From NCBI RefSeq assembly GCF_024347455.1, contig NZ_AP025484.1, positions 1,736,001 through 1,800,000 on the forward strand: 64,000 nucleotides of DNA. The letters are read 5' to 3'. Below the pieces are notes generated by a model. It made no database searches and had not been told where the DNA came from. It saw nothing but the letters and a program-made list of their open reading frames with translations. The position numbers and the translations under genes are program-made. The first letter of the stretch is position 1, and the number at the start of each line of letters is the position of its first letter. Source of the DNA: Vibrio echinoideorum. GTDB lineage: Bacteria > Pseudomonadota > Gammaproteobacteria > Enterobacterales > Vibrionaceae. Below, piece by piece: positions 1 to 64,000 of this stretch.

Positions 1-594
1 GATACAAGGCTGAAACTGCATATAACCACTGCCATTTTCAACCAAAAACTGATAGATCGTTTTACCGTGTTTGTAGGTTTTATTGTTCACGACCGTTAAC
101 GTATTAAAATCAACATTGTGCTTCTTTAGATAAGACATCCCACGCATTGTGCGTTCAAAAGACGACTCGCCATTTTTGTCGATCCGAGCTATGTCATTCA
201 GAATATTGGGCCCATCGATACTGATGCCCATCATAAAATTGTGTGTAGCAAAGAAGCTCGCCCAGCGATCGTTAATCATGGTTCCATTGGTCTGCATCGT
301 ATTCACGACGCGCTTTTTCGTCGCTTTGCTTGCCTGTGCTTTCATCACCGTTTCATAGAAATCGATCCCTCTTAACATAGGCTCGCCACCATGCCAGATA
401 AAATCCACTTGCTGAGCTTTAATTGGCTGCGCGTCGATATGAGCACCGACAATTTGCCCCATCATGTCCAAAGACATTGACGATCTTTTATCGACATCTT
501 GTCTATTGAGATAATAGCAGTAGCTACAGTCCAGGTTGCACTGAGCTCCTTCTGCTTTAATGAATAAGCTAAAAGGATAAGTAGATGTGTTCAT
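1..594 (-). CDS. anaerobic sulfatase-maturase (radical SAM/SPASM), 3' end beyond left edge
   Basis: An open frame of 198 codons starts at ATG 594-592 and runs off the left edge, so only the N-terminal half is present. Residues 19-26 read CNLDCSYC, the CxxxCxxC motif binding the radical-SAM 4Fe-4S cluster. It is followed by WHGGEP, NTMQTNGT and GISIDGP, all typical of anSME enzymes, which oxidise the active-site Ser or Cys of sulfatases to formylglycine in the cytoplasm. It is a paralogue of the maturase at 10684-11931. No sulfatase is visible beside it; a partner would lie to the left of the window. It is divergent from the DUF1254 gene across a 242-bp gap in which no further gene is seen. 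Family assignment is firm; the exact client is unknown. Confidence 0.9.
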   Translation of the reverse strand, partial: MNTSTYPFSLFIKAEGAQCNLDCSYCYYLNRQDVDKRSSMSLDMMGQIVGAHIDAQPIKAQQVDFIWHGGEPMLRGIDFYETVMKAQASKATKKRVVNTMQTNGTMINDRWASFFATHNFMMGISIDGPNILNDIARIDKNGESSFERTMRGMSYLKKHNVDFNTLTVVNNKTYKHGKTIYQFLVENGSGYMQFQPCI

Positions 595-836
595 ATCGAT
601 TCCCGTACTTTTTTGCCAACATATCAACCGAAAATCAATCAAACAATAGCGTCTCACGCACCCTACCTGCACACGTCGTAGAGTCGCTTCACCACCCTAA
701 ATCAATGTTAATTAAAACAACCACTTGAAGGGTTAAAAGAGACTATTAACATCCTTAATATCGGCTATTACACTCCTTAATCTCACTTGCTCATATGATA
801 AATGCCTAATTCTGTTCCTACGATCTAAGGTGTTCC

Positions 837-2238
837 ATGAGAAAGCTGCTCTATAAGAAAAGTGTACTGACCAGTTTAGTGTATTCTTTGTCCAGTATTA
901 TCGCGATGCCATCCCTTGCCCAACAATCTATTCATCCTGAAGAAGAGCTCGCTTACAATCTAGGTGTTCAAGCATTTATCTATGGTACAGGCCCATTAAC
1001 CGTGGCAGCGGTTAGGCAAACGACCACATCTGTTGATGCGCCGATGGACAACGCCATGGCACCATTGAATGAGATGGGTAAAACACGCGTTCTATCCGGA
1101 CCTCAGGATAGAATTGTACCGACCGTCAACAACGATACGCTCTACTCACAAGCTCACTACGATCTGGATTTATCAGGTCCAATGGTGATTGATATTCCTC
1201 GCACCGATAACCGCTATTACATTGTTCAGTTATTGGATGCTTACTCGGATTCGATTGAAGATCTGCACGTGAAGAATGTCGGCGACCAAGGATCCAAAGT
1301 ACTTTTGGTTAACAAAGGATGGGCTGGTGAAGTGCCAGAGGGAATTGATCGTGTCGTAGAGTCTCGCACTCCTATGGTTTGGTTAATTCAACGCACGGGT
1401 GTGTTTGGGGAGCAAGATCTCAATGACGCCTTGGTTACTCACGACAAATTCCTCAGCTACCCACTTGATCAACTCGGCGAAGAGCATGACATCGTAGAGC
1501 TCAAAGCTTCGACAGGTCGCATCCCACCCATGGCTAGGCCTGAAGGGTTAGAGTGGTATTCGCTAATTGACCGTGAACTACGTAAAAATCCAATTCCAGA
1601 AGATGCCGCCATCGTTGATCAATTCCAACAAATTGGTATTGGAGGATCGACCCCCCTTTAACCCTGAAGCGCTAACTTCAGCACAGAAAAAAGGGCTAAT
1701 GCGCGCGATTGAGTCTTCACAACAGATCATTCAATACGCAGGTCGAAGCATCGGTGATGTCAATAATGGCTGGTCGATGATGTACGAGGGAGGCCGTTAC
1801 GGAAATGATTATCTAAGCCGAGCGAGCATCAATATGCGTGCGGCTGGTTTGAATGTGCCAGAGCGAGCACTCTACCCAAATAGATACACGGACTCGAATG
1901 GCGAGCAGCTGTCGGGAGACAATCAATATCGAATGACCATGCCTGCCAATGCACCCGCTGACGCCTTTTGGTCATTGACTATGTACGATGCTGAAAACTT
2001 GTTCATGGTTGAGAACTTCATTCAACGCTACTCCATTTCAACCAATCGTAAAGATGAGCTGAAATACGCAGAAGACGGCACCTTGCCAATATGCATTCAA
2101 TACGCAAAACCAACCGATCCTACGTGTAACTGGCTGCCTGCACCTCAAGATGACTTCTATCTTCACATGCGTCTGTATGAGCCGACTCAAGCCGTTCTAG
2201 ACAATGAATACCCACTGCCACAAGTTAAAAAACTCTAG
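837..2238 (+). pseudogene. DUF1254/DUF1214 secreted protein, frameshifted
   Basis: Two overlapping frames together encode one DUF1254-DUF1214 protein (COG5361-like). The first (837-1661) has a signal peptide (cut near MPSLAQQ) and the DUF1254 half, with VPTVNNDTLYSQAHYDL. The second carries the DUF1214 half, with RMTMPANAPADAFWSLTMYD, and ends at 2238. The frames join at 1641-1644. Dropping one G of the GG at 1641-1642 restores IGIEDRPPFNPEAL, so the lesion looks like a single-base insertion. The biochemical role of this family is poorly defined. It lies 110 bp upstream of a FadL-like porin gene that is also frameshifted, suggesting a lost envelope or uptake function. A sequencing error cannot be excluded from one sequence. 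Confidence 0.85.
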
Positions 2239-2348
2239 CTTCAATTAAGTAGATCAAGTCAATTGCCGCGGCGTTCTTAGTATTCGCTCGTGGCAATTCG
2301 TTCTATCCCTAAATACATGACTCATACACTGAAAATGAGGTTCTATTC

Positions 2349-3468
2349 TTGAAAACACCTTTCATCACACTGTCTCTTTTAGTAACAGCGATAGTCAGCT
2401 CTCTTGCTCACGCGGGAGGATTAAACCTATCTCAGATTGCGACTACCAAAAGCGTTGGCACAGCAGGCGCAGGAAACGTAACCGAGAACGATGCATCCGC
2501 AGTGATCACCAACGCTGCGGGGTTATCGGCCATTGAAGAAAGCGCTTGGATTCTCGGCGTTCAATACCTCGATGTTGAAACCACTTTTGTCCGTGACGAT
2601 AACTCGGCTTCGACCACAGGAAGCAGCGCGGATGTTCTCCCTCACCTGTCTTACGCATCAAGGCTCAATGACCAATGACCAATGGGTCGTTGGCGCAGCA
2701 TTGCACGCAGCTGGCGGCACTGGCGTTGAATACTCACACGGCGTTGGCGCGCACCCTGCTTTATTGATCAAAGAAAATAGCATTTCAGCACTCAACTTAA
2801 CGTCGTCATTGTCATATCAAGTTAGCGAACAACTGTCTCTTGGTGGTTCTTTGATATTGCAGCACGCTGCGCTTGAAACTCAAGCATTGAATGGTCGAGA
2901 GCTTCAAGGAGATAGCCTCGACCTAGGGTTCGGCCTGAGTCTCAATCACCACATCAGTGACAACACACAATTGGGTGTCAGTTATCAGGGCCAATTTGAT
3001 CACGACCTTTCCCTTGATAACGCCAACGCTTTTGGAATTAGCTCCGAACTGACATGGGTTCGAAGCTTAAACTTAGGGTTGAAGCATTCATTAAATGAAG
3101 ACTTAAACCTTCTACTTAGCTCCAACATCGAGACATGGCAAGATTATGATGACAAATACTCAACCACCTATTCTCTTGGGGTTGGTGTGGAATACGCATA
3201 TGAGGATTGGTTGCTGTACAGTGGATTGAGCGGTGACACGAGCCCTGTAAGCAGTCAAAACAGGGATGTGTTACTCCCGCTCGATAAACAGTGGCGTATC
3301 GGATTCGGCGCTGAGAAGAAGATATCCAATGACTTACATCTAGGATTGAGTTACCAATACCAAGATTTAGGTCATGGTGAAATTAATGCTGACTCAGGAC
3401 TATTTCAGCCTTCTGGCAGCTACTCGACCAACAGAGTTCACTTCATCACTTTATCTCTTCGCCATTAA
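2349..3468 (+). pseudogene. FadL/OmpP1-family outer membrane transport protein, frameshifted by a 7-bp duplication
   Basis: It starts at TTG 2349 with ATGAGG eight bases upstream. A signal peptide ending SSLAHA is followed by GGLNLSQIATTKSVGTAGAG and NAAGLSAIEES, the plug-region signature of FadL/TodX porins that admit hydrophobic compounds. Frame 1 stops at about 2678. The rest of the beta-barrel, rich in alternating strands and ending in LSLRH, is in another frame to 3468. At the junction CAATGAC occurs twice in tandem (2666-2672, 2673-2679). Removing one copy restores LNDQWVVGAALHA, so the lesion is a 7-bp tandem duplication. The gene follows the broken DUF1254 gene and was probably cotranscribed with it. 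Confidence 0.88.
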
Positions 3469-3492
3469 TGCGAACTTTTGATCGTTCCATTC

Positions 3493-3532
3493 CTAGCTTC
3501 TAGCTTCTAGCTTCTAGCTTCTAGCTTCTAGC
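3493..3532. repeat. CTAGCTT heptamer repeat inside an inverted repeat
   Basis: Five full copies plus part of a sixth of the 7-bp unit CTAGCTT. The array is flanked by inverted arms TCGTTCCATT (3482-3491) and AATGGAACGA (3537-3546). It sits 14 bp past the FadL-like stop codon and could be an expanded terminator loop. There are no spacers, so it is not CRISPR. Confidence 0.9.
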
Positions 3533-3690
3533 AAAAAATGGAACGAGAAAAGGATTGGCTAAGACAGCAATCCTTTTGATTCCAGGAATATCATACCGCC
3601 AAACAGAAAGGCTCTAACACCCTTTACGCTTATGGCAATTGTCGTTATTGTGATTCTCTACGTCATCATCACAAGGACTGCCTGAGACTT

Positions 3691-4413
3691 ATGAACAGCA
3701 CGATTGAAACCATTCTGGGGCACCGCTCCATTCGTCAATATACAAATCAACCGATTGAAAAAGCACAACTTGATATAATTATTCAGGCTGGTCTCGCGGC
3801 TTCATCATCGAGCTTACTGCAGGCTGTTTCTATTGTGAGAGTGACAGACACAGAGAAGCGCAAGTTGCTAGCTGAATACGCAGGCAATCAAGCTTACGTT
3901 GAGAACGCGGCAGAATTTTTGGTGTTCTGTATCGACTATCAACGTCATGCTCAGATTAACCCTGAAGTAAAAACCGACTTTACCGAGCTGACTCTGATTG
4001 GCGCAGTTGATTCTGGCATCATGGCGCAAAACTGCATGCTGGCTGCTGAGTCTCTTGGCTTAGGTGGCGTGTACATTGGTGGCTTACGTAACAGCGCGCA
4101 ACAAGTCGATGAACTACTGGAACTGCCACAACACACGGCCGTGCTATTTGGTATGTGTTTAGGTCACCCTGCGCAGCAACCTGAGATAAAACCTCGCCTT
4201 CCTGCTCACGTGGTCCTGCATGAAAACCAATACCAGCCGTTAAGCCTAGATGAAATTGCCAGCTACGATGATTCGATGCAAAGCTACTACGCAAGCCGTT
4301 CAAGCAATCAAAAGCAAAGCAGTTGGTCACAGCAGATAACTCAAAAGCTGTCTGGCGAATCTCGCCCGCATATCCTGCCTTACTTGAACAGTAAACAACT
4401 AACGAAGCGTTAA
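3691..4413 (+). CDS. nfsA: oxygen-insensitive NADPH nitroreductase NfsA
   Basis: A 240-residue flavoprotein matching NfsA over its whole length. The N-terminal HRSIRQY segment (residues 11-17) is the FMN phosphate-binding start of nitroreductases. The middle carries GIMAQNCMLAAESLGLGGVYIGG, split here as GIMAQNCMLAAE and SLGLGGVYIGG. The C-terminal arm has SWSQQITQKLSGESRPHI, typical of NfsA/Frp. These cytoplasmic enzymes reduce nitroaromatics, quinones and sometimes chromate by two electrons using NADPH. It stands alone between a repeat-bearing gap and a shared terminator. The stop codon TAA 4411-4413 lies inside the first unit of an octamer array. Family assignment is confident; the natural substrate cannot be read from sequence. 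Confidence 0.93.
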   Translation: MNSTIETILGHRSIRQYTNQPIEKAQLDIIIQAGLAASSSSLLQAVSIVRVTDTEKRKLLAEYAGNQAYVENAAEFLVFCIDYQRHAQINPEVKTDFTELTLIGAVDSGIMAQNCMLAAESLGLGGVYIGGLRNSAQQVDELLELPQHTAVLFGMCLGHPAQQPEIKPRLPAHVVLHENQYQPLSLDEIASYDDSMQSYYASRSSNQKQSSWSQQITQKLSGESRPHILPYLNSKQLTKR

Positions 4414-4470
4414 GCCGTTAAGCCGTTAAGCCGTTAAGCCGTTAAGCCGTTAAGCCGTTAAGCCGTTAAG
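4409..4470. repeat. GTTAAGCC octamer tandem repeat beginning at the nfsA stop codon
   Basis: Seven perfect copies of GTTAAGCC plus a partial eighth. The first copy contains the last bases and the TAA stop of nfsA. Because the stop falls in the first unit, changes in copy number alter only the 3' untranslated region. The array looks like slipped-strand expansion. Confidence 0.95.
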
Positions 4471-4503
4471 AAATTGCAGCAAACCACAGCAAACAGCAAC
4501 ACA

Positions 4504-4537
4504 AAAAAATGTCAGCGTATTATGCGCTGACATTTTT
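4504..4537. terminator. bidirectional rho-independent terminator
   Basis: Arms AAAAATGTCAGCG and CGCTGACATTTTT around a short loop, with A- and T-runs on the two sides. It lies between the convergent nfsA and phospholipase D-like genes and would serve both. Confidence 0.9.
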
Positions 4538-4559
4538 CATTTATAGGGTACGAGCTTTC

Positions 4560-6092
4560 TTACAGGTATTTTTCAATCGGTAATAACTGTAGGAAGCCTG
4601 ACTGCATTCGTTCCCACTTACCCGTTTCTGGTTCGCTGTCCCAGCTTTGTTCACCTGAATACCAATACACGTCTCCGTCTTCGAGCTCCAAGCGCCAGCT
4701 GTTGTCTTCATTCATCGCTTGCTCAATGGTTTCTGCTAGCGTGCCAGCAATGACTTTATTCTCGATGATTAGAACCGACTCAGTATTAAGATACGTTGAA
4801 CGTAAGTTGAAGTTAAATGATCCAATACTCGCGATGCTTCGGTCAAATACGACTGATTTGGCGTGCAAGCCATAGGCAGTCTCTGGGGCGCACTTAGTCG
4901 CGTCTTTAGTCGATTCTTCACATAATTTAGATTCTGGTTTGAGTTCAAACAGATCAATACCATGCTCTAGCATATCGGAACGTCTCCCAGCGTAAGCAGA
5001 GTGGTTGCTCACAAGATCATTAGAGGCCATTGAATTGGTCAGAGCCTTTATTTCAACGCTGTTGTTACTCAGAGATTGCCACTCATCAAGTTGGCCATCA
5101 TCAAACACTAGATAAGCCGACTCAAGCAAGATTTCGTTTTCAGATTTGCTCGCTAAATCCGCAAGTAACACGGCCGTAGCTTTAGGCAAGTTGGTATCAT
5201 CTGAATCGATAGGTACTGGCGGATCGTAAACAAAGCGAGCATTTACCCAAGTCATTTGACTCAATGCACCTTTCAACAGCTGAGTGCTCGATTTACTGTC
5301 TACTGGTAACTTAGGGTAATTTTGATAATGCGGAACGACAATATTATCTATCTTTGAGAGATCAGGTTGTTCGTCATCACCTAACATATCGACAGGGTAA
5401 GACCAACGGCTATTCCAGTATTCGATAAAACTCGTTTGGATGGTCGTTACTACAGAGCCCATCACCAACACATCGCGATCTCGGAAATTGATTTCATCAG
5501 AGAGATCGAAGTATTCATCGCCAATGTTACGCCCGCCCACTACAGACAAAGTGCCATCGACGGTAAACGACTTATTATGCATACGGCGATTTAAGCGAGA
5601 AAAATCACCAACAAAGCTCAGCCATTTACTGAAACCGCGTCGTGTCGGCGTTGGGTTGAAGATACGAATCTCTACGTTAGGATGCGCATCCAATGCCGAC
5701 AATAAACCTTCACGTTCATTGAGGTTAATGTCATCAAGCATCACTCGTACTTTTACACCACGCTCTGCAGCCGCTAACAAACGACTGGCTAAGTAACTGC
5801 CCGATACATCAGAATTCCAGATGTAGTATTGAATATCGATGGTGTGTTCAGCCGATTCAACAAGTGCCAATCGCTGAGCCAATGCATCCCAACCAGATTC
5901 TTGTAAACGAACAGCAGTGGTTGCTTGCTCTAATACTTCAGGTTGATATTCACTGGCTAAAACCGACAAAGTGCTAGGTTCAGGAGAGGTTTTCGGTTCA
6001 GCTGGGTGGTCGATGCCTTCGGGTAATGAAGAGCAGCCGCCGAGAATAGCGACTAAAACTAAGGTTAAACTGATGCGTTGGAGCACAGGCAT
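4560..6092 (-). CDS. phospholipase D-family lipoprotein (cardiolipin synthase-like)
   Basis: A 510-residue protein with a lipoprotein signal (LVAILGGC, lipobox LGGC at about residues 17-20), so it is probably membrane-anchored in the periplasm. Two HKD motifs mark the PLD superfamily: HNKSFTVDG followed by GGRNIGDEYF near residue 175, and HAKSVVFD followed by GSFNFNLRS near residue 415. Enzymes of this type transfer phosphatidyl groups or hydrolyse phosphodiesters through a covalent phosphohistidine. Both catalytic His/Lys pairs are intact. The closest general match is the ClsC/YmdC-like and secreted PLD-like group, but substrate is uncertain. The gene is monocistronic and converges on nfsA. 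Confidence 0.85.
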   Translation of the reverse strand: MPVLQRISLTLVLVAILGGCSSLPEGIDHPAEPKTSPEPSTLSVLASEYQPEVLEQATTAVRLQESGWDALAQRLALVESAEHTIDIQYYIWNSDVSGSYLASRLLAAAERGVKVRVMLDDINLNEREGLLSALDAHPNVEIRIFNPTPTRRGFSKWLSFVGDFSRLNRRMHNKSFTVDGTLSVVGGRNIGDEYFDLSDEINFRDRDVLVMGSVVTTIQTSFIEYWNSRWSYPVDMLGDDEQPDLSKIDNIVVPHYQNYPKLPVDSKSSTQLLKGALSQMTWVNARFVYDPPVPIDSDDTNLPKATAVLLADLASKSENEILLESAYLVFDDGQLDEWQSLSNNSVEIKALTNSMASNDLVSNHSAYAGRRSDMLEHGIDLFELKPESKLCEESTKDATKCAPETAYGLHAKSVVFDRSIASIGSFNFNLRSTYLNTESVLIIENKVIAGTLAETIEQAMNEDNSWRLELEDGDVYWYSGEQSWDSEPETGKWERMQSGFLQLLPIEKYL

Positions 6093-6298
6093 GTGTCTGA
6101 CTTCCTTTTCACGGTAACGTCTTTAGAAACTGTCCCAACAGCTTTGCGATTAACAATCTGTTTAGGTCTATTCATTGATTATTACTGCTAAAACCTGAAA
6201 TTTATAGGTAATTATCGAGTATAAATGAAACATCAGTACTCCATCGTGAGCAGCACATCACTAAACCACGCCCTGAAATCTTCACCTTTGTTCTGAAA

Positions 6299-6617
6299 TT
6301 ACCGCGATTTCAGCTGTTCGATGCCCAAGCAATAAAGGCTTAAAGGCTTTCTCACCATCTCGATGGTAATCTCCGTTCTATCTAGATTACAGTTCAGTGC
6401 TAGCGCGTAGCCATGCAGATAGTCCACCAGCAAATGAAGAGCGTCTTCCGCTTGTTCTGATGTTAGATCCAAAGGACTCAACACCGCTTCAAAGCGTTCA
6501 CTAAACACCTCGACAGGCCCAAGAGACTTCATCGTCAATAGAGTTTCGAGCGACCCACGATAATCATTCAGTACCGACAGATAACTCACACAGAGCCGAT
6601 AAAGGTTTTCTTGCCAG
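6299..6617 (-). pseudogene. TetR-family regulator remnant, C-terminal domain only
   Basis: The minus-strand frame ending at 6299 encodes a TetR C-terminal ligand domain, beginning DWQENLYRLCVSYLSVL and running through LVDYLHGYALALN to GIEQLKSR. No DNA-binding helix-turn-helix is present. Upstream of about 6617 the frame continues only by reading antisense through the N-terminus of the DHFR-like remnant, so those residues are not real TetR sequence. About 80 N-terminal residues are missing. The divergent arrangement suggests this regulator once controlled the DHFR-like gene and that one deletion removed both 5' ends. Confidence 0.75.
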
Positions 6618-7121
6618 TCTTGACGGTTACATTGCAGACAAACAAAGTGGCTTAGATTGGCTGCAAGCGATTCCATATCCTGACGGTGATGACATCGGTT
6701 ACAACGCTCATACCGATCGTATCGATGCGCTGGTCATGGGATGTAATACAATGGATATGGTTTTGAGCTTTGGCATTGATTGACCTTACAACAAGCCAGT
6801 ATACGTACTGAGCAACACTTTAAATGAATTACCTCAAGAGCTTGAAGGTAAGTATTTTTGATGAAAAGCAAGCTTAAACAGATTGTCACGGATTTGAACA
6901 ACCAAGGCATGAACAATCTGTACATTGATGGTGACGTCACCATTCAAAACTTCATGAAAGAAGACCTGATTGATGAGCTGATCATCTCGGCGATTCCTAT
7001 CGTTCTTGGTGGTGGTTCTCCATTATTTGGTGACTTAGTCTCTCCTCTCGACTTTACACTGAAAGGCGTCACAACTTACCTGGATGAGGTTGTACAAACT
7101 CACTACTTACGTAAGCGTTAA
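6601..7121 (+). pseudogene. DHFR/RibD C-terminal-domain-family reductase, truncated with nonsense and frameshift lesions
   Basis: The plus strand from 6601 reads KGFLASLDGYIADKQSGLDW, the start of a DHFR/RibD-C fold reductase, but without a start codon. It continues through DALVMGCNTMDMVLSFGID. TGA at 6781-6783 stands where the family has Trp (GIDWPY). Translation resumes with PYNKPVYVLSNTLNELPQ and breaks again near 6852. Restoring one missing G (AAGGTA) gives GKVFLMKSK and joins the C-terminal frame, which ends at 7121 with IPIVLGGGSPLFGDL. Three independent lesions make this a clear pseudogene. The intact family uses NAD(P)H on pterin-like or uncertain substrates. It shares its 5' break with the TetR remnant. 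Confidence 0.88.
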
Positions 7122-7285
7122 ACTATTGTTCATATAAAGAGTATGTAACGATCAACACCGAAAACATTGTTCACGCTGCATAACCTTTATAGTCCCTACT
7201 AAAACCTCCCCTAAAGTAGTACCATTTATCGTATCTCATTCTTAATGGTATCTGGATTTTATGAAGCTTTTAGTCGATCGCACGG

Positions 7286-7726
7286 GTGAACAATTTGACT
7301 GTTCAATTCATTACCAATGAAGGCAATCGAAAGGGTAAGCCGTTCCAAGATAACTTAAGTGGATTATTCCTCACGGGGTGGAAGCCGCGCACCACTTCAA
7401 CCGCCATCGGATTAGAACGCTTTAAGCAAGGCAAGCTTGAAGATCCCAAAGTGAGTTTCGCATTGCACCAACTCTATCCACTGGGTCGAGACGTAAAATT
7501 ACCTTCCGGTGATATCGCTACAGTCGCAAGTTACGCCAATACTCATAGCGATGGTTACTATATGTTTGTGCGCCTCAACGATGAGTTAACACGACTCAAG
7601 ATTACGCCCGATTGGGAACTGCAACCTTCCGCTCAAAGATTGGCTCTGCCTTATTACCCAACCCCAAGAAGCCAGCAAGAACTCGACAACATTGATGACT
7701 TTGATGCTTGGGCGGGCGGGTTTTAA
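7286..7726 (+). CDS. hypothetical protein, 146 aa
   Basis: An open frame with a GTG start at 7286 that I do not recognise. It is rich in charged and aromatic residues (KGKPFQDNLSGLFLTGW, LPYYPTPRSQQELDNID) and ends in an acidic-aromatic tail, DDFDAWAGGF. There is no signal peptide, membrane segment or Cys cluster, so it is probably cytoplasmic. No good Shine-Dalgarno precedes the GTG. An ATG at 7261 in another frame reads MKLLVDRTGEQFDCSIHYQ before a stop, so the real N-terminus may have been separated by a frameshift. Codon use looks normal for the window. No function is proposed. Confidence 0.55.
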   Translation: MNNLTVQFITNEGNRKGKPFQDNLSGLFLTGWKPRTTSTAIGLERFKQGKLEDPKVSFALHQLYPLGRDVKLPSGDIATVASYANTHSDGYYMFVRLNDELTRLKITPDWELQPSAQRLALPYYPTPRSQQELDNIDDFDAWAGGF

Positions 7727-7763
7727 TATTCTTCCACCTACGCCCTTTAGCCTATAAACCTCA

Positions 7764-7792
7764 ATTATTATCAAATAATTTTTGATAATAAT
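7764..7792. other. perfect 12-bp AT-rich palindrome
   Basis: Arms ATTATTATCAAA and TTTGATAATAAT around TAATT. It lies 37 bp after the hypothetical ORF and 158 bp before the ABM gene. It could be a weak terminator or a regulator site; the sequence does not decide. Confidence 0.6.
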
Positions 7793-7950
7793 TCCAATAT
7801 AGAACGGTTTATCGTTTGGAGTATTCCTACTATTATTTACCCATCGACACAGACTACGGTTCAATAAACATAGACTCGTTCTTTGAGCTAAGAAGCCCTG
7901 TGACAAAGAACAACACCATTTCGGTGAACTCAATAATATAGGTAACGAAC

Positions 7951-8241
7951 ATGACTCAACTGACTATCGTCGCAAACATCGTGGCTAATGAAGACAAAAT
8001 CGAATTGGTTAAAACAGAACTACTAAAGCTGATTGATATTACCCGTGCGGAAGAGGGTTGCATCAACTACGACCTTCACCAAGACAATGAAAACCCAGCG
8101 CATTTCACTTTCTACGAAAACTGGACGTCTCGCGAACTTTGGCAAACACACATGGGTAATACTCACCTTGCTGAGTACATGGCTGCAACGGAAGGTAGTG
8201 TTGCGTCATTCACACTCAATGAGATGACGAAAATCGCTTAA
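7951..8241 (+). CDS. antibiotic biosynthesis monooxygenase (ABM)-domain protein
   Basis: A 96-residue protein that is a single ABM ferredoxin-like domain, similar to YgiN-type quinol monooxygenases. Diagnostic segments are EEGCINYDLHQDNENPAHF and FYENWTSRELWQTHMGNTHL. Such cytoplasmic proteins are dimeric, cofactor-free oxygenases of quinols or, in some cases, simple dimeric binding proteins. A start at ATG 7951 is supported by TAGGTAAC upstream. The gene is monocistronic and followed by a terminator. The substrate cannot be inferred from the context. Confidence 0.88.
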   Translation: MTQLTIVANIVANEDKIELVKTELLKLIDITRAEEGCINYDLHQDNENPAHFTFYENWTSRELWQTHMGNTHLAEYMAATEGSVASFTLNEMTKIA

Positions 8242-8280
8242 GTGTGAATAAAAGATCACTGCCAGACACCTAAATATATC

Positions 8281-8311
8281 AAGCCCTACAGTCTTTACTG
8301 CGGGGCTTTTT
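8281..8311 (+). terminator. rho-independent terminator of the ABM gene
   Basis: Stem AAGCCCTACAGT with ACTGCGGGGCTT (two-base internal mismatch) followed by a T-run, 39 bases after the stop codon. Confidence 0.85.
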
Positions 8312-8389
8312 AGTTACTTTTGTTTTACTGTTTTTCTTATACAATGACCTATTATATCCTCTGAAAATAAACTCTGAGCTCATCACTTT

Positions 8390-9064
8390 ATGCTGATCAC
8401 TGAAGATGATATTTACTATACATCGCATATCCTCGACTTCTTATCTGAAAACGAAGAAGCCTTATCCTTTCGTAAGCATACGATGAAGAAAGGCGATCCT
8501 ATATTTCAACAAGGGCAAGAGATAAACGACATCATCTTCATTACTGGTGGCGCTATTTCTGTCGCTCGTAGCTCGCGTTACGGTCGTCGATATCAGTTAG
8601 GGACATTCAACCACAATGGTTTTCTCGGGCTTATGGAGTTGTTTTCTGGGAAACCCTGCTTCTACGCGGTGAAAGCAGAATCTGATTGTGAAGGGTTCAT
8701 CATTAATGGGGCAATATTTGCCGAACTTATCTGTCAAACACCTATTCTAGCGGCGCACACTTTCAAGCATCTGACCTCCAAATGGTATTTATCGGTCGAG
8801 AGAATGTCGCGTAATATTCTCCACTCCATTACCTACTGTGTGATTGACGACTTGCTGCAGTTCCACAGCATGAATCCAGATAAAGATTACATCGTAAACA
8901 AAAGCCTAGAGTGTGAAAGGTTAGGCACAAGCCTGCGTGTTTACAATCGAATTTTAAAGCAATTGAATGACAGCGGCGCGATTTCCGTTACACGAAAAAG
9001 CATTCGTATCATCAGCCTAGAAAAACTCGAAGCGACTCGTTTGAAAGAGTCCGAAAAGCAATAA
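8390..9064 (+). CDS. Crp/Fnr-family transcriptional regulator
   Basis: A 224-residue protein with a cyclic-nucleotide-binding-type beta barrel at about residues 25-125 (KKGDPIFQQGQEINDIIFI, then GFLGLMELFSG). A long helix follows, and a C-terminal winged helix-turn-helix (ECERLGTSLRVYNRILKQL). The Arg/Ser pair that binds cAMP phosphate in Crp is not evident, and there is no N-terminal Cys set for an FeS cluster as in Fnr. The effector is therefore unknown; a YeiL-like or otherwise divergent clade is likely. It converges on the sulfatase gene across a shared terminator, so it need not regulate it. Confidence 0.85.
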   Translation: MLITEDDIYYTSHILDFLSENEEALSFRKHTMKKGDPIFQQGQEINDIIFITGGAISVARSSRYGRRYQLGTFNHNGFLGLMELFSGKPCFYAVKAESDCEGFIINGAIFAELICQTPILAAHTFKHLTSKWYLSVERMSRNILHSITYCVIDDLLQFHSMNPDKDYIVNKSLECERLGTSLRVYNRILKQLNDSGAISVTRKSIRIISLEKLEATRLKESEKQ

Positions 9065-9101
9065 CGCCACTCACACTCGTTTCAACGCTTTCCACAAACA
9101 A

Positions 9102-9127
9102 AAACGGTGGCACATAGGCCACCGTTT
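9102..9127. terminator. bidirectional terminator between Crp/Fnr-type gene and sulfatase
   Basis: Arms AAACGGTGGC and GCCACCGTTT with a six-base loop, between two convergent genes. Confidence 0.88.
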
Positions 9128-9168
9128 ATTTCGACTATCAATAGTCACTAGCTTGAACGCACTATGGG

Positions 9169-10653
9169 TTAGTTCCAGAGTTCATGTTTAATGATGTCCT
9201 CAGTGGTGAAGTTAGGGTAAGCCATCTTCCACATGTTCAAGCCAGAATATTCATCACTGGAGTATTGAGCAAAAAACTCATCCAGCGCTTTTGTCATCGT
9301 ATCTTGAACCACTTGACGTGGTGGTTCTGCGATATACGCCTCCCCCATTGGATTACTCAAATCATACCAATGGTCGATAGGCTCATTTTTCTTATTGTAG
9401 TAACGCACCAACTTCCAATGACCGTTAGTGATCATTCGTGCATTACCACGCTCTGAGAATTGGTACTGGCGCCAATCACGAACGCGCTCACCCTTCATCA
9501 TAGGTAACAAAGACTTACCCGGGCCGTAGCTCGTATCATAGCCTTTACCATTGCTGGCGAGCTCCATGATGGTGGTATGCAGATCTAAGATATCAACAAA
9601 TTCACCACGTACTTGCTTCTGACGCACCATGCCTTCAGGGCCTTTAATGATGAAAGGTACACGAATTGTCTCTTCATAGAAGTTGTATGGGAAACTGGCA
9701 TTGATCTTACCGTATAGACCGTATTGTCCCATTAACAAGCCATGGTCAGAAACAAAGGCGATGACAGTATTGTCCATCAAACCGCGTCCTTCTAAGCCAT
9801 CAATCAACTGGCCGACTTGCTCGTCCAATAGAGTCACCGCCGCCAAATATTGCGCGAGTTTCTCTTCATGATCAGATGGCACTAAAGTATAAGCACTCAT
9901 GTGTTCGAGTACTGAGTTACCACCATAAGAGACCACTTTATGTGCGATATCACGGTATTTCTCTACCAAACGCTCTGGTAGACCTTCAAAAGGGAAATGC
10001 GGCTCAACATAGTTAAGGCTAACAAAGAAAGGTTTTTCGCTTGGCTCATCAATGAATTTGATCGTCTCTTTGGTTAAGAACTGCGCTTGAATACCTGTGT
10101 GTTCTTCATTCTCGCCATCTCGCGAAAACAACACGGTTCCTGAATGTAGGTATTGGTTTTTCCAACCCGCCTCTAACGCGTCGTAACTTAACCAACGGTC
10201 AAAGCCACGAATCGGCTCTTTGCTGTCAGTTGTGGCATGCCACTTACCAATTAAAGCAGTACGGTAGCCTTCATCTTGCAAGCGCTCAGACAACAATTTT
10301 TCGCCATCCAGCCAATCAGCATCGTACTTAGGATCTTCCGCTAAGAAGTCATAAACACCATGCTGAGAAGGCATTTTACCGGTATGAAAAGAAGCGCGAG
10401 CAGCGGAACTTACCGGTGCTGGTGTCATACCATTTTCGAAGCGAACACCAGTCTCAGAAAGGTATTCTAGATTCGGGGTTTCAACATATTGGTTGTGATG
10501 GCTTGTGGCCCAATCACCAAGATCGTCGGCCATAATGACCACAATATTCGGTTGTTGGGGTTGTTTGACTTCTTCAGCGATAACACTGCCCGAGCAGGTC
10601 ATTGCCGCGAGAGTAAACGCTTTTGAAACTGCACTAAGCGGAAATTTTTTCAT
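9169..10653 (-). CDS. periplasmic Ser-type sulfatase (alkaline phosphatase superfamily)
   Basis: ATG 10653 is chosen rather than the in-frame ATG at 10665, because GGAG lies six bases before it and a signal peptide (LSAVSKAFTLAAM, cut after VIA) follows at once. The protein has 494 residues. NIVVIMADDLG (residues 36-46) supplies the metal-binding Asp pair. The active site reads SSAAR at residues 82-86 within PVSSAARASFHTGKMPSQHG, so the residue converted to formylglycine is Ser82 and the usual Pro is Ala. SDHGLLMGQYGLYGK carries the second metal site. It removes sulfate from an organic ester, perhaps an algal polysaccharide; the substrate is unknown. The maturase gene lies 30 bp upstream in the same operon. 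Confidence 0.93.
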   Translation of the reverse strand: MKKFPLSAVSKAFTLAAMTCSGSVIAEEVKQPQQPNIVVIMADDLGDWATSHHNQYVETPNLEYLSETGVRFENGMTPAPVSSAARASFHTGKMPSQHGVYDFLAEDPKYDADWLDGEKLLSERLQDEGYRTALIGKWHATTDSKEPIRGFDRWLSYDALEAGWKNQYLHSGTVLFSRDGENEEHTGIQAQFLTKETIKFIDEPSEKPFFVSLNYVEPHFPFEGLPERLVEKYRDIAHKVVSYGGNSVLEHMSAYTLVPSDHEEKLAQYLAAVTLLDEQVGQLIDGLEGRGLMDNTVIAFVSDHGLLMGQYGLYGKINASFPYNFYEETIRVPFIIKGPEGMVRQKQVRGEFVDILDLHTTIMELASNGKGYDTSYGPGKSLLPMMKGERVRDWRQYQFSERGNARMITNGHWKLVRYYNKKNEPIDHWYDLSNPMGEAYIAEPPRQVVQDTMTKALDEFFAQYSSDEYSGLNMWKMAYPNFTTEDIIKHELWN

Positions 10654-10683
10654 GTTCGACTCCATGAATATTCAGGGGATGAG

Positions 10684-11931
10684 TTATTGGGATTCTTTGT
10701 TTTGGATGATTTGCATGATGGCAGCAGGAGGATGCCCGGCTTGATAGAGTTTCTTCATAAGATCAATGTAAGGCGCTGAATACGAGAAAAACGTTTTATA
10801 GCCATGGCAAAGGTGGTTTTGATTTGGCTTACCCGAAGAGGAGAAAGAAAAACGATGTTTAGGGCAGCCGCCATTGCACACCGCACGATATTCACAACGC
10901 AGACAATCTTGAGAAAGCGAATGCTTTTTATCTTGACCAAATTCTTGGTTCGCGCGGCTTTCGTTTATCTCTTTGATGGTAGTGGTATGGATATTCCCAA
11001 GCTTAAATTCTGGAAAGACATAATGGTCACAAGCGTAAATATCGCCGTTGTTTTCCATCGCAAAGGCACTGCCACACGTTTCGGAAAACACACACAATTG
11101 CGCTGGCTGGCCACATGTCATTGCGAAGGTATTCTCAAACAACTGTACCCACACCTTTCCGACATCTTGGCGTACCCACTCTCTAAAAATTGCGGCCATA
11201 AACAAGCCGTAATGTTCTGAACCCACACTCCAATCACACAGAGATACCGCTTCCGACCGCCCAGGATGTAACAGTGTTAAGCCATCTTCTGTTTGCTGCT
11301 GTGCTTCGCGTTCAACAAGTGGAATAAACTGCATGTGCTCACTTCCGATTCCTTTAAGGTAGTGATACACCTCTAATGGGGATTTGGCGTTCACATCACT
11401 GATAACGGTTAGTGTATTAAACTCAACACCAAAGGATTTGAGCAAATCGATCGCAGCTTCGACTTTGTGATGGGTGGGTTTTCCTGAGCGTGTTTTACGG
11501 TAGGCATCATGCAGATGTTGTGGGCCATCAATCGAGATGCCAATTAAGAATTGGTGGGCTTTGAAGAACTGACACCACGATTCATCAAGTAATAAACCAT
11601 TGGTTTGCAGAGTATTGGTGATGGTTTTACCTAGGCCGAATTTGGCTTGCAGAGCGACGGCTTTTTCAAAAAAGGCCAACCCAAGCAACGTAGGTTCGCC
11701 GCCTTGCCAAGCAAAGGTCACTTCATTGGAGGATTGCGCTTCAATATGTTGGATAACATAACGCTCTAGCGTCGCGTCATTCATCTTCCAAGAAGTCGAT
11801 GAACTGGCAGATTCGGGGTAGAGTTTTTCTTTTTCAAGATAGAAACAGTAGCTGCAATCAATGTTGCATTTAGAACCCGAAGGCTTTGCCATAACATGAC
11901 AGCCTTGAGGTGAAAAAGTATCAATACCCAT
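10684..11931 (-). CDS. anaerobic sulfatase-maturating enzyme (radical SAM/SPASM)
   Basis: A 415-residue radical-SAM enzyme. CNIDCSYC at residues 22-29 binds the catalytic cluster. FAWQGGEPTLLG, NTLQTNGLL and IGISIDGPQHLHD complete the core. The C-terminal SPASM region holds the auxiliary-cluster cysteines (CVFSETCGSAF, ACDHYVFPEF, CLRCEYRAVCNGGCPKHRF). It makes formylglycine from Ser or Cys in sulfatases without oxygen, acting on the unfolded cytoplasmic precursor. It stands first in an operon with the Ser-type sulfatase, which requires exactly this kind of maturase, so the partnership is well supported. It is a paralogue of the partial gene at 1-594. Confidence 0.95.
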   Translation of the reverse strand: MGIDTFSPQGCHVMAKPSGSKCNIDCSYCFYLEKEKLYPESASSSTSWKMNDATLERYVIQHIEAQSSNEVTFAWQGGEPTLLGLAFFEKAVALQAKFGLGKTITNTLQTNGLLLDESWCQFFKAHQFLIGISIDGPQHLHDAYRKTRSGKPTHHKVEAAIDLLKSFGVEFNTLTVISDVNAKSPLEVYHYLKGIGSEHMQFIPLVEREAQQQTEDGLTLLHPGRSEAVSLCDWSVGSEHYGLFMAAIFREWVRQDVGKVWVQLFENTFAMTCGQPAQLCVFSETCGSAFAMENNGDIYACDHYVFPEFKLGNIHTTTIKEINESRANQEFGQDKKHSLSQDCLRCEYRAVCNGGCPKHRFSFSSSGKPNQNHLCHGYKTFFSYSAPYIDLMKKLYQAGHPPAAIMQIIQNKESQ

Positions 11932-12174
11932 CTGCGATTACCTATTCAATTTCGATATGCGCACGCTAAGAATTGATAAGATTCATCAATAGGACAAATG
12001 TCCGAAAGCAGTGGTTTTAATTAGCGAAAACCCGTAAACGCTACTGAGATCACATCCTCCTATCGAACCTCAATACAACAATATGTTCACTCTACACATT
12101 GATACGAATCCCCGATATCAAACGATTCAAATAACGGTCTGCTCGTGAACTGTTAAAGAGTGTTTAATTCTTAC

Positions 12175-13056
12175 CTACAAGCTCAAACGGGGCTGAATAA
12201 AATCGAGAAACGCCGAGATACGCTTGGATACCGATGACGACTTATAGAACACCGCATTCACCAATTCTCTGTCTGTATGATTCAATTTCACGTGTTCCAA
12301 TACAGGGATCAATCGACCTTCAGAGATATCTTGCTGCACCATAAAGCCCGACAAACACGCAATGCCATTTCCTGCCAACACTAACTGTCTGACGGTTTCA
12401 CCACTGCTGGCTTTGACGTTGGGCTCAATATAATGGTGATTGGGCAACGGCCATTGATTCAGTACCTTATTATCCGAAAAACCGACCGTAAGGTGACTAC
12501 TGAGATCGTCTGCCTTCTTTGGAATACCACGCTTTGCCAAATATTCCGGTGAAGCGACCATATACAACAAACTCTTACCCAATGGTCGTGCATGGAGTGT
12601 TGAATCGGCCAACTTACCAATCCGTATCGCGACATCGGTGCGCTTTTCTAACAGATCAACAAAGCCTTCGTTTGAGGTTAGCTCGAGCTCGATATCTGGA
12701 TAAGCTTCATTAAATGATTGAACCAAAGGCACCAACTGATGAAATACGAATGGGCTGGCAGCATCGACCCGTAATCGGCCTTTTGGCAGTTCTCCGCGCG
12801 ATACGATTTCCTCTTCTGCACTCTGGATCATCTGCAAACCGAGCCGCACTGAATCCACAAACTGTCGTCCTTCTTCGGTTAGCTCAACACGCCTTGTGGT
12901 TCGATTAAAGATCGACACACCCAATTGTGATTCAACCTTACTAACGGAGCGAGATACCTTCGCCACCTGCACATCCAACGCCTCTGCCGCCGCTGAAAAT
13001 CCACCTGCATCAACTACGGTCAACACCATTTCCAAATCATCTGATCGCGTTAGCAT
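12175..13056 (-). CDS. LysR-family transcriptional regulator (CrgA-like clade)
   Basis: A 293-residue LysR protein. The N-terminal winged helix-turn-helix (GGFSAAAEALDVQVAKVSRS and LGVSIFNRTTRRVELTEEG) fits the CrgA/DsdC-like group, and a periplasmic-binding-like effector domain follows from about residue 90 (LRVDAASPFVFHQLVPLV, then ETVRQLVLAGNGIACLSGF). It is divergent from the MFS exporter, with about 300 bp between them, the classical arrangement for a LysR regulator and its target. Regulation of that exporter is therefore the likely role. The ligand is unknown. Confidence 0.9.
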   Translation of the reverse strand: MLTRSDDLEMVLTVVDAGGFSAAAEALDVQVAKVSRSVSKVESQLGVSIFNRTTRRVELTEEGRQFVDSVRLGLQMIQSAEEEIVSRGELPKGRLRVDAASPFVFHQLVPLVQSFNEAYPDIELELTSNEGFVDLLEKRTDVAIRIGKLADSTLHARPLGKSLLYMVASPEYLAKRGIPKKADDLSSHLTVGFSDNKVLNQWPLPNHHYIEPNVKASSGETVRQLVLAGNGIACLSGFMVQQDISEGRLIPVLEHVKLNHTDRELVNAVFYKSSSVSKRISAFLDFIQPRLSL

Positions 13057-13087
13057 AAAGATCCTTATCTATTCTCATCGCGGCTGA

Positions 13088-13119
13088 AGTTACTAGAGTG
13101 CTTAGTTACTAGAGTACTT
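13088..13119. repeat. 16-bp direct repeat in the LysR/MFS intergenic region
   Basis: Two tandem copies of AGTTACTAGAGTNCTT differing at one base, about 30 bp upstream of the LysR start. They may be regulator-binding half-sites or a simple duplication. Confidence 0.7.
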
Positions 13120-13355
13120 AGCTAACTGACGTTTATTCGTTAAACATTTAGCGGATCAAGCAACGCACAACCTACCGTTTACCTACCCAATTATTATTGC
13201 AGATAACACAAAAGTTATTTGTTAATAGTGGCATTTTTCACAAATATATTTTGCTAGATAATCCTCGCCATCAAACGAAGCGCTCTTATTGCGGTTACAA
13301 GCTGCCCCATTTTATCGCGCTCAATACCTAACACTGAATAGTAAGAGAGATGATT

Positions 13356-14537
13356 ATGCCTTTAGCATTACTCGCATTGACGCTCAGCGCCTTTGCCATA
13401 GGAACCACAGAATTTGTTATCGTAGGTTTGATTCCTACGATGGCGGCCGACCTGAATGTATCACTGCCATCAGCAGGCCTATTAGTGAGTTTATACGCGC
13501 TTGGTGTTGCCATTGGCGCACCAGTATTAACGGCGTTAACCGGAAAATGGAACCGTAAGTTAGTACTGCTAAGCGTGATGGCCTTGTTTGTTGTCGGTAA
13601 TTTATTAGCGTGGCAGGCTCCAGGCTATAACACGCTGATCGCCGCACGAATTTTGACTGGCCTCGCCCATGGTGTGTTTTTCTCGATTGGTTCAACCATC
13701 GCTACTGGGCTGGTCTCAAAAGACAAAGCAGCGAGCGCAATCGCGATCATGTTTACGGGTTTAACTGTTGCATTGGTAACGGGTGTGCCGTTGGGTACTT
13801 ACATCGGCCAAACATTTGGTTGGCAAGCTACTTTCTTGATCGTTGCTCTGCTTGGCCTTATTGCTCTTATCGGCAGCGCTCTCTTGGTTCCAAATAATCT
13901 TAAACAACCACCAGCCGCTAAGATTTCAACACAATTAAAAGTTCTAACTCAGCCACGCTTACTGTTGGTTTACGCTATCACAGCGCTCGGTTATGGCGGC
14001 ACATTCACAGCCTTTACGTTCCTTGCTCCAATACTGGAAAACGTATCAGGGTTTGATTCAAGCTCAATCAGTCTCATCATGTTGGTTTACGGTGTATCAG
14101 TGGCGATAGGTAACATCTGGGGCGGCAAGATGGCCGACAAAATGGGCCCAATCAAAGCGCTCACCGTTATCTTCTCTGGTTTAGCCGCAGTATTGGTAGT
14201 GTTCAACTTTACGGCAGTCAACCCATACGCATCAGTTGCTACCATTTTGGTTTGGGGAGCCTTTGCATTCGGCAACGTTCCAGGGCTACAAGTGTATGTA
14301 GTGAAACTGGCAGAGAAATACACACCGGACGCAGTCGATGTGGCATCAGGGCTCAACATTGCAGCTTTCAACGTGGGTATTGCATTAGGCTCATGGGGTG
14401 GTGGTTTGATTGTCGCGAAATCTGGATTAATGAACACCCCTTGGGTAGGTGCTGTGATTGTCTTAATCGCTCTTGTTTTAACTCGACTCAGTGGTGCTCT
14501 GGATAAAAAAGACCAAGAAGCACGCGCCTTTGTCTAA
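13356..14537 (+). CDS. MFS exporter, DHA1 family (YdhP/AraJ-like)
   Basis: An integral inner-membrane protein of 393 residues with twelve predicted hydrophobic segments. The N-terminal half carries LSAFAIGTTEFVIVGLIPTM and GLLVSLYALGVAIGAPVLTA, typical of drug/sugar efflux MFS proteins such as YdhP, AraJ and NepI. GARILTG-like sequence (IAARILTGLAHGVFFS) forms motif B. A start at ATG 13356 is favoured over ATG 13350 because AAGAGAG lies at better spacing. It is divergent from the LysR gene and ends at a strong terminator. Substrate is unknown; small organic efflux by proton antiport is the family expectation. Confidence 0.9.
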   Translation: MPLALLALTLSAFAIGTTEFVIVGLIPTMAADLNVSLPSAGLLVSLYALGVAIGAPVLTALTGKWNRKLVLLSVMALFVVGNLLAWQAPGYNTLIAARILTGLAHGVFFSIGSTIATGLVSKDKAASAIAIMFTGLTVALVTGVPLGTYIGQTFGWQATFLIVALLGLIALIGSALLVPNNLKQPPAAKISTQLKVLTQPRLLLVYAITALGYGGTFTAFTFLAPILENVSGFDSSSISLIMLVYGVSVAIGNIWGGKMADKMGPIKALTVIFSGLAAVLVVFNFTAVNPYASVATILVWGAFAFGNVPGLQVYVVKLAEKYTPDAVDVASGLNIAAFNVGIALGSWGGGLIVAKSGLMNTPWVGAVIVLIALVLTRLSGALDKKDQEARAFV

Positions 14538-14562
14538 AGCATTTGAATAGCGGATATAAAAT

Positions 14563-14601
14563 AAAAGTGGCGAATAGGGTTTCTATTCGCCACTTTTTTA
14601 T
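14563..14601 (+). terminator. rho-independent terminator of the MFS gene
   Basis: Stem AAAAGTGGCGAATAG with CTATTCGCCACTTTT, a short loop and a T-run, 25 bases after the stop. Confidence 0.93.
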
Positions 14602-14925
14602 CTGATTAGTGAGGGACATTCACAGATGACTTAATCACTAATACCTGATATAAGCCAATCAACATTGCTCCAATAAGAAATCAAACACATAATACTAAAG
14701 TATAGGTTTAATTATAAATTAAATTTATACTTTTAGTTATTTTGATTCAGATCAATATTAATTTTAATTTTTAACATTTCAAAAAAGTAACACCACGTTT
14801 ATTAACTTTTCACCCATTTGGGTGATGATAAATATGTCACTTGATGACTAATATCTATTCAACACACTCATAAATATAACACTATACTTGAGCTATCCAT
14901 TGACTGTAAATTTAAGGGATTAGAA
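14602..14925. other. AT-rich intergenic region upstream of the pilus regulators
   Basis: About 320 bp with no convincing gene on either strand. It is markedly AT-rich (runs such as TTAATTTTAATTTTTAACATT), in contrast to the MFS gene just before it. It presumably holds the promoter of the LuxR-type gene at 14926 and possibly H-NS-type silencing sites. The composition shift fits horizontal acquisition of the pilus locus. Confidence 0.6.
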
Positions 14926-15684
14926 ATGCAGATATCAGAAAATAATATTCCGCTAGATAATGGATTCCATAAGTCCCCTTCAGAGTTTGAAGAAGAAATA
15001 AGAGGAGGCCTCATAGAAATTGGGGTTGAACATGTCACTTTAGTTATCATGTCAAAAAACAAAGACCTTATATTCAAATATATTCAAGGTCTTAGTAGTA
15101 GAATTTCGATATCTAAACGAGTAACAGAGAAACTGGAATCTTACCTATCTTCACTCTCAAAAGATAAAAAAGGTCAGTTATGTCATAGCTTAGACACAAC
15201 TATCGAAAATCGAATTTTTGATCACGAAGAGCTTTCGATAGTTAAAAGTGGCCTAAATAACTACTCAATCTTTGATGAACTTTCTTACGACTATGAAATT
15301 TTCATTATTTTTCATAGCGTCAATACACTCAAACAAGACGACATTCGTCAGCTTGAACTTATCTGTGATATCACGATCGCTTGGGCAAATTCTTGGATAG
15401 CCCATCATACTATGTTATTGCATTGGAACCGCTACTCTGAGCCTAAAACTAACCACTTAGCGCCCACTCTTACAAAATCAGAAACTGATGTTTTAGACCT
15501 AATAATCAGAGGGTTAACGGGTTCAGAAGTCGCACAAATACGCAGTGTATCTAAAGAAACAGTAAGAACTCAGATTAAAAGTATTCTTCACAAAACTCAA
15601 TGCAAAAACCAAAATCAACTGATATCACGCTTTGGTCAAGGTCAATGGCTAATGACTCAAACAACACGCTCAACTTACACGTAA
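14926..15684 (+). CDS. LuxR-type HTH regulator heading the pilus locus
   Basis: A 252-residue protein with a C-terminal LuxR/GerE helix-turn-helix at about residues 180-240 (LTKSETDVLDLIIRGLTG, SVSKETVRTQIKSILHK). The N-terminal 170 residues do not show the acyl-homoserine-lactone pocket signature or a receiver-type phospho-acceptor; they read like a divergent sensory domain. AAGGGA precedes ATG 14926. The gene is 32 bp upstream of a second LuxR-type regulator and both precede the pilin gene, so control of the pilus operon is likely. It is AT-rich compared with neighbouring metabolic genes. Confidence 0.85.
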   Translation: MQISENNIPLDNGFHKSPSEFEEEIRGGLIEIGVEHVTLVIMSKNKDLIFKYIQGLSSRISISKRVTEKLESYLSSLSKDKKGQLCHSLDTTIENRIFDHEELSIVKSGLNNYSIFDELSYDYEIFIIFHSVNTLKQDDIRQLELICDITIAWANSWIAHHTMLLHWNRYSEPKTNHLAPTLTKSETDVLDLIIRGLTGSEVAQIRSVSKETVRTQIKSILHKTQCKNQNQLISRFGQGQWLMTQTTRSTYT

Positions 15685-15716
15685 CTCCGTCGAAAAAGCA
15701 ATAAGGTAAGGTACTT

Positions 15717-16361
15717 ATGTCACACCACCTTCCATCTCCATATATATGTTTAATGACTAGAGATGCTGTTTTATCTCGGGTCATACGAGACATTTTGAAA
15801 TTTGTATTCCCATTGAATCAAATTCAAGTTCTCGAGTCGTTTTCCGAACTTGATATCAATTATCGAGGCATCGTCATTTACGATAGACAAACCATACCCA
15901 TGCCAAATAAGTGTGGTTTACCCATCGTAAACAGGCAGGATAAGTGGATTGCAATCAATACCACAAACTCCAGTTGTTATGATTATTTGCAACTTGGATT
16001 TTTTGGCCAAATCGAAACCAATCATTTTGAATTCTTACCTAAGGCAATTAAATCTATTCAAGATGGTGAACTATGGTTTCCTCGCCATGTTATGGAGAGT
16101 TTTATTATTGACTTATGCATTAGCGATACAACAAAAACACCAATATCTATAACAGAAAAAGTTACAGCGAAATTTTCATTAACTAAAAAGGAAAGACGTG
16201 TTTTTGAGTTAATGTTGCAAGGATTTTCGAACATTCAAATAGCAAGAGACACAAATGTAAGCATAAATACCGTAAAGACTCATGCTTACAATGTAATGTC
16301 TAAGTTGGATGTTCATTCTAGACATGAGTTATTTGCAAAGGCTCATGAGTTAACCGTTTAA
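15717..16361 (+). CDS. CsgD/VpsT-like LuxR-type response regulator
   Basis: A 214-residue protein with an atypical receiver-like N-terminal domain and a C-terminal LuxR helix-turn-helix (SLTKKERRVFELMLQGFSN, then VSINTVKTHAYNVMSKLDVH). This layout matches CsgD and the Vibrio biofilm regulator VpsT. VpsT-type proteins bind c-di-GMP through a W-[FLM]-[TS]-R motif on the sixth receiver helix. Here residues 120-123 read WFPR at the expected place, differing only at the third position. It is followed 122 bp later by the pilin gene, and the locus ends with a diguanylate cyclase. c-di-GMP control is therefore plausible but unproved. Confidence 0.85.
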   Translation: MSHHLPSPYICLMTRDAVLSRVIRDILKFVFPLNQIQVLESFSELDINYRGIVIYDRQTIPMPNKCGLPIVNRQDKWIAINTTNSSCYDYLQLGFFGQIETNHFEFLPKAIKSIQDGELWFPRHVMESFIIDLCISDTTKTPISITEKVTAKFSLTKKERRVFELMLQGFSNIQIARDTNVSINTVKTHAYNVMSKLDVHSRHELFAKAHELTV

Positions 16362-16483
16362 AATTAGCACTCTTTTCATACCTATTTATTAGATATATCA
16401 CCCACCGTTGCGAGGCATATATCGTAGTTACAAATTATTATCTATTTGTTGTCAAAAATAACACAGGTAATGAGGGAATAATT

Positions 16484-17155
16484 ATGAAAAAGTTAATGAT
16501 AGCAGTAGCGGTAGCAGGGGTGATGTTTAGCGTAAATAGCTTTGCACACAATCATGGAACAGCTCCAGTTGGAGCGAAAGTAATCACATTTCAAAACCTT
16601 AATGACAATATGTTTGCGAATGCTGGTGCTTCTGATGGTGCACATATTCGTATGGAAGGCACAGTTCCACAACGTTGTATTTTAGATCTGCAAGGTCAAC
16701 GTCAAGGCAAGGGTAAACCTGGCAATGGCGATATTACTTTAACCAATATGCTTGATGATGCCAAAAACACACTCAGCATCGGTAATAAAAAGCCGGTTGC
16801 CAAGCTACGCGCATGGTGTAACTACGGCAACTCAATGGAAATCGATATGACAGCGACACCTTTTAAAATGATCACTCGTTATGGCTTAGCTCTAGGAAAA
16901 GAGCGTATCGACTACACATTGGCAGCTAATGATAAATCAGTGTTTGACACTCGTAATGCATCCAATAGTCCATTTGGTTATACCGAAGGTAGCTTCAAAG
17001 TAAATTGGTCAGGGGAGCATCAGCAAGAAAAAATTGCTGAAGTACCTCTTTCAATCACGACAGCAGGTGCTGCGCTAGCGAGAGCTGGTAATTACCGTTC
17101 AACCGTTTACGTGAAACTGCAAGCTCAAGCATGTCATCGAGGTTCTTGTAACTAA
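16484..17155 (+). CDS. major pilin-like subunit of a chaperone-usher system
   Basis: A 223-residue secreted protein with a clear signal peptide (MKKLMIAVAVAGVMFS, cut after SFA). The mature chain contains a Cys pair early on (RCILDLQGQ and RAWCNYG) and a C-terminal strand LARAGNYRSTVYVKLQAQA, like the donor or acceptor strand ends of fimbrial subunits. Its position directly before a periplasmic chaperone and an usher supports a structural subunit role. The family resembles alternate chaperone-usher (CS1/ECP-like or spore-coat-U-like) pilins rather than type 1 pilins. A hairpin follows the stop codon. The closest named relative cannot be given from sequence reading alone. Confidence 0.75.
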   Translation: MKKLMIAVAVAGVMFSVNSFAHNHGTAPVGAKVITFQNLNDNMFANAGASDGAHIRMEGTVPQRCILDLQGQRQGKGKPGNGDITLTNMLDDAKNTLSIGNKKPVAKLRAWCNYGNSMEIDMTATPFKMITRYGLALGKERIDYTLAANDKSVFDTRNASNSPFGYTEGSFKVNWSGEHQQEKIAEVPLSITTAGAALARAGNYRSTVYVKLQAQACHRGSCN

Positions 17156-17166
17156 CACTAAAATCA

Positions 17167-17187
17167 GAGCCCACCTCACGTGGGCTC
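17167..17187 (+). other. pilin-chaperone intergenic hairpin
   Basis: Perfect 8-bp arms GAGCCCAC and GTGGGCTC with a 5-base loop, without a U-run. It sits 11 bases after the pilin stop. Such stems often stabilise or process pilin mRNA and reduce read-through so the pilin outnumbers chaperone and usher. Confidence 0.75.
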
Positions 17188-17208
17188 ACTTTCCCAAGGA
17201 AGGGCTTT

Positions 17209-17883
17209 ATGAAAACAATTATTTTAATTATTAGCCTATTACTGCATCACGTAACAGCCTTCTGCTATGAAATAACGCCTATGTACCAAGAGATGGAAGA
17301 GTTTGGCAGAAAAGCGCTCACAAGCTATACCATTAACAATACTCAGGATCGCTCTCTTCCTGTTGAAGTCGTGGTATATGACGTGAACTATGACGAAACA
17401 GGAGAAGTGCTCACGCTCAATGAAGATAGCTTTCTGATTCTACCCCCTCAAATTATGGTTAACCCCTTAAGTTCACAAAAAATTCGAGTTCGATATATCC
17501 CAAGTGACGCTCTCACAACCACAAAATTGTATCGAATTGAATTCAACGAATTAGAAGTGAAAGGCCAAGAAGACAAAGAAAGTAAGATAAAAACACTATT
17601 AAGTTTTTCAACCTTAGCTTTTGTCTCTCCGAATACCATAGAACCCACAATGACAACATCTATTGATAACGACAAAGTCGTTGTAGAAAACACAAGTCTA
17701 GTGGTGGTTAACTTACTTCAATCAATATTCGAGCTTCAAACCAGTGAAGGAACAAAAGATCTTCCTTGGAATGAAATTGAAACCAGAACCAGTGGTTATC
17801 TGATGCCTGGTGCAACCGCTCACTATCCAATTCCAGATGACATCGGCAACGTGACAGCCATTTCTATAAAACAAAAAAAATAG
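17209..17883 (+). CDS. periplasmic pilus chaperone
   Basis: A 224-residue protein with an N-terminal signal peptide (MKTIILIISLLLHHVTAF). The body has the two-domain immunoglobulin pattern of PapD-like chaperones: SLPVEVVVYDVNYDE, then LILPPQIMVNPLSSQKIRVR, which resembles the G1 strand and linker of the family, and LYRIEFNELEV. It would hold pilin and tip subunits in the periplasm and deliver them to the usher. AAGGAAGGG lies close upstream. It lies between the pilin and usher genes on the same strand. It is AT-rich and divergent from classical FimC/PapD, fitting an alternate chaperone-usher lineage. Confidence 0.8.
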   Translation: MKTIILIISLLLHHVTAFCYEITPMYQEMEEFGRKALTSYTINNTQDRSLPVEVVVYDVNYDETGEVLTLNEDSFLILPPQIMVNPLSSQKIRVRYIPSDALTTTKLYRIEFNELEVKGQEDKESKIKTLLSFSTLAFVSPNTIEPTMTTSIDNDKVVVENTSLVVVNLLQSIFELQTSEGTKDLPWNEIETRTSGYLMPGATAHYPIPDDIGNVTAISIKQKK

Positions 17884-17927
17884 AGCAAAATTAATCATTT
17901 ATGCACTTGTAATTATGGGAGGGGAAC

Positions 17928-20342
17928 ATGATCCGATCTTACGCAGCCCTCCTGTGCATCTCTTTGTGTCTATTTGCCATCCCCAGTGTCCACGCGGCTG
18001 ATTGGTTGTTTCCATTTCCAATCAACTATCTCGATTCCATGGTCGGTGAGGTTGATGCCTTTTCTGATGGAAAAACCGTATCCAAAGTACATACCGTTCA
18101 ACTGCACACTCTTATTGGTTCAGCTTTAACGTCTGAAATATCCAACAAGTTATCGCTATACAAAGAGACATTTATTCCTGTTGAAACACTTAAAGAGTGG
18201 GGAGTTCTACTCACTTTCTCTTCGTCAGAAATGGAGATCACTCTGTCTTTTATCCAAGACGTTAGAAAAGAGCAAGCTCTAACATTCAATACTCCTTATT
18301 CTCCTCCTATTTATTCAAAGTCAGCATTTTTTACGAATATTAATAACTTAAATTTTGGCGTTTCTGACACAAGAGGAGTGGAAACTCAGAGTGACGAACA
18401 ATCATGGAATATAGAATGGAATTCAACGGGGAATTTTGCAGGTGCTCGTGGCGTTAACTATAAGTTCTCCGGCTATTTTGATGGCGGAACGGATGAAGAG
18501 CAAAACTTCTATCGCGGTGATATTTCTGCGTTTATCGACCGTGCGGATGTCCCGTATCGATTAACTTTTGGTGACCAAGTCAACACCACTTCAGGCCACC
18601 TACCAAGCCAACAATTCGGTGGTTTTGGGTTTGAGCGGAATTACTCAGCATTACAACCTAACCGAAGCATCCAGGTCGGCGGTACTCAAGCGCTCATTTT
18701 AGAAGAGTCCGCTGATATTGATCTCTATATCAACGGTTCATACATCACTGAGTTTCGCTTGCCTCCAGGTCGCTATAGATTAGATGATCTCCCCCTATCT
18801 TCAGGCAGCAACGATGTTCGCTTGGAAATTGAATACCAGTCTGGTCGAACGGACTCAATCCTATACAGTGTGTTCTACAATTCAAAACTCTTAAAAGAAG
18901 GTATCTCTGATTTTGGTGTGTATTTTGGCGCCCCTTCTGAAATAGAAGACAGTCGTTACGAATACGATACAGGCAGCCTAATTTCCACGGCCTACTATGA
19001 CTACGGCTTAACCGACTATTTAACGCTTGGTTTGAATGGGTTCTACCACAAAGACGGATTGATATTAGGTGGTCTATCTACCTTTGGCACTCCATTAGGT
19101 AATATCGGCTTTCGACTATCAGGCAGTCAATCCAGTGAGTATGATGAAACAGGTTATATTGCGAGTCTAGATTACGCGGCATCTCTTTGGGACCAAAATA
19201 ACTATAGCGCCCCTAACTTACGTATAGCTCTCGAATCCTATGATTCCTTTTCCTATCAACCTTGGACGGAAGAAGGCTCTACCGGTCACTCTGCAGCCGT
19301 CAGTTACACCTTTGGCATTACCGATAATATTTATTTATCCCTTTCATACAACCTCGATAAAGAGAGTGGTTATGACACTGAGTGGAGCGCAGAAGCTTCA
19401 ACATCTTGGTCTTACTCTAACGTAATTATTGGCCTAGGCGTCACCCACGAAGAAGACCCGAATGAAGGTACCTCTAATACCGAAGGGGTCATTTCCGTTG
19501 ATTGGACTTGGAGTTCCGATGATGGTCAATACTTTGCGGATCTCGGGTATGCAAGTGACACCGAAGTATTACGGGCCAACTTCAGTAAACCAAGTAAGAA
19601 CCAAGTTGGAAAATATGGCTATGCATTATCTGCAGACGTGGAATCTGACCAAGGCCAATACCAACTACGTGGAGACTATGTCAGCAACCGAGTCCGCTAC
19701 GACGGTGATATCACCTACTACAACGCAACAGAATCTGAAGACAGTGTCGTCACCTCTTTTAGACCAAGCACAGCCTTCACCATTAGCGATGGGACTTTAT
19801 CTTGGTCTCGCCCGATATACGGTGCGGCAGCGGTAGTGCAAGTTCATGACACCCTGGAGTCTGAAGTACTGATCAACAGTGATGACGATGACAACGCAGA
19901 AGCCATCTCTTCAAATGGACTCAATAATGCAATAAGTCTCTCTACTGCTCATACATCCCAAAGCTTCACTGTGTATGCGCCCGATGCTCCGATTGGCTAC
20001 GACATTGGTAACTACTTCTACAACGTAACCCCAGGAGCCTACACCAGCCACATTTTCACCGTAGGATCAGACGCATCCAAAACCGTTATAGGCAGATTGA
20101 GCTTGGGCGATGGAAAGCCCCTTTCACTGACTCAAGGTTACCTCGTCAGCAATACGGGGGATTCAACTCCATTTTTCACCAATAAAGGTGGACGGTTTGT
20201 TGTGGAAGGTATTCGTAGTGGTAACTACAAGATTCAAACCATGGACTCAGATATTACGGGACAAATACACATCCCAGAATCAGAGGACAACTTAATTCGT
20301 CTTCCCGAGATTCAACTCACACAAGGAGCGAACAATGAATAG
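17928..20342 (+). CDS. outer membrane usher protein
   Basis: An 804-residue protein with a signal peptide ending SVHAA and a strong Shine-Dalgarno (GGAGGGG) before ATG 17928. The N-terminal domain is followed by a long beta-barrel region in which PYRLTFGDQVNTTSGHL, GFGFERNYSALQPNRS and ADIDLYINGSYITEFRLPPG are characteristic of FimD/TcfC-type ushers, including the plug (RYRLDDLPLSSGSNDVRLE). The C-terminal part (GGRFVVEGIRSGNYKI) forms the periplasmic C-terminal domains. It is the assembly platform that orders subunits and secretes the fibre. It overlaps the next gene by eight bases (ATGAATAG), implying coupled translation. Confidence 0.92.
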   Translation: MIRSYAALLCISLCLFAIPSVHAADWLFPFPINYLDSMVGEVDAFSDGKTVSKVHTVQLHTLIGSALTSEISNKLSLYKETFIPVETLKEWGVLLTFSSSEMEITLSFIQDVRKEQALTFNTPYSPPIYSKSAFFTNINNLNFGVSDTRGVETQSDEQSWNIEWNSTGNFAGARGVNYKFSGYFDGGTDEEQNFYRGDISAFIDRADVPYRLTFGDQVNTTSGHLPSQQFGGFGFERNYSALQPNRSIQVGGTQALILEESADIDLYINGSYITEFRLPPGRYRLDDLPLSSGSNDVRLEIEYQSGRTDSILYSVFYNSKLLKEGISDFGVYFGAPSEIEDSRYEYDTGSLISTAYYDYGLTDYLTLGLNGFYHKDGLILGGLSTFGTPLGNIGFRLSGSQSSEYDETGYIASLDYAASLWDQNNYSAPNLRIALESYDSFSYQPWTEEGSTGHSAAVSYTFGITDNIYLSLSYNLDKESGYDTEWSAEASTSWSYSNVIIGLGVTHEEDPNEGTSNTEGVISVDWTWSSDDGQYFADLGYASDTEVLRANFSKPSKNQVGKYGYALSADVESDQGQYQLRGDYVSNRVRYDGDITYYNATESEDSVVTSFRPSTAFTISDGTLSWSRPIYGAAAVVQVHDTLESEVLINSDDDDNAEAISSNGLNNAISLSTAHTSQSFTVYAPDAPIGYDIGNYFYNVTPGAYTSHIFTVGSDASKTVIGRLSLGDGKPLSLTQGYLVSNTGDSTPFFTNKGGRFVVEGIRSGNYKIQTMDSDITGQIHIPESEDNLIRLPEIQLTQGANNE

Positions 20343-21204
20343 AAAACCCTTAATGATGACGATGCTAGGGATACTAGCGTCGTGTCTAATTATATTACCT
20401 TCACTAGCGCTCGCCGAAAACTGCGCTGGGATCTGGAATATCACTCAACTGAGCAATACACCGATTGAATTTGATAAATCAGGTTATGCCAGTATCCGAT
20501 TTGAATTGAAGAAACTTCGTTCTAAAGATGGTCAATGCGCATTGAAATCCGTGCGTTTAAAAGTTCTCAACAACTCAAAAGCCTCGAATATTCACTTTAT
20601 TAATCAAAATCAAACCATGCTTTCTTATGACCCTAAAGAGCGTGAATACTTACTTAACTCACAGCAAAGCCGCCCAGTCCGCTTTTCTTTGGTCGATCCC
20701 ACCGCAAAAATCAACTTTGCAGCTAAATATACAGTGCCATTTCTCGTCAAATTGCAGTTTGAAAACAACCAAGTATCAACAGTATCTACGAACGCAAATT
20801 ACAAGGTTAAATCATTCGTCACTTTAGATTGGTCTGGTCGAGGCAACAGTTTCCATCAGACGGCATCGGGATACCGCTGGGCTTTGGGTGTTCTATCAAA
20901 CAACAAACGCTATCAAACCGATTTTGTGATCAGCTCAAATTCACGCACTGAACTATGGGTAAAACCAAAGTATCGAAAGCTGGTTAACGCTCAACATCCT
21001 GAATCGGCCATTGAATACAAACTCACCATTGACGGAATTGAAATCTCACCTTCGCATCAAATGATTCCGATAAAGCGCTACTCAAGAGGAAAGCACAATA
21101 TCCCTTTTGATTTAACCATCACAGGAAACACAAATTTATCGCGGGCTGGACACTACAGAGAAGAACTACAAGTGCAAGTTAAAGCGATAAACCCCATTTT
21201 TTGA
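20335..21204 (+). CDS. pilus tip or minor subunit
   Basis: A 289-residue secreted protein, with a signal peptide ending SLALA. It starts inside the usher stop region. No known adhesin domain is recognised in the N-terminal two thirds. The C-terminus reads LTITGNTNLSRAGHYREELQ, echoing the RAGNYR strand of the major pilin, so the last domain is probably a pilin fold joined to a unique N-terminal receptor-binding or spacer region. Its position after the usher matches the tip-adhesin gene in alternate chaperone-usher operons such as ecp and CS1. Receptor unknown. Confidence 0.7.
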   Translation: MNRKPLMMTMLGILASCLIILPSLALAENCAGIWNITQLSNTPIEFDKSGYASIRFELKKLRSKDGQCALKSVRLKVLNNSKASNIHFINQNQTMLSYDPKEREYLLNSQQSRPVRFSLVDPTAKINFAAKYTVPFLVKLQFENNQVSTVSTNANYKVKSFVTLDWSGRGNSFHQTASGYRWALGVLSNNKRYQTDFVISSNSRTELWVKPKYRKLVNAQHPESAIEYKLTIDGIEISPSHQMIPIKRYSRGKHNIPFDLTITGNTNLSRAGHYREELQVQVKAINPIF

Positions 21205-21258
21205 ATGGGCGAATGAATACTAACGGACTTCGAGTTTTTCGAGCCAAGGTTAAACGAT

Positions 21259-22623
21259 ATGAATGTATTGAAACTCATCATAAAACAACGGCACTGGGTG
21301 ATAGCCTGTGCCACCTTATGCATCTTATGTTTACACATTGGCGACATTAGGAAGTTGACAGGTTTTGTTGAAAAAGACCAACGACACAGAACTCAACTCA
21401 TTCAGTTTCTTGTCCAAAATAACGTATCCCGGACGCTAGAAATATTAGGGGCGACACTGTCGTCTTCAAACAGCTACATCGACATTAATCACTTGAAAGG
21501 AGCACTCCATACATCATCATCTCCTTTCTATGAAAGTGACTACCAAACCGTCGCGCATCGCTTTGGTTTAAGCCCTGAGTCATCTTTGTTCACCGATGCC
21601 ATCAACCATAAACATATACTTTGGGCTTTAGACTATGACCGCACTGAGCCGCGAGTACATTTGATCGCAGGTAATATACAAGCACCCAACTATGTTGAAA
21701 CCCGTTTTGATCTAGTGCCGTATTTCCCTCGACTTAATTTCGGGTCAAATACCATTTTGATGATTGAAAATGAACAGCAAGAGTTCTTCATGCCTTCTGG
21801 AGAACCCGCTAATGTCACTTTCGCCAACGGCCAAAATAACTCAAATAGCGTCCATCCATTAGAAACTGAGTCAACATTACATTTTACGGAAGCGTTCCTT
21901 TGGAACTTGCCGTTCTTTAAGCTCAATTTAGACGAGAGTCGATACTTTCATTTGATTACCGTTCCTCTACCTCAGCTAAACGCGAAATTACTGGTGTTCG
22001 ACAACATGACCACCTCCGTCGTTGAGATAATAGGAGCACTAAAAAATCTCATTGAAATCATTCTGTTGTTAGGGGTTGTTTACTTATTGATGCAGGCGTT
22101 TTCTCACTATCAGGACAGAACGGCAAAAGCTCTCGAGTCAGACACTCTCACAGGGCTTAAAAACAGACTTCACCTTGAAACTGCAAGCTCACGAATCGCA
22201 CAAGAGCAACAACAGGAACAGCCTCGCTGTGTCGGTGTAATCGCCATAGATCTCGACCATTTTAAGATGATTAATGATAAATATGGTCACCACATAGGTG
22301 ACTGCGTCTTGGTTCGAGTCAGTGAAATCTTATTAGAGAGTGTCAGAAGAGATGATGAATGTTATCGCATCGGGGGCGATGAGTTTATTGTCATAATTAA
22401 GACGGAAAAACAGTCCGACATTGTAAAACTCGCCGACCGTATTCGCACAAAAATATCGAGCGATCAACAACTACACAATAAAGTCAGTGGGGGGATTTCT
22501 GCATCACTAGGGCTTGTCGATTTATCAACGGGTCAATCAATTGAAGAAGCCCTCATCTCCGCAGATGAACTTTTATACCAAGCTAAACATCGAGGGAGAA
22601 ATCTAGTACAAAGCTCCATCTAA
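21259..22623 (+). CDS. membrane-bound GGDEF diguanylate cyclase
   Basis: A 454-residue protein with an N-terminal membrane segment (CATLCILCLHIGDI region), an approximately 240-residue periplasmic sensor region, a second membrane segment near residues 255-280 (IIGALKNLIEIILLLGVVYL) and a C-terminal GGDEF domain. The active site is intact (GGDEF, residues 372-376). RRDD at residues 363-366 lies exactly five residues earlier, a canonical RxxD product-inhibition site. It should make c-di-GMP from two GTP in response to an extracytoplasmic signal. It follows the tip gene by 54 bp on the same strand, so it is probably part of the pilus transcription unit. Confidence 0.92.
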   Translation: MNVLKLIIKQRHWVIACATLCILCLHIGDIRKLTGFVEKDQRHRTQLIQFLVQNNVSRTLEILGATLSSSNSYIDINHLKGALHTSSSPFYESDYQTVAHRFGLSPESSLFTDAINHKHILWALDYDRTEPRVHLIAGNIQAPNYVETRFDLVPYFPRLNFGSNTILMIENEQQEFFMPSGEPANVTFANGQNNSNSVHPLETESTLHFTEAFLWNLPFFKLNLDESRYFHLITVPLPQLNAKLLVFDNMTTSVVEIIGALKNLIEIILLLGVVYLLMQAFSHYQDRTAKALESDTLTGLKNRLHLETASSRIAQEQQQEQPRCVGVIAIDLDHFKMINDKYGHHIGDCVLVRVSEILLESVRRDDECYRIGGDEFIVIIKTEKQSDIVKLADRIRTKISSDQQLHNKVSGGISASLGLVDLSTGQSIEEALISADELLYQAKHRGRNLVQSSI

Positions 22624-22791
22624 CCCTCAATTTGGTGCAACGAATCACGATATAAAATCAAATAGATTCATTCATGATAAATGAAGATTAAAGAAAGCTT
22701 ATAAAGTCTCATTATATCTATATTTGTAATGATTTTTAGCACAACAATCGGTATAAATTAAACTATCAATATGCCGACGACATGATGAACA

Positions 22792-23718
22792 ATGAAATAT
22801 TCAGACTTTAACCTTATCCCAACTTTCGTTGCCATTATGGAAGAGCGCAGTTTTAGCGGTGCGGCAAAAAGGCTCGGGGTTAGCCAATCAGCCATAAGCC
22901 AAAGTGCAACTCGACTTAAGACCTTATTTGATGACCCTTTATTTCTGCGTGAAAGTCATGGCATTACCCCAACTAAGTTAGCACTCAGCATCTATCCCAC
23001 GTTAGCCACTGCAATAGAAGAGATCAAACTCACTACACCATATTATCGTGCCTTTGACCCAGAAAGTTGTGACCGAGAATTTGTCGTATCGGCTTTAAGC
23101 GTATTCGGTTTAAGCATCTTACCTGTAGCATCGAAGATTATTGGTCAAGTTGCACCATTGGCAAGTGTCAAAGCTGAAGCTCATGTACATCAATCCGATA
23201 CGACAAACATGTTGAGACACAAATTCGATATAACTTTGGATGTGAATTATGGGCAATACCCGCAACTATGCTCAGAAGTGATCATGAAAAACCAGCTCAA
23301 TGTGATTTGCAGAGAAGATCACCCTCGCTTAACTGGACCAAGTATATCGGCAACAGAGTTTCTGAATGAAAGACATGTGACACATACAGTGCCGGGGCAG
23401 CAGAAAAGTTATTTATTGGACAAAGGGCTTAAAGCAGAGGAGTTGTTAAGACAACGTGATATTGCCTGGCACTCAAACAGTATAACGGAAATGCTGCCGA
23501 TCATTGAGCAAAATGACTATGTAGGTATATTTCCAAACATACTGTTGGAAAAACACTTTAGTCATTTCAATCTGAAGACATTAAAATGCGATTTCTTACC
23601 GGACTGGTTGAGTATTTCAATGTTCTGGCACGCATCAAGAAACAATGACCCCAGCCATCAATGGCTTAGAAGTGTTTTTTCTGAAACATCCAAACAATTG
23701 TCATTGAAATACTCTTAA
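22792..23718 (+). CDS. LysR-family transcriptional regulator (NodD/LeuO-like clade)
   Basis: A 308-residue LysR protein. The helix-turn-helix is RSFSGAAKRLGVSQSAISQS, followed by LKTLFDDPLFLRESHGITPT, a pattern of the LeuO/NodD-type clade. The effector domain ends with WLSISMFWHASRNNDPSHQW, shared with two other LysR proteins in this window (32601-33503 and 53575-54510). It has no divergent partner close by; upstream is the end of the pilus locus, and it converges on maa. Target and ligand are unknown. Confidence 0.88.
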   Translation: MKYSDFNLIPTFVAIMEERSFSGAAKRLGVSQSAISQSATRLKTLFDDPLFLRESHGITPTKLALSIYPTLATAIEEIKLTTPYYRAFDPESCDREFVVSALSVFGLSILPVASKIIGQVAPLASVKAEAHVHQSDTTNMLRHKFDITLDVNYGQYPQLCSEVIMKNQLNVICREDHPRLTGPSISATEFLNERHVTHTVPGQQKSYLLDKGLKAEELLRQRDIAWHSNSITEMLPIIEQNDYVGIFPNILLEKHFSHFNLKTLKCDFLPDWLSISMFWHASRNNDPSHQWLRSVFSETSKQLSLKYS

Positions 23719-23764
23719 CGTTAGATTCAGAACCATTGAATTATGACTAAAAACGTCAACAAGC

Positions 23765-24325
23765 TTAGGTATTATCGATCGCTTTCAGCACTTTGCATGG
23801 GTTACCGACGGCAACCACATTAGCTGGGATGTCTTTGGTTACCACACTGCCTGCGCCGATCACACTGTTCTTGCCAATGTTCACACCAGGGCAAATGATC
23901 ACACCGCCGCCAAGCCAAACATTTTCACCAACGTTAATCGGCGTGCCAAATTCGACGCCTTCTTCAACACGCCCTTTCACATCTAATGGGTGACCCGCTG
24001 TTAGAATCTGTACATTGGGCCCGAGCAACACATTGTCGCCAATGGTCACTTCTGCTACATCCAGGATCACGCAATTGAAGTTAGCGTAAAAGTTCTTACC
24101 CAGCTTGATGTTTGAACCGTAATCACAACGGAACGGCGGTTCTAAGTGCGCGTTTTCGCAGCCGGGAATTAATTCTTGAGTAGCCGCTTTCCATTCAGGT
24201 GTGTCAGGAATACTGTTATTGAGTTTTTGAAGCACCTTGCGACATTCGATACGAGCGGAATAAAGCTCTTTATCCCAAGCCTGATAAGGTTCGCCTGCGA
24301 GCATTTTTTGTTTTTCTGTTTTCAC
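23765..24325 (-). CDS. maa: maltose O-acetyltransferase
   Basis: A 186-residue acetyltransferase with the Maa N-terminal helix (EKQKMLAGEPYQAWDKEL) and a left-handed hexapeptide-repeat helix (VTIGDNVLLGPNVQILTAGHP, split as VTIGDNVLLG and PNVQILTAGHP). Catalytic His of the AGHPLD motif and the CoA-binding end (GAGSVVTKDIPANVVAVGNP) are present. It acetylates glucose, maltose or related sugars from acetyl-CoA, a detoxification of excess sugar. The start is GTG 24325, preceded by AGGTAAG; it falls inside the first unit of a 19-bp repeat array. Downstream of the LacI regulator on the same strand, it may share sugar-related control. Confidence 0.92.
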   Translation of the reverse strand: MKTEKQKMLAGEPYQAWDKELYSARIECRKVLQKLNNSIPDTPEWKAATQELIPGCENAHLEPPFRCDYGSNIKLGKNFYANFNCVILDVAEVTIGDNVLLGPNVQILTAGHPLDVKGRVEEGVEFGTPINVGENVWLGGGVIICPGVNIGKNSVIGAGSVVTKDIPANVVAVGNPCKVLKAIDNT

Positions 24326-24417
24326 GTTACTTACCTGTTCTCACATTACTTAGCTATTTTCATATTACTTATCTAGTTTCACATTACTTAACTGTTTTCA
24401 CATTACTTAACTAATGA
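24323..24417. repeat. 19-bp imperfect tandem repeat upstream of maa
   Basis: Almost five units of CACATTACTTAACTGTTTT with scattered substitutions, each unit exactly 19 bp (24323, 24342, 24361, 24380, 24399). The first unit contains the maa GTG start codon and its ribosome-binding region, so the array occupies the maa 5' untranslated region. Confidence 0.9.
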
Positions 24418-24546
24418 TGGTCAATTCATCGACCAAAACCGCAATATCGCACATCTAAATAACAGTGAATAATGAGTGTTTGAGCTTGGTTTAAGAGATG
24501 CGCAGCTCGTCACTTTTTGTAGGTGAAATATGAAATTCGAACGGTG

Positions 24547-25545
24547 CTAATTTAGCTTCGCTATCGAATCACGTAACACCAAACTACCCGTGGTATTGAT
24601 GGTGGTCGCTTGCTCTGTTTCACCGACAATTTGCAAGATCGCCTTTTGCGTCATTTGCTCTAATGGCACACTGACAGACGTTAAGCTTGGCGTTAAAAAC
24701 GCCCCTACTTTACTGTTATCAAAACCAACGATAGAAACATCTTGAGGTAATGAGTAACCAAGTTCAGTTAGCGCTTTAATCGCACCAATCGCCATGTCAT
24801 CGTTTTCCGACAAGATAGCAGTGAATATTACTTTGCTTTTTACCAGAGCCTGAGCCGCGTGATAACCGCTCTCCATCGTCCAATCACCTTGAACAACTTT
24901 GGACTCATCTAATGCAATATCCTGCTTAGTTAACACATCTTGATAGGCTTGGTAACGCAACTCATCTGTCGAAGAACCGGCTTTACCACGAATCACAGCA
25001 ATATCGGTATGACCCTGCTCGATGATGTGTTCAACCATCAAACAAGCGCTCTGATAGTGGTCGGTGGTAATGGCATGATTAGGCTTCGACGGCATTTCTC
25101 GGTTGAGTACCAGAATCGGTGTGTCAGTGCTTTCGATGATCTTTGCAATCTCGCTTTCGGTTAAGCATTGCGGATAGATGATGATGCCCGCGCACTTCAT
25201 ATCCAGCAGGAAGTTGATCGCCTTTCTTTCGTCTTCAGCGCTGTGTTTGCCATCGGTGATCACCAGCTGGTGATTCGACTTTTCGCTATAAGAAGCCGCG
25301 TGATACATCAAAGAAGAAAAGTAAGGGCCATTGAACAACTCATTGGTGATTACAAAGCCGATGAAATTAGTCTTTTTGGTCGCCAATTGCCGGGCCAACA
25401 AGTTCGGTCGATAACCTGTTTCTTGAATCGCATCAAATACCTTTTTTACCACATCTGGGCGCACGATGTTCTTGCCATTTAAGACACGAGAAACGGTCGA
25501 TTTAGATACGCCTGCGCGGTTCGCGACATCAAGCATGGTTACCAT
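24547..25545 (-). CDS. LacI-family repressor (AscG-like)
   Basis: A 332-residue LacI/GalR protein. The N-terminal helix-turn-helix is MLDVANRAGVSKSTVSRVLN, followed by hinge GYRPNLLARQLATKKTNFIG and a periplasmic-binding-like sugar domain (VSIVGFDNSKVGAFLTPSLT). It resembles AscG, the repressor of the cryptic cellobiose/arbutin genes. It lies 99 bp downstream of the 6-phospho-beta-glucosidase gene on the same strand, and two LacI-type palindromes stand upstream of that gene. It probably represses the unit, including itself, until a beta-glucoside phosphate or sugar is present. Confidence 0.92.
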   Translation of the reverse strand: MVTMLDVANRAGVSKSTVSRVLNGKNIVRPDVVKKVFDAIQETGYRPNLLARQLATKKTNFIGFVITNELFNGPYFSSLMYHAASYSEKSNHQLVITDGKHSAEDERKAINFLLDMKCAGIIIYPQCLTESEIAKIIESTDTPILVLNREMPSKPNHAITTDHYQSACLMVEHIIEQGHTDIAVIRGKAGSSTDELRYQAYQDVLTKQDIALDESKVVQGDWTMESGYHAAQALVKSKVIFTAILSENDDMAIGAIKALTELGYSLPQDVSIVGFDNSKVGAFLTPSLTSVSVPLEQMTQKAILQIVGETEQATTINTTGSLVLRDSIAKLN

Positions 25546-25644
25546 TCGCTTCTTTTCCTTTATAAAAAATCAGCCGACATAGGCCGACTAATTCATTGCA
25601 AAATGACAGCTCACAGTTCACATAACTGCGCTGGGAAATGCATT

Positions 25645-27102
<1,458 letters not shown>

Positions 27103-27145
27103 TTATTCGCAAAAAAGATCAGGATTAGAGAGCTCATTGCAGCTC

Positions 27146-27159
27146 TGAAACCGATTTCA
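27146..27159. promoter_or_regulatory. LacI-type operator 1
   Basis: Near-perfect palindrome TGAAACCGATTTCA with the central CG typical of LacI/GalR operators, 62 bp upstream of the 6-phospho-beta-glucosidase start. Confidence 0.82.
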
Positions 27160-27180
27160 ACATAGAATAAAGATACAGAT

Positions 27181-27194
27181 TGAAACCGGTTTCA
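27181..27194. promoter_or_regulatory. LacI-type operator 2
   Basis: Perfect palindrome TGAAACCGGTTTCA, centred 35 bp from operator 1. Two like sites at this spacing support cooperative binding by the AscG-like repressor. Confidence 0.85.
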
Positions 27195-27369
27195 GCAAGG
27201 TGGTTTTGATCTTTTTTTGATCAAGCTTAGGAGCAATTTGAGCTCATACCTGCCCACACGACTCCTTTCATTAAAACCAACTCAAAAGGTAATTCCTTAA
27301 TTTCCAGGATCAATCTAGGCTAAGGACTGTGCTTTGGCGCACACTCATCCCACTCGCGCTCACTAAAAT

Positions 27370-27382
27370 GGCAAACGTTTCC
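27370..27382. promoter_or_regulatory. PurR-like box upstream of the nucleotidase
   Basis: GGCAAACGTTTCC resembles the core of the PurR operator (GCAAACGTTTGC) with one mismatched end. It is 20 bp before the 5'-nucleotidase-like start, where repression by PurR with hypoxanthine or guanine would fit a nucleotide-salvage gene. Confidence 0.55.
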
Positions 27383-27402
27383 TTCACTGACATGAGCACG
27401 CT

Positions 27403-28965
27403 ATGAAAAACCTTAAAATGAAACCTTTATGCTTTGCTGTCTCCGTATTAACGACAGTGGCTTCAATGCCAACCTTAGCCGAAATAAAAGAAATCACCCT
27501 GCTTCATACCAACGATATTGAAAGTGTTTACGAGCCCGTAGATGCGTTCTGGAATGATGACATTGAGCTGATTGGCGGTATCCCTTACTTGGCGACGTTG
27601 ATCAAAAACGTTCAAGCTGAGGAAGGAACCAGTTTCCTATTAGACGCTGGTGATATTTATACGGGCGCACTTTCTAAAAAGTCGAAAGGTAAGCTGCCTT
27701 TCGACCTGTATAACTCAATGGGTTATGACGTAATCACACTGGGTAACCATGAGTTCGAATACGGTTGGGAATCACTGGTAGAAACTATGCCTCGTGCTCG
27801 TTTCCCTGTGCTCAACGCGAATATCTTCCATGAAGCTTCTGATTCGATGTTTGCTCAACCTTACACAATCCTTGAGCGTGATGGCGTTAAAATCGGCGTA
27901 ATTGGTGTCATGGGAATTGATGCGTTCTACAACACAATGTGGAAAGGAAACCGTAAAGGGCTAACCGTCAAAGATCCTACGGAAATAGCTCAAAAATGGG
28001 CTGATAAGATCCGCGATGATGTTGACATGATCGTGGTACTAACGCACCAAAACAAGACGGCGCCAATGCAAACCGACAAAGAAGCCGATGCAGAAGTTCA
28101 GCGCGGATTCGATGAAGACTACGAAATGGCCGGAAAGCTCAAAGGCGTTGATGTGATCTTCGGGGGCCACTCTGACAATGGTTTAGTTGAACCAGTCGTT
28201 CATCCAAAAACAGGCACGGTTATTGGTTTAACCTTTGGTCAGGGCATGCACCTTGGCTACACCAAATTTACTGTCGATACCGAAAAGCATGATGTGAAAT
28301 TCTTAGGCGGAAAATTGATTCCCGTTGAATCTGCCAAATTAGAGCGTGACGAAGCGACTTATGCATTGATTCAGAAAATTCGCGATACTCACCCAACATT
28401 AGCAGATCAGCTTTCTACCCTAGATAAAGCCGCATCACGTCGTTACTATCGAGAGTCAAATGTTGGTAACCTTGTGGCTGATTTGATGAAAGATGCGGGC
28501 CAAGCTGACATAGCGATGATCAGCTCAGGCAGCCTGCGTGTTGACCTAAATCCAGGCGCCGTCACTCGTGAGAATGTAATGAACCTATTCCCGTTTACTG
28601 ACACACTAACTGTGGTTGAATTAACGGGTGACAACGTTCAAGAGCTGCTTGAATACAGCTACACATTACCTTACGGTCTGGCGCAATTCTCAGGGATTAA
28701 AGCCACTTACGACAGTACACAACCGGAAGGTGAGCGTTTGATTAGCTTGAGTATCAACGGCGAGCCCGTATCCGAGAATCAGAAGTACAAGGTTGCGACA
28801 TATTCATACGCGGCAAGTGGTGGTGATGGTTACACTGTATTTAATAAAGGCGAAACACTATCGAACGGAGATCCGGTCATGCAAGTACTGATTGAAGGTT
28901 TCCAAGAACGTAAAAACATCACCGTTCCTGAACTTGGTCGTCAAGTCGATGTAAGTCGTCAGTAA
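27403..28965 (+). CDS. periplasmic 5'-nucleotidase-family metallophosphatase
   Basis: A 520-residue protein with a signal peptide ending MPTLA, a metallophosphoesterase domain and a C-terminal 5'-nucleotidase substrate domain (from about residue 345; GQADIAMISSGSLRVDLNPG, FPFTDTLTVVELTGDNV). Metal motifs are LLHTNDIE, LDAGDIYTG, GNHEFEYG, VLTHQN and GGHSDN. The first is unusual: the family has D-x-H and here it is D38-x-E40. The GHSD ending occupies a position that varies in the family (Gln in E. coli UshA). It probably hydrolyses extracellular nucleotides or nucleotide sugars to supply nucleosides. A PurR-like box precedes it. Confidence 0.85.
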   Translation: MKNLKMKPLCFAVSVLTTVASMPTLAEIKEITLLHTNDIESVYEPVDAFWNDDIELIGGIPYLATLIKNVQAEEGTSFLLDAGDIYTGALSKKSKGKLPFDLYNSMGYDVITLGNHEFEYGWESLVETMPRARFPVLNANIFHEASDSMFAQPYTILERDGVKIGVIGVMGIDAFYNTMWKGNRKGLTVKDPTEIAQKWADKIRDDVDMIVVLTHQNKTAPMQTDKEADAEVQRGFDEDYEMAGKLKGVDVIFGGHSDNGLVEPVVHPKTGTVIGLTFGQGMHLGYTKFTVDTEKHDVKFLGGKLIPVESAKLERDEATYALIQKIRDTHPTLADQLSTLDKAASRRYYRESNVGNLVADLMKDAGQADIAMISSGSLRVDLNPGAVTRENVMNLFPFTDTLTVVELTGDNVQELLEYSYTLPYGLAQFSGIKATYDSTQPEGERLISLSINGEPVSENQKYKVATYSYAASGGDGYTVFNKGETLSNGDPVMQVLIEGFQERKNITVPELGRQVDVSRQ

Positions 28966-29026
28966 TAGAGATATCCAACAACCAACGTAATAAAGTACGT
29001 ATCAGGGATTAGCAGGTACAACACTC

Positions 29027-30307
29027 ATGAGAACTCAGTTCAATTGCTGTAAAACATATAACTGTTTTAACCTAGCTAATCCTGATCTAAGCCTTTATCA
29101 GCGCAGCTCTCAATTAGGCTTCGCGTCTTATAAATGCCCCTTGTGTGGGGCATTTACTCCGATACTGGAAAACGAGCCGATCCTCGCTTTAGAGAAGCAA
29201 ATCGAAACTAATCAACTCCGCTTGCCTGAGATTGAATGCCCTGCTTGCTTAAAACACACAGAAACCAGCGCCTATGGGAGCACAAAGATCGGCACACCGC
29301 GTGTTAAATGCAAACAATGCTCAACGGTGTTCAGCCTACTCAATCCGCACAAGACCAGTAGCAAACTGCAACCTTTGTTAACCCTGCTCACTTCTGGCGT
29401 ATTACCTAAAGATCTTCAACGGTTATCTCAACTCAATAGCAAATTGTTCTACGTGCGCATAAAACAGCTGGCTCAATTACTTCAACAGTTCAATCAACTG
29501 CTGATTCAAAAATATCTTAGCAAGACCGAAAGCAGCATGTCGCTGCACACCTCAAGCTTCATATTTTTATCACGCTCAGGAAAAGGAAATACCGTGAAAT
29601 GCTGGAACCTGTCGACTACCGAAAGCCAGTATGGTTTCCATGTTTTAGACACTGACAACTTTTACCAACATGGCACACAGAACAGCCCCGCAGGGCTTTA
29701 TGACTTGGACTCCGTCGAAGCAACTGATGAGTCGTCAAATTCACCTTTAACAATCGTTCAGGCAACTTACGATAAGATTTTCTCTCGAAGCAAATTTGAT
29801 GAATTAGGTTACGCCCATCAAATAGAATGTCAGTCCAATGAAGGAAGCGTGCTTCGCCCCGTTTATGCAGCCCACGCCCATTGGATAAGTTTGTCTAAGA
29901 TATTGCCTCAACATCACCGATTCGACTTCTTTCTAGAACACGAGAGTTTCATTCGCGGTGGCGCTATCACCAATCTTACCCAAGGTATAATGGATGGTCG
30001 TTACAATCTTTATTACCTATACACAACACCCTCGGAAAACAATTCCGAGACTGATATTGAGCAAAAGAGTATTGGTTGGTGGGGAGAAAACTGGTCGACT
30101 CAAACTAAGCAATATCCAAGTGGCTATTGGGATGTCACTCTATGCGCTCTAACTGAAAGCAAAGAACCTGACCTTGAATTCAACTTCACTGAATGGCACC
30201 AAGACTACTTGAACCAGCTAACTCAATGGCTTCCAACCCAGCATCTCTTACCAGATGTCGCAGCATTGGCGTACCATATTCAACTACTTATACAACTTCA
30301 CCTATAG
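29027..30307 (+). CDS. unknown protein with two N-terminal zinc ribbons
   Basis: A 426-residue protein 61 bp downstream of the nucleotidase on the same strand. The first 105 residues hold four Cys pairs: FNCCKTYNCF, YKCPLCGAF, IECPACLKH and VKCKQCSTVFS, which pair up as two zinc ribbons. The second ribbon resembles the zinc-binding N-termini of IS1-type InsA and ISXO2-like transposases. The remaining 320 residues are not recognised: there is no visible DDE catalytic pattern, but several Trp-rich stretches (SIGWWGENWS, WHQDYLNQLTQWLP). It could be a domesticated transposon-derived protein or a nucleic-acid-binding regulator. No terminal inverted repeats are seen around it. Confidence 0.6.
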   Translation: MRTQFNCCKTYNCFNLANPDLSLYQRSSQLGFASYKCPLCGAFTPILENEPILALEKQIETNQLRLPEIECPACLKHTETSAYGSTKIGTPRVKCKQCSTVFSLLNPHKTSSKLQPLLTLLTSGVLPKDLQRLSQLNSKLFYVRIKQLAQLLQQFNQLLIQKYLSKTESSMSLHTSSFIFLSRSGKGNTVKCWNLSTTESQYGFHVLDTDNFYQHGTQNSPAGLYDLDSVEATDESSNSPLTIVQATYDKIFSRSKFDELGYAHQIECQSNEGSVLRPVYAAHAHWISLSKILPQHHRFDFFLEHESFIRGGAITNLTQGIMDGRYNLYYLYTTPSENNSETDIEQKSIGWWGENWSTQTKQYPSGYWDVTLCALTESKEPDLEFNFTEWHQDYLNQLTQWLPTQHLLPDVAALAYHIQLLIQLHL

Positions 30308-30442
30308 CCAAGATAGACGCCAATGTTTCGCCGAATATGAATTCGAATCAATTCTAGAAATAGTCACAGCGCTCAACGCCTCAGCTTCCAAATAAAGCTG
30401 TACAAACCTCTTATCATAATAAGAACGAATGGCATCCCAACA

Positions 30443-30967
30443 TCAATGCTGCTCAAAATACTGGTCATGTTGTAATTTACCAGATTGGTCTTGAGTGCCA
30501 GAGTAGAACTGAACGAGCGTTTGATCGGCTAGTGTGAGGTGAATCCAACCCTCTTTGACTTTCAGCCAATTGGTGCCGTTGGTCTTATAGACGGCAGGAA
30601 AATTGCCCCAGCCTGACTCTGATACCTGTAGCTCTTGAAAGCGGTTAATCGGCGTTAGCTTATTGCTGGCAAAATCTGCGTCGGCATAGACTGATAAAGG
30701 TTCGATAGCATCGTTTGGCTTAAACGTGTAACAGCTGACAGCGGCTGAAATGCGATCAAACCACTGGTAGGGTTGTGCGCCTGTTAAATCGTAGACCGTG
30801 CAATCGTTAAATTGAATGGCCCACTCTTGATGGGCTTTGAAGCCAAGGTAACCTATGGGTTGGGATGGTTCAGGCTTCGAGTCAGCCTCTGGTTCATATA
30901 CCGGTTCTGAGGTAGCACATCCCATCAGCCCAAGACTAAAAAGGAAAGTCAAAGCACGCTTCATCAT
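30443..30967 (-). CDS. hypothetical lipoprotein with an SH3-like region
   Basis: A 174-residue protein with a lipobox (LGLMGC, Cys17) and a Pro/Glu-rich linker after it. The segment AIEPLSVYADADFASNKLTP followed by VKEGWIHL looks like a bacterial SH3-type repeat, which often binds peptidoglycan. It is likely anchored in the envelope. It lies in a run of minus-strand single genes with no evident partner. Function unknown. Confidence 0.7.
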   Translation of the reverse strand: MMKRALTFLFSLGLMGCATSEPVYEPEADSKPEPSQPIGYLGFKAHQEWAIQFNDCTVYDLTGAQPYQWFDRISAAVSCYTFKPNDAIEPLSVYADADFASNKLTPINRFQELQVSESGWGNFPAVYKTNGTNWLKVKEGWIHLTLADQTLVQFYSGTQDQSGKLQHDQYFEQH

Positions 30968-31018
30968 TGTAATACCTCAGTTCCGTTAGTGAGTTAAAAG
31001 CTATTCAAGCTCCCTCCA

Positions 31019-31408
31019 TTAAACGGTAAGTTCTAAGCGATTACCATCCGGATCGAGTACACAGCTCTCATAATAGCCATCGCCTGTTCTTCTTGGGCCA
31101 TCTAAGCGCTCATAACCGTCTTCGACCAAACGACTTGTAAGTTCATCAACCGCTTGTTCCGAGCCTAGTGAAATCGCCATATGAATGAAGCCCGTAAATT
31201 GATCATAGATGTCATCTTTCGATTCAGGCACCGAGTCCATTTCCATGATCTCTAAACGGCTCCCTGTTTCGAAAGAGAGGAAGTATGAAGAAAACCCTTT
31301 GGTTGGGTTGTGATATTTTACGTTGGATATCGCGCCGAAATAGTTTTCATAAAACTGCTTCAACACGTCGAGTTGTTTCGTCCAAATAGCGATGTGTTCA
31401 ATCTTCAT
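31019..31408 (-). CDS. VOC/glyoxalase-family protein
   Basis: A 129-residue protein of two betaalphabetabetabeta units. The motifs IEHIAIWTKQLDVLKQFYEN and GFIHMAISLGSEQAVDELT are typical of glyoxalase/bleomycin-resistance/dioxygenase (VOC) proteins, and SCVLDPDGNRLEL is the conserved C-terminal metal-binding end. The His of the first motif and Glu of the last are probable metal ligands. The chosen start is ATG 31408 because AGG lies seven bases upstream; a GTG three codons earlier is less likely. Substrate unknown. Confidence 0.88.
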   Translation of the reverse strand: MKIEHIAIWTKQLDVLKQFYENYFGAISNVKYHNPTKGFSSYFLSFETGSRLEIMEMDSVPESKDDIYDQFTGFIHMAISLGSEQAVDELTSRLVEDGYERLDGPRRTGDGYYESCVLDPDGNRLELTV

Positions 31409-31606
31409 TTTGTTCACCTAAGTTTGATGTCTAACGCTAGATTACTCATCAAATAAGGAACAATAAACAGAACGAAATCAATCGAAACTATTCCTATTTA
31501 ATGGACGCGATCTTATGTCCATAACTGCACAGTATTGGTATCTATGTTTGTGTAATAGTTATCTTTCCTACATAGTCGGTGTTTTACACATTCTGAGATA
31601 TAAGCC

Positions 31607-32506
31607 GTGAACTTTATAAAACTAATAACTCTCGCTGCGATATGGGGCGGTTCGTTTCTGTTCATGAGAATTGCCGCTAATCCGCTGGGCCCTGCGGTGC
31701 TGATTGAGGCGCGAGTTCTGTGCGCTGCCGTCACTCTACTCTTGGTTTCTTTTTATCTGAAAAGGAAGCTTTCTTTTAATGCCCATGCGAAACACTTTTT
31801 CATTCTTGGCTTGTTTAATACCGCACTTCCCTTTTTGTTTTTCGCTTATGCCGCGCAGACACTGAACGCCTCGACACTCGCCATCTTGAACTCTACCGCG
31901 CCAATATGGGCGGCGATCATTGGTGCGATATGGACAAAAACAACACTCGATGCAAGAGTTCTATTAGGGCTAGGTATTGGGGTAACGGGAGTTGGCGTGT
32001 TGGTCGGTTGGGATGCGATGAACATTGGCCGTGAGGCTGTGCTTCCTATCTTTGCGGCGGTGATGGCGGCCTTTAGCTACGGAATTGCGTCAAACTATAC
32101 CAAACAAGCACCTAAAGTTGAGGCATTCAATAACGCTCATGGCAGCATGTGGGCTGCGGTATTAATCATGTTGCCATTTGTCTTCTTTATGCCGATGAGA
32201 GAGGCTCCTGATCTCACCATCACCACATCAGTTCTCTTATTAGGCGCCGTTTGTACTGGCCTTGCTTACCTGCTTTACTTCAATCTCGTTTCAGAATTGG
32301 GTGCGCCTTCGGCTCTGTCTGTCACCTTCTTGATTCCTGTTTTTGGCATCTTGTGGGGCAACCTGTTCTTAGACGAAGCGATTGGCCTTAACACCATTTT
32401 CGGCTCGGTTCTTGTTATTACCGGTACCATGTTAGTAACCGGTATGACGCCTTCTAGGATGATAGAGAGCGCTAAACAGAAACGAGCGGCAAGAATAGCT
32501 CGCTAA
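31607..32506 (+). CDS. EamA/DMT-family transporter
   Basis: A 299-residue membrane protein with ten hydrophobic segments in two EamA repeats (LITLAAIWGGSFLFMRIAAN; then VLLLGAVCTGLAYLLYFNLV). This drug/metabolite transporter family exports amino acids, metabolites or drugs across the inner membrane. The start is GTG 31607. It is divergent from the VOC gene by about 200 bp. Substrate cannot be inferred. Confidence 0.9.
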   Translation: MNFIKLITLAAIWGGSFLFMRIAANPLGPAVLIEARVLCAAVTLLLVSFYLKRKLSFNAHAKHFFILGLFNTALPFLFFAYAAQTLNASTLAILNSTAPIWAAIIGAIWTKTTLDARVLLGLGIGVTGVGVLVGWDAMNIGREAVLPIFAAVMAAFSYGIASNYTKQAPKVEAFNNAHGSMWAAVLIMLPFVFFMPMREAPDLTITTSVLLLGAVCTGLAYLLYFNLVSELGAPSALSVTFLIPVFGILWGNLFLDEAIGLNTIFGSVLVITGTMLVTGMTPSRMIESAKQKRAARIAR

Positions 32507-32600
32507 TCAAATGCCAATGAGCACTTAGAATATCAGCAATGCATGTTGGAATAACGCTGGAGAGCTAGGTAGGCCGCTGACGGTTAACCAATCGAAACCA

Positions 32601-33503
32601 TTAATCAGACATGTATTGCTGGATCTTGTTTCTCAACCACTGATGAGCAGGGGTCGGTTCCGTTCTCTTATGCCAAATCATGTATTGCTGCACAGGCAAC
32701 ACCTCAAACGGCTGATCAAGAACTTGAAGCTGGAATCGCTCGGCAAATTGATTAGCAAAACTACGAGAAGTACTGCCGACACAATCAGAGCCTGACACCA
32801 ACACACACATCATCATCAATGAGTCACACTCTGAGCTCACTTTTCTTTGTTTGATGGCCTTCTTGGCGAAATAATCGGCCGTATAAAGACGAGAACGACG
32901 CATTCTAAAAGTGATGTGCTTTTCATCGTAATACTGCTCTTCGGTCACGACGCCATCAATTCTTGGGTGCCCTTTACGAGCAATCAATACCAACTTATCC
33001 TCAAGCACTTGCTGGTTCATATAACCATTGACCTGCGGGTAGTGAATATCGATGGCGAGATCCGCTTGCTGCATGCTCAAACTCTGCAGAAGTTCCTCTT
33101 CGTTATTCGGCACCATATTGAATTCAATTGAAATATTTCCCAGCGTTTCATCTTGCTCGACAAGCGGCTGAAGCTTGGTTAAACCTATCTCATTAACCAG
33201 AAGTCGGAATACATGATGCTGCTGATTATCGAATTGCTTCAAGGTACTGACAGCGCTGGTGATTCCCTCGAGTGCAGGTTCCACTCGGCTTGCTAGTTGC
33301 ACCGCAGCATTGGTTGGAATGATCCCTCGCCCTTCACGAATAAACAGGTCAGTATCAAGCTGAGATTGGAGTCGCTTTAAGGCTCCACTCACCCCGGGCT
33401 GAGTCATACCAAGCGATTCTGATGCAAGCGTGATCGACTTTAATCGATACACTTCTAAGAACACGCTCAATAGATTTAAATCCAACTTTTCCACGTCGCT
33501 CAC
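32601..33503 (-). CDS. LysR-family regulator of the divergent alkylsulfatase
   Basis: A 300-residue LysR protein when started at GTG 33503, which has GGGAG seven bases upstream; the longer frame from 33536 lacks a ribosome-binding site. The helix-turn-helix is KSITLASESLGMTQPGVSGA, followed by LQSQLDTDLFIREGRGIIPT. The C-terminus (MIWHKRTEPTPAHQWLR) puts it in the same LeuO/NodD-like clade as the LysR genes at 22792 and 53575. It is divergent from the alkylsulfatase gene, 188 bp apart, and probably controls it in response to an alkyl sulfate or its product. Confidence 0.88.
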   Translation of the reverse strand: MSDVEKLDLNLLSVFLEVYRLKSITLASESLGMTQPGVSGALKRLQSQLDTDLFIREGRGIIPTNAAVQLASRVEPALEGITSAVSTLKQFDNQQHHVFRLLVNEIGLTKLQPLVEQDETLGNISIEFNMVPNNEEELLQSLSMQQADLAIDIHYPQVNGYMNQQVLEDKLVLIARKGHPRIDGVVTEEQYYDEKHITFRMRRSRLYTADYFAKKAIKQRKVSSECDSLMMMCVLVSGSDCVGSTSRSFANQFAERFQLQVLDQPFEVLPVQQYMIWHKRTEPTPAHQWLRNKIQQYMSD

Positions 33504-33691
33504 CGTTACTCTCCCTGTCAATGTGGTCTTAATCAATCATAGGTCAGGATTCGTCTTCGCTCCCCAACCATTGCATGACTCAATACATAGCCAATCGTGA
33601 TGTATTAAATAAAGCTTACTTTATTTTTTGCTATATGTCTTATTCCTATAATCGCCTCAACGAAACAAAATTCTGAAATGAAGAGGCTCTT

Positions 33692-35764
33692 ATGACAACT
33701 TCTCGCACGTTCAAAAATGCATCACTGTTCCTAGCTATCTCGCTGGCATTCCCCGCGATTGCAGCTAACCATGACCACGCACACTTCAGCGAAATTGGCG
33801 ATCAAGGTGGTAAAAGCGCAACCGAGATGACGACCAAAGCAAACCAAGAGTTCGCAAAAACACTGAACTTTGCCGACACTCGCGCTTTCGACAATAACAA
33901 TAAAGGTCTTGTTGCTAGCTTTGATCAAGAGACGGGCGACATCATTCGCAATAGCTTTAACTTCATCGACCCAAGTGTGACGAATGCAGACCAAGCACCA
34001 GATTCAGTAAACCCTTCACTGTGGCGCCAAGCGGTATTGAACCAAGCGGCGGAAGGTTTATATGAAGTTGTTCCGGGTAAAGTTTACCAAGTTCGAGGTG
34101 CAGATTTAGCGTCTATCTCTTTCATCCGTAGTGACAACGGTTGGATCGCCTACGACGTTCTTCTTACCAAAGAATCAGCCGCCAAATCACTCGAATTCTT
34201 CAAGAACAACGTGCCTGATGGCGGTGAACTGCCCGTCGTTGCAATGATTTACTCTCACTCGCACGCTGATCACTTTGGTGGCGCAAGAGCAATCAAAGAC
34301 GCGTATCCAGATGTAAAAGTGTACGGTTCGAAAAACATCACCAAAGAAATCGTCGACGAAAACGTACTGGCGGGTAACGCAATGTCTCGTCGTACCGCAT
34401 ATCAATATGGCGCAACCCTGAACCGACACGAACACGGTATTGTGGATGCGGCACTGTCTAAAGGTCTATCAACCGGTAGCATTACTTACGTTCTGCCGGA
34501 TTACGAGCTGAACCATAACGAAGAGATTGAAACTCTGGTTATCGACGGCCTAGAAATGCAATTCATGGATGCTTCAGGTACCGAAGCGGCATCTGAAATG
34601 GTGACCTACATTCCAAGCATGAAAGCACTTTGGACTGGCGAATTGACTTACCAAGGCATGCATAACCTATATACGCTACGTGGTGCAAAAGTGCGTGATG
34701 GCTTGAAGTGGTCTAAGAAGATCAACGAAATGTTGGTCACTTGGGGCGAAGAAACAGAAGTACTGTTTGCGTCTCACTCAGCCCCAATCTGGGGTGAACA
34801 AGAGATTTCTGATTACCTAAAAATGCAGCGTGACGCTTACGGTTTTACTCATAACCAAACGCTTCGTTTAGCCAATAACGGTGTGGTTCTACAAGACATT
34901 GGCGACGAGATCTACAAAGTCATGCCAGACAGCATTCAACAGTCTTGGTACACCAATGGTTACCACGGTACCTACTCTCACAACGCTCGCGCTGTGTACA
35001 ACATGTACCTTGGTTACTTCGACATGAACCCGGCTAACCTTAATCCATTACCAATCGAGCCAGAATCGGTGAAGTTTGTTGAGTACATGGGCGGCAGCGA
35101 TGCTGTGATTGAAAAAGCGCAGCAAGATTTCCAAGAAGGTGAATACCGCTTCGTTGCAACAGCACTGAATAAGGTGATTCAAGCAGAGCCAGATAACAAA
35201 GTTGCACGTGGCTTGTTGGCAGATACATATGAGCAATTGGGTTATCAATCAGAAGGTGCAGGTTGGAGAAACATCTATCTAACGGGCGCTCAAGAGCTTC
35301 GTATTGGCACACAACCGGGCGCACCGAAAACAGCATCACCGGATGTATTGGCTAACATGACTATCGAGAACTTGTTGGATTACTTAGCAGTTAAAGTGGA
35401 TTCGCTAAAGGCACAAGAAACACCATTTACGCTGAATATTCAGCTGCCTGATGTGAAAGAGTTCTACTACGTTGAGATGTCTAACGGCAACCTGAACAAC
35501 ATTCAAGTGAACGAGCTGCAAGATGCGGATACGACACTGATCATCAATAAATCTGACGTGTCTGATATCGTGCTTAAGAAAACAAGCCTTGGAAAACTGT
35601 TAGAAGACGGACAGGCAGGCGTGAAAGGTGATAAGACATCACTTAACAAACTGCTGTCTTCACTAACAGAAGCTGACTCCTCTTTTGAGATTGTACCGCG
35701 TCCAAACAAAGGCGAAGAAGTTGATGCCGAGCTATACCAAGATTCAGCTGTTCACGCTCATTAA
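33692..35764 (+). CDS. alkyl sulfatase (SdsA/YjcS-like metallo-beta-lactamase fold)
   Basis: A 690-residue secreted enzyme with signal peptide ending FPAIAA. The metallo-beta-lactamase motif SHSHADH (residues 188-194, ligands H189, H191, D193, H194) sits in MIYSHSHADHFGGARAI. It is followed by the middle dimerisation region and a C-terminal SCP-2-like domain from about residue 560 (MTIENLLDYLAVKVDSL), which binds the alkyl chain. Such periplasmic enzymes use two zinc ions to cleave primary or secondary alkyl sulfates to alcohol and sulfate, and need no formylglycine. It is paired with a divergent LysR regulator and ends at a strong terminator. Confidence 0.94.
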   Translation: MTTSRTFKNASLFLAISLAFPAIAANHDHAHFSEIGDQGGKSATEMTTKANQEFAKTLNFADTRAFDNNNKGLVASFDQETGDIIRNSFNFIDPSVTNADQAPDSVNPSLWRQAVLNQAAEGLYEVVPGKVYQVRGADLASISFIRSDNGWIAYDVLLTKESAAKSLEFFKNNVPDGGELPVVAMIYSHSHADHFGGARAIKDAYPDVKVYGSKNITKEIVDENVLAGNAMSRRTAYQYGATLNRHEHGIVDAALSKGLSTGSITYVLPDYELNHNEEIETLVIDGLEMQFMDASGTEAASEMVTYIPSMKALWTGELTYQGMHNLYTLRGAKVRDGLKWSKKINEMLVTWGEETEVLFASHSAPIWGEQEISDYLKMQRDAYGFTHNQTLRLANNGVVLQDIGDEIYKVMPDSIQQSWYTNGYHGTYSHNARAVYNMYLGYFDMNPANLNPLPIEPESVKFVEYMGGSDAVIEKAQQDFQEGEYRFVATALNKVIQAEPDNKVARGLLADTYEQLGYQSEGAGWRNIYLTGAQELRIGTQPGAPKTASPDVLANMTIENLLDYLAVKVDSLKAQETPFTLNIQLPDVKEFYYVEMSNGNLNNIQVNELQDADTTLIINKSDVSDIVLKKTSLGKLLEDGQAGVKGDKTSLNKLLSSLTEADSSFEIVPRPNKGEEVDAELYQDSAVHAH

Positions 35765-35833
35765 GATCTAAACAACAGAATAATAATAACGTCAACGAAG
35801 CCAATATAGGCTATCACTAGGCTAATACCGACC

Positions 35834-35866
35834 AAGCCTCAGCTAATATATTTAGTTGAGGCTTTT
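35834..35866 (+). terminator. rho-independent terminator of the alkylsulfatase gene
   Basis: 13-bp stem AAGCCTCAGCTAA with TTAGTTGAGGCTT (one G-U pair) and a T-run. Confidence 0.93.
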
Positions 35867-36104
35867 TCTTATCAAAAAAAACTTACGTCCTCCCTTTCCG
35901 TACCCCACCAAACTTTAAAAATAACAACACCCGATCTGGTCACCCTAGTTATCTTAGTTACCTTAGTTACCTCAGTATTGTCATATTTCTCACTTACAAC
36001 ACATCTCATACTCTTTCTTTATTCCATCATGTGAACCAATAGAAATTTTGCGTAGTAAAACTTTGTTATAAAAGTTCCACGGACAATGTTTCAAAGGAAG
36101 GAAG
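35867..36104. repeat. intergenic stretch with a 9-bp repeat (35942-35977)
   Basis: No gene is seen between the alkylsulfatase terminator and the SDR gene. Inside it lie four imperfect tandem copies of ACCTTAGTT at 35942-35977, the last most degraded. The SDR promoter must lie in the remaining AT-rich part. Confidence 0.75.
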
Positions 36105-36935
36105 ATGCAAAAAAAGATCATGATTACAGGTGCGACAGATGGTATCGGTTTAGAGACCGCGAAAATGTTAGCCCAACAAGGGCATCACATCCTTATACAT
36201 GGACGTAACCCAACAAAACTCAGCAAAGTAGAAACCGGCCTTTCTCGATTATCCAAGGATGCGATTATCGAAAGTTATGTTGCTGATCTCTCTTCTCTTT
36301 CTGAAGTTGAAGCCCTAGCCAACCAAATAAAGTCGAAGCATGAAGAGCTCGATATACTCATTAACAACGCTGGCGTCTACAAGGTTTCCGAGATCACCAC
36401 CAAAGACAATCTCGATGTCCGCTTTACCGTCAACACCATTGCCCCTTATTTACTGACTCAAAAGCTGCTACCACTTTTTGATGCCAACGGTCGCATCGTC
36501 AATCTATCTTCAGCCGTTCAGTCATCGGTCGATCTCGGGGCGATAGTCAGCCCAAACCCTGACACTTTAGATGGCCCTATCTACGCACAAAGTAAGTTGG
36601 CGTTAACGATGTGGTCAATCCATCTTGCGCACCAATTAGGAGATCAAGGGCCCCTAATCATTCCCGTTAATCCGGCCTCATTTCTTGGCAGTAAATTGGT
36701 TAAAGATGCGTATGGTTTGGAAGGTAATGACTTAGGGATTGGCGCTGATATCTTATGCCGAGCGGCACTATCGGAAGAGTTTTCTAACGCTTCTGGGAAG
36801 TATTTTGATAATGACTCAGGGCTATTTAAAGACCCTCATGCTGATGCATTAAATGCGGAGAAAAATCAGAAGCTGGTGACGACTCTCGACCAGTTACTTG
36901 CAGAACAGCTCGAGCTGAAATCCCACTCTCGCTAG
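36105..36935 (+). CDS. short-chain dehydrogenase/reductase
   Basis: A 276-residue classical SDR. TGATDGIG at residues 8-15 is the cofactor-binding loop, NNAG (in LINNAGVYK) the core stabilising motif, and Ser (NLSSAVQ) with YAQSK the catalytic set. An Arg after the second strand (HGRNPTKL) suggests NADP(H). It resembles retinol-dehydrogenase-like or YkvO-type SDRs acting on small carbonyls. GGAAGGAAG provides a strong ribosome-binding site. It is monocistronic. Substrate unknown. Confidence 0.9.
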   Translation: MQKKIMITGATDGIGLETAKMLAQQGHHILIHGRNPTKLSKVETGLSRLSKDAIIESYVADLSSLSEVEALANQIKSKHEELDILINNAGVYKVSEITTKDNLDVRFTVNTIAPYLLTQKLLPLFDANGRIVNLSSAVQSSVDLGAIVSPNPDTLDGPIYAQSKLALTMWSIHLAHQLGDQGPLIIPVNPASFLGSKLVKDAYGLEGNDLGIGADILCRAALSEEFSNASGKYFDNDSGLFKDPHADALNAEKNQKLVTTLDQLLAEQLELKSHSR

Positions 36936-37087
36936 CCAGATACAATACAAGGAGTGCTCCATATTTAGGGGCACCAAAAACTCAAAACTGTCTGATGTCG
37001 TGACGAGAGAGCTTCAACTATTATTTCGATAGCATTGAAATGGTTCCTCTCCCAACAAATTGGCATAGCGTTAGCGACATAGCGACA

Positions 37088-37789
37088 TTACGCGTATTTG
37101 ATGAAAGCTTGGCTTAACTGCTGAAAAAGTGAATCTACGTTGGGCAGGGGCGTCACATGAGCAGACAACGGAGTATGAACGTACGGATCTACCACGGTTG
37201 GGTTGCCGCAAATTTGATTATAAAAATTTACGGGCGCAACACTGTTCTCTAAGTCGACATCTAACAAGATACAGGCTTGCGAAAGTACGATTTGACCGCC
37301 CCCTTGTTTAAGCAAAACACGCTGCGCAGTACCCACTATTTTTTGTTTATTGATATTGAGGTTGTAGTCACCATCACAATAAGAACCGGGGGTTGCGTGT
37401 ACATCCACATCAATGCCTAGTTCTTTAAAAAACTGGGTTAAGACATCGCATAAATGTCGATACGCTTTTTGGATATTGTAGGCTTCATCACGAGGCCAAT
37501 GGTAAATGTGCGATAGGTTAATGATCCCCGGCAGTTGGGGAACGGGAGCGCCACCTGTTTTTCGCGAGGTGAGTTGCCAGCCTTGTGCCGCAAGTTGCTT
37601 TCTAGACTCTACGGTCACTGGCCACTTTTTACCTGCGGGTAAAACGAGTGTTGGCGTTTTTGCTTGCCACAGCATTAAGGCTTGCCCAATCTCACCGGCC
37701 TGTATTTGCTGCAATAACGCATCTTCTTTTTCAAACGCACGATCAACATCAATGTGCGGGTAACGTACGAGTTTATTCACTAACTTCAA
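37088..37789 (-). CDS. lipoate-protein ligase-like protein (BPL/LplA/LipB fold)
   Basis: A 233-residue protein with the LplA/LipB/BirA catalytic domain. SRKTGGAPVPQ matches the R-x-x-G-G lipoate-binding loop, and GDYNLNINKQKIVGTAQRVL carries the catalytic Lys motif of lipoate ligases (K-x-x-G). The usual C-terminal accessory domain of LplA is absent, so it resembles LipL/LipM-type octanoyl or lipoyl transferases. It may attach or transfer lipoyl groups to E2 or H proteins. The start is TTG 37789 with AGGAAAAG upstream. It is monocistronic. Confidence 0.85.
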   Translation of the reverse strand: MKLVNKLVRYPHIDVDRAFEKEDALLQQIQAGEIGQALMLWQAKTPTLVLPAGKKWPVTVESRKQLAAQGWQLTSRKTGGAPVPQLPGIINLSHIYHWPRDEAYNIQKAYRHLCDVLTQFFKELGIDVDVHATPGSYCDGDYNLNINKQKIVGTAQRVLLKQGGGQIVLSQACILLDVDLENSVAPVNFYNQICGNPTVVDPYVHTPLSAHVTPLPNVDSLFQQLSQAFIKYA

Positions 37790-37921
37790 TGCACTTTTCC
37801 TCTACAGATTGTGGTGACCTACCATTTCACGTTCTGAAATGCTTGATGATATATTGGACTATGTGGAATGGAAACAGCACCAAAAGCTAGTTATTGGCAC
37901 CATAATCTCTTCTCAACTGTA

Positions 37922-38398
37922 CTACTCAGCACCAAATGGCTTAGCCGAAATTTTCATATAATTTATTGAATCTATGAACCGCTGCGCCTTTTCTAAACTT
38001 CTCGTATAAAAACGCTTAACAACCCGTTGCTCATCGTTTTTCAACTGAATGATAAACCAATCTCTTTTGCTATAGAGCTCAAGCGCCAATATCGAGTTGA
38101 AATAATATCTGGAGTTGATGTCTGATAGCCTTATGTTTGCAGACGAAATGAGTAAATTGGAAGCGTCATTATAATTGCTAACTGCCACTATTTTTGAATT
38201 GTGACCTTCTGATAATCCGATATAAGAACTGGTCACAACAAGGCCTTCAGGTCTAAATTTTGTAGGCTGTTCCATAACAACCTGTTCAATCACACTCGCC
38301 GAAACTTCTTCGCTTACCATATCGGAAGGAGAATAAGGCAGTTGCTTAGCAGCACATCCTGTAAGTAAAAGAACCAGAAACACAAACCACTTTTTCAT
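37922..38398 (-). CDS. hypothetical lipoprotein, 158 aa
   Basis: A lipoprotein signal (MKKWFVFLVLLLTGC, Cys15) followed by 140 residues with no recognised domain. LALELYSKRDWFIIQLKNDE and a basic helix near the C-terminus suggest a small folded envelope protein. A start at ATG 38398 is supported by AGG upstream. Its neighbours give no clue to its role. Confidence 0.65.
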   Translation of the reverse strand: MKKWFVFLVLLLTGCAAKQLPYSPSDMVSEEVSASVIEQVVMEQPTKFRPEGLVVTSSYIGLSEGHNSKIVAVSNYNDASNLLISSANIRLSDINSRYYFNSILALELYSKRDWFIIQLKNDEQRVVKRFYTRSLEKAQRFIDSINYMKISAKPFGAE

Positions 38399-38819
38399 TT
38401 TAGAAACGACCTATTTTTGTAGCAACTTGCTCGTAATTTTAATATCGAAATACAGTTAACATTTTAATATCGTGCGAGCACGAATTCTTTGGCTAAACAT
38501 ATCAAAAAGATTACTTATAACCAACTGAATAATATATACATAATATAAAACTACTTACATTTTAGGTGCGAATTCGGGCAAGCACACATTTCCGCCTACG
38601 AAAGGCTCGTAATCACTCAGTAAGTCCCATTAAGTTAGCTATTGATCAACACATTAAAAGTGGTAGATCGTTTTATTCGTGCTCATCCATAGTTAAAAAC
38701 AACGCTTTTTTAGGCCATGATTTATTCTCAATAACACATGGTCTTGATGGCTTCTGTCTGACAAGGTTGTCTGATATGGTGGCGGCAGAACTTCAGCAAT
38801 TGTTTAGATAGTATTGAAT
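38399..38819. other. 420-bp region without a confident gene
   Basis: The left part is AT-rich with TTTTAATATCG repeated at about 38436 and 38461 and a short inverted repeat CGTGCGAGCACG. A plus-strand open frame with a GTG start (38566-38811, 81 codons) is present, but it has no family resemblance, no ribosome-binding site and no compositional support. I leave it uncalled. The promoter of the homocysteine methyltransferase gene must lie here. Confidence 0.5.
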
Positions 38820-39719
38820 ATGAAAACACTAACCATACTTGATGGCGGCATGGGCCGAGAACTTAAAGAAATTGGCGCGCCATTTTCTCAACCGCTTTGG
38901 AGTGCTCAAGCGCTGATTGAAGCACCCGAATTTGTCAGCCAAGCGCATCAAAACTTTGTCGATGCAGGTGCTGAAATCCTGATCACCAATAGCTACGCGT
39001 GTGTGCCTTTTCACTTGGGTGAAGCACTCTTCGAGCAACGAGGTTTTGAACTGGCTGCGCTATCTGGTGAGCTGGCTAAAGCAGTTGCTGACAATGCTTC
39101 TCACACCGTGAAAGTAGCGGGCGCGATTCCACCGCCATTTGGCAGCTACCGACCAGATTTATTCAAGGTAGAAGAAGCCGCGCCAATCATCCAAACGCTT
39201 TACGATGCCCAAGACCCAAACATCGACCTTTGGATAGCAGAAACTATCTGTAGCCTACAAGAATTCGATTCCATTCATGCGGTACTTAAGCAGTCAGATA
39301 AGCCGTGTTACTACGCATTCAGTTTGGAAGATACCAAGGGCGATTTTGCCAATATTCGTTCTGGCGAGAGCGTAACAGACGCGATCAAACTTGCCTGCCA
39401 ATCGAACGCAAAAGGCATTATGTTTAACTGCTCAGTGCCTGAAGTGATGGATCAAGCCATTATGGATGCTAAAAAAGTGATCGAAGAACTAGGTTGTGAT
39501 TTAGAAATTGGTGTCTACGCCAACAACTTTGCGCCGATCAGTAACGAACATGAAGCGAATGATATGCTTCAAGAAATGCGTGAGCTAGATGGCCAAGGTT
39601 ATTTAACTTATGTAAAACGCTGGCACGCATTGGGTGCGAATATTGTCGGTGGCTGTTGTGGCATCGGGCCAAAACACATTCAAGCCCTAGCCGATTGGAA
39701 ACGCTCCAGACAGAGCTGA
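38820..39719 (+). CDS. homocysteine S-methyltransferase-family protein
   Basis: A 299-residue (betaalpha)8 protein. DGGMGRELKEIG starts the domain. NCSVPEVM and GGCCGIGPKHI carry the three cysteines that bind zinc in the MmuM/BHMT family. These cytoplasmic enzymes transfer a methyl group from S-methylmethionine, betaine or a similar donor to homocysteine, giving methionine. ATG 38820 is preferred to the TTG six bases upstream. The donor cannot be read from sequence. It lies just upstream of a Gfo/Idh oxidoreductase with its own ribosome-binding site. Confidence 0.9.
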   Translation: MKTLTILDGGMGRELKEIGAPFSQPLWSAQALIEAPEFVSQAHQNFVDAGAEILITNSYACVPFHLGEALFEQRGFELAALSGELAKAVADNASHTVKVAGAIPPPFGSYRPDLFKVEEAAPIIQTLYDAQDPNIDLWIAETICSLQEFDSIHAVLKQSDKPCYYAFSLEDTKGDFANIRSGESVTDAIKLACQSNAKGIMFNCSVPEVMDQAIMDAKKVIEELGCDLEIGVYANNFAPISNEHEANDMLQEMRELDGQGYLTYVKRWHALGANIVGGCCGIGPKHIQALADWKRSRQS

Positions 39720-39832
39720 TCCAGAGCTTCAACTAGAATAAAATAAATAGAGAACAGGTTGAGAAATCTGTTCTCTATTTGTATGTGGCGCCTCTGAGTA
39801 CACTGATACAAAACAACGATTTGGAGCAACTG

Positions 39833-40843
39833 ATGAGCGACACGCAACGAAAAATTAAATGGGGCATCGCAGGGCTAGGCAATATCGCCAATCGATTCGC
39901 AGCGGCAGTCACAGAACACTGTCTGCATGGTGAACTGTATGCCGTTGCCGCAAGAGATCACTCCCGCGCTGCCACGTTCGCCAATAAGTTTGGTTGCGAC
40001 AAGGCTTATGGCTCTTATGAAAAGATGGCGAATGACCCAAGTGTTGAAGCGGTTTACATCGCTACGGTTCACCCATACCACCAGCCACTCGCCGAACTGT
40101 TTCTAAAGAGTAATAAGCATGTATTGGTTGAGAAGCCGGCTTTTACCAACCTTGCTGACTGGCTTGAGATGAAAGCCCTCGCCAAGCAAAATGGCGTGAT
40201 GCTGTTAGAAGCGATGAAAACCGTGGTGTTTCCCGCGTATCGTGAGCTTCAATCATTTTTGGTCGACAACAACATTCAGATAGATTCAATCGAAGCCAGC
40301 TTTGGCAACCATCACGACTATGAGCCCGATTTGTTTATCTTCAATCCGGATTTATCTGGCGGAGCAACACTCGATGTTGGGGTCTATGGGCTTTGGTTCT
40401 TTTACGATCTGTGTCGAACGCTGGGTGTAAACCCTTCAAAACCTCAGGTAGAGATGTCGTGTCTTTATGAGGGAGCGAATGTTGATACCGATGCATGCTT
40501 TACATTCTCTGGTGATATGAACGGTAAGATATCGGCATCAACAGCGCAAAACCTTCCCCGATCAGCACACCTGAGTGGGCCTGATACTAAGATCACCATT
40601 CACGAAAAATGGTGGAATCCGGCCTTTATTGAGATTGAACATCAAGGGCAGAAGTCGACCATCAACAAACGAGTGACGGGCAATGGGTTCGAATTTGAAA
40701 TCGACCATTTTTCAGATTTGGTGCTTCAAGGCAAAACTGAATCGAATATCCTAAGCTCAGAGATAACCTCTCGAGTTCTCGATACGATGGAAAAAGCACT
40801 CATTGACTCTGGCTATCCACATTTAACTCAACCTCGTCGTTAG
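39833..40843 (+). CDS. Gfo/Idh/MocA-family oxidoreductase
   Basis: A 336-residue protein with an N-terminal Rossmann fold (KWGIAGLGNIANRFAAAV) and the EKP motif (HVLVEKPAFTN) that holds the catalytic Lys of this family. LDVGVYGLWFFYDL belongs to the C-terminal substrate domain. It is an NAD(P)-dependent dehydrogenase of a sugar, inositol or dihydrodiol. ATG 39833 is chosen because GGAG stands seven bases upstream; the frame extends 18 codons earlier without support. The next gene starts ten bases after its stop, so an operon is likely. Confidence 0.9.
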   Translation: MSDTQRKIKWGIAGLGNIANRFAAAVTEHCLHGELYAVAARDHSRAATFANKFGCDKAYGSYEKMANDPSVEAVYIATVHPYHQPLAELFLKSNKHVLVEKPAFTNLADWLEMKALAKQNGVMLLEAMKTVVFPAYRELQSFLVDNNIQIDSIEASFGNHHDYEPDLFIFNPDLSGGATLDVGVYGLWFFYDLCRTLGVNPSKPQVEMSCLYEGANVDTDACFTFSGDMNGKISASTAQNLPRSAHLSGPDTKITIHEKWWNPAFIEIEHQGQKSTINKRVTGNGFEFEIDHFSDLVLQGKTESNILSSEITSRVLDTMEKALIDSGYPHLTQPRR

Positions 40844-40853
40844 GAAAAGCAAA

Positions 40854-42374
40854 TTGGGCAACCTTAAGCGTAAGCTTGAACTGTATGAAAAGATATTTCA
40901 GGCTTTTGGGCCTGGAGTATCACATTGTCAGGTCAACCAACTGGCCACACTGCTGCACGTGAGTGAACGTCATGTTCAGACCTTACTCAAAGCGATGACG
41001 GCGCAAGGTTGGATTGAGTGGCAAGCTAGCTCAGGCCGCAGCAGGAAGGCACAACTGACGTGTCTGGTTGAGCCCATTGAGGCGTGTTACCAATACGCAC
41101 AAACCCAAGCTGACGCAGGCAACATAGAACAAGTGTTTAGCACCTTGAGCTTCAACGGCCGCAATGCTGGCGCTGAGTTGCAAGCCTTTTTAAGCAGCAC
41201 CAATCTGTCGACGCAGAATATCGCGTATATCCCCTTTCACCGAGAACTCGAAGCGCTTCACCCTCAACGAGTACTTAGACGCACCGAACGTTTCTTAGTG
41301 ATGCAAGTTTGCCAACGCCTAACCTCAGTTCAACACGGTCAACTCAGCGGCGATTTAGCGTATCATTGGCAACCTAATCAAGATGCTACACAGTGGCACT
41401 TTCAAATTCGCAATGGCGTTCAGTTCCATAACGGTCGAACACTCGAACCTCAAGACATAGCACGCAACCTTAACTCGCTAATTCAAAGCAAAATATGGCG
41501 TCGTTGTTATCAGCATATTGATGAGGTCTCTGTCTCGACTGGTAATGTGGTTGTCGTGAAATTGAATCAACCTGATTGGCACTTACCACGCCTACTTGCC
41601 AGAGTTGAAGCCTCCATATTTGATCACTCATCACCGACTGAAAGGCTGATTGGATCTGGCGCGTTCTCATTAGACATATTCTCGAGCAAGATGTTGAGAT
41701 TGAGCCGCAATAGCGCGTATTCACACAGTACACCCATTCTCAATCGAGTCGAATTGTGGGTCTATCCAGAATGGGCACAGAGCAAAGCTTGCGCTCAAAA
41801 TCAGGTGTGCGTGAAACTGCCCGAGAAAACGATCACCGTGCGTGGCGATGACCATTCTTCTCAACCGGATTTCGGCTCAACGTTTTTCCAAATTCAGAAC
41901 CCAACATTGTCGAAAACCGTTCGTGAATTCACCGTTGAAGACACCTCTGAATGCCAAACTCTTTTCGAGCAATTATCAGTATCCGGCGACAGCAAAACCA
42001 GCGTGGAATATGGGCACTACCTACCTAACTACCTAACTACCAAAGACGTCGCGCTATGCAGCATTATTGAGGAGAACGACACCTTCACTTCGTGGTTAAG
42101 CTTTTTCATTCGCTTTCCGTTTGAGGACTTAGCTCTGCCTGCTGAGATGCTAGAGACAATCGAACAAGGCTTAGCCTCAATAAGAAACCAGCCAAACTTT
42201 GAATTAGCAACGAACGCACTGTTGAAGCTTCGGGATTGGTTGAATGACTCTGAGGTTGTGGTTGAGCTCAAGCAAGAGGTGTTCAATTTACAAGTTTCTG
42301 AAAGGATACACGGCGCGCAAGTAAATGGATTCGGTTGGTGCGAACTCGACCAATTGTGGATTAGCCACTTCTGA
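40854..42374 (+). CDS. SgrR-like regulator with solute-binding domain
   Basis: A 506-residue protein. An N-terminal winged helix (residues 15-60; NQLATLLHVSERHVQTLLKA) is joined to an ABC-transporter oligopeptide-binding-type domain from about residue 160 (LAYHWQPNQDATQWHFQIRN and VQFHNGRTLEPQDIARNL). This is the layout of SgrR, a sugar-phosphate-stress activator that senses a small molecule through the binding domain. Start TTG 40854 has AGGA upstream. It follows the Gfo/Idh gene by ten bases, so it probably regulates or is tied to that sugar pathway. No sgrS-like small RNA was recognised nearby. Confidence 0.88.
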   Translation: MGNLKRKLELYEKIFQAFGPGVSHCQVNQLATLLHVSERHVQTLLKAMTAQGWIEWQASSGRSRKAQLTCLVEPIEACYQYAQTQADAGNIEQVFSTLSFNGRNAGAELQAFLSSTNLSTQNIAYIPFHRELEALHPQRVLRRTERFLVMQVCQRLTSVQHGQLSGDLAYHWQPNQDATQWHFQIRNGVQFHNGRTLEPQDIARNLNSLIQSKIWRRCYQHIDEVSVSTGNVVVVKLNQPDWHLPRLLARVEASIFDHSSPTERLIGSGAFSLDIFSSKMLRLSRNSAYSHSTPILNRVELWVYPEWAQSKACAQNQVCVKLPEKTITVRGDDHSSQPDFGSTFFQIQNPTLSKTVREFTVEDTSECQTLFEQLSVSGDSKTSVEYGHYLPNYLTTKDVALCSIIEENDTFTSWLSFFIRFPFEDLALPAEMLETIEQGLASIRNQPNFELATNALLKLRDWLNDSEVVVELKQEVFNLQVSERIHGAQVNGFGWCELDQLWISHF

Positions 42375-42562
42375 GTAAGACCTGAAAGACATCATTGGGC
42401 ACAAAGACTTATCTTTAACATTCAGCTGCCAATAGCGTCATTATCAGGTGCTAAAGTAATATAGACATGAGGCTAGGCTAAATTAGTCTCAACCAAGGTA
42501 AGCTTGAGAACAGTAAAAACAAAATAAGCTCAAGCTAAATAGACCCAGTGAGAAGGTAAATC

Positions 42563-42964
42563 ATGACTCGACACCTAAAAGGCTCAATACTGTTTCTTTG
42601 CGCATTTTCGTTTAACAGCGTAGCTGCTAGCACTCAATGCGGCGCGCTAACGGGCTGTGAGAAGAAGTTCTGTGAGATCGAATATCAGATAGAGAAAGCG
42701 GAGCAGTACGACAATCAGTACAAAGTGGAGCGATTAACCACAGCGTTGAAAGCGGCGAAAGAGAACTGCACCAATGAAGGTTTGAAGGATGATCTGCGTG
42801 AGAAGATTGAATCCAATGAACAAGATTTAGCTGAATACCAAGCCGACCTAGAAGAAGCCAAAAGAGATGACAGAGCGGATAAGATTCGAAAGTATGAAGG
42901 TAAGATCGAAAAAGAACTGCGTAAAATCGATAAATTGAAGCAAGAACTGACTGAGATCCCTTAA
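42563..42964 (+). CDS. DUF1090-family periplasmic protein (YqjC-like)
   Basis: A 133-residue protein with signal peptide ending SVAAS, three Cys in the first 25 mature residues (TQCGALTGCEKKFCEIE), and a long, highly charged coiled-coil (DLAEYQADLEEAKRDDRAD). This matches DUF1090/YqjC. It is likely a small periplasmic helical protein, function undetermined. It is monocistronic with an approximately 190-bp promoter region before it. Confidence 0.9.
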   Translation: MTRHLKGSILFLCAFSFNSVAASTQCGALTGCEKKFCEIEYQIEKAEQYDNQYKVERLTTALKAAKENCTNEGLKDDLREKIESNEQDLAEYQADLEEAKRDDRADKIRKYEGKIEKELRKIDKLKQELTEIP

Positions 42965-43075
42965 TCGAAGCTAGATACAGAAATGGTCTTACTGCTTTAC
43001 TGCTTAGTAAGACCATTTAGAAAATACCGCTTTTTGACGACCTCAAGAATCAACCTAGCCAACGCTAGGCCGTTA

Positions 43076-44170
43076 TTATCCTACCAGCGCTAATTCAAAC
43101 TCTTTATAGATACGGTTAGCCACTTTGTATGCCGCAGGTGACATCAGTGTCTCTTTGCATCTGCGCTTAAACTGCTCGACTTCAATCGTTTGTTCTTCTA
43201 GTAAATAGTACAGCTCACTCAGGTAGTTAGCTTCAAACACAGCTTGACCAAGTGGCGTGCATTCGTATCGGTTCGACTCTTGATAACCAATCACCGTCAG
43301 CACAGATTCTGGCAACTCCCAGAACTTAGCAATGGTGTAAGTCAGGCGAATAGAGTAGCTGTTCATCAAACGCTTCAATGCTAATGAGTTGGGTGGAACA
43401 GAAGGATCAACATGCTTGAAGGCTTCGACCATCATTTGGAAAATGATCATCTTGCCTAAGTTGCGAATCAACCCAACAAAGTACGCCGCCGCTTTATCTT
43501 CTTGGGATGAAGAGTCTTTCATCAACTCCTTAGAAAAAGACGCGGTTTGAACGCTGTGATTCCAAATTTTCTCACCGAAATGACGCCAGTAAATATTGTT
43601 GCCCGGCGTGAAGTTCTTCATGTAGCTATTCACAACCCCTTCAACAAGTCCTTGAGAACCGATATTTAGGAATGCTGTTTTTAGGTCGGTTACCTGTTTT
43701 TCACTGCGTTTGTAGAAAGCACTGTTAGCCAGTTTAATTACATCGGCAGCCATACTCGGCTCTCGCTCAATCACTTTTAGCAATGTATCTACATCAAATT
43801 CGTCACTCTGTAATTCTGCCATTAATGTGGTTACAGAGGCTGGCATCACTGGCAATTCATTGAGCAAGGCTTTTGGAGAGCGAATCAAACGTTCGATCTG
43901 ACAAGCAACAAAATCACTAAATGGGTCTGACTCTGTTCGCAGGCGAGACTCTCCAAACAAGTAATCAAGGAACTCACCATCGTGAAGGCTAAGCGTCTTA
44001 TCGACGATTAATGATGATGGTTGAGCTGACGACGGCGGAACAAAGGTTGAAGACTGAACGGAATCAGTAGCAACGGTTTGTTGTTGCTCTTTTTGGACAG
44101 GCTCTGCAGAGGGTTTGTTTTTTGAATCAACAAAAGGTGAGAATAATGCCTGCAATACCCTTTTAAACAT
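43076..44170 (-). CDS. HDOD-domain signalling protein
   Basis: A 364-residue protein. After a low-complexity, Ser/Gln-rich N-terminus (residues 15-60) comes an HDOD domain (LPVMPASVTTLMAELQSDEF, PSMAADVIKLANSAFYKRS, and FVGLIRNLGKMIIFQMM). HDOD proteins are non-catalytic relatives of HD phosphohydrolases that scaffold chemotaxis, motility or c-di-GMP circuits. The catalytic HD pair is not conserved. ATG 44170 has AGGAG at good spacing. It is monocistronic. Confidence 0.9.
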   Translation of the reverse strand: MFKRVLQALFSPFVDSKNKPSAEPVQKEQQQTVATDSVQSSTFVPPSSAQPSSLIVDKTLSLHDGEFLDYLFGESRLRTESDPFSDFVACQIERLIRSPKALLNELPVMPASVTTLMAELQSDEFDVDTLLKVIEREPSMAADVIKLANSAFYKRSEKQVTDLKTAFLNIGSQGLVEGVVNSYMKNFTPGNNIYWRHFGEKIWNHSVQTASFSKELMKDSSSQEDKAAAYFVGLIRNLGKMIIFQMMVEAFKHVDPSVPPNSLALKRLMNSYSIRLTYTIAKFWELPESVLTVIGYQESNRYECTPLGQAVFEANYLSELYYLLEEQTIEVEQFKRRCKETLMSPAAYKVANRIYKEFELALVG

Positions 44171-44340
44171 CAATACGGCTCCTAGATGAATACAACATAG
44201 ATAGGGATATATAACGGCGGTGATTATCGCACAGACAACTCATAAACCATACAGTGACAATTGAATCATTAACTATTCAACTGTATAGGATCTGTTACTC
44301 AACAGCCTGCGAGACTAGGCCTCCTGTATTCGTCAGAAAC

Positions 44341-44371
44341 AAAAAAGCGAGCACATAACACTGGCTCGCTC
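44341..44371 (-). terminator. terminator of the MDR/TetR operon
   Basis: Minus-strand stem GAGCGAGCC with GGCTCGC-type arm (AGCGAGC...GCTCGCT on the plus strand) followed by a U-run in the minus transcript. Confidence 0.8.
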
Positions 44372-44404
44372 TTACATAGGTTAGATGTGTGGCACTGTCT
44401 GAAG

Positions 44405-45460
44405 TTAGCTCTGGCACACTTCCAATACGATCTTACCGACATGCTTTTTCTTCAAGAACTCGTCTTGTGCTTTGTGGATATCAGCGAGCGGATAAGACTG
44501 CGCGACGATTGCTTCGATCTGCTGTTTCTCGATACGATTGACTAGATTCTGGAACACTTGTGATTCTAAAACCGTACAGCCAAAAAAGCTGAGATCTTTG
44601 AGATACAAAGTTCGTACATCGAGCTCGACCATAGCGCCACCAATTGCGCCAGATACGGCATAACGGCCACGGGGTTTCAGTACTTCAAGGAACTGAGGCC
44701 ACTTGTCACCGGCAACTAAGTCGATAACCACATTGATGCTGTTTGCGCCCAACGCTTTAACCAGATCAGCATCACGAGCAACCACTTCATCTGCGCCAAG
44801 TTCAAGTAACTGTTGGTTTTTACTTGGGCTAGTAATGGCAATAACATAAGCGCCACGAGCTTTAGCTAGTTGAATAGCCGCAGAGCCCACACCACCCGAT
44901 GCGCCAGAAATAAGCACGCGATCACCTTCGGTTACGTTAGCACGGGTTAGCATGTTTTCTGCGGTCGAGTAAGAGCACGGGAAAGACGCTAGATCAACAT
45001 CCGACATAGTGCTGTTCACCGCATAAGCGTGTTTCGCGGCCACTTTGGTGTACTCCGCAAAGCCACCATCGCACTCCGAACCGAAATACCATGGCTGTGG
45101 CAGATCTCGTCCGTAAACTTCAGTCAAACAAGGTTCGATAAGAACACGTTCACCAATACGATCGGTAGAGACTTCATTCCCAACTGCTACGATAAAACCA
45201 CACACATCAGCGCCTTGGATACGAGGAAACTGCAACGCTTCACCCGACCAACTTGCGTCGTCTGAGGCATCACTTTTTGAGTACCAGCCGATTCGAGTGT
45301 TGATATCCGTGTTGTTTACGCCCGCAGCCATCACTTTGATCAGCACTTCATTAGGTTCAATTTCAGGAACAGCGATATCTTCACTGTAGCCAAGCATTTC
45401 TGCTCCGCCGTGTCCTAACATCTCTACGCCTTTCATTGTTTTAGGTAGTTCGAATTTCAT
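44405..45460 (-). CDS. zinc-type alcohol dehydrogenase-family (MDR) oxidoreductase
   Basis: A 351-residue medium-chain dehydrogenase/reductase. VLIKVMAAGVNNTDINTRIG and GADVCGFIVAVGNEV are the catalytic-domain signature; VLISGASGGVGSAAIQLAKA is the NADPH-binding Rossmann motif. The residue usually a catalytic Cys is Asn (GVNNTD), so it belongs to the zinc-independent quinone-oxidoreductase-like clade. ATG 45460 with AGGAAACACG is used; it overlaps the TetR stop (ATGA). The operon is headed by TetR and controlled by paired palindromes. It probably reduces an alpha,beta-unsaturated carbonyl or quinone sensed by that TetR. Confidence 0.9.
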   Translation of the reverse strand: MKFELPKTMKGVEMLGHGGAEMLGYSEDIAVPEIEPNEVLIKVMAAGVNNTDINTRIGWYSKSDASDDASWSGEALQFPRIQGADVCGFIVAVGNEVSTDRIGERVLIEPCLTEVYGRDLPQPWYFGSECDGGFAEYTKVAAKHAYAVNSTMSDVDLASFPCSYSTAENMLTRANVTEGDRVLISGASGGVGSAAIQLAKARGAYVIAITSPSKNQQLLELGADEVVARDADLVKALGANSINVVIDLVAGDKWPQFLEVLKPRGRYAVSGAIGGAMVELDVRTLYLKDLSFFGCTVLESQVFQNLVNRIEKQQIEAIVAQSYPLADIHKAQDEFLKKKHVGKIVLEVCQS

Positions 45461-45975
45461 CGTGTTTCCTCGAGTAATTTTGTCACCATATTCTGTGCTG
45501 ATGTCACCGCTTCTTCGCCTAATACTGGCCACGCGCTTGATACACCTTCATGAAGTAGAAAAAGCTCTGAAGCCAGATCGTCTCGTTGACTCTGCTTACC
45601 CAGAAGTGCTTTTACTTCTCGTTTATGTTCAGTAACAGCTTGGTTAATTATCTCGTTGTCAGGAAAAGCCGCCATCGCATTCATCGACATACAACCGTGC
45701 GGCGCATACTCTTCCATCCACTGTTGTAACTTGTTGAAGATATCAAGCATCGACTCAAGGCCACCAGCAGGTACATTTTCTAATAGGAAATTTAGGTAAC
45801 GGTGATGACGGTGCTCTAAGGCACCCACTATCATCGCTTCTTTCGATGGAAAATGTTTATAGAGCGTACGTAGGCTCACGTTACACGCCGTCTTCAGTTG
45901 AGCCACACTCGGCTCAGCAAAACCTTGCTGGCTAAACGCCACTTCAAGACTTGCTGCAATCTGTTCTCTTAACAA
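45457..45975 (-). CDS. TetR-family repressor, autoregulated
   Basis: A 172-residue TetR protein. The helix-turn-helix is VAQLKTACNVSLRTLYKHF, followed by PSKEAMIVGALEHRH, and the C-terminal ligand domain contains APHGCMSMNAMAAFP. The start is TTG 45975 with AGAGG upstream. Its stop overlaps the start of the MDR gene by the ATGA tetranucleotide, so the two are translationally coupled. Two palindromes at 46002-46042, 27 bp before the start, are its probable operators. The inducer is unknown, likely an electrophile or quinone handled by the MDR enzyme. Confidence 0.9.
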   Translation of the reverse strand: MLREQIAASLEVAFSQQGFAEPSVAQLKTACNVSLRTLYKHFPSKEAMIVGALEHRHHRYLNFLLENVPAGGLESMLDIFNKLQQWMEEYAPHGCMSMNAMAAFPDNEIINQAVTEHKREVKALLGKQSQRDDLASELFLLHEGVSSAWPVLGEEAVTSAQNMVTKLLEETR

Positions 45976-46001
45976 GCTAACCTCTTATACCTAATCAAAG
46001 G

Positions 46002-46042
46002 TAGAATGATTGTTCTACATATATAGTAGAGCGATCATTCTA
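46002..46042. promoter_or_regulatory. paired TetR operators
   Basis: Two related 16-bp palindromes, TAGAATGATTGTTCTA (46002-46017) and TAGAGCGATCATTCTA (46027-46042), centred 25 bp apart upstream of the TetR gene. Outer arms TAGA/TCTA are shared. Confidence 0.8.
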
Positions 46043-46158
46043 CCTATGTCAATATGCAAATTTGCGAAAGGATAAGATGATAAATCCCGCATCAAATAGG
46101 ACGCGGGATTTATCAATATGAATGAGAGACTTACCGTTAAATCTAGAGTCGGCTGCGT

Positions 46159-46212
46159 ATCAACATCAACATCAACATCAACATCAACATCAACATCAAC
46201 ATCAACATCAAC
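46159..46212. repeat. ATCAAC hexanucleotide tandem repeat, nine copies
   Basis: Nine perfect ATCAAC units. On the plus strand it would read Ile-Asn repeats if translated. It lies 26 bp before the AraC-family remnant. Perfect identity suggests recent slippage. Confidence 0.95.
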
Positions 46213-46237
46213 ATCATCGGAAACAAGAACCAGATAG

Positions 46238-46482
46238 TTAGTTCACTCAGTTGGAGAAAATACCAAAACACTTACTCGATTATTCAAAGCCAAAACAAGC
46301 ATTACTGTTCAAGAATGGCGATGCAATGGCGCTTATTTAAAGTAATTGAATTACTCTCAGAAAACCGACAAGTCGGTGATGTGTCCCACCTGTTAGAATT
46401 CTCATCCAACAGCGCCTTTATTGCTTTTTTCAAACAACAAACAGGACAAACACCGCTGGCTTTTACTAAGTCAGGAACGTGA
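46238..46482 (+). pseudogene. AraC-family regulator remnant (C-terminal HTH only)
   Basis: Two plus-strand frames encode pieces of an AraC-type DNA-binding domain. 46238-46321 reads LVHSVGENTKTLTRLFKAKT then SITVQEWR. From 46321 the frame shifts by one base to MQWRLFKVIELLSENRQ, then FSSNSAFIAFFKQQTGQTP, and stops at TGA 46480-46482. One missing A (CGA-ATG) would restore a continuous domain. The first half of the gene is absent; the upstream sequence holds an in-frame stop (46235) and the ATCAAC array. It is a degraded regulator next to the end of the gss cassette. Confidence 0.8.
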
Positions 46483-46526
46483 TTCTTTTTGTACCCACGC
46501 ATTGACTTTGCGGATGACAAATACAA

Positions 46527-46554
46527 AAAAACCAGAACGTGGGTTCTGGTTTTT
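46527..46554 (-). terminator. terminator downstream of the gss cassette
   Basis: Perfect arms AAAAACCAGAAC and GTTCTGGTTTTT with a 4-base loop, 15 bp past the end of the synthetase gene. It ends the minus-strand operon and may also stop leftward-facing plus transcription. Confidence 0.92.
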
Positions 46555-46569
46555 GTTCGATATCTTGGG

Positions 46570-48045
46570 TTAATCAATCAACACCAATGAATCGAGAATA
46601 CCTTTTCCGCTGTGGATCCCGCCTTCGTTTTCACTGGCTGGTTTGCTGCGGATTAGGTAGCCCGCGTAACCATCTAGCTCGGTAACGGGTTTGCCTTGAT
46701 AGTAAGCGGTGAATAGGCCGACTTCGCTGACTAAGTCTGTCACTAGCGTTTGCTGAGTGTCACGAACGGCAATGGTAGGTACGTCACGTTCGTGTGGGTA
46801 CAAGCGTTGCATCAATGCCCATGCATCGTATTCTTCTGGTTCAAGTTGGCTCAGTTTTTCACTGATATCGTCACCAAATACACAATGGCCACCGCCCTCG
46901 CCTTGGTTTTTCAGCACCCACTCTTGCTTGTCGGCTTGCGTGTTAAACCATTCAATCGATCCACTGGTGATTGGTTTCATGTCCGCCAATACACTCTTCA
47001 CCAATTCAGCCTCTTCTAGGGTTAAACCCCAACGTCCGTATTCTGACGCAAGCATCATGGTCAGCAACATTTGCATGGTTTTACTGGTGGCGAGTTGTTG
47101 GCTTATCGTCGCATTCATTGCCACATGATGCTGCTCGATGAACAAGCGAGTTTGGCTAAGCGTATGACAACAAATAGACTCGTTTAGCTCTGGAGCCCAA
47201 TAGTCAGAATACTGATAGCCAGCGCGCAGATACACCACATCAATAGCGCCAATGCCTTCGAGCAATAAACGCTTGTTATCGCCTGAAGAAAGCTGAGAGC
47301 TGAGCTGCTCAAAGGTACGTCGAACCGTGCGAACACCCTGCTTCTGCAGTTCCACTTCAAGTAAGTGTTGGTCATACACATTGTCTTCATTCTTCTGCAC
47401 CACCATCAAAAATGTTGGTTTTTCAGGAGCATTTTTGTCTGAACAATTGAAGTCCGCTCTCACCTTTCTCGCAGAAGTCGCAATACCGAAAGCCAACTGT
47501 TCAAGACCTTGGTTTCCTGCCGAAGCCACCGATTTATCTTCCAACCATTTTTGGTAAGTTTCAGGCCATTGATTTTGCATATAGGCATGAAACTCTGTCG
47601 CTTTCTGGCCAAACGGAGCCATGCCTGCCGCAATACCATTAAACTCAATCACTTTTGCACCGTGTTGACGGTCATCCATGAAATCAGTGCGCATTAACAA
47701 CAGTGGCTGACGAGCAGGATTCAAGCGTTCATCAGCACTGCCATGCGCTTGTAAGTGCAGCTCCATCAAACGACCAAAAAACGGGTCAGCCTTAGCCATA
47801 TCGCTCAATGATGACTGCAAGAAGTCATGATCCTCAGAGACGTTACTCACCAACTTAGTCATCAGAGGCGTAACCTTACGTAAGTGCTCATATACCTTAC
47901 GTTCCATTGTCATTGGTGCGATACTGAAAGGACAATGCCTCGCCGTATTATCGGCCTGACGGAAAGCGACACCATGCATAATTGCCCATTCGCAAGCGTC
48001 TTCAATCGTTTGTTGTGAAATCAATGATGCTTTTTCGATATTCAT
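46570..48045 (-). CDS. eukaryotic-type glutathione synthetase-family ATP-grasp ligase
   Basis: A 491-residue homologue of eukaryotic glutathione synthetase, unrelated in layout to bacterial GshB. Shared blocks are VIEFNGIAAG (human QIEIN), NVYDQHLLEVELQKQGV, VRRTFEQLS, VVYLRAGY (as in plant enzymes), VLKNQGEGGGHCVFGDD (Gly-rich ATP loop) and YLIRSKPASENEGG. The enzyme should add an amino acid to gamma-glutamylcysteine using ATP. The acceptor loop reads IHSG at residues 477-480 where glycine-specific enzymes have VAAG. ATG 48045 is used, with GAGAG upstream, rather than TTG 48060. It is the last gene of the gshA-ABC-ABC operon, 61 bp after the second transporter gene. Confidence 0.9.
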   Translation of the reverse strand: MNIEKASLISQQTIEDACEWAIMHGVAFRQADNTARHCPFSIAPMTMERKVYEHLRKVTPLMTKLVSNVSEDHDFLQSSLSDMAKADPFFGRLMELHLQAHGSADERLNPARQPLLLMRTDFMDDRQHGAKVIEFNGIAAGMAPFGQKATEFHAYMQNQWPETYQKWLEDKSVASAGNQGLEQLAFGIATSARKVRADFNCSDKNAPEKPTFLMVVQKNEDNVYDQHLLEVELQKQGVRTVRRTFEQLSSQLSSGDNKRLLLEGIGAIDVVYLRAGYQYSDYWAPELNESICCHTLSQTRLFIEQHHVAMNATISQQLATSKTMQMLLTMMLASEYGRWGLTLEEAELVKSVLADMKPITSGSIEWFNTQADKQEWVLKNQGEGGGHCVFGDDISEKLSQLEPEEYDAWALMQRLYPHERDVPTIAVRDTQQTLVTDLVSEVGLFTAYYQGKPVTELDGYAGYLIRSKPASENEGGIHSGKGILDSLVLID

Positions 48046-48106
48046 TATTTTTACTCTCAAGTATTAATGATTAGCCGTGTCATTCTTCTAATAACACGCC
48101 CATCAA

Positions 48107-49963
48107 CTATGCTGTGGCAGCCGACAATCCTAGCTTGCTGCTTAGGTGTTCTTGTTCTTCTTGCGCCTTTTGGGCTAGATATAAATCACGGTAGTCGCCA
48201 TCTTGAGCAACCAATTCGTGATGCGTGCCGCTTTGAACAATTCGCCCTTTGTTCATCACCAAAATTTGGTCAGCGTGTTTGATCGTTGAAAGTCGGTGCG
48301 CCACCGTTATAACCGTTCTGCCTTCTTGGATTTTCTCTAATGCTATCTTCACTGCCTCTTCCGTATCACTATCAATGTTAGCGGTGGCCTCATCTAACAG
48401 GAAGATTTTAGGATCATGCGAGAGCGCTCTTGCTAACGCCAACAGCTGTTTCTCACCAACGGAAAACGAAGCTCCACCGTGACTAGGTTGATGGTCATAA
48501 CCATTGGTTAAACGTTCAATAAATGAGTGCGCTTTGACTTGTTTCGCAGCATCGATAACCTTGGTTCTTGCTGCTCGCTCACGTTCAGCTAGGTAGCTTC
48601 CAGACAGGTCTATGTTCTCAAGCACTGAACCACTGAATATGGTCGGGTCTTGAGACACTAAACCAAACAGTTGCCGTAGTTGCTCCTCTGGGAATGCCGA
48701 TAAAGGTTGTCCCCCCACCAAAATTGCACCCTTTTGATGATCGTAGAAACGCATCAATAGGTTTATCACCGAACTTTTACCACTTCCGCTATGACCAACA
48801 ATCGCTGTGAATTGGCCACTTTTAGCCGTAAAACTGACGTCGTTGAGTACTAGCGAACCTTCTTCATAGCTTAATTGAACATCTTTAAACTCAATGTCAT
48901 ACGGCTCTGAAACCTCGACCAACCGGTGAGAATATCGATGATGTTCCGATTCATCATCCAGCAGCTCGAATACACGCTTAGAAGAAACCGTCGCCACCTG
49001 TAGCTTTCTTAGTTCCATGGATAACTGGCGGAATGGGTCGAAAAATCGTTCTATATAGTTAAGAAAAGCATACAAAGTACCGACTTCAACGACCGTGCTA
49101 AACGAAGCACCAGCAAACCAAGCCACAATGCCCGCAGCCGTTAATGTAGAGACTAAACGAGTGAGCGGGATCAGCATGAAGCTGTCTATTGCGATCGATT
49201 TGGCTCTAAATTCAAACCAGCTTTGGTTTTCTTTTTCAAACTTTTCTTTAAACGACTTTTGCTGGCGGAAAGCTTGAATAAGCGCCATTCCCTGCAAAGA
49301 TTCATTCAATCGACCGTTGATGTTACTCACTTGAATGCGAATACCATCAAATACTGGCATCGAAATTTTTCGATACAAATGCATGGTCATCAGCAGAATT
49401 GGGATCAGCACTAAACTCAATAGCATCAAACGCCAATCAAGTAGTGCAATAGCAATGAAGATCACCGTAATACGTAGTGCACCTTGGATAATAGTCGGAA
49501 ACGTAGAAACAAACATGTTGCGCATCGCTTCGGTATCATTGGTGATGTACGACACCAGTTTACCCGCCGCTAACTTATCAAAAGTATTGATTGGAAAGTT
49601 GAGCACATGGCTAAACAATTCTCGGCGAATATCATTAACCACCAGCAGTGCACTATGACGGAATGTGACAGCCTGCAGGTAAGTAAACAGGGCGGCAATG
49701 ACGTAAAACATCATCACTCCCCCAATTAATATAGCAAGGTGTTGCAACTCAAATGTCTGAGGAACAATCACATCGTCCAAGATAATTTTAGCGAGCCATG
49801 GGATCGCCATCTCAGCACTCACGGCAACGGTCAACATCGCAAAGGCTAAGATAAAACGTGCTTTATGTGGCAATGAATAAGCCAACAACCGACGGTACAT
49901 TGAATTGGCCTTCATATCTGTTTGGCTTTGAGACCGTTGAGTTTTTTGTGTTGGCTTAAACAT
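48107..49963 (-). CDS. MdlB-like ABC exporter half-transporter (catalytic subunit)
   Basis: A 618-residue half-transporter: six membrane segments (residues about 30-330) then an ATPase domain. Walker A is GHSGSGKSS and Walker B FLLDEATANID with the catalytic Glu. The switch His is present (VAHRLSTI). The signature loop is FSVGEKQ instead of LSGGQ. It resembles E. coli MdlB. The start is ATG 49963, which overlaps the first transporter's stop (ATGTTTAA) and has GGGAG at proper spacing; the open frame upstream to 50128 is antisense-free but internal to the neighbour. It pairs with the MdlA-like protein and probably exports the product of the flanking ligases. Confidence 0.92.
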   Translation of the reverse strand: MFKPTQKTQRSQSQTDMKANSMYRRLLAYSLPHKARFILAFAMLTVAVSAEMAIPWLAKIILDDVIVPQTFELQHLAILIGGVMMFYVIAALFTYLQAVTFRHSALLVVNDIRRELFSHVLNFPINTFDKLAAGKLVSYITNDTEAMRNMFVSTFPTIIQGALRITVIFIAIALLDWRLMLLSLVLIPILLMTMHLYRKISMPVFDGIRIQVSNINGRLNESLQGMALIQAFRQQKSFKEKFEKENQSWFEFRAKSIAIDSFMLIPLTRLVSTLTAAGIVAWFAGASFSTVVEVGTLYAFLNYIERFFDPFRQLSMELRKLQVATVSSKRVFELLDDESEHHRYSHRLVEVSEPYDIEFKDVQLSYEEGSLVLNDVSFTAKSGQFTAIVGHSGSGKSSVINLLMRFYDHQKGAILVGGQPLSAFPEEQLRQLFGLVSQDPTIFSGSVLENIDLSGSYLAERERAARTKVIDAAKQVKAHSFIERLTNGYDHQPSHGGASFSVGEKQLLALARALSHDPKIFLLDEATANIDSDTEEAVKIALEKIQEGRTVITVAHRLSTIKHADQILVMNKGRIVQSGTHHELVAQDGDYRDLYLAQKAQEEQEHLSSKLGLSAATA

Positions 49964-51776
49964 AACTTGCTCCCGTTTCAACAGCCTTAGAATTAAACGT
50001 GTGAGCCGTTTCTGTAACATCGGTAGTGGTCTGAATATCGTCTTTACCGAGCTGGCTTTGACGTTGATAAACCATTGAATACCAACCTTGCTTAGCAACA
50101 AGTTCGTGGTGAGAGCCTTGCTCTTCAATTTGACCTTGGTTCAATACCAGAATATGGTCAGCTTCTATCAAGTTGGTTAAGCGTTGAGTGACCAACAACA
50201 TCGTTTTGTGGCCGTAATGCGCCTTTAAGTTTCGGCGAACCACCACTTCTGTTTTCATGTCCAACGCACTGAACGGGTCATCAAGCAATAAAATATCGGC
50301 ACCTGAAAGCAATGCTCTCGCAAGGGTTAATCTTTGCTTTTGACCTCCAGACAAATTATTACCACCTTCGCGTAGTTCAGTATCAAACCCATCAGCCATA
50401 GCTTCAATCTCAGCTTGAATACCAGCCATTTTCGCCACATGCTTAATCTCTTCATCGGTAGCGTCCGGCTTTGCTAACGCAATGTTTTCAGCAATCGTCC
50501 CTGAGAATAAAAATGGTTTTTGAGGAACCCACGTCACTTTGCTTCGCAACGAATCAAACGTCAGGTCATCGATCGAATTACCGTCCAATGCCATCTTCGA
50601 ATTTCCGTCCAACGGAAACTGCCTCATCAACAATTGCAACAGCGTACTCTTCCCACCACCAGTCGGGCCCGTAATGCCGACTAAACCGCCTTCACTCACG
50701 CTGAATTTGATCGCTTCTAACGTTCGTCTATTTGCACCTTGGTGAGTAAATGAATGAATGTTGACGTCAAGGCTTGATCTCACGTCGTCTGATAGGGTTT
50801 TTGTTCCTTCCGTTACGTCTTCTGGCTCTGATAGTAGGCTGTCGAGGCGTTCCCATGATTTACTGCCACGTTGGAATACATTGAACTGCCAACCAAACTG
50901 TAAGAATGGCCCTAGCAACTGACCAAGATACAAAGTGAACGTTGTGAACAAGCCCACCGTAATGCTGCCTTGCTCAATTAACCAAGCGCCATAACCCAAT
51001 GAAATCACAAACGACAAGCCATAAACCAATTGGATCGTTGGAGCAAATGCCGAATCCACCTTTGCCACTTTAAGGTTCGCTTCCAACGTCTCATCTAACG
51101 TCTTACCAAAACGTTGCTCTTGTCGTTGACCAATACCATGTGAACGGACGGCGCGAATACCAGCAACGGTTTCACGAGTCTCTTCGCTTAGTTCAGAGAA
51201 GCTCGCTTGCGCATGTCCAAAGGTGGTATGTAAACGAGCACCATAACGACGAGTAAAGTAAACCAACAACGGGAATGGTAATAACGCCACAGCGGTTAAG
51301 TGACCACTGACGACAAAAATCATCCCGAAGATCACGGTAAAACCAGCGATAAGAGAGTCAACCAGCGTCATGATGCCCATGCCTGTCGCCTCTTCCACTG
51401 CATTAAGATCATTAGTCGCATGCGCCATCAAATCTCCGGTACTGCGACGAGAATAAAATGATGGCGATAAGCGTGAGAACTTATGGAAAAGCTCGCTACG
51501 CATGACTCGTGTAATGCCAATCGCCGCGCCATAGAGTTTGCTCTGCCATACATAACGCAACCCGTACATGGCAAATGCCGAACCCGCTATACCACCCACA
51601 TAAAGCATGAGCAATGATAGAGTCAGTTCACCATCACTGATGCTATCAACGATGCGACCAATCAGCCATGAGGGTACTAGGTTGAACAATGCGACCACTT
51701 GTAAAACAACAAAGGCGATCAAATATTGGCGGCTGAACATTTTAATGTAGCCACGTAATTTCCAAAGAATATCCAT
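49956..51776 (-). CDS. MdlA-like ABC exporter half-transporter (degenerate-site subunit)
   Basis: A 606-residue half-transporter with six membrane segments and a C-terminal ATPase domain. It matches MdlA along its length, including FYSRRSTGDLMAHATNDLNA and VNIHSFTHQ. Walker A is GPTGGGKST, the signature is intact (NNLSGGQKQRL), but Walker B reads LLLDDPFSALD with Asp for the catalytic Glu, and the switch His is Gln (VTQRLTNL). With the partner's altered signature loop this predicts one weak and one normal ATP site. It starts six bases after the gshA stop, so it is probably translated by coupling. Inner membrane. Confidence 0.92.
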   Translation of the reverse strand: MDILWKLRGYIKMFSRQYLIAFVVLQVVALFNLVPSWLIGRIVDSISDGELTLSLLMLYVGGIAGSAFAMYGLRYVWQSKLYGAAIGITRVMRSELFHKFSRLSPSFYSRRSTGDLMAHATNDLNAVEEATGMGIMTLVDSLIAGFTVIFGMIFVVSGHLTAVALLPFPLLVYFTRRYGARLHTTFGHAQASFSELSEETRETVAGIRAVRSHGIGQRQEQRFGKTLDETLEANLKVAKVDSAFAPTIQLVYGLSFVISLGYGAWLIEQGSITVGLFTTFTLYLGQLLGPFLQFGWQFNVFQRGSKSWERLDSLLSEPEDVTEGTKTLSDDVRSSLDVNIHSFTHQGANRRTLEAIKFSVSEGGLVGITGPTGGGKSTLLQLLMRQFPLDGNSKMALDGNSIDDLTFDSLRSKVTWVPQKPFLFSGTIAENIALAKPDATDEEIKHVAKMAGIQAEIEAMADGFDTELREGGNNLSGGQKQRLTLARALLSGADILLLDDPFSALDMKTEVVVRRNLKAHYGHKTMLLVTQRLTNLIEADHILVLNQGQIEEQGSHHELVAKQGWYSMVYQRQSQLGKDDIQTTTDVTETAHTFNSKAVETGASYV

Positions 51777-51782
51777 AACTTG

Positions 51783-53414
51783 TTAAACCATCATTTCTTG
51801 TTGTTTGCAGTCGCGCTGTAGTTGATTTTGCTTTTTCAAAAAATCATCAAAGCTGATGTCTGGCTGCCTTTCCATTTGTTGTTGCTTGGAAAGCGATTCA
51901 TCAACCAACGCTGTTAAGTTGTCCATTTTTTCCGTCTCAACTTGGTGTTGCAAATGCACTAACAAGTGCTCATCAGAAAGACGTTGCATTAAGCCTTGAT
52001 GACTCAATCCTTGGTCTTTCATTTGTGCCAACAGTTTTGCCGAAGGGGTTAAGTCACTGTTTTGCAGTTTCATACGTTCACTGAAGATACTGGTTTGGTA
52101 TGAATCCGTAGAAAAAGCATCATCAAACAGCGCTGCTATTTGTTGGATAGCGTCCAACAGATCAAGCCCCAAAGTTTCTAATGACACTTCGCCTTCTAAT
52201 GTAGGAAGTGTTAAGTCCGGTTTTCGGCCTTGTGTTGCCACGAGTTCTTGACGTTGAACGACAATGGCGCGTTCCTCTTCGGTCAACTCGGGGCTTGGCG
52301 CTAATGCACTGTAAACCAGCAAAAGATCCAAAAAGTGGCTCTGCTCTTGCGCAATACCAAGTGGTAAATATGGATTGTTATCCATGCTGCGCAGCTCAAC
52401 ATACTGCACACCGTAATGACACATCGCATACAACGGACGCAGTGTATCGTTAACGATTTTTGGCCGCACCGAGCCATACAATTCGTTTTCCAGCTGTAAC
52501 ACAGAACCATTCATTTGCTGATCGATGTCTAGGTGCAAATAGCGCTCACTTGGACGAGTCAAAGCGTTATGCAAATCAGATAAATACTGCTGCCTGTTAT
52601 TAAAACTTATTGGGTACGATGACTGCTCATCACTGCTGTAACCGAGATTACTCAGACGCAATGATGTCGCCCACGGTAAGTAACAAGTCTCGTCATCAAA
52701 CACTTCAAGCGCATGTGCTTTGCCTTGCAAATAACTGTTATCTACCGCAGGGGAAGCACCAAATAAATAGGGTACTAACCAACCATGACGCAGCACGTTG
52801 CGAATCATATGAAAGTAGCGTTCAGAAACGAATGCTTCCAGAGGCATTTGAGCGACACTGCTATCGATACTCTTCTGGTGATCGTACAGCGCAATCCAAA
52901 ATGCTTCCGGCAGAGAAAAGTTGTAATGAATTCCAGAGATAAGCTGCATGCGTTTGCCATAACGATTGGCTAACCCTTCTCGATAACGTTTTTTCAGTAG
53001 GCCAGCATTCGAAGTGCCATAGCTAGCGATTCTAATCGCGTCCTCACTTTCCGTCTCATCATTCGGCAATTGTGGTGGCATGCTCGCGGCCCATAAGGTT
53101 TCACCTTCAGGTAAGCGAGCCGCAACAAAATGATGCAGTGAAGCAAGCGAATCGAATGTCGCGGTTCGATCATTCATCGCTGGAGTCACTAACTCTAACT
53201 GAGCCTCGGCAAAATCAGTGGTGATATAAGGGTGTGTGAGCGCAGAACCAAGTTCGACTGGATGAGTTTTATCTGAGATACCACCGGTCGCTTGTGTGCG
53301 AATTAACTCTCGTTCAATACCGCGCCGGATACCCGCCAAAGAAGCATGAACTTGTTCATTTTGTAGGAAGGAAGCAAGATTGGCTTCAATTTTTAATACT
53401 TGATTATTTTTCAT
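51783..53414 (-). CDS. gshA: glutamate-cysteine ligase, GshA type 1 paralogue
   Basis: A 543-residue ligase of the proteobacterial GshA family. ELGSALTHPYITTDFAEAQL, YGTSNAGLLKKRYREGL, NRYGKRMQLISGIHYNFSLP and ATSLRLSNLGY are the ATP and glutamate-binding blocks, and ENELYGSVRPK and VELRSMDNNPYLPLG follow as in E. coli. It joins L-glutamate and L-cysteine through the gamma-carboxyl. It is about 25 residues longer than E. coli GshA owing to a Gln/Lys-rich C-terminal tail (SKQQQMERQPDISFDDFL). It heads the operon, with a 160-bp AT-rich promoter region between it and a LysR gene on the same strand. Vibrios normally carry a housekeeping gshA elsewhere, so this is likely an accessory copy. Confidence 0.93.
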   Translation of the reverse strand: MKNNQVLKIEANLASFLQNEQVHASLAGIRRGIERELIRTQATGGISDKTHPVELGSALTHPYITTDFAEAQLELVTPAMNDRTATFDSLASLHHFVAARLPEGETLWAASMPPQLPNDETESEDAIRIASYGTSNAGLLKKRYREGLANRYGKRMQLISGIHYNFSLPEAFWIALYDHQKSIDSSVAQMPLEAFVSERYFHMIRNVLRHGWLVPYLFGASPAVDNSYLQGKAHALEVFDDETCYLPWATSLRLSNLGYSSDEQSSYPISFNNRQQYLSDLHNALTRPSERYLHLDIDQQMNGSVLQLENELYGSVRPKIVNDTLRPLYAMCHYGVQYVELRSMDNNPYLPLGIAQEQSHFLDLLLVYSALAPSPELTEEERAIVVQRQELVATQGRKPDLTLPTLEGEVSLETLGLDLLDAIQQIAALFDDAFSTDSYQTSIFSERMKLQNSDLTPSAKLLAQMKDQGLSHQGLMQRLSDEHLLVHLQHQVETEKMDNLTALVDESLSKQQQMERQPDISFDDFLKKQNQLQRDCKQQEMMV

Positions 53415-53574
53415 TGTTTCGTCTTAAAAAAGCTATAGCAACGTAATTAAGACGAGGCTCATAATAAAAAGACGAAATAAAAACAAAAAAATATCCAACA
53501 AGTTTCTAATTCGATATTTTTCTTTTAATTTTCAATAAGTAACTAATATTAACTCTTAATTATATTATCGTTTA

Positions 53575-54510
53575 TTATTGAATCTGTTCGATGATCAAAT
53601 CGCGAAGCCACTTATGGCTCGGCTCTGAATCGAAATATTTATGCCACAATAGGAACAAACCTCCCGGTACCAAATCGACCGGAACAGGCTTCATCACCAA
53701 CTCTCCGCTATCAATGTAATCGCGTACCGAGTTGTATGGATAACACATCAGCAAATCACTCTGCTTACACAATTTAATGGCGCTGGTAATGTCTGACACG
53801 TTAGCGGCTTTATTGATTTCCAACTGCTTAGAGTTCAGCACTTCCATCAATAGCCAATCCCCCGCTCCGCCCGTCACCAACTGTATGTGTCGATACTTCA
53901 AGAAGGTGTCGAGGTTCCACTCTTCCTTTAACGCCGGATGGTCATTTCGCATAAAACACACAGAATAGTCCAAGCACAGTTCTACGTAATCCAGATCATC
54001 GGGAATACACTGCACATGGGTAGATGCTCGCTCATCCAGCTCAAAAATACCGATGCCAAAATCCACTTCACGTTTTAGCAAACGCTTGAAGCTGTCGCTG
54101 CTCCACGTTGAGCTGTTGATGGTAATGTGAGGCGCCTCCGCAAGAGCAGTCGGCATAAAGTGCGGATAAATCGCGGTGTAGGCGGTTTCGACAAGGTCTA
54201 TAGTGAAGGTACGCTCACTGGCTTTAGGATCAAAAACTTCGGGAACGGTCAGCTTTTCAATTTGCAGTAGGATTTGGTGGACCTTAGGTGCCAAAGCGAG
54301 TGCTTTGGGCGTTGGGAACAACCCCTTTGATTCTCGCTCAAACAGCGGATCATCAAACAAAGCTCTGAGTTTAGTGAGCTGTTTACTTACCGCTGACTGG
54401 CTCAAAAAGAGTCGATCTGCCGTTTTGCTCACACTTCGTTCTTCAATAAGAACGTGTAAGCAAAGCAGCAAATTCATATCGCATTTAAGTAAGCTTTTCA
54501 CATCTACCAT
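53575..54510 (-). CDS. LysR-family regulator upstream of the glutathione cassette
   Basis: A 311-residue LysR protein. The helix-turn-helix is RSVSKTADRLFLSQSAVSKQ, followed by LRALFDDPLFERESKGLFPT, and the C-terminus reads GGLFLLWHKYFDSEPSHKWL, the LeuO/NodD-like clade seen twice more in this window. It lies between the gshA cassette (same strand, 160 bp downstream) and adenosine deaminase (divergent, 120 bp). It could regulate either. Its ligand is unknown. Confidence 0.88.
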   Translation of the reverse strand: MVDVKSLLKCDMNLLLCLHVLIEERSVSKTADRLFLSQSAVSKQLTKLRALFDDPLFERESKGLFPTPKALALAPKVHQILLQIEKLTVPEVFDPKASERTFTIDLVETAYTAIYPHFMPTALAEAPHITINSSTWSSDSFKRLLKREVDFGIGIFELDERASTHVQCIPDDLDYVELCLDYSVCFMRNDHPALKEEWNLDTFLKYRHIQLVTGGAGDWLLMEVLNSKQLEINKAANVSDITSAIKLCKQSDLLMCYPYNSVRDYIDSGELVMKPVPVDLVPGGLFLLWHKYFDSEPSHKWLRDLIIEQIQ

Positions 54511-54630
54511 GATATTCCCTAAATTCAGGTTAATGATGATTAATTGTCACTTTAAATCATATCATTGTCTTGGTAAATTTAGCGCATGTGAGTTAACACG
54601 CTCAAATAATAATAGAATTAAGGAATACTC

Positions 54631-55629
54631 ATGGATTTTCTAGCACTACCAAAGATTGATTTACACTGCCACCTAGACGGAAGTGTTCGTCCAGATACGA
54701 TTATTGACCTAGCAAAACAATACAATATCGAACTACCTGAAGATCGCGATGCGGTTGTTCAATCTCTAACGGTGCCAGAAGATTGTAAAAACTTAGATGA
54801 GTACCTGGCTTGTTTCAGCCTGCCATTACAAGTAATGCAGACTGAAGAAGCGATTGAACGTATCTCTTTCGAGCTTTACGAAGACGCTGCACTAGAAAAC
54901 GTTAAGTACCTAGAAGTTCGCTTTGCACCAATCCTGCACGTAAACAAAGGTCTGTCTCTTGATGCAATAATCGCTAGTGCAGTTAAAGGCATGAAGCGTG
55001 CTGAAGAGAAATACGACATCAAAGGCAACTACATCATGTCTGTGCTTCGTATGTTCCCTAAAGACTCTATCAAAGACGTGATCGATGCAGGTCAACCTTA
55101 CCTAGGTAAAGGTGTTGTAGCATTTGATATCGCTGGCGGTGAAAAGCCAGGCTTCTGCGCTGAATTCCCTGAGTACACACAATACGCTCTTGAAAAAGGC
55201 TACCGCATTACAGTGCACGCTGGTGAGCAATGGCATGGTCAAAACGTTTACGATGCAGTTACTTTGCTAGACGCTGAGCGTATCGGCCACGGTGTTCACA
55301 TCCAAGGCAACGAAGACGCGTACAACATCGTGAAAGAAAAGCAGGTTGCGCTTGAAACTTGCCCAACAAGTAACGTGCAAACTAAATGTATTCACAAGTT
55401 CAGCGACCACCCAATTGCTGAATTCAAGAAAGACGGCATCGTTGTCACTATCAACACAGATAACCGCACTGTGTCGAACACAACCATGACTAACGAAGTG
55501 AAGCGTGTGTGTGAAACATTCGGCCTAACTAAAGAAGACTACGCAGAGATCTACAAATACTCTGTAGACAGCGCTTTTGCTTCAGACGAAGTGAAACAGC
55601 ACCTAATGGGTTTCGTTGAGCAAATCTAA
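54631..55629 (+). CDS. add: adenosine deaminase
   Basis: A 332-residue amidohydrolase. HCHLDGS (H12, H14) starts the zinc site, HAGEQWHG carries the third His and catalytic Glu, and [17 protein letters not shown] and [10 protein letters not shown] complete it. It deaminates adenosine and deoxyadenosine to inosine forms in purine salvage. GGAAT-type spacing before ATG 54631 is acceptable. The gene is monocistronic with its own terminator, divergent from the LysR gene. Codon use appears strongly biased to preferred codons, suggesting good expression. Confidence 0.96.
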
Positions 55630-55699
55630 TTTGGCAAAGCGCGCCTTTTGCTGAATAGCTGGGCTCACTTAGCATTAGTGCTTAAAGCACAAAATAGGA

Positions 55700-55729
55700 A
55701 GAGAAAGGCTGAGGCTTTTCTCTTTTTTT
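55700..55729 (+). terminator. rho-independent terminator of add
   Basis: Stem AGAGAAAGGC with GCTTTTCTCT (one G-U pair), 4-base loop, T-run. Confidence 0.85.
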
Positions 55730-55796
55730 ATGTCCAAAAATCGCTAATCTTGCAGTATTCGTCATTTAGACCGAGACTCTCGGAAAGTGGGTAAGC

Positions 55797-56381
55797 ATGA
55801 GTAATACAAGCGATAAAACTGAACTGGAAAAGATGCTATCTGGGCAAGTGTATGACGGGGCAGACCAAGAAATTGATACCATGCGTTCCAATGCAAAAAA
55901 AGCGCTAATGGCTTTCAACAACCACCAAACCCCAGATCAACAACACACATTGCAAGAGCAGCTATTCGGTAAGGTTGGTAGTAGCAGCTTAATCCAGCCC
56001 CCTTTTCATTGTGAGTTTGGTAAAACCATTGAGATTGGTGACGACACCTTCATCAACATGAACGTGGTGATGCTGGATGGTGCGAATATCAAGATCGGTA
56101 ACAATGTTTTAATTGGACCAAGTGCCCAATTCTATACGCCATCACACTCCCTTGATTATCGTAGCCGCCGTAAATGGGAAACCTTCTGTTTACCAATAAC
56201 AATCGAAGATGATGTGTGGATTGGCGGTAACTCAGTGATCAACCAAGGCGTGACAATTGGGGCTCGTTCAGTGATTGCAGCGAACTCTGTGGTCAACAGC
56301 GATGTACCACCAGACTGCTTATACGGTGGTACGCCAGCCAAGTTGATTCGACACTTGAATACTGAGCAACAGAGCGACTAA
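55797..56381 (+). CDS. sugar O-acetyltransferase (Maa/LacA family)
   Basis: A 194-residue hexapeptide-repeat acetyltransferase, a diverged paralogue of the maa product at 23765. IQPPFHCEFGKTIEIGDDTF and NMNVVMLDGANIKIGNNVLI are the acceptor-site and left-handed helix start; TPSHSLD carries the catalytic His in place of AGHPLD; GARSVIAANSVVNSDVPPD closes the coil. It likely acetylates a sugar or sugar derivative with acetyl-CoA. It converges with the AraC gene and has no clear partner. The acceptor is uncertain. Confidence 0.9.
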   Translation: MSNTSDKTELEKMLSGQVYDGADQEIDTMRSNAKKALMAFNNHQTPDQQHTLQEQLFGKVGSSSLIQPPFHCEFGKTIEIGDDTFINMNVVMLDGANIKIGNNVLIGPSAQFYTPSHSLDYRSRRKWETFCLPITIEDDVWIGGNSVINQGVTIGARSVIAANSVVNSDVPPDCLYGGTPAKLIRHLNTEQQSD

Positions 56382-56418
56382 TTCAGCAACAGTCTAAATC
56401 TAAGAAAGGCCATGTTTA

Positions 56419-57357
56419 TCACTCAACATGGCCTTTCTTCCATTGATAAGGTGTAATCCCATTTACTCGCTTAAATGCTCTTATAAACTGCGATGAATCG
56501 GCATAACCTAAGTGAAGTGCGACATCAGAAATAGTATAGGTTTGCTGAGAAATAACTCGCTTAGCGAAATCAAACGCGAGCGTCTCTTTTATCTCTTTGA
56601 AGGTTGTATTTTCTTTATTCAACGCTCTTTGAATAGTACGCTTTCCAATCCCGATCAAATCGCAAAATGTATCTAAGTCCATATCGACTCGACCAATATA
56701 TGGCGACAAAGCCTCAGTGACTTTGCGAGTATCGGCCATGGGTTTCACTTTGGTTTCCACCAAATTTTCCACTTCAAACCGATCGTATTGAATACGCGTA
56801 TTCTCTTGCCCAAGGTATTGAGGTGTCTCAGTTTGGATTTTTAACTCGCTTAATGCCTGCGACTTCGTTGTCACTAAATCATATCGAATTGGGTTACCGA
56901 GCTCAGCATATTGCGCCTTCAAATAAGCGTGAGTATAAGCGATAAGAAACAACTCAGATTCAACGTGACTAACTGACTGCATTGACGTCGTAAACGAGAC
57001 AGAAAACTCTGCCCCACTTTGTTCCACAGATATCTTTTCAATGGGGAAAGAATCAAGGAAATCTTGCATCGAAAGAGCAGGAAATCGAAGTTCTTTAGCT
57101 GCTCGAGTTGCACTCTCTAACAGCACAGCAATGAAGTCATTCGGGCCTAGATTAACCCTGATATGGTGTAAGAAGAGGGAAAAAACGTTATACGGAACAT
57201 AGCTAGCCGATGACGTATCCATACTGAATGGAAGTTTCACTTCTAACGCCAGATCTGCAACCAATGAACGGCCGAGAGCAAGCGAGTTATCTTCTTGCAA
57301 ACACTGTTGAAAGTAGTTCACTACACGCTTATCAATCAGAGGAATATCAAGCCCCAT
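56419..57357 (-). CDS. AraC-family regulator (arabinose-binding-like N-terminal domain)
   Basis: A 312-residue AraC/XylS protein of the OruR/ArgR-like type with an unusual long N-terminal domain. The C-terminal HTH pair reads DLDTFCDLIGIGKRTIQRAL and SDVALHLGYADSSQFIRAFK, ending RVNGITPYQWKK. ATG 57357 is favoured because AGGA stands seven bases upstream; two earlier in-frame ATGs lack this. It is divergent from the M19-like gene, with an inverted repeat between them, so it probably activates that gene. Confidence 0.88.
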   Translation of the reverse strand: MGLDIPLIDKRVVNYFQQCLQEDNSLALGRSLVADLALEVKLPFSMDTSSASYVPYNVFSLFLHHIRVNLGPNDFIAVLLESATRAAKELRFPALSMQDFLDSFPIEKISVEQSGAEFSVSFTTSMQSVSHVESELFLIAYTHAYLKAQYAELGNPIRYDLVTTKSQALSELKIQTETPQYLGQENTRIQYDRFEVENLVETKVKPMADTRKVTEALSPYIGRVDMDLDTFCDLIGIGKRTIQRALNKENTTFKEIKETLAFDFAKRVISQQTYTISDVALHLGYADSSQFIRAFKRVNGITPYQWKKGHVE

Positions 57358-57442
57358 CACTCTATCCTTTTCCATATTAACTAGTGACGCAAAATGCACA
57401 TTTTCATTTCAGAGCTTAGCTACAATTATCTCAAGTTAACAA

Positions 57443-57476
57443 GGTTCACTTACAGTTTTCACTAATAAAGTGAACC
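57443..57476. promoter_or_regulatory. inverted repeat between AraC and M19-like genes
   Basis: Arms GGTTCACTT (57443-57451) and AAGTGAACC (57468-57476) separated by 16 bp. A likely binding site for the adjacent AraC-type regulator. Confidence 0.65.
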
Positions 57477-57614
57477 ACATAGCCAACAAGAGCAGCTTTG
57501 ATTGCAAAGTATGACAGGGTTATCAATTTTAAATAATCCCGAGATACCGTCAGGGTCTACTATTAAATATAGATATTGAATAAATGGACTTAAACCAATA
57601 ATTGAGAGGTTTTC

Positions 57615-58859
<1,245 letters not shown>

Positions 58860-58887
58860 CTCGCAACTAACAAAGCTCAAGCATTCG

Positions 58888-58915
58888 AAGCACGTCCTAT
58901 TGGGCGTGCTTTTTT
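58888..58915 (+). terminator. rho-independent terminator after the M19-like gene
   Basis: Arms AAGCACG and CGTGCTT with a 10-base loop and T-run, 28 bases after the stop. Confidence 0.88.
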
Positions 58916-59488
58916 ATTAACTGATTGTATGTAATCTCTCCCTTCCCCCTAACTAACCAGGAGGAAAATGGTGAGGCACCAAATAGTTTTCAGGTCTAAC
59001 AATAAATAGAATAAATACATGAAAATTTGGAACATAACTATATAATATGATTACGCTTCAATAATCCCACTCTCCATTTAACTAACCTCCTTACTCCTTA
59101 TAACAAGGTTTTTACTGGTCATCAACTCAATGAAATACCAGTCACTCACGAATATTTTGTGATATCAAGCTAGACTAAATCCCTAAGTACAGCTTTTTGA
59201 TACTTCCCACCTAATAAATTAACCTCTCGAAAGAAAACTTTTACTAAAAACTACCGTGAACTTAATTTTATGCATCAAAACAATTATACTCATCGCATAC
59301 TGACAAAGAGATAGCCACTAATCATATTGAGTAAAACTTGTACAGACAACAACAAGTAAAAACCTAAAGTTTGGCAATTATTTAACTCACAGTAAATGTT
59401 GAAAATATTTGGAACCAGAATCACAAGAGTAGGACTCTCTTGAATTTATTATCAGGGATGCTGACGAAAATAAAATAGGCATTGTTAG
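58916..59488. other. 570-bp AT-rich region without a gene
   Basis: No frame with a family resemblance or ribosome-binding site is seen on either strand. The sequence is AT-rich with several poly-A and poly-T tracts, like a promoter region or a degraded segment. The promoter of the HTH gene at 59489 is expected near its right end. Confidence 0.55.
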
Positions 59489-60256
59489 ATGAATAATTCT
59501 GCAACGTATTTACTTGCTGCTTTACGAGACAAAATAAAAGAGAAAGGGATTTGTTATTCCGACCTCTCTGTTGGGATGGCAATCCCTCTCTCAACTATTA
59601 AAAGGCAACTGCACAATACGTCTTTGGGGCTAGACAAAATACTTTCGTACGCCACTCATTTAGATACTGACTTGGTAGAGCTATCTATGCGTGGCAAGCA
59701 GTTGCAACAAGATAACGAGCAGTTTATCACCGATATTAACAGTGAAATATTTCGCCAATATCCATACTTGTTTGATTTTTTGTACCTATTACGAAGAAAA
59801 GGCTGGTCACCACATGATATCGCCAATAAATATCAACTAAGTCATACCTCTATGGCCATATATTTTCGTGCATTAGAAATGATGAATTACATTGAATTAA
59901 AAGGCGATGACCAATACAGATTTAAAGATCAAGGTCGTTTTATTTTTGAAGAAGGTTCCAAGCTGGATACTTTATTCGCTAAACGTTTTCGAGATGAAGT
60001 GTTCAGCCATGATGTACGGCCCCCAATCTGTATAGGACGTATCGCTATTACTGAAGAACAAGAAGAGAAGCTGGCGAACGAAGTTTACAACAAGCTGATT
60101 GAGTTTGATGTACAAAACAAAAATGGAGAAGGCGGAGAACGGCTAAGAAATGTATTGATGACCTACACGCCGGGCAATCAGATATTTCTTTCTGATACGA
60201 TCCCTAATATTGATGGCGAATTATTAAAGTCTATATCGATAGCTAATGAACAATAA
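59489..60256 (+). CDS. HTH-type transcriptional regulator, unclassified
   Basis: A 255-residue protein. The N-terminal 60 residues form an XRE-like helix-turn-helix (KGICYSDLSVGMAIPLSTIK), and a second HTH-like segment lies at about residues 105-130 (WSPHDIANKYQLSHTSMAIY). The C-terminal half is charged and not recognised. It belongs to a group of Vibrio regulators seen next to secreted enzymes, though I cannot name it. It lies 168 bp upstream of the YgjK-type gene on the same strand, so regulation of that gene is possible. Confidence 0.75.
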   Translation: MNNSATYLLAALRDKIKEKGICYSDLSVGMAIPLSTIKRQLHNTSLGLDKILSYATHLDTDLVELSMRGKQLQQDNEQFITDINSEIFRQYPYLFDFLYLLRRKGWSPHDIANKYQLSHTSMAIYFRALEMMNYIELKGDDQYRFKDQGRFIFEEGSKLDTLFAKRFRDEVFSHDVRPPICIGRIAITEEQEEKLANEVYNKLIEFDVQNKNGEGGERLRNVLMTYTPGNQIFLSDTIPNIDGELLKSISIANEQ

Positions 60257-60340
60257 TTGATACGTAATAAAAAATAAATAAAGAAAAGACGTAAATAAGC
60301 GATCTTTTCTCACATCCATACGTGAAATAAATAAGGCTGA

Positions 60341-62962
<2,622 letters not shown>

Positions 62963-63039
62963 CAACTACACTCACTAGGTATTAGGCGTTGCAGATGACC
63001 CTCTAGCATCTGCAGCTGTTTAAACCTCTTCAAGTCAGG

Positions 63040-63069
63040 TTCAATTAAGTTAGGTTCAATTAAGTTAGG
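63040..63069. repeat. 15-bp tandem repeat
   Basis: Two perfect copies of TTCAATTAAGTTAGG with partial copies on both sides, just before the terminator of the YgjK-type gene. Confidence 0.85.
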
Positions 63070-63072
63070 TTC

Positions 63073-63100
63073 AAAAGTCACAGTAAATACTGTGGCTTTT
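63073..63100 (+). terminator. rho-independent terminator of the YgjK-type gene
   Basis: 13-bp stem AAAAGTCACAGTA with TACTGTGGCTTTT (one G-U pair). From here to 63325 no gene is seen; the GntR promoter must lie there. Confidence 0.85.
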
Positions 63101-63325
63101 GTACTAGTTACTTGCATGTGAGCTCGCCCTCCCCTTTATCTAATTAAGAAAGAGAATGAAGTCACACACCCAGAAGTAATACTCAAATTCGCCCTCAAAA
63201 ACGCCCTATATCCATCATCTAATCGGCCTTCTATGTTAGAATTAACGGCTAGTTCGGAATGCGCTGAGTATCTGATTTAGTTAACTATAATTTAATCACC
63301 ATGAGTGCTTTTTTAAGTTTTTAGA

Positions 63326-64000
63326 ATGAAAAAATATGAATTAGTTGTCCAAGATATTGTTAGCAAGATCTGTCAAAACAGTATCAATCATAAGCTTCCT
63401 GCAGAAAGGGAACTCTCTGAAATATATGGCTTATCTCGATTTACTATTCGAAAAGCGCTAGCCAAACTAGAAGCGATTGGCATGGTGACATCTAAGGTGG
63501 GCTCAGGGTACTTTGTTAATACATCTTTGGTTGGAACCCCTCTAGTTTATAACTCGATTACTGAAAACAGCTTTGAAGAAATATCTTATAAAAAGATTCA
63601 ATTAAATAAAGCGTTACCAAACAACCACGAACAACAAACATTTTCTCTACGTGACGATGAATATATTTGGAAGATCAAACGTCTTAGGTTAATTAATAAT
63701 AAAGTCGTTCAAATTGAAGAAACAAAAATACCTGTCAGTATCTTTCATGAAATGAACACAGACATCATCGAGAGTTCGCTTCAAAAACACGCACTCGCTC
63801 AAGGCTTAGAGATCGACAGTTACTTAACGACTTATCAAGCCATCAACGTATCCAAAGATGATGCCGATTTACTGGGCTGTAAGAAGAATGTCGCGGCAAT
63901 GAACATCACCAACCGTGGCTTCCTTACCTCTGGCGAATTGTTCATCGTCAGTGACATTATCGACATCAACTATCAATGCACTTATCACACGCCTTTTAAC
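63326..64000 (+). CDS. GntR/UTRA-family regulator, 3' end beyond right edge
   Basis: An open frame of 225 codons starting at ATG 63326 and running off the right edge. The N-terminal winged helix (KLPAERELSEIYGLSRFTIR, then KALAKLEAIGMV, GSGYFV) is GntR type. The C-terminal part (IWKIKRLRLINNKVVQIEET and AINVSKDDADLLG) is a UTRA effector domain, as in TreR and other HutC-subfamily repressors of sugar operons. Nearly the whole protein is present; about 10-20 residues may be missing. It may control a sugar operon to the right or the YgjK-type gene to the left. Confidence 0.9.
   Translation, partial: MKKYELVVQDIVSKICQNSINHKLPAERELSEIYGLSRFTIRKALAKLEAIGMVTSKVGSGYFVNTSLVGTPLVYNSITENSFEEISYKKIQLNKALPNNHEQQTFSLRDDEYIWKIKRLRLINNKVVQIEETKIPVSIFHEMNTDIIESSLQKHALAQGLEIDSYLTTYQAINVSKDDADLLGCKKNVAAMNITNRGFLTSGELFIVSDIIDINYQCTYHTPFN

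Follow-up and report, generated by a model that had tools for sequence, protein, structure and literature searches.

The window analysed here, a stretch of 64,000 nucleotides from Vibrio echinoideorum, carries four same-strand open reading frames in a row on the minus strand between positions 46570 and 53414. These are gshA2 (51783..53414), encoding a glutamate-cysteine ligase of 543 aa; abcA (49956..51776; 606 aa) and abcB (48107..49963), each encoding an ABC half-exporter; and gss (46570..48045), encoding a eukaryotic-type glutathione synthetase-like ATP-grasp ligase. The intergenic gaps measure 6, -8 and 61 bp with the likely ATG starts of abcB (49963) and gss (48045), the longest frames of these two genes opening at TTG codons at 50128 and 48060, respectively. 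The reading of the frames and their Pfam and NCBIfam families bear out the first-pass annotation, which had described four linked minus-strand genes with these spacings for a GshA-type ligase, two half-transporters and a eukaryotic-type synthetase, and had taken them for a unit beyond the usual GshA and GshB. Indeed, the genome (5.74 Mb in four contigs, with the window in contig C2) has another gshA, also a PF04262 gene, at C1:548804, whose product is 39% identical to GshA2, as well as GshB-type ATP-grasp genes at C1:474999 (271.6 bits) and, with a weaker match, at C2:327277 (71.3 bits); the cassette is an extra set beside these genes. On the same strand, the promoter-like motif CGTCTTTTTATTATGAGCCTCGTCTTA (53448..53474), a proposed SigZ-type promoter with two CGTCTT blocks spaced 20 bp start to start, ends 33 bp before gshA2. 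A gene for a LysR-type regulator (PF00126/PF03466) at 53575..54510, also on the minus strand, is probably a mere neighbour outside the unit.

Scanning a single genome of each species for a sequence pattern revealed 74 loci with Gss relatives, in Vibrio, Photobacterium, Aliivibrio, Enterovibrio and Thaumasiovibrio and also in Shewanella, Moritella, Psychromonas, Ferrimonas and others. For a more even sample, 296 Vibrionaceae genomes and 398 genomes sampled from the phylum were screened for PF03917, which turned up in 115 and 10 of them, respectively, with the V. echinoideorum genome counted in both. Loci were collected via gss, giving 111 neighbourhoods in 105 of these 115 Vibrionaceae genomes; the V. 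echinoideorum genome was left out, as were nine genomes with lower-scoring matches, which were mostly short or split (two were near full length). The complete order gshA2-abcA-abcB-gss was found at 27 of the 111 loci, spread over several genera; at four further loci gshA2 was decayed, with abcA missing as well in one case, 10 had abcA-abcB-gss only, 63 had gss without linked gshA2 or ABC genes (hereafter solo), and seven lay at contig edges and were uninformative. Since the same gene order recurs at 27 of 111 loci in relatives, the linkage goes beyond chance. The earlier proposal, which named a lack of conserved gene order as one finding that would speak against it, is therefore upheld as to linkage across genera, and its make-and-export logic is plausible and supported as such; the description of the cassette as self-contained is not supported, given the 63 solo loci and the four with a decayed gshA2. 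The unit is thus conserved but modular. On a gss tree built with FastTree only, with long branches flagged, the presence of the ABC genes changed at least 17 times, and complete and solo loci can be close sisters, as for the window and locus L195, whose gss genes are 96% identical. The decayed gshA2 copies at four loci are evidence of losses.

GshA2 (PF04262, 445 bits) exceeded the equivalog cut-off of TIGR01434 (478.9 vs 393.3 bits) and aligned almost end to end with its best solved match, the E. coli enzyme (1v4g), from which it differs in being a second copy within an operon with an exporter. In Gss, both domains were above cut-off (PF03917, 197.5 bits; PF03199, 75.9 bits), even though the protein as a whole stayed below the equivalog cut-off of TIGR01986 (246.6 vs 329.8 bits), and an AlphaFold model together with its fold matches gave the fold of a eukaryotic-type glutathione synthase. 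The closest known systems are the glutathione and homoglutathione synthetases of eukaryotes, with structures from human (2hgs), yeast (1m0w), potato (5oes) and soybean (3kal). Catalytic residues are kept in the alignments of GshA2 and Gss. In a hand-read alignment, Gss has the same residue as the human enzyme at R125, E144, N146, E214, N216, Q220, R267, Y270, K305, K364, E368, E425, R450 and K452, and a different one at S149, S151 and R367; we take these positions to be those that contact ATP, Mg and gamma-Glu-Cys. Two features set Gss apart (numbering of the 491-aa form): a Cys-Cys insertion (C292-C293) that is missing from the eukaryotic chains 2hgs, 1m0w, 5oes and 3kal, and the acceptor loop, which reads I477-H478-S479 where glutathione synthetases, the human one included, have Val-Ala-Ala and homoglutathione synthetases have V-L-P. 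The Ala-Ala acceptor loop for glycine was hence not found in the Gss alignment, and the two acceptor positions are His-Ser in 114 of the 116 family members examined. Because of this Ile-His-Ser loop, the third residue X of a gamma-Glu-Cys-X product may not be glycine, in which case vibrios would make an unrecognised low-molecular-weight thiol. The chances are evenly balanced that Gss is, in spite of its loop, a plain glycine-using glutathione synthetase and that the unit only boosts glutathione. The catalytic and gamma-Glu-Cys residues retained in the alignment speak for such an enzyme, as do the nematode Clade 2 enzymes, which vary at the acceptor sites and are reported still to favour glycine (PMC5919673). 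The near-invariant His-Ser pair speaks against it, and so does the reported influence of the same positions on which acceptor the plant and yeast enzymes use. The question concerns the product only, is compatible with a role of the unit in thiol stress, and leaves glutathione or a variant of it as the best reading of the product.

In the region ahead of the first gene of the unit, full and solo loci alike show two CGTCTT blocks with a spacing of 20 bp. The motif takes the form CGTCTTTT-N12-CGTCTTA, with a consensus over 76 units of (T/G)CGTCTTTT-N12-CGTCTTA, and it precedes the unit irrespective of which gene leads; at several loci it is also found before sigZ and patB. A close form was seen before 73 of the 104 units from relatives, among them 39 of the 41 ABC-bearing units. 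Within the 64 kb of the window, the site at 53448-53474 is the only match with at most one mismatch. Genome-wide it is the only exact match, and the single one-mismatch match lies before patB (L281); no further motif targets were found in this genome. The exact 13-base form matched 50 times in a hand-picked set of 23 genomes, as opposed to three times for the pattern read backwards. Of 13 loci outside the Vibrionaceae, 10 had a match with at most one mismatch at some place in the locus, usually ahead of gss or of the sigZ that goes with it.

The distribution of the motif follows that of the ECF sigma factor SigZ. The V. echinoideorum SigZ (C2:292028-292540) passed TIGR02959 (190.4 vs 168.65 bits), three cassette-linked sigma factors scored above both NF007215 and TIGR02959, and C-terminal cysteines are present in the cassette-linked proteins as well as in the V. 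echinoideorum one. In a survey that scored 11 candidates in most genomes, SigZ was detected at E <= 1e-40 in 147 of the 296 Vibrionaceae genomes, 143 of them above the curated cut-off. The exact motif occurred in 143 of the 296 genomes and the backward control pattern in six (read from the table by eye): it was present in 128 of the 147 genomes with SigZ and in 15 of the 149 without, leaving 19 genomes with SigZ only and 134 with neither. This corresponds to an odds ratio of 60, and the associated p-value of 2e-44 exaggerates the association because the genomes are related. Independent pairs were also counted on the gss tree; among 11 pairs differing in SigZ, about six agreed with the motif, none disagreed and about five showed no difference (median sign test 0.03). 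For motif and ABC presence about seven pairs agreed and none disagreed (0.016), and when SigZ was compared with ABC presence, just three or so of 11 agreed, with none disagreeing (p 0.25).

At the level of the units, the motif was found before 72 of 88 in SigZ genomes and before one of 16 in SigZ-less genomes. All 16 motif-less units in SigZ genomes lack linked ABC genes, and the ABC-bearing units carry the motif in 39 of 39 cases with SigZ and in neither of the two cases without. All 28 genomes with a full cassette, V. echinoideorum included, have SigZ, which was encoded inside the fetched stretch at 29 of 41 ABC-bearing and four of 63 solo loci. Among the matches listed, 44 of 150 motif matches have a SigZ gene from the corresponding list no more than 3 kb away, where 0.16 would be expected, and 21 of these 44 come from genomes without gss. 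We hypothesize that the motif marks SigZ targets and acts as the SigZ promoter; the exact match at 53448-53474 would then place the cassette in the SigZ regulon. To our knowledge of the open-licence literature, in which we found no study of SigZ in vibrios, this provides SigZ with concrete targets that can be put to the test, in the form of a thiol regulon present in roughly half of the Vibrionaceae genomes sampled.

Alternatively, the motif could be bound by a dimeric regulator, either activating or repressing, with SigZ as a fellow target. We consider this unlikely, even though two near-identical blocks with a 20-bp period are what a dimeric protein might bind, the motif occurs in the 15 of 149 SigZ-less genomes, and sigZ itself lies behind it at several loci. 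Against such a site, the exact motif is found in only two of the 24 genomes that have gss and no SigZ, it contains CGTC, a common ECF -10 core, and its location directly ahead of start codons fits a promoter. The neighbouring LysR gene would be a poor candidate for the dimeric protein, as it is limited to one clade and the motif spans genera and families.

To see what else the putative SigZ promoter accompanies, we read the genes behind the motif in 30 regions from hand-picked genomes. GST-type proteins, often with a Cys-rich tail, followed in 10 regions, glutathione reductase as the next or next-but-one gene in seven, and a PatB-family C-S lyase in six, including the one-mismatch V. echinoideorum site (L281). 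In five regions the motif preceded a sodium:dicarboxylate-family transporter and then a CoA-disulfide reductase. SigZ itself was found in two regions, and a 2Fe-2S ferredoxin-like protein and a YheO-like regulator with a Rid protein in one each. PatB (354.5 vs 340 bits), glutathione reductase (758.2 vs 480 bits) and CoA-disulfide reductase (575.4 vs 458 bits) passed their cut-offs; the transporter, which presumably resembles the cystine importer TcyP, passed none in NCBIfam. No convincing gene was seen behind the motif in L280 and L305 and only a short open reading frame in L306; two motifs (L283, plus strand, and one in L301) had no open reading frame within 450 bp. In a separate reading of the loci, the L301 motif just mentioned was followed by a ferredoxin-like gene and the L277 motif by one for a GST. 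The thiol genes behind the motif suggest, independently of the gene content of the cassette, that the cassette handles a thiol, and together with the SigZ association they point to thiol stress. The first-pass annotation mentions neither the motif and its SigZ association nor the altered acceptor loop of Gss.

AbcA and AbcB both consist of an ABC_membrane and an ABC_tran domain, and among solved structures they come closest to B. subtilis YheI (AbcA) and YheH (AbcB), the two chains of a transporter that we take to be BmrCD. In AbcA, Walker B is followed by LLLDD and the LSGGQ signature is intact; in AbcB, LLLDE follows Walker B and the signature is altered to SVGEK, so that one ATP site looks degenerate, a state known from other heterodimeric exporters. 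Adjacent half-transporters with one degenerate site by sequence are shared with YheI/YheH and SmdAB/MdlAB; AbcA/AbcB differ in being embedded between thiol-synthesis genes and in missing the SmdA/SmdB equivalog cut-offs (NF008055, 552.5 vs 845; NF008056, 475.9 vs 746), although these are the nearest models for both subunits. Neither subunit reached the cut-offs of CydD (TIGR02857, at most 271.2 vs 435) or CydC (TIGR02868, at most 228.9 vs 329.05), the components of CydDC, whose thiol export is of the kind proposed here; the pair thus attains no thiol-exporter cut-off and is multidrug-exporter-like by sequence. Outward transport is predicted from the family, and the cargo may be a thiol peptide or its adducts. 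That the pair is instead a multidrug-type exporter with a non-thiol cargo that simply shares its regulation with gss, and that Gss and GshA2 do no more than top up glutathione, would fit its closest solved relatives and the SmdA/SmdB models, below cut-off as they are. It is rather improbable in view of the placement between gshA2 and gss, which is kept at 27 of 111 loci, and of the thiol-gene company of the motif.

On balance we favour, by a little more than even chance, a SigZ-driven thiol-stress module that makes gamma-Glu-Cys-X and exports the peptide or its adducts; the cassette would then supply synthesis and export within a regulon for thiol stress under the ECF sigma factor SigZ. GshA2 would form gamma-Glu-Cys, Gss would add glycine or another amino compound as the third residue to give a glutathione-type peptide, and AbcA/AbcB, acting as an exporting heterodimer in which one ATP site looks degenerate, would expel from the cytoplasm the peptide, the corresponding disulfide, or adducts that the peptide forms with electrophiles or metal(loid)s. 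The likeliest trigger would be metal(loid) or thiol-reactive stress, since the V. echinoideorum sigZ, which lies away from the cassette, adjoins an ArsR-type gene, whose reading frame it overlaps, and faces an ArsP-type permease. ArsR adjoins SigZ at eight of 21 loci around SigZ (20 hand-picked plus that of V. echinoideorum), sigZ adjoins the cassette or a GST gene elsewhere, and a motif ahead of the V. echinoideorum sigZ was looked for and not found; metal(loid) input in this lineage is a guess. As a conserved operon, the cassette would join peptide-thiol synthesis to an exporter pair inside a SigZ-linked thiol regulon, and we found no description of a cassette of this composition among the open-licence literature. 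Secretion of gamma-Glu-Cys-X as a free thiol that acts outside the cell in redox buffering, metal handling, signalling or host interaction, the form of the earlier proposal, would agree with the shared operon of synthesis genes and exporter pair, and is distinctly unlikely given that the co-motif genes (disulfide reductases, GST, C-S lyase) look intracellular and defensive.

The favoured module resembles the Streptomyces SigR regulon, in which an ECF sigma factor governs thiol synthesis and thiol-redox genes, and differs from it in sigma family, promoter and genes; we know of no exporter operon of this kind. With the eukaryotic GS-X pump pathway, in which MRP/Ycf1 export glutathione adducts, it would share the principle of combining thiol synthesis and GST with ABC-mediated removal of adducts, whereas the cassette is a bacterial operon with ABCB/MdlAB-type half-transporters and an ECF sigma link, and adduct export is here a proposal. 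Tentatively, and with doubt as to the whole chain, we suggest a bacterial counterpart of this pump, in which SigZ, freed by ArsR-type or thiol sensing, would induce a new gamma-Glu-Cys-X with X other than glycine and set by the His-Ser loop; the thiol would capture metal(loid)s or electrophiles, the adducts would leave through AbcAB, and the Cys-Cys insertion of Gss would serve as a thiol or metalloid switch.

Several leads were set aside. The 'GshB' A0J47_RS17020 on chromosome II of Photobacterium damselae was considered as a counterpart of gss and rejected; because the adjacent gene, RS17025, encodes a protein with the QEGLA motif, we take it to be the prokaryote-type ATP-grasp enzyme of the QEGLA cluster. 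The 'GshB' gene is reported to be up 38-fold at 1% NaCl (PMC10308900). The same LysR gene as in the window precedes gss at 24 loci without linked gshA2 or ABC genes (22 solo, two at contig edges) and at one full cassette of the 111 loci; as it is confined to splendidus-type loci of one clade, we treated it as synteny and not as a cassette regulator. Neighbouring genes for MgtE (six loci) and for betaine-transporter-like proteins (a few loci, by eye) were judged too local. PatB genes that neighbour gss loci share the promoter-like motif.

A more divergent group of gss genes, which encode eukaryotic-type glutathione synthetase-like ligases, showed 46–54% identity in a tblastn comparison (loci L121, L122, L127, L142, L147, L157, L170, L187, L212, L224, L227, L228 and L229). 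At the loci of this group, neither gshA2 nor the ABC genes were linked to gss. The full gshA2-abcA-abcB-gss cassette and a gss gene of the divergent group occurred together in three genomes (G420, G424 and G428).

Eight loci carried gss units with a directly linked gene for a PatB-family C-S lyase (L031, L033, L036, L042, L049, L051, L139 and L148), and in several of them this gene had its own copy of the promoter-like motif with two CGTCTT blocks. Enamines, for example those arising from C-S lyases, are removed by Rid proteins; at locus L286, a gene for a YheO-like regulator lies approximately 400 bp downstream of the motif and is followed by a Rid-family gene.

At locus L063 and on contig C6 of genome G469 (positions 69415–71427), gss and the gene for the ECF sigma factor SigZ seemingly lie within one open frame (686 and 689 aa), possibly representing a natural fusion. 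In V. echinoideorum itself, the ORFs for SigZ and for an ArsR-type protein whose tail is Cys-rich overlap, with the sigZ ORF facing a gene for an ArsP-type permease (L307:3502–5738, corresponding to G000:C2:292001–294237), and 7 of 20 hand-picked SigZ loci showed a similar arrangement. Lastly, a small 2Fe-2S ferredoxin-like protein was a recurrent neighbor of SigZ, GST or the motif (L301, L318, L322 and L287).
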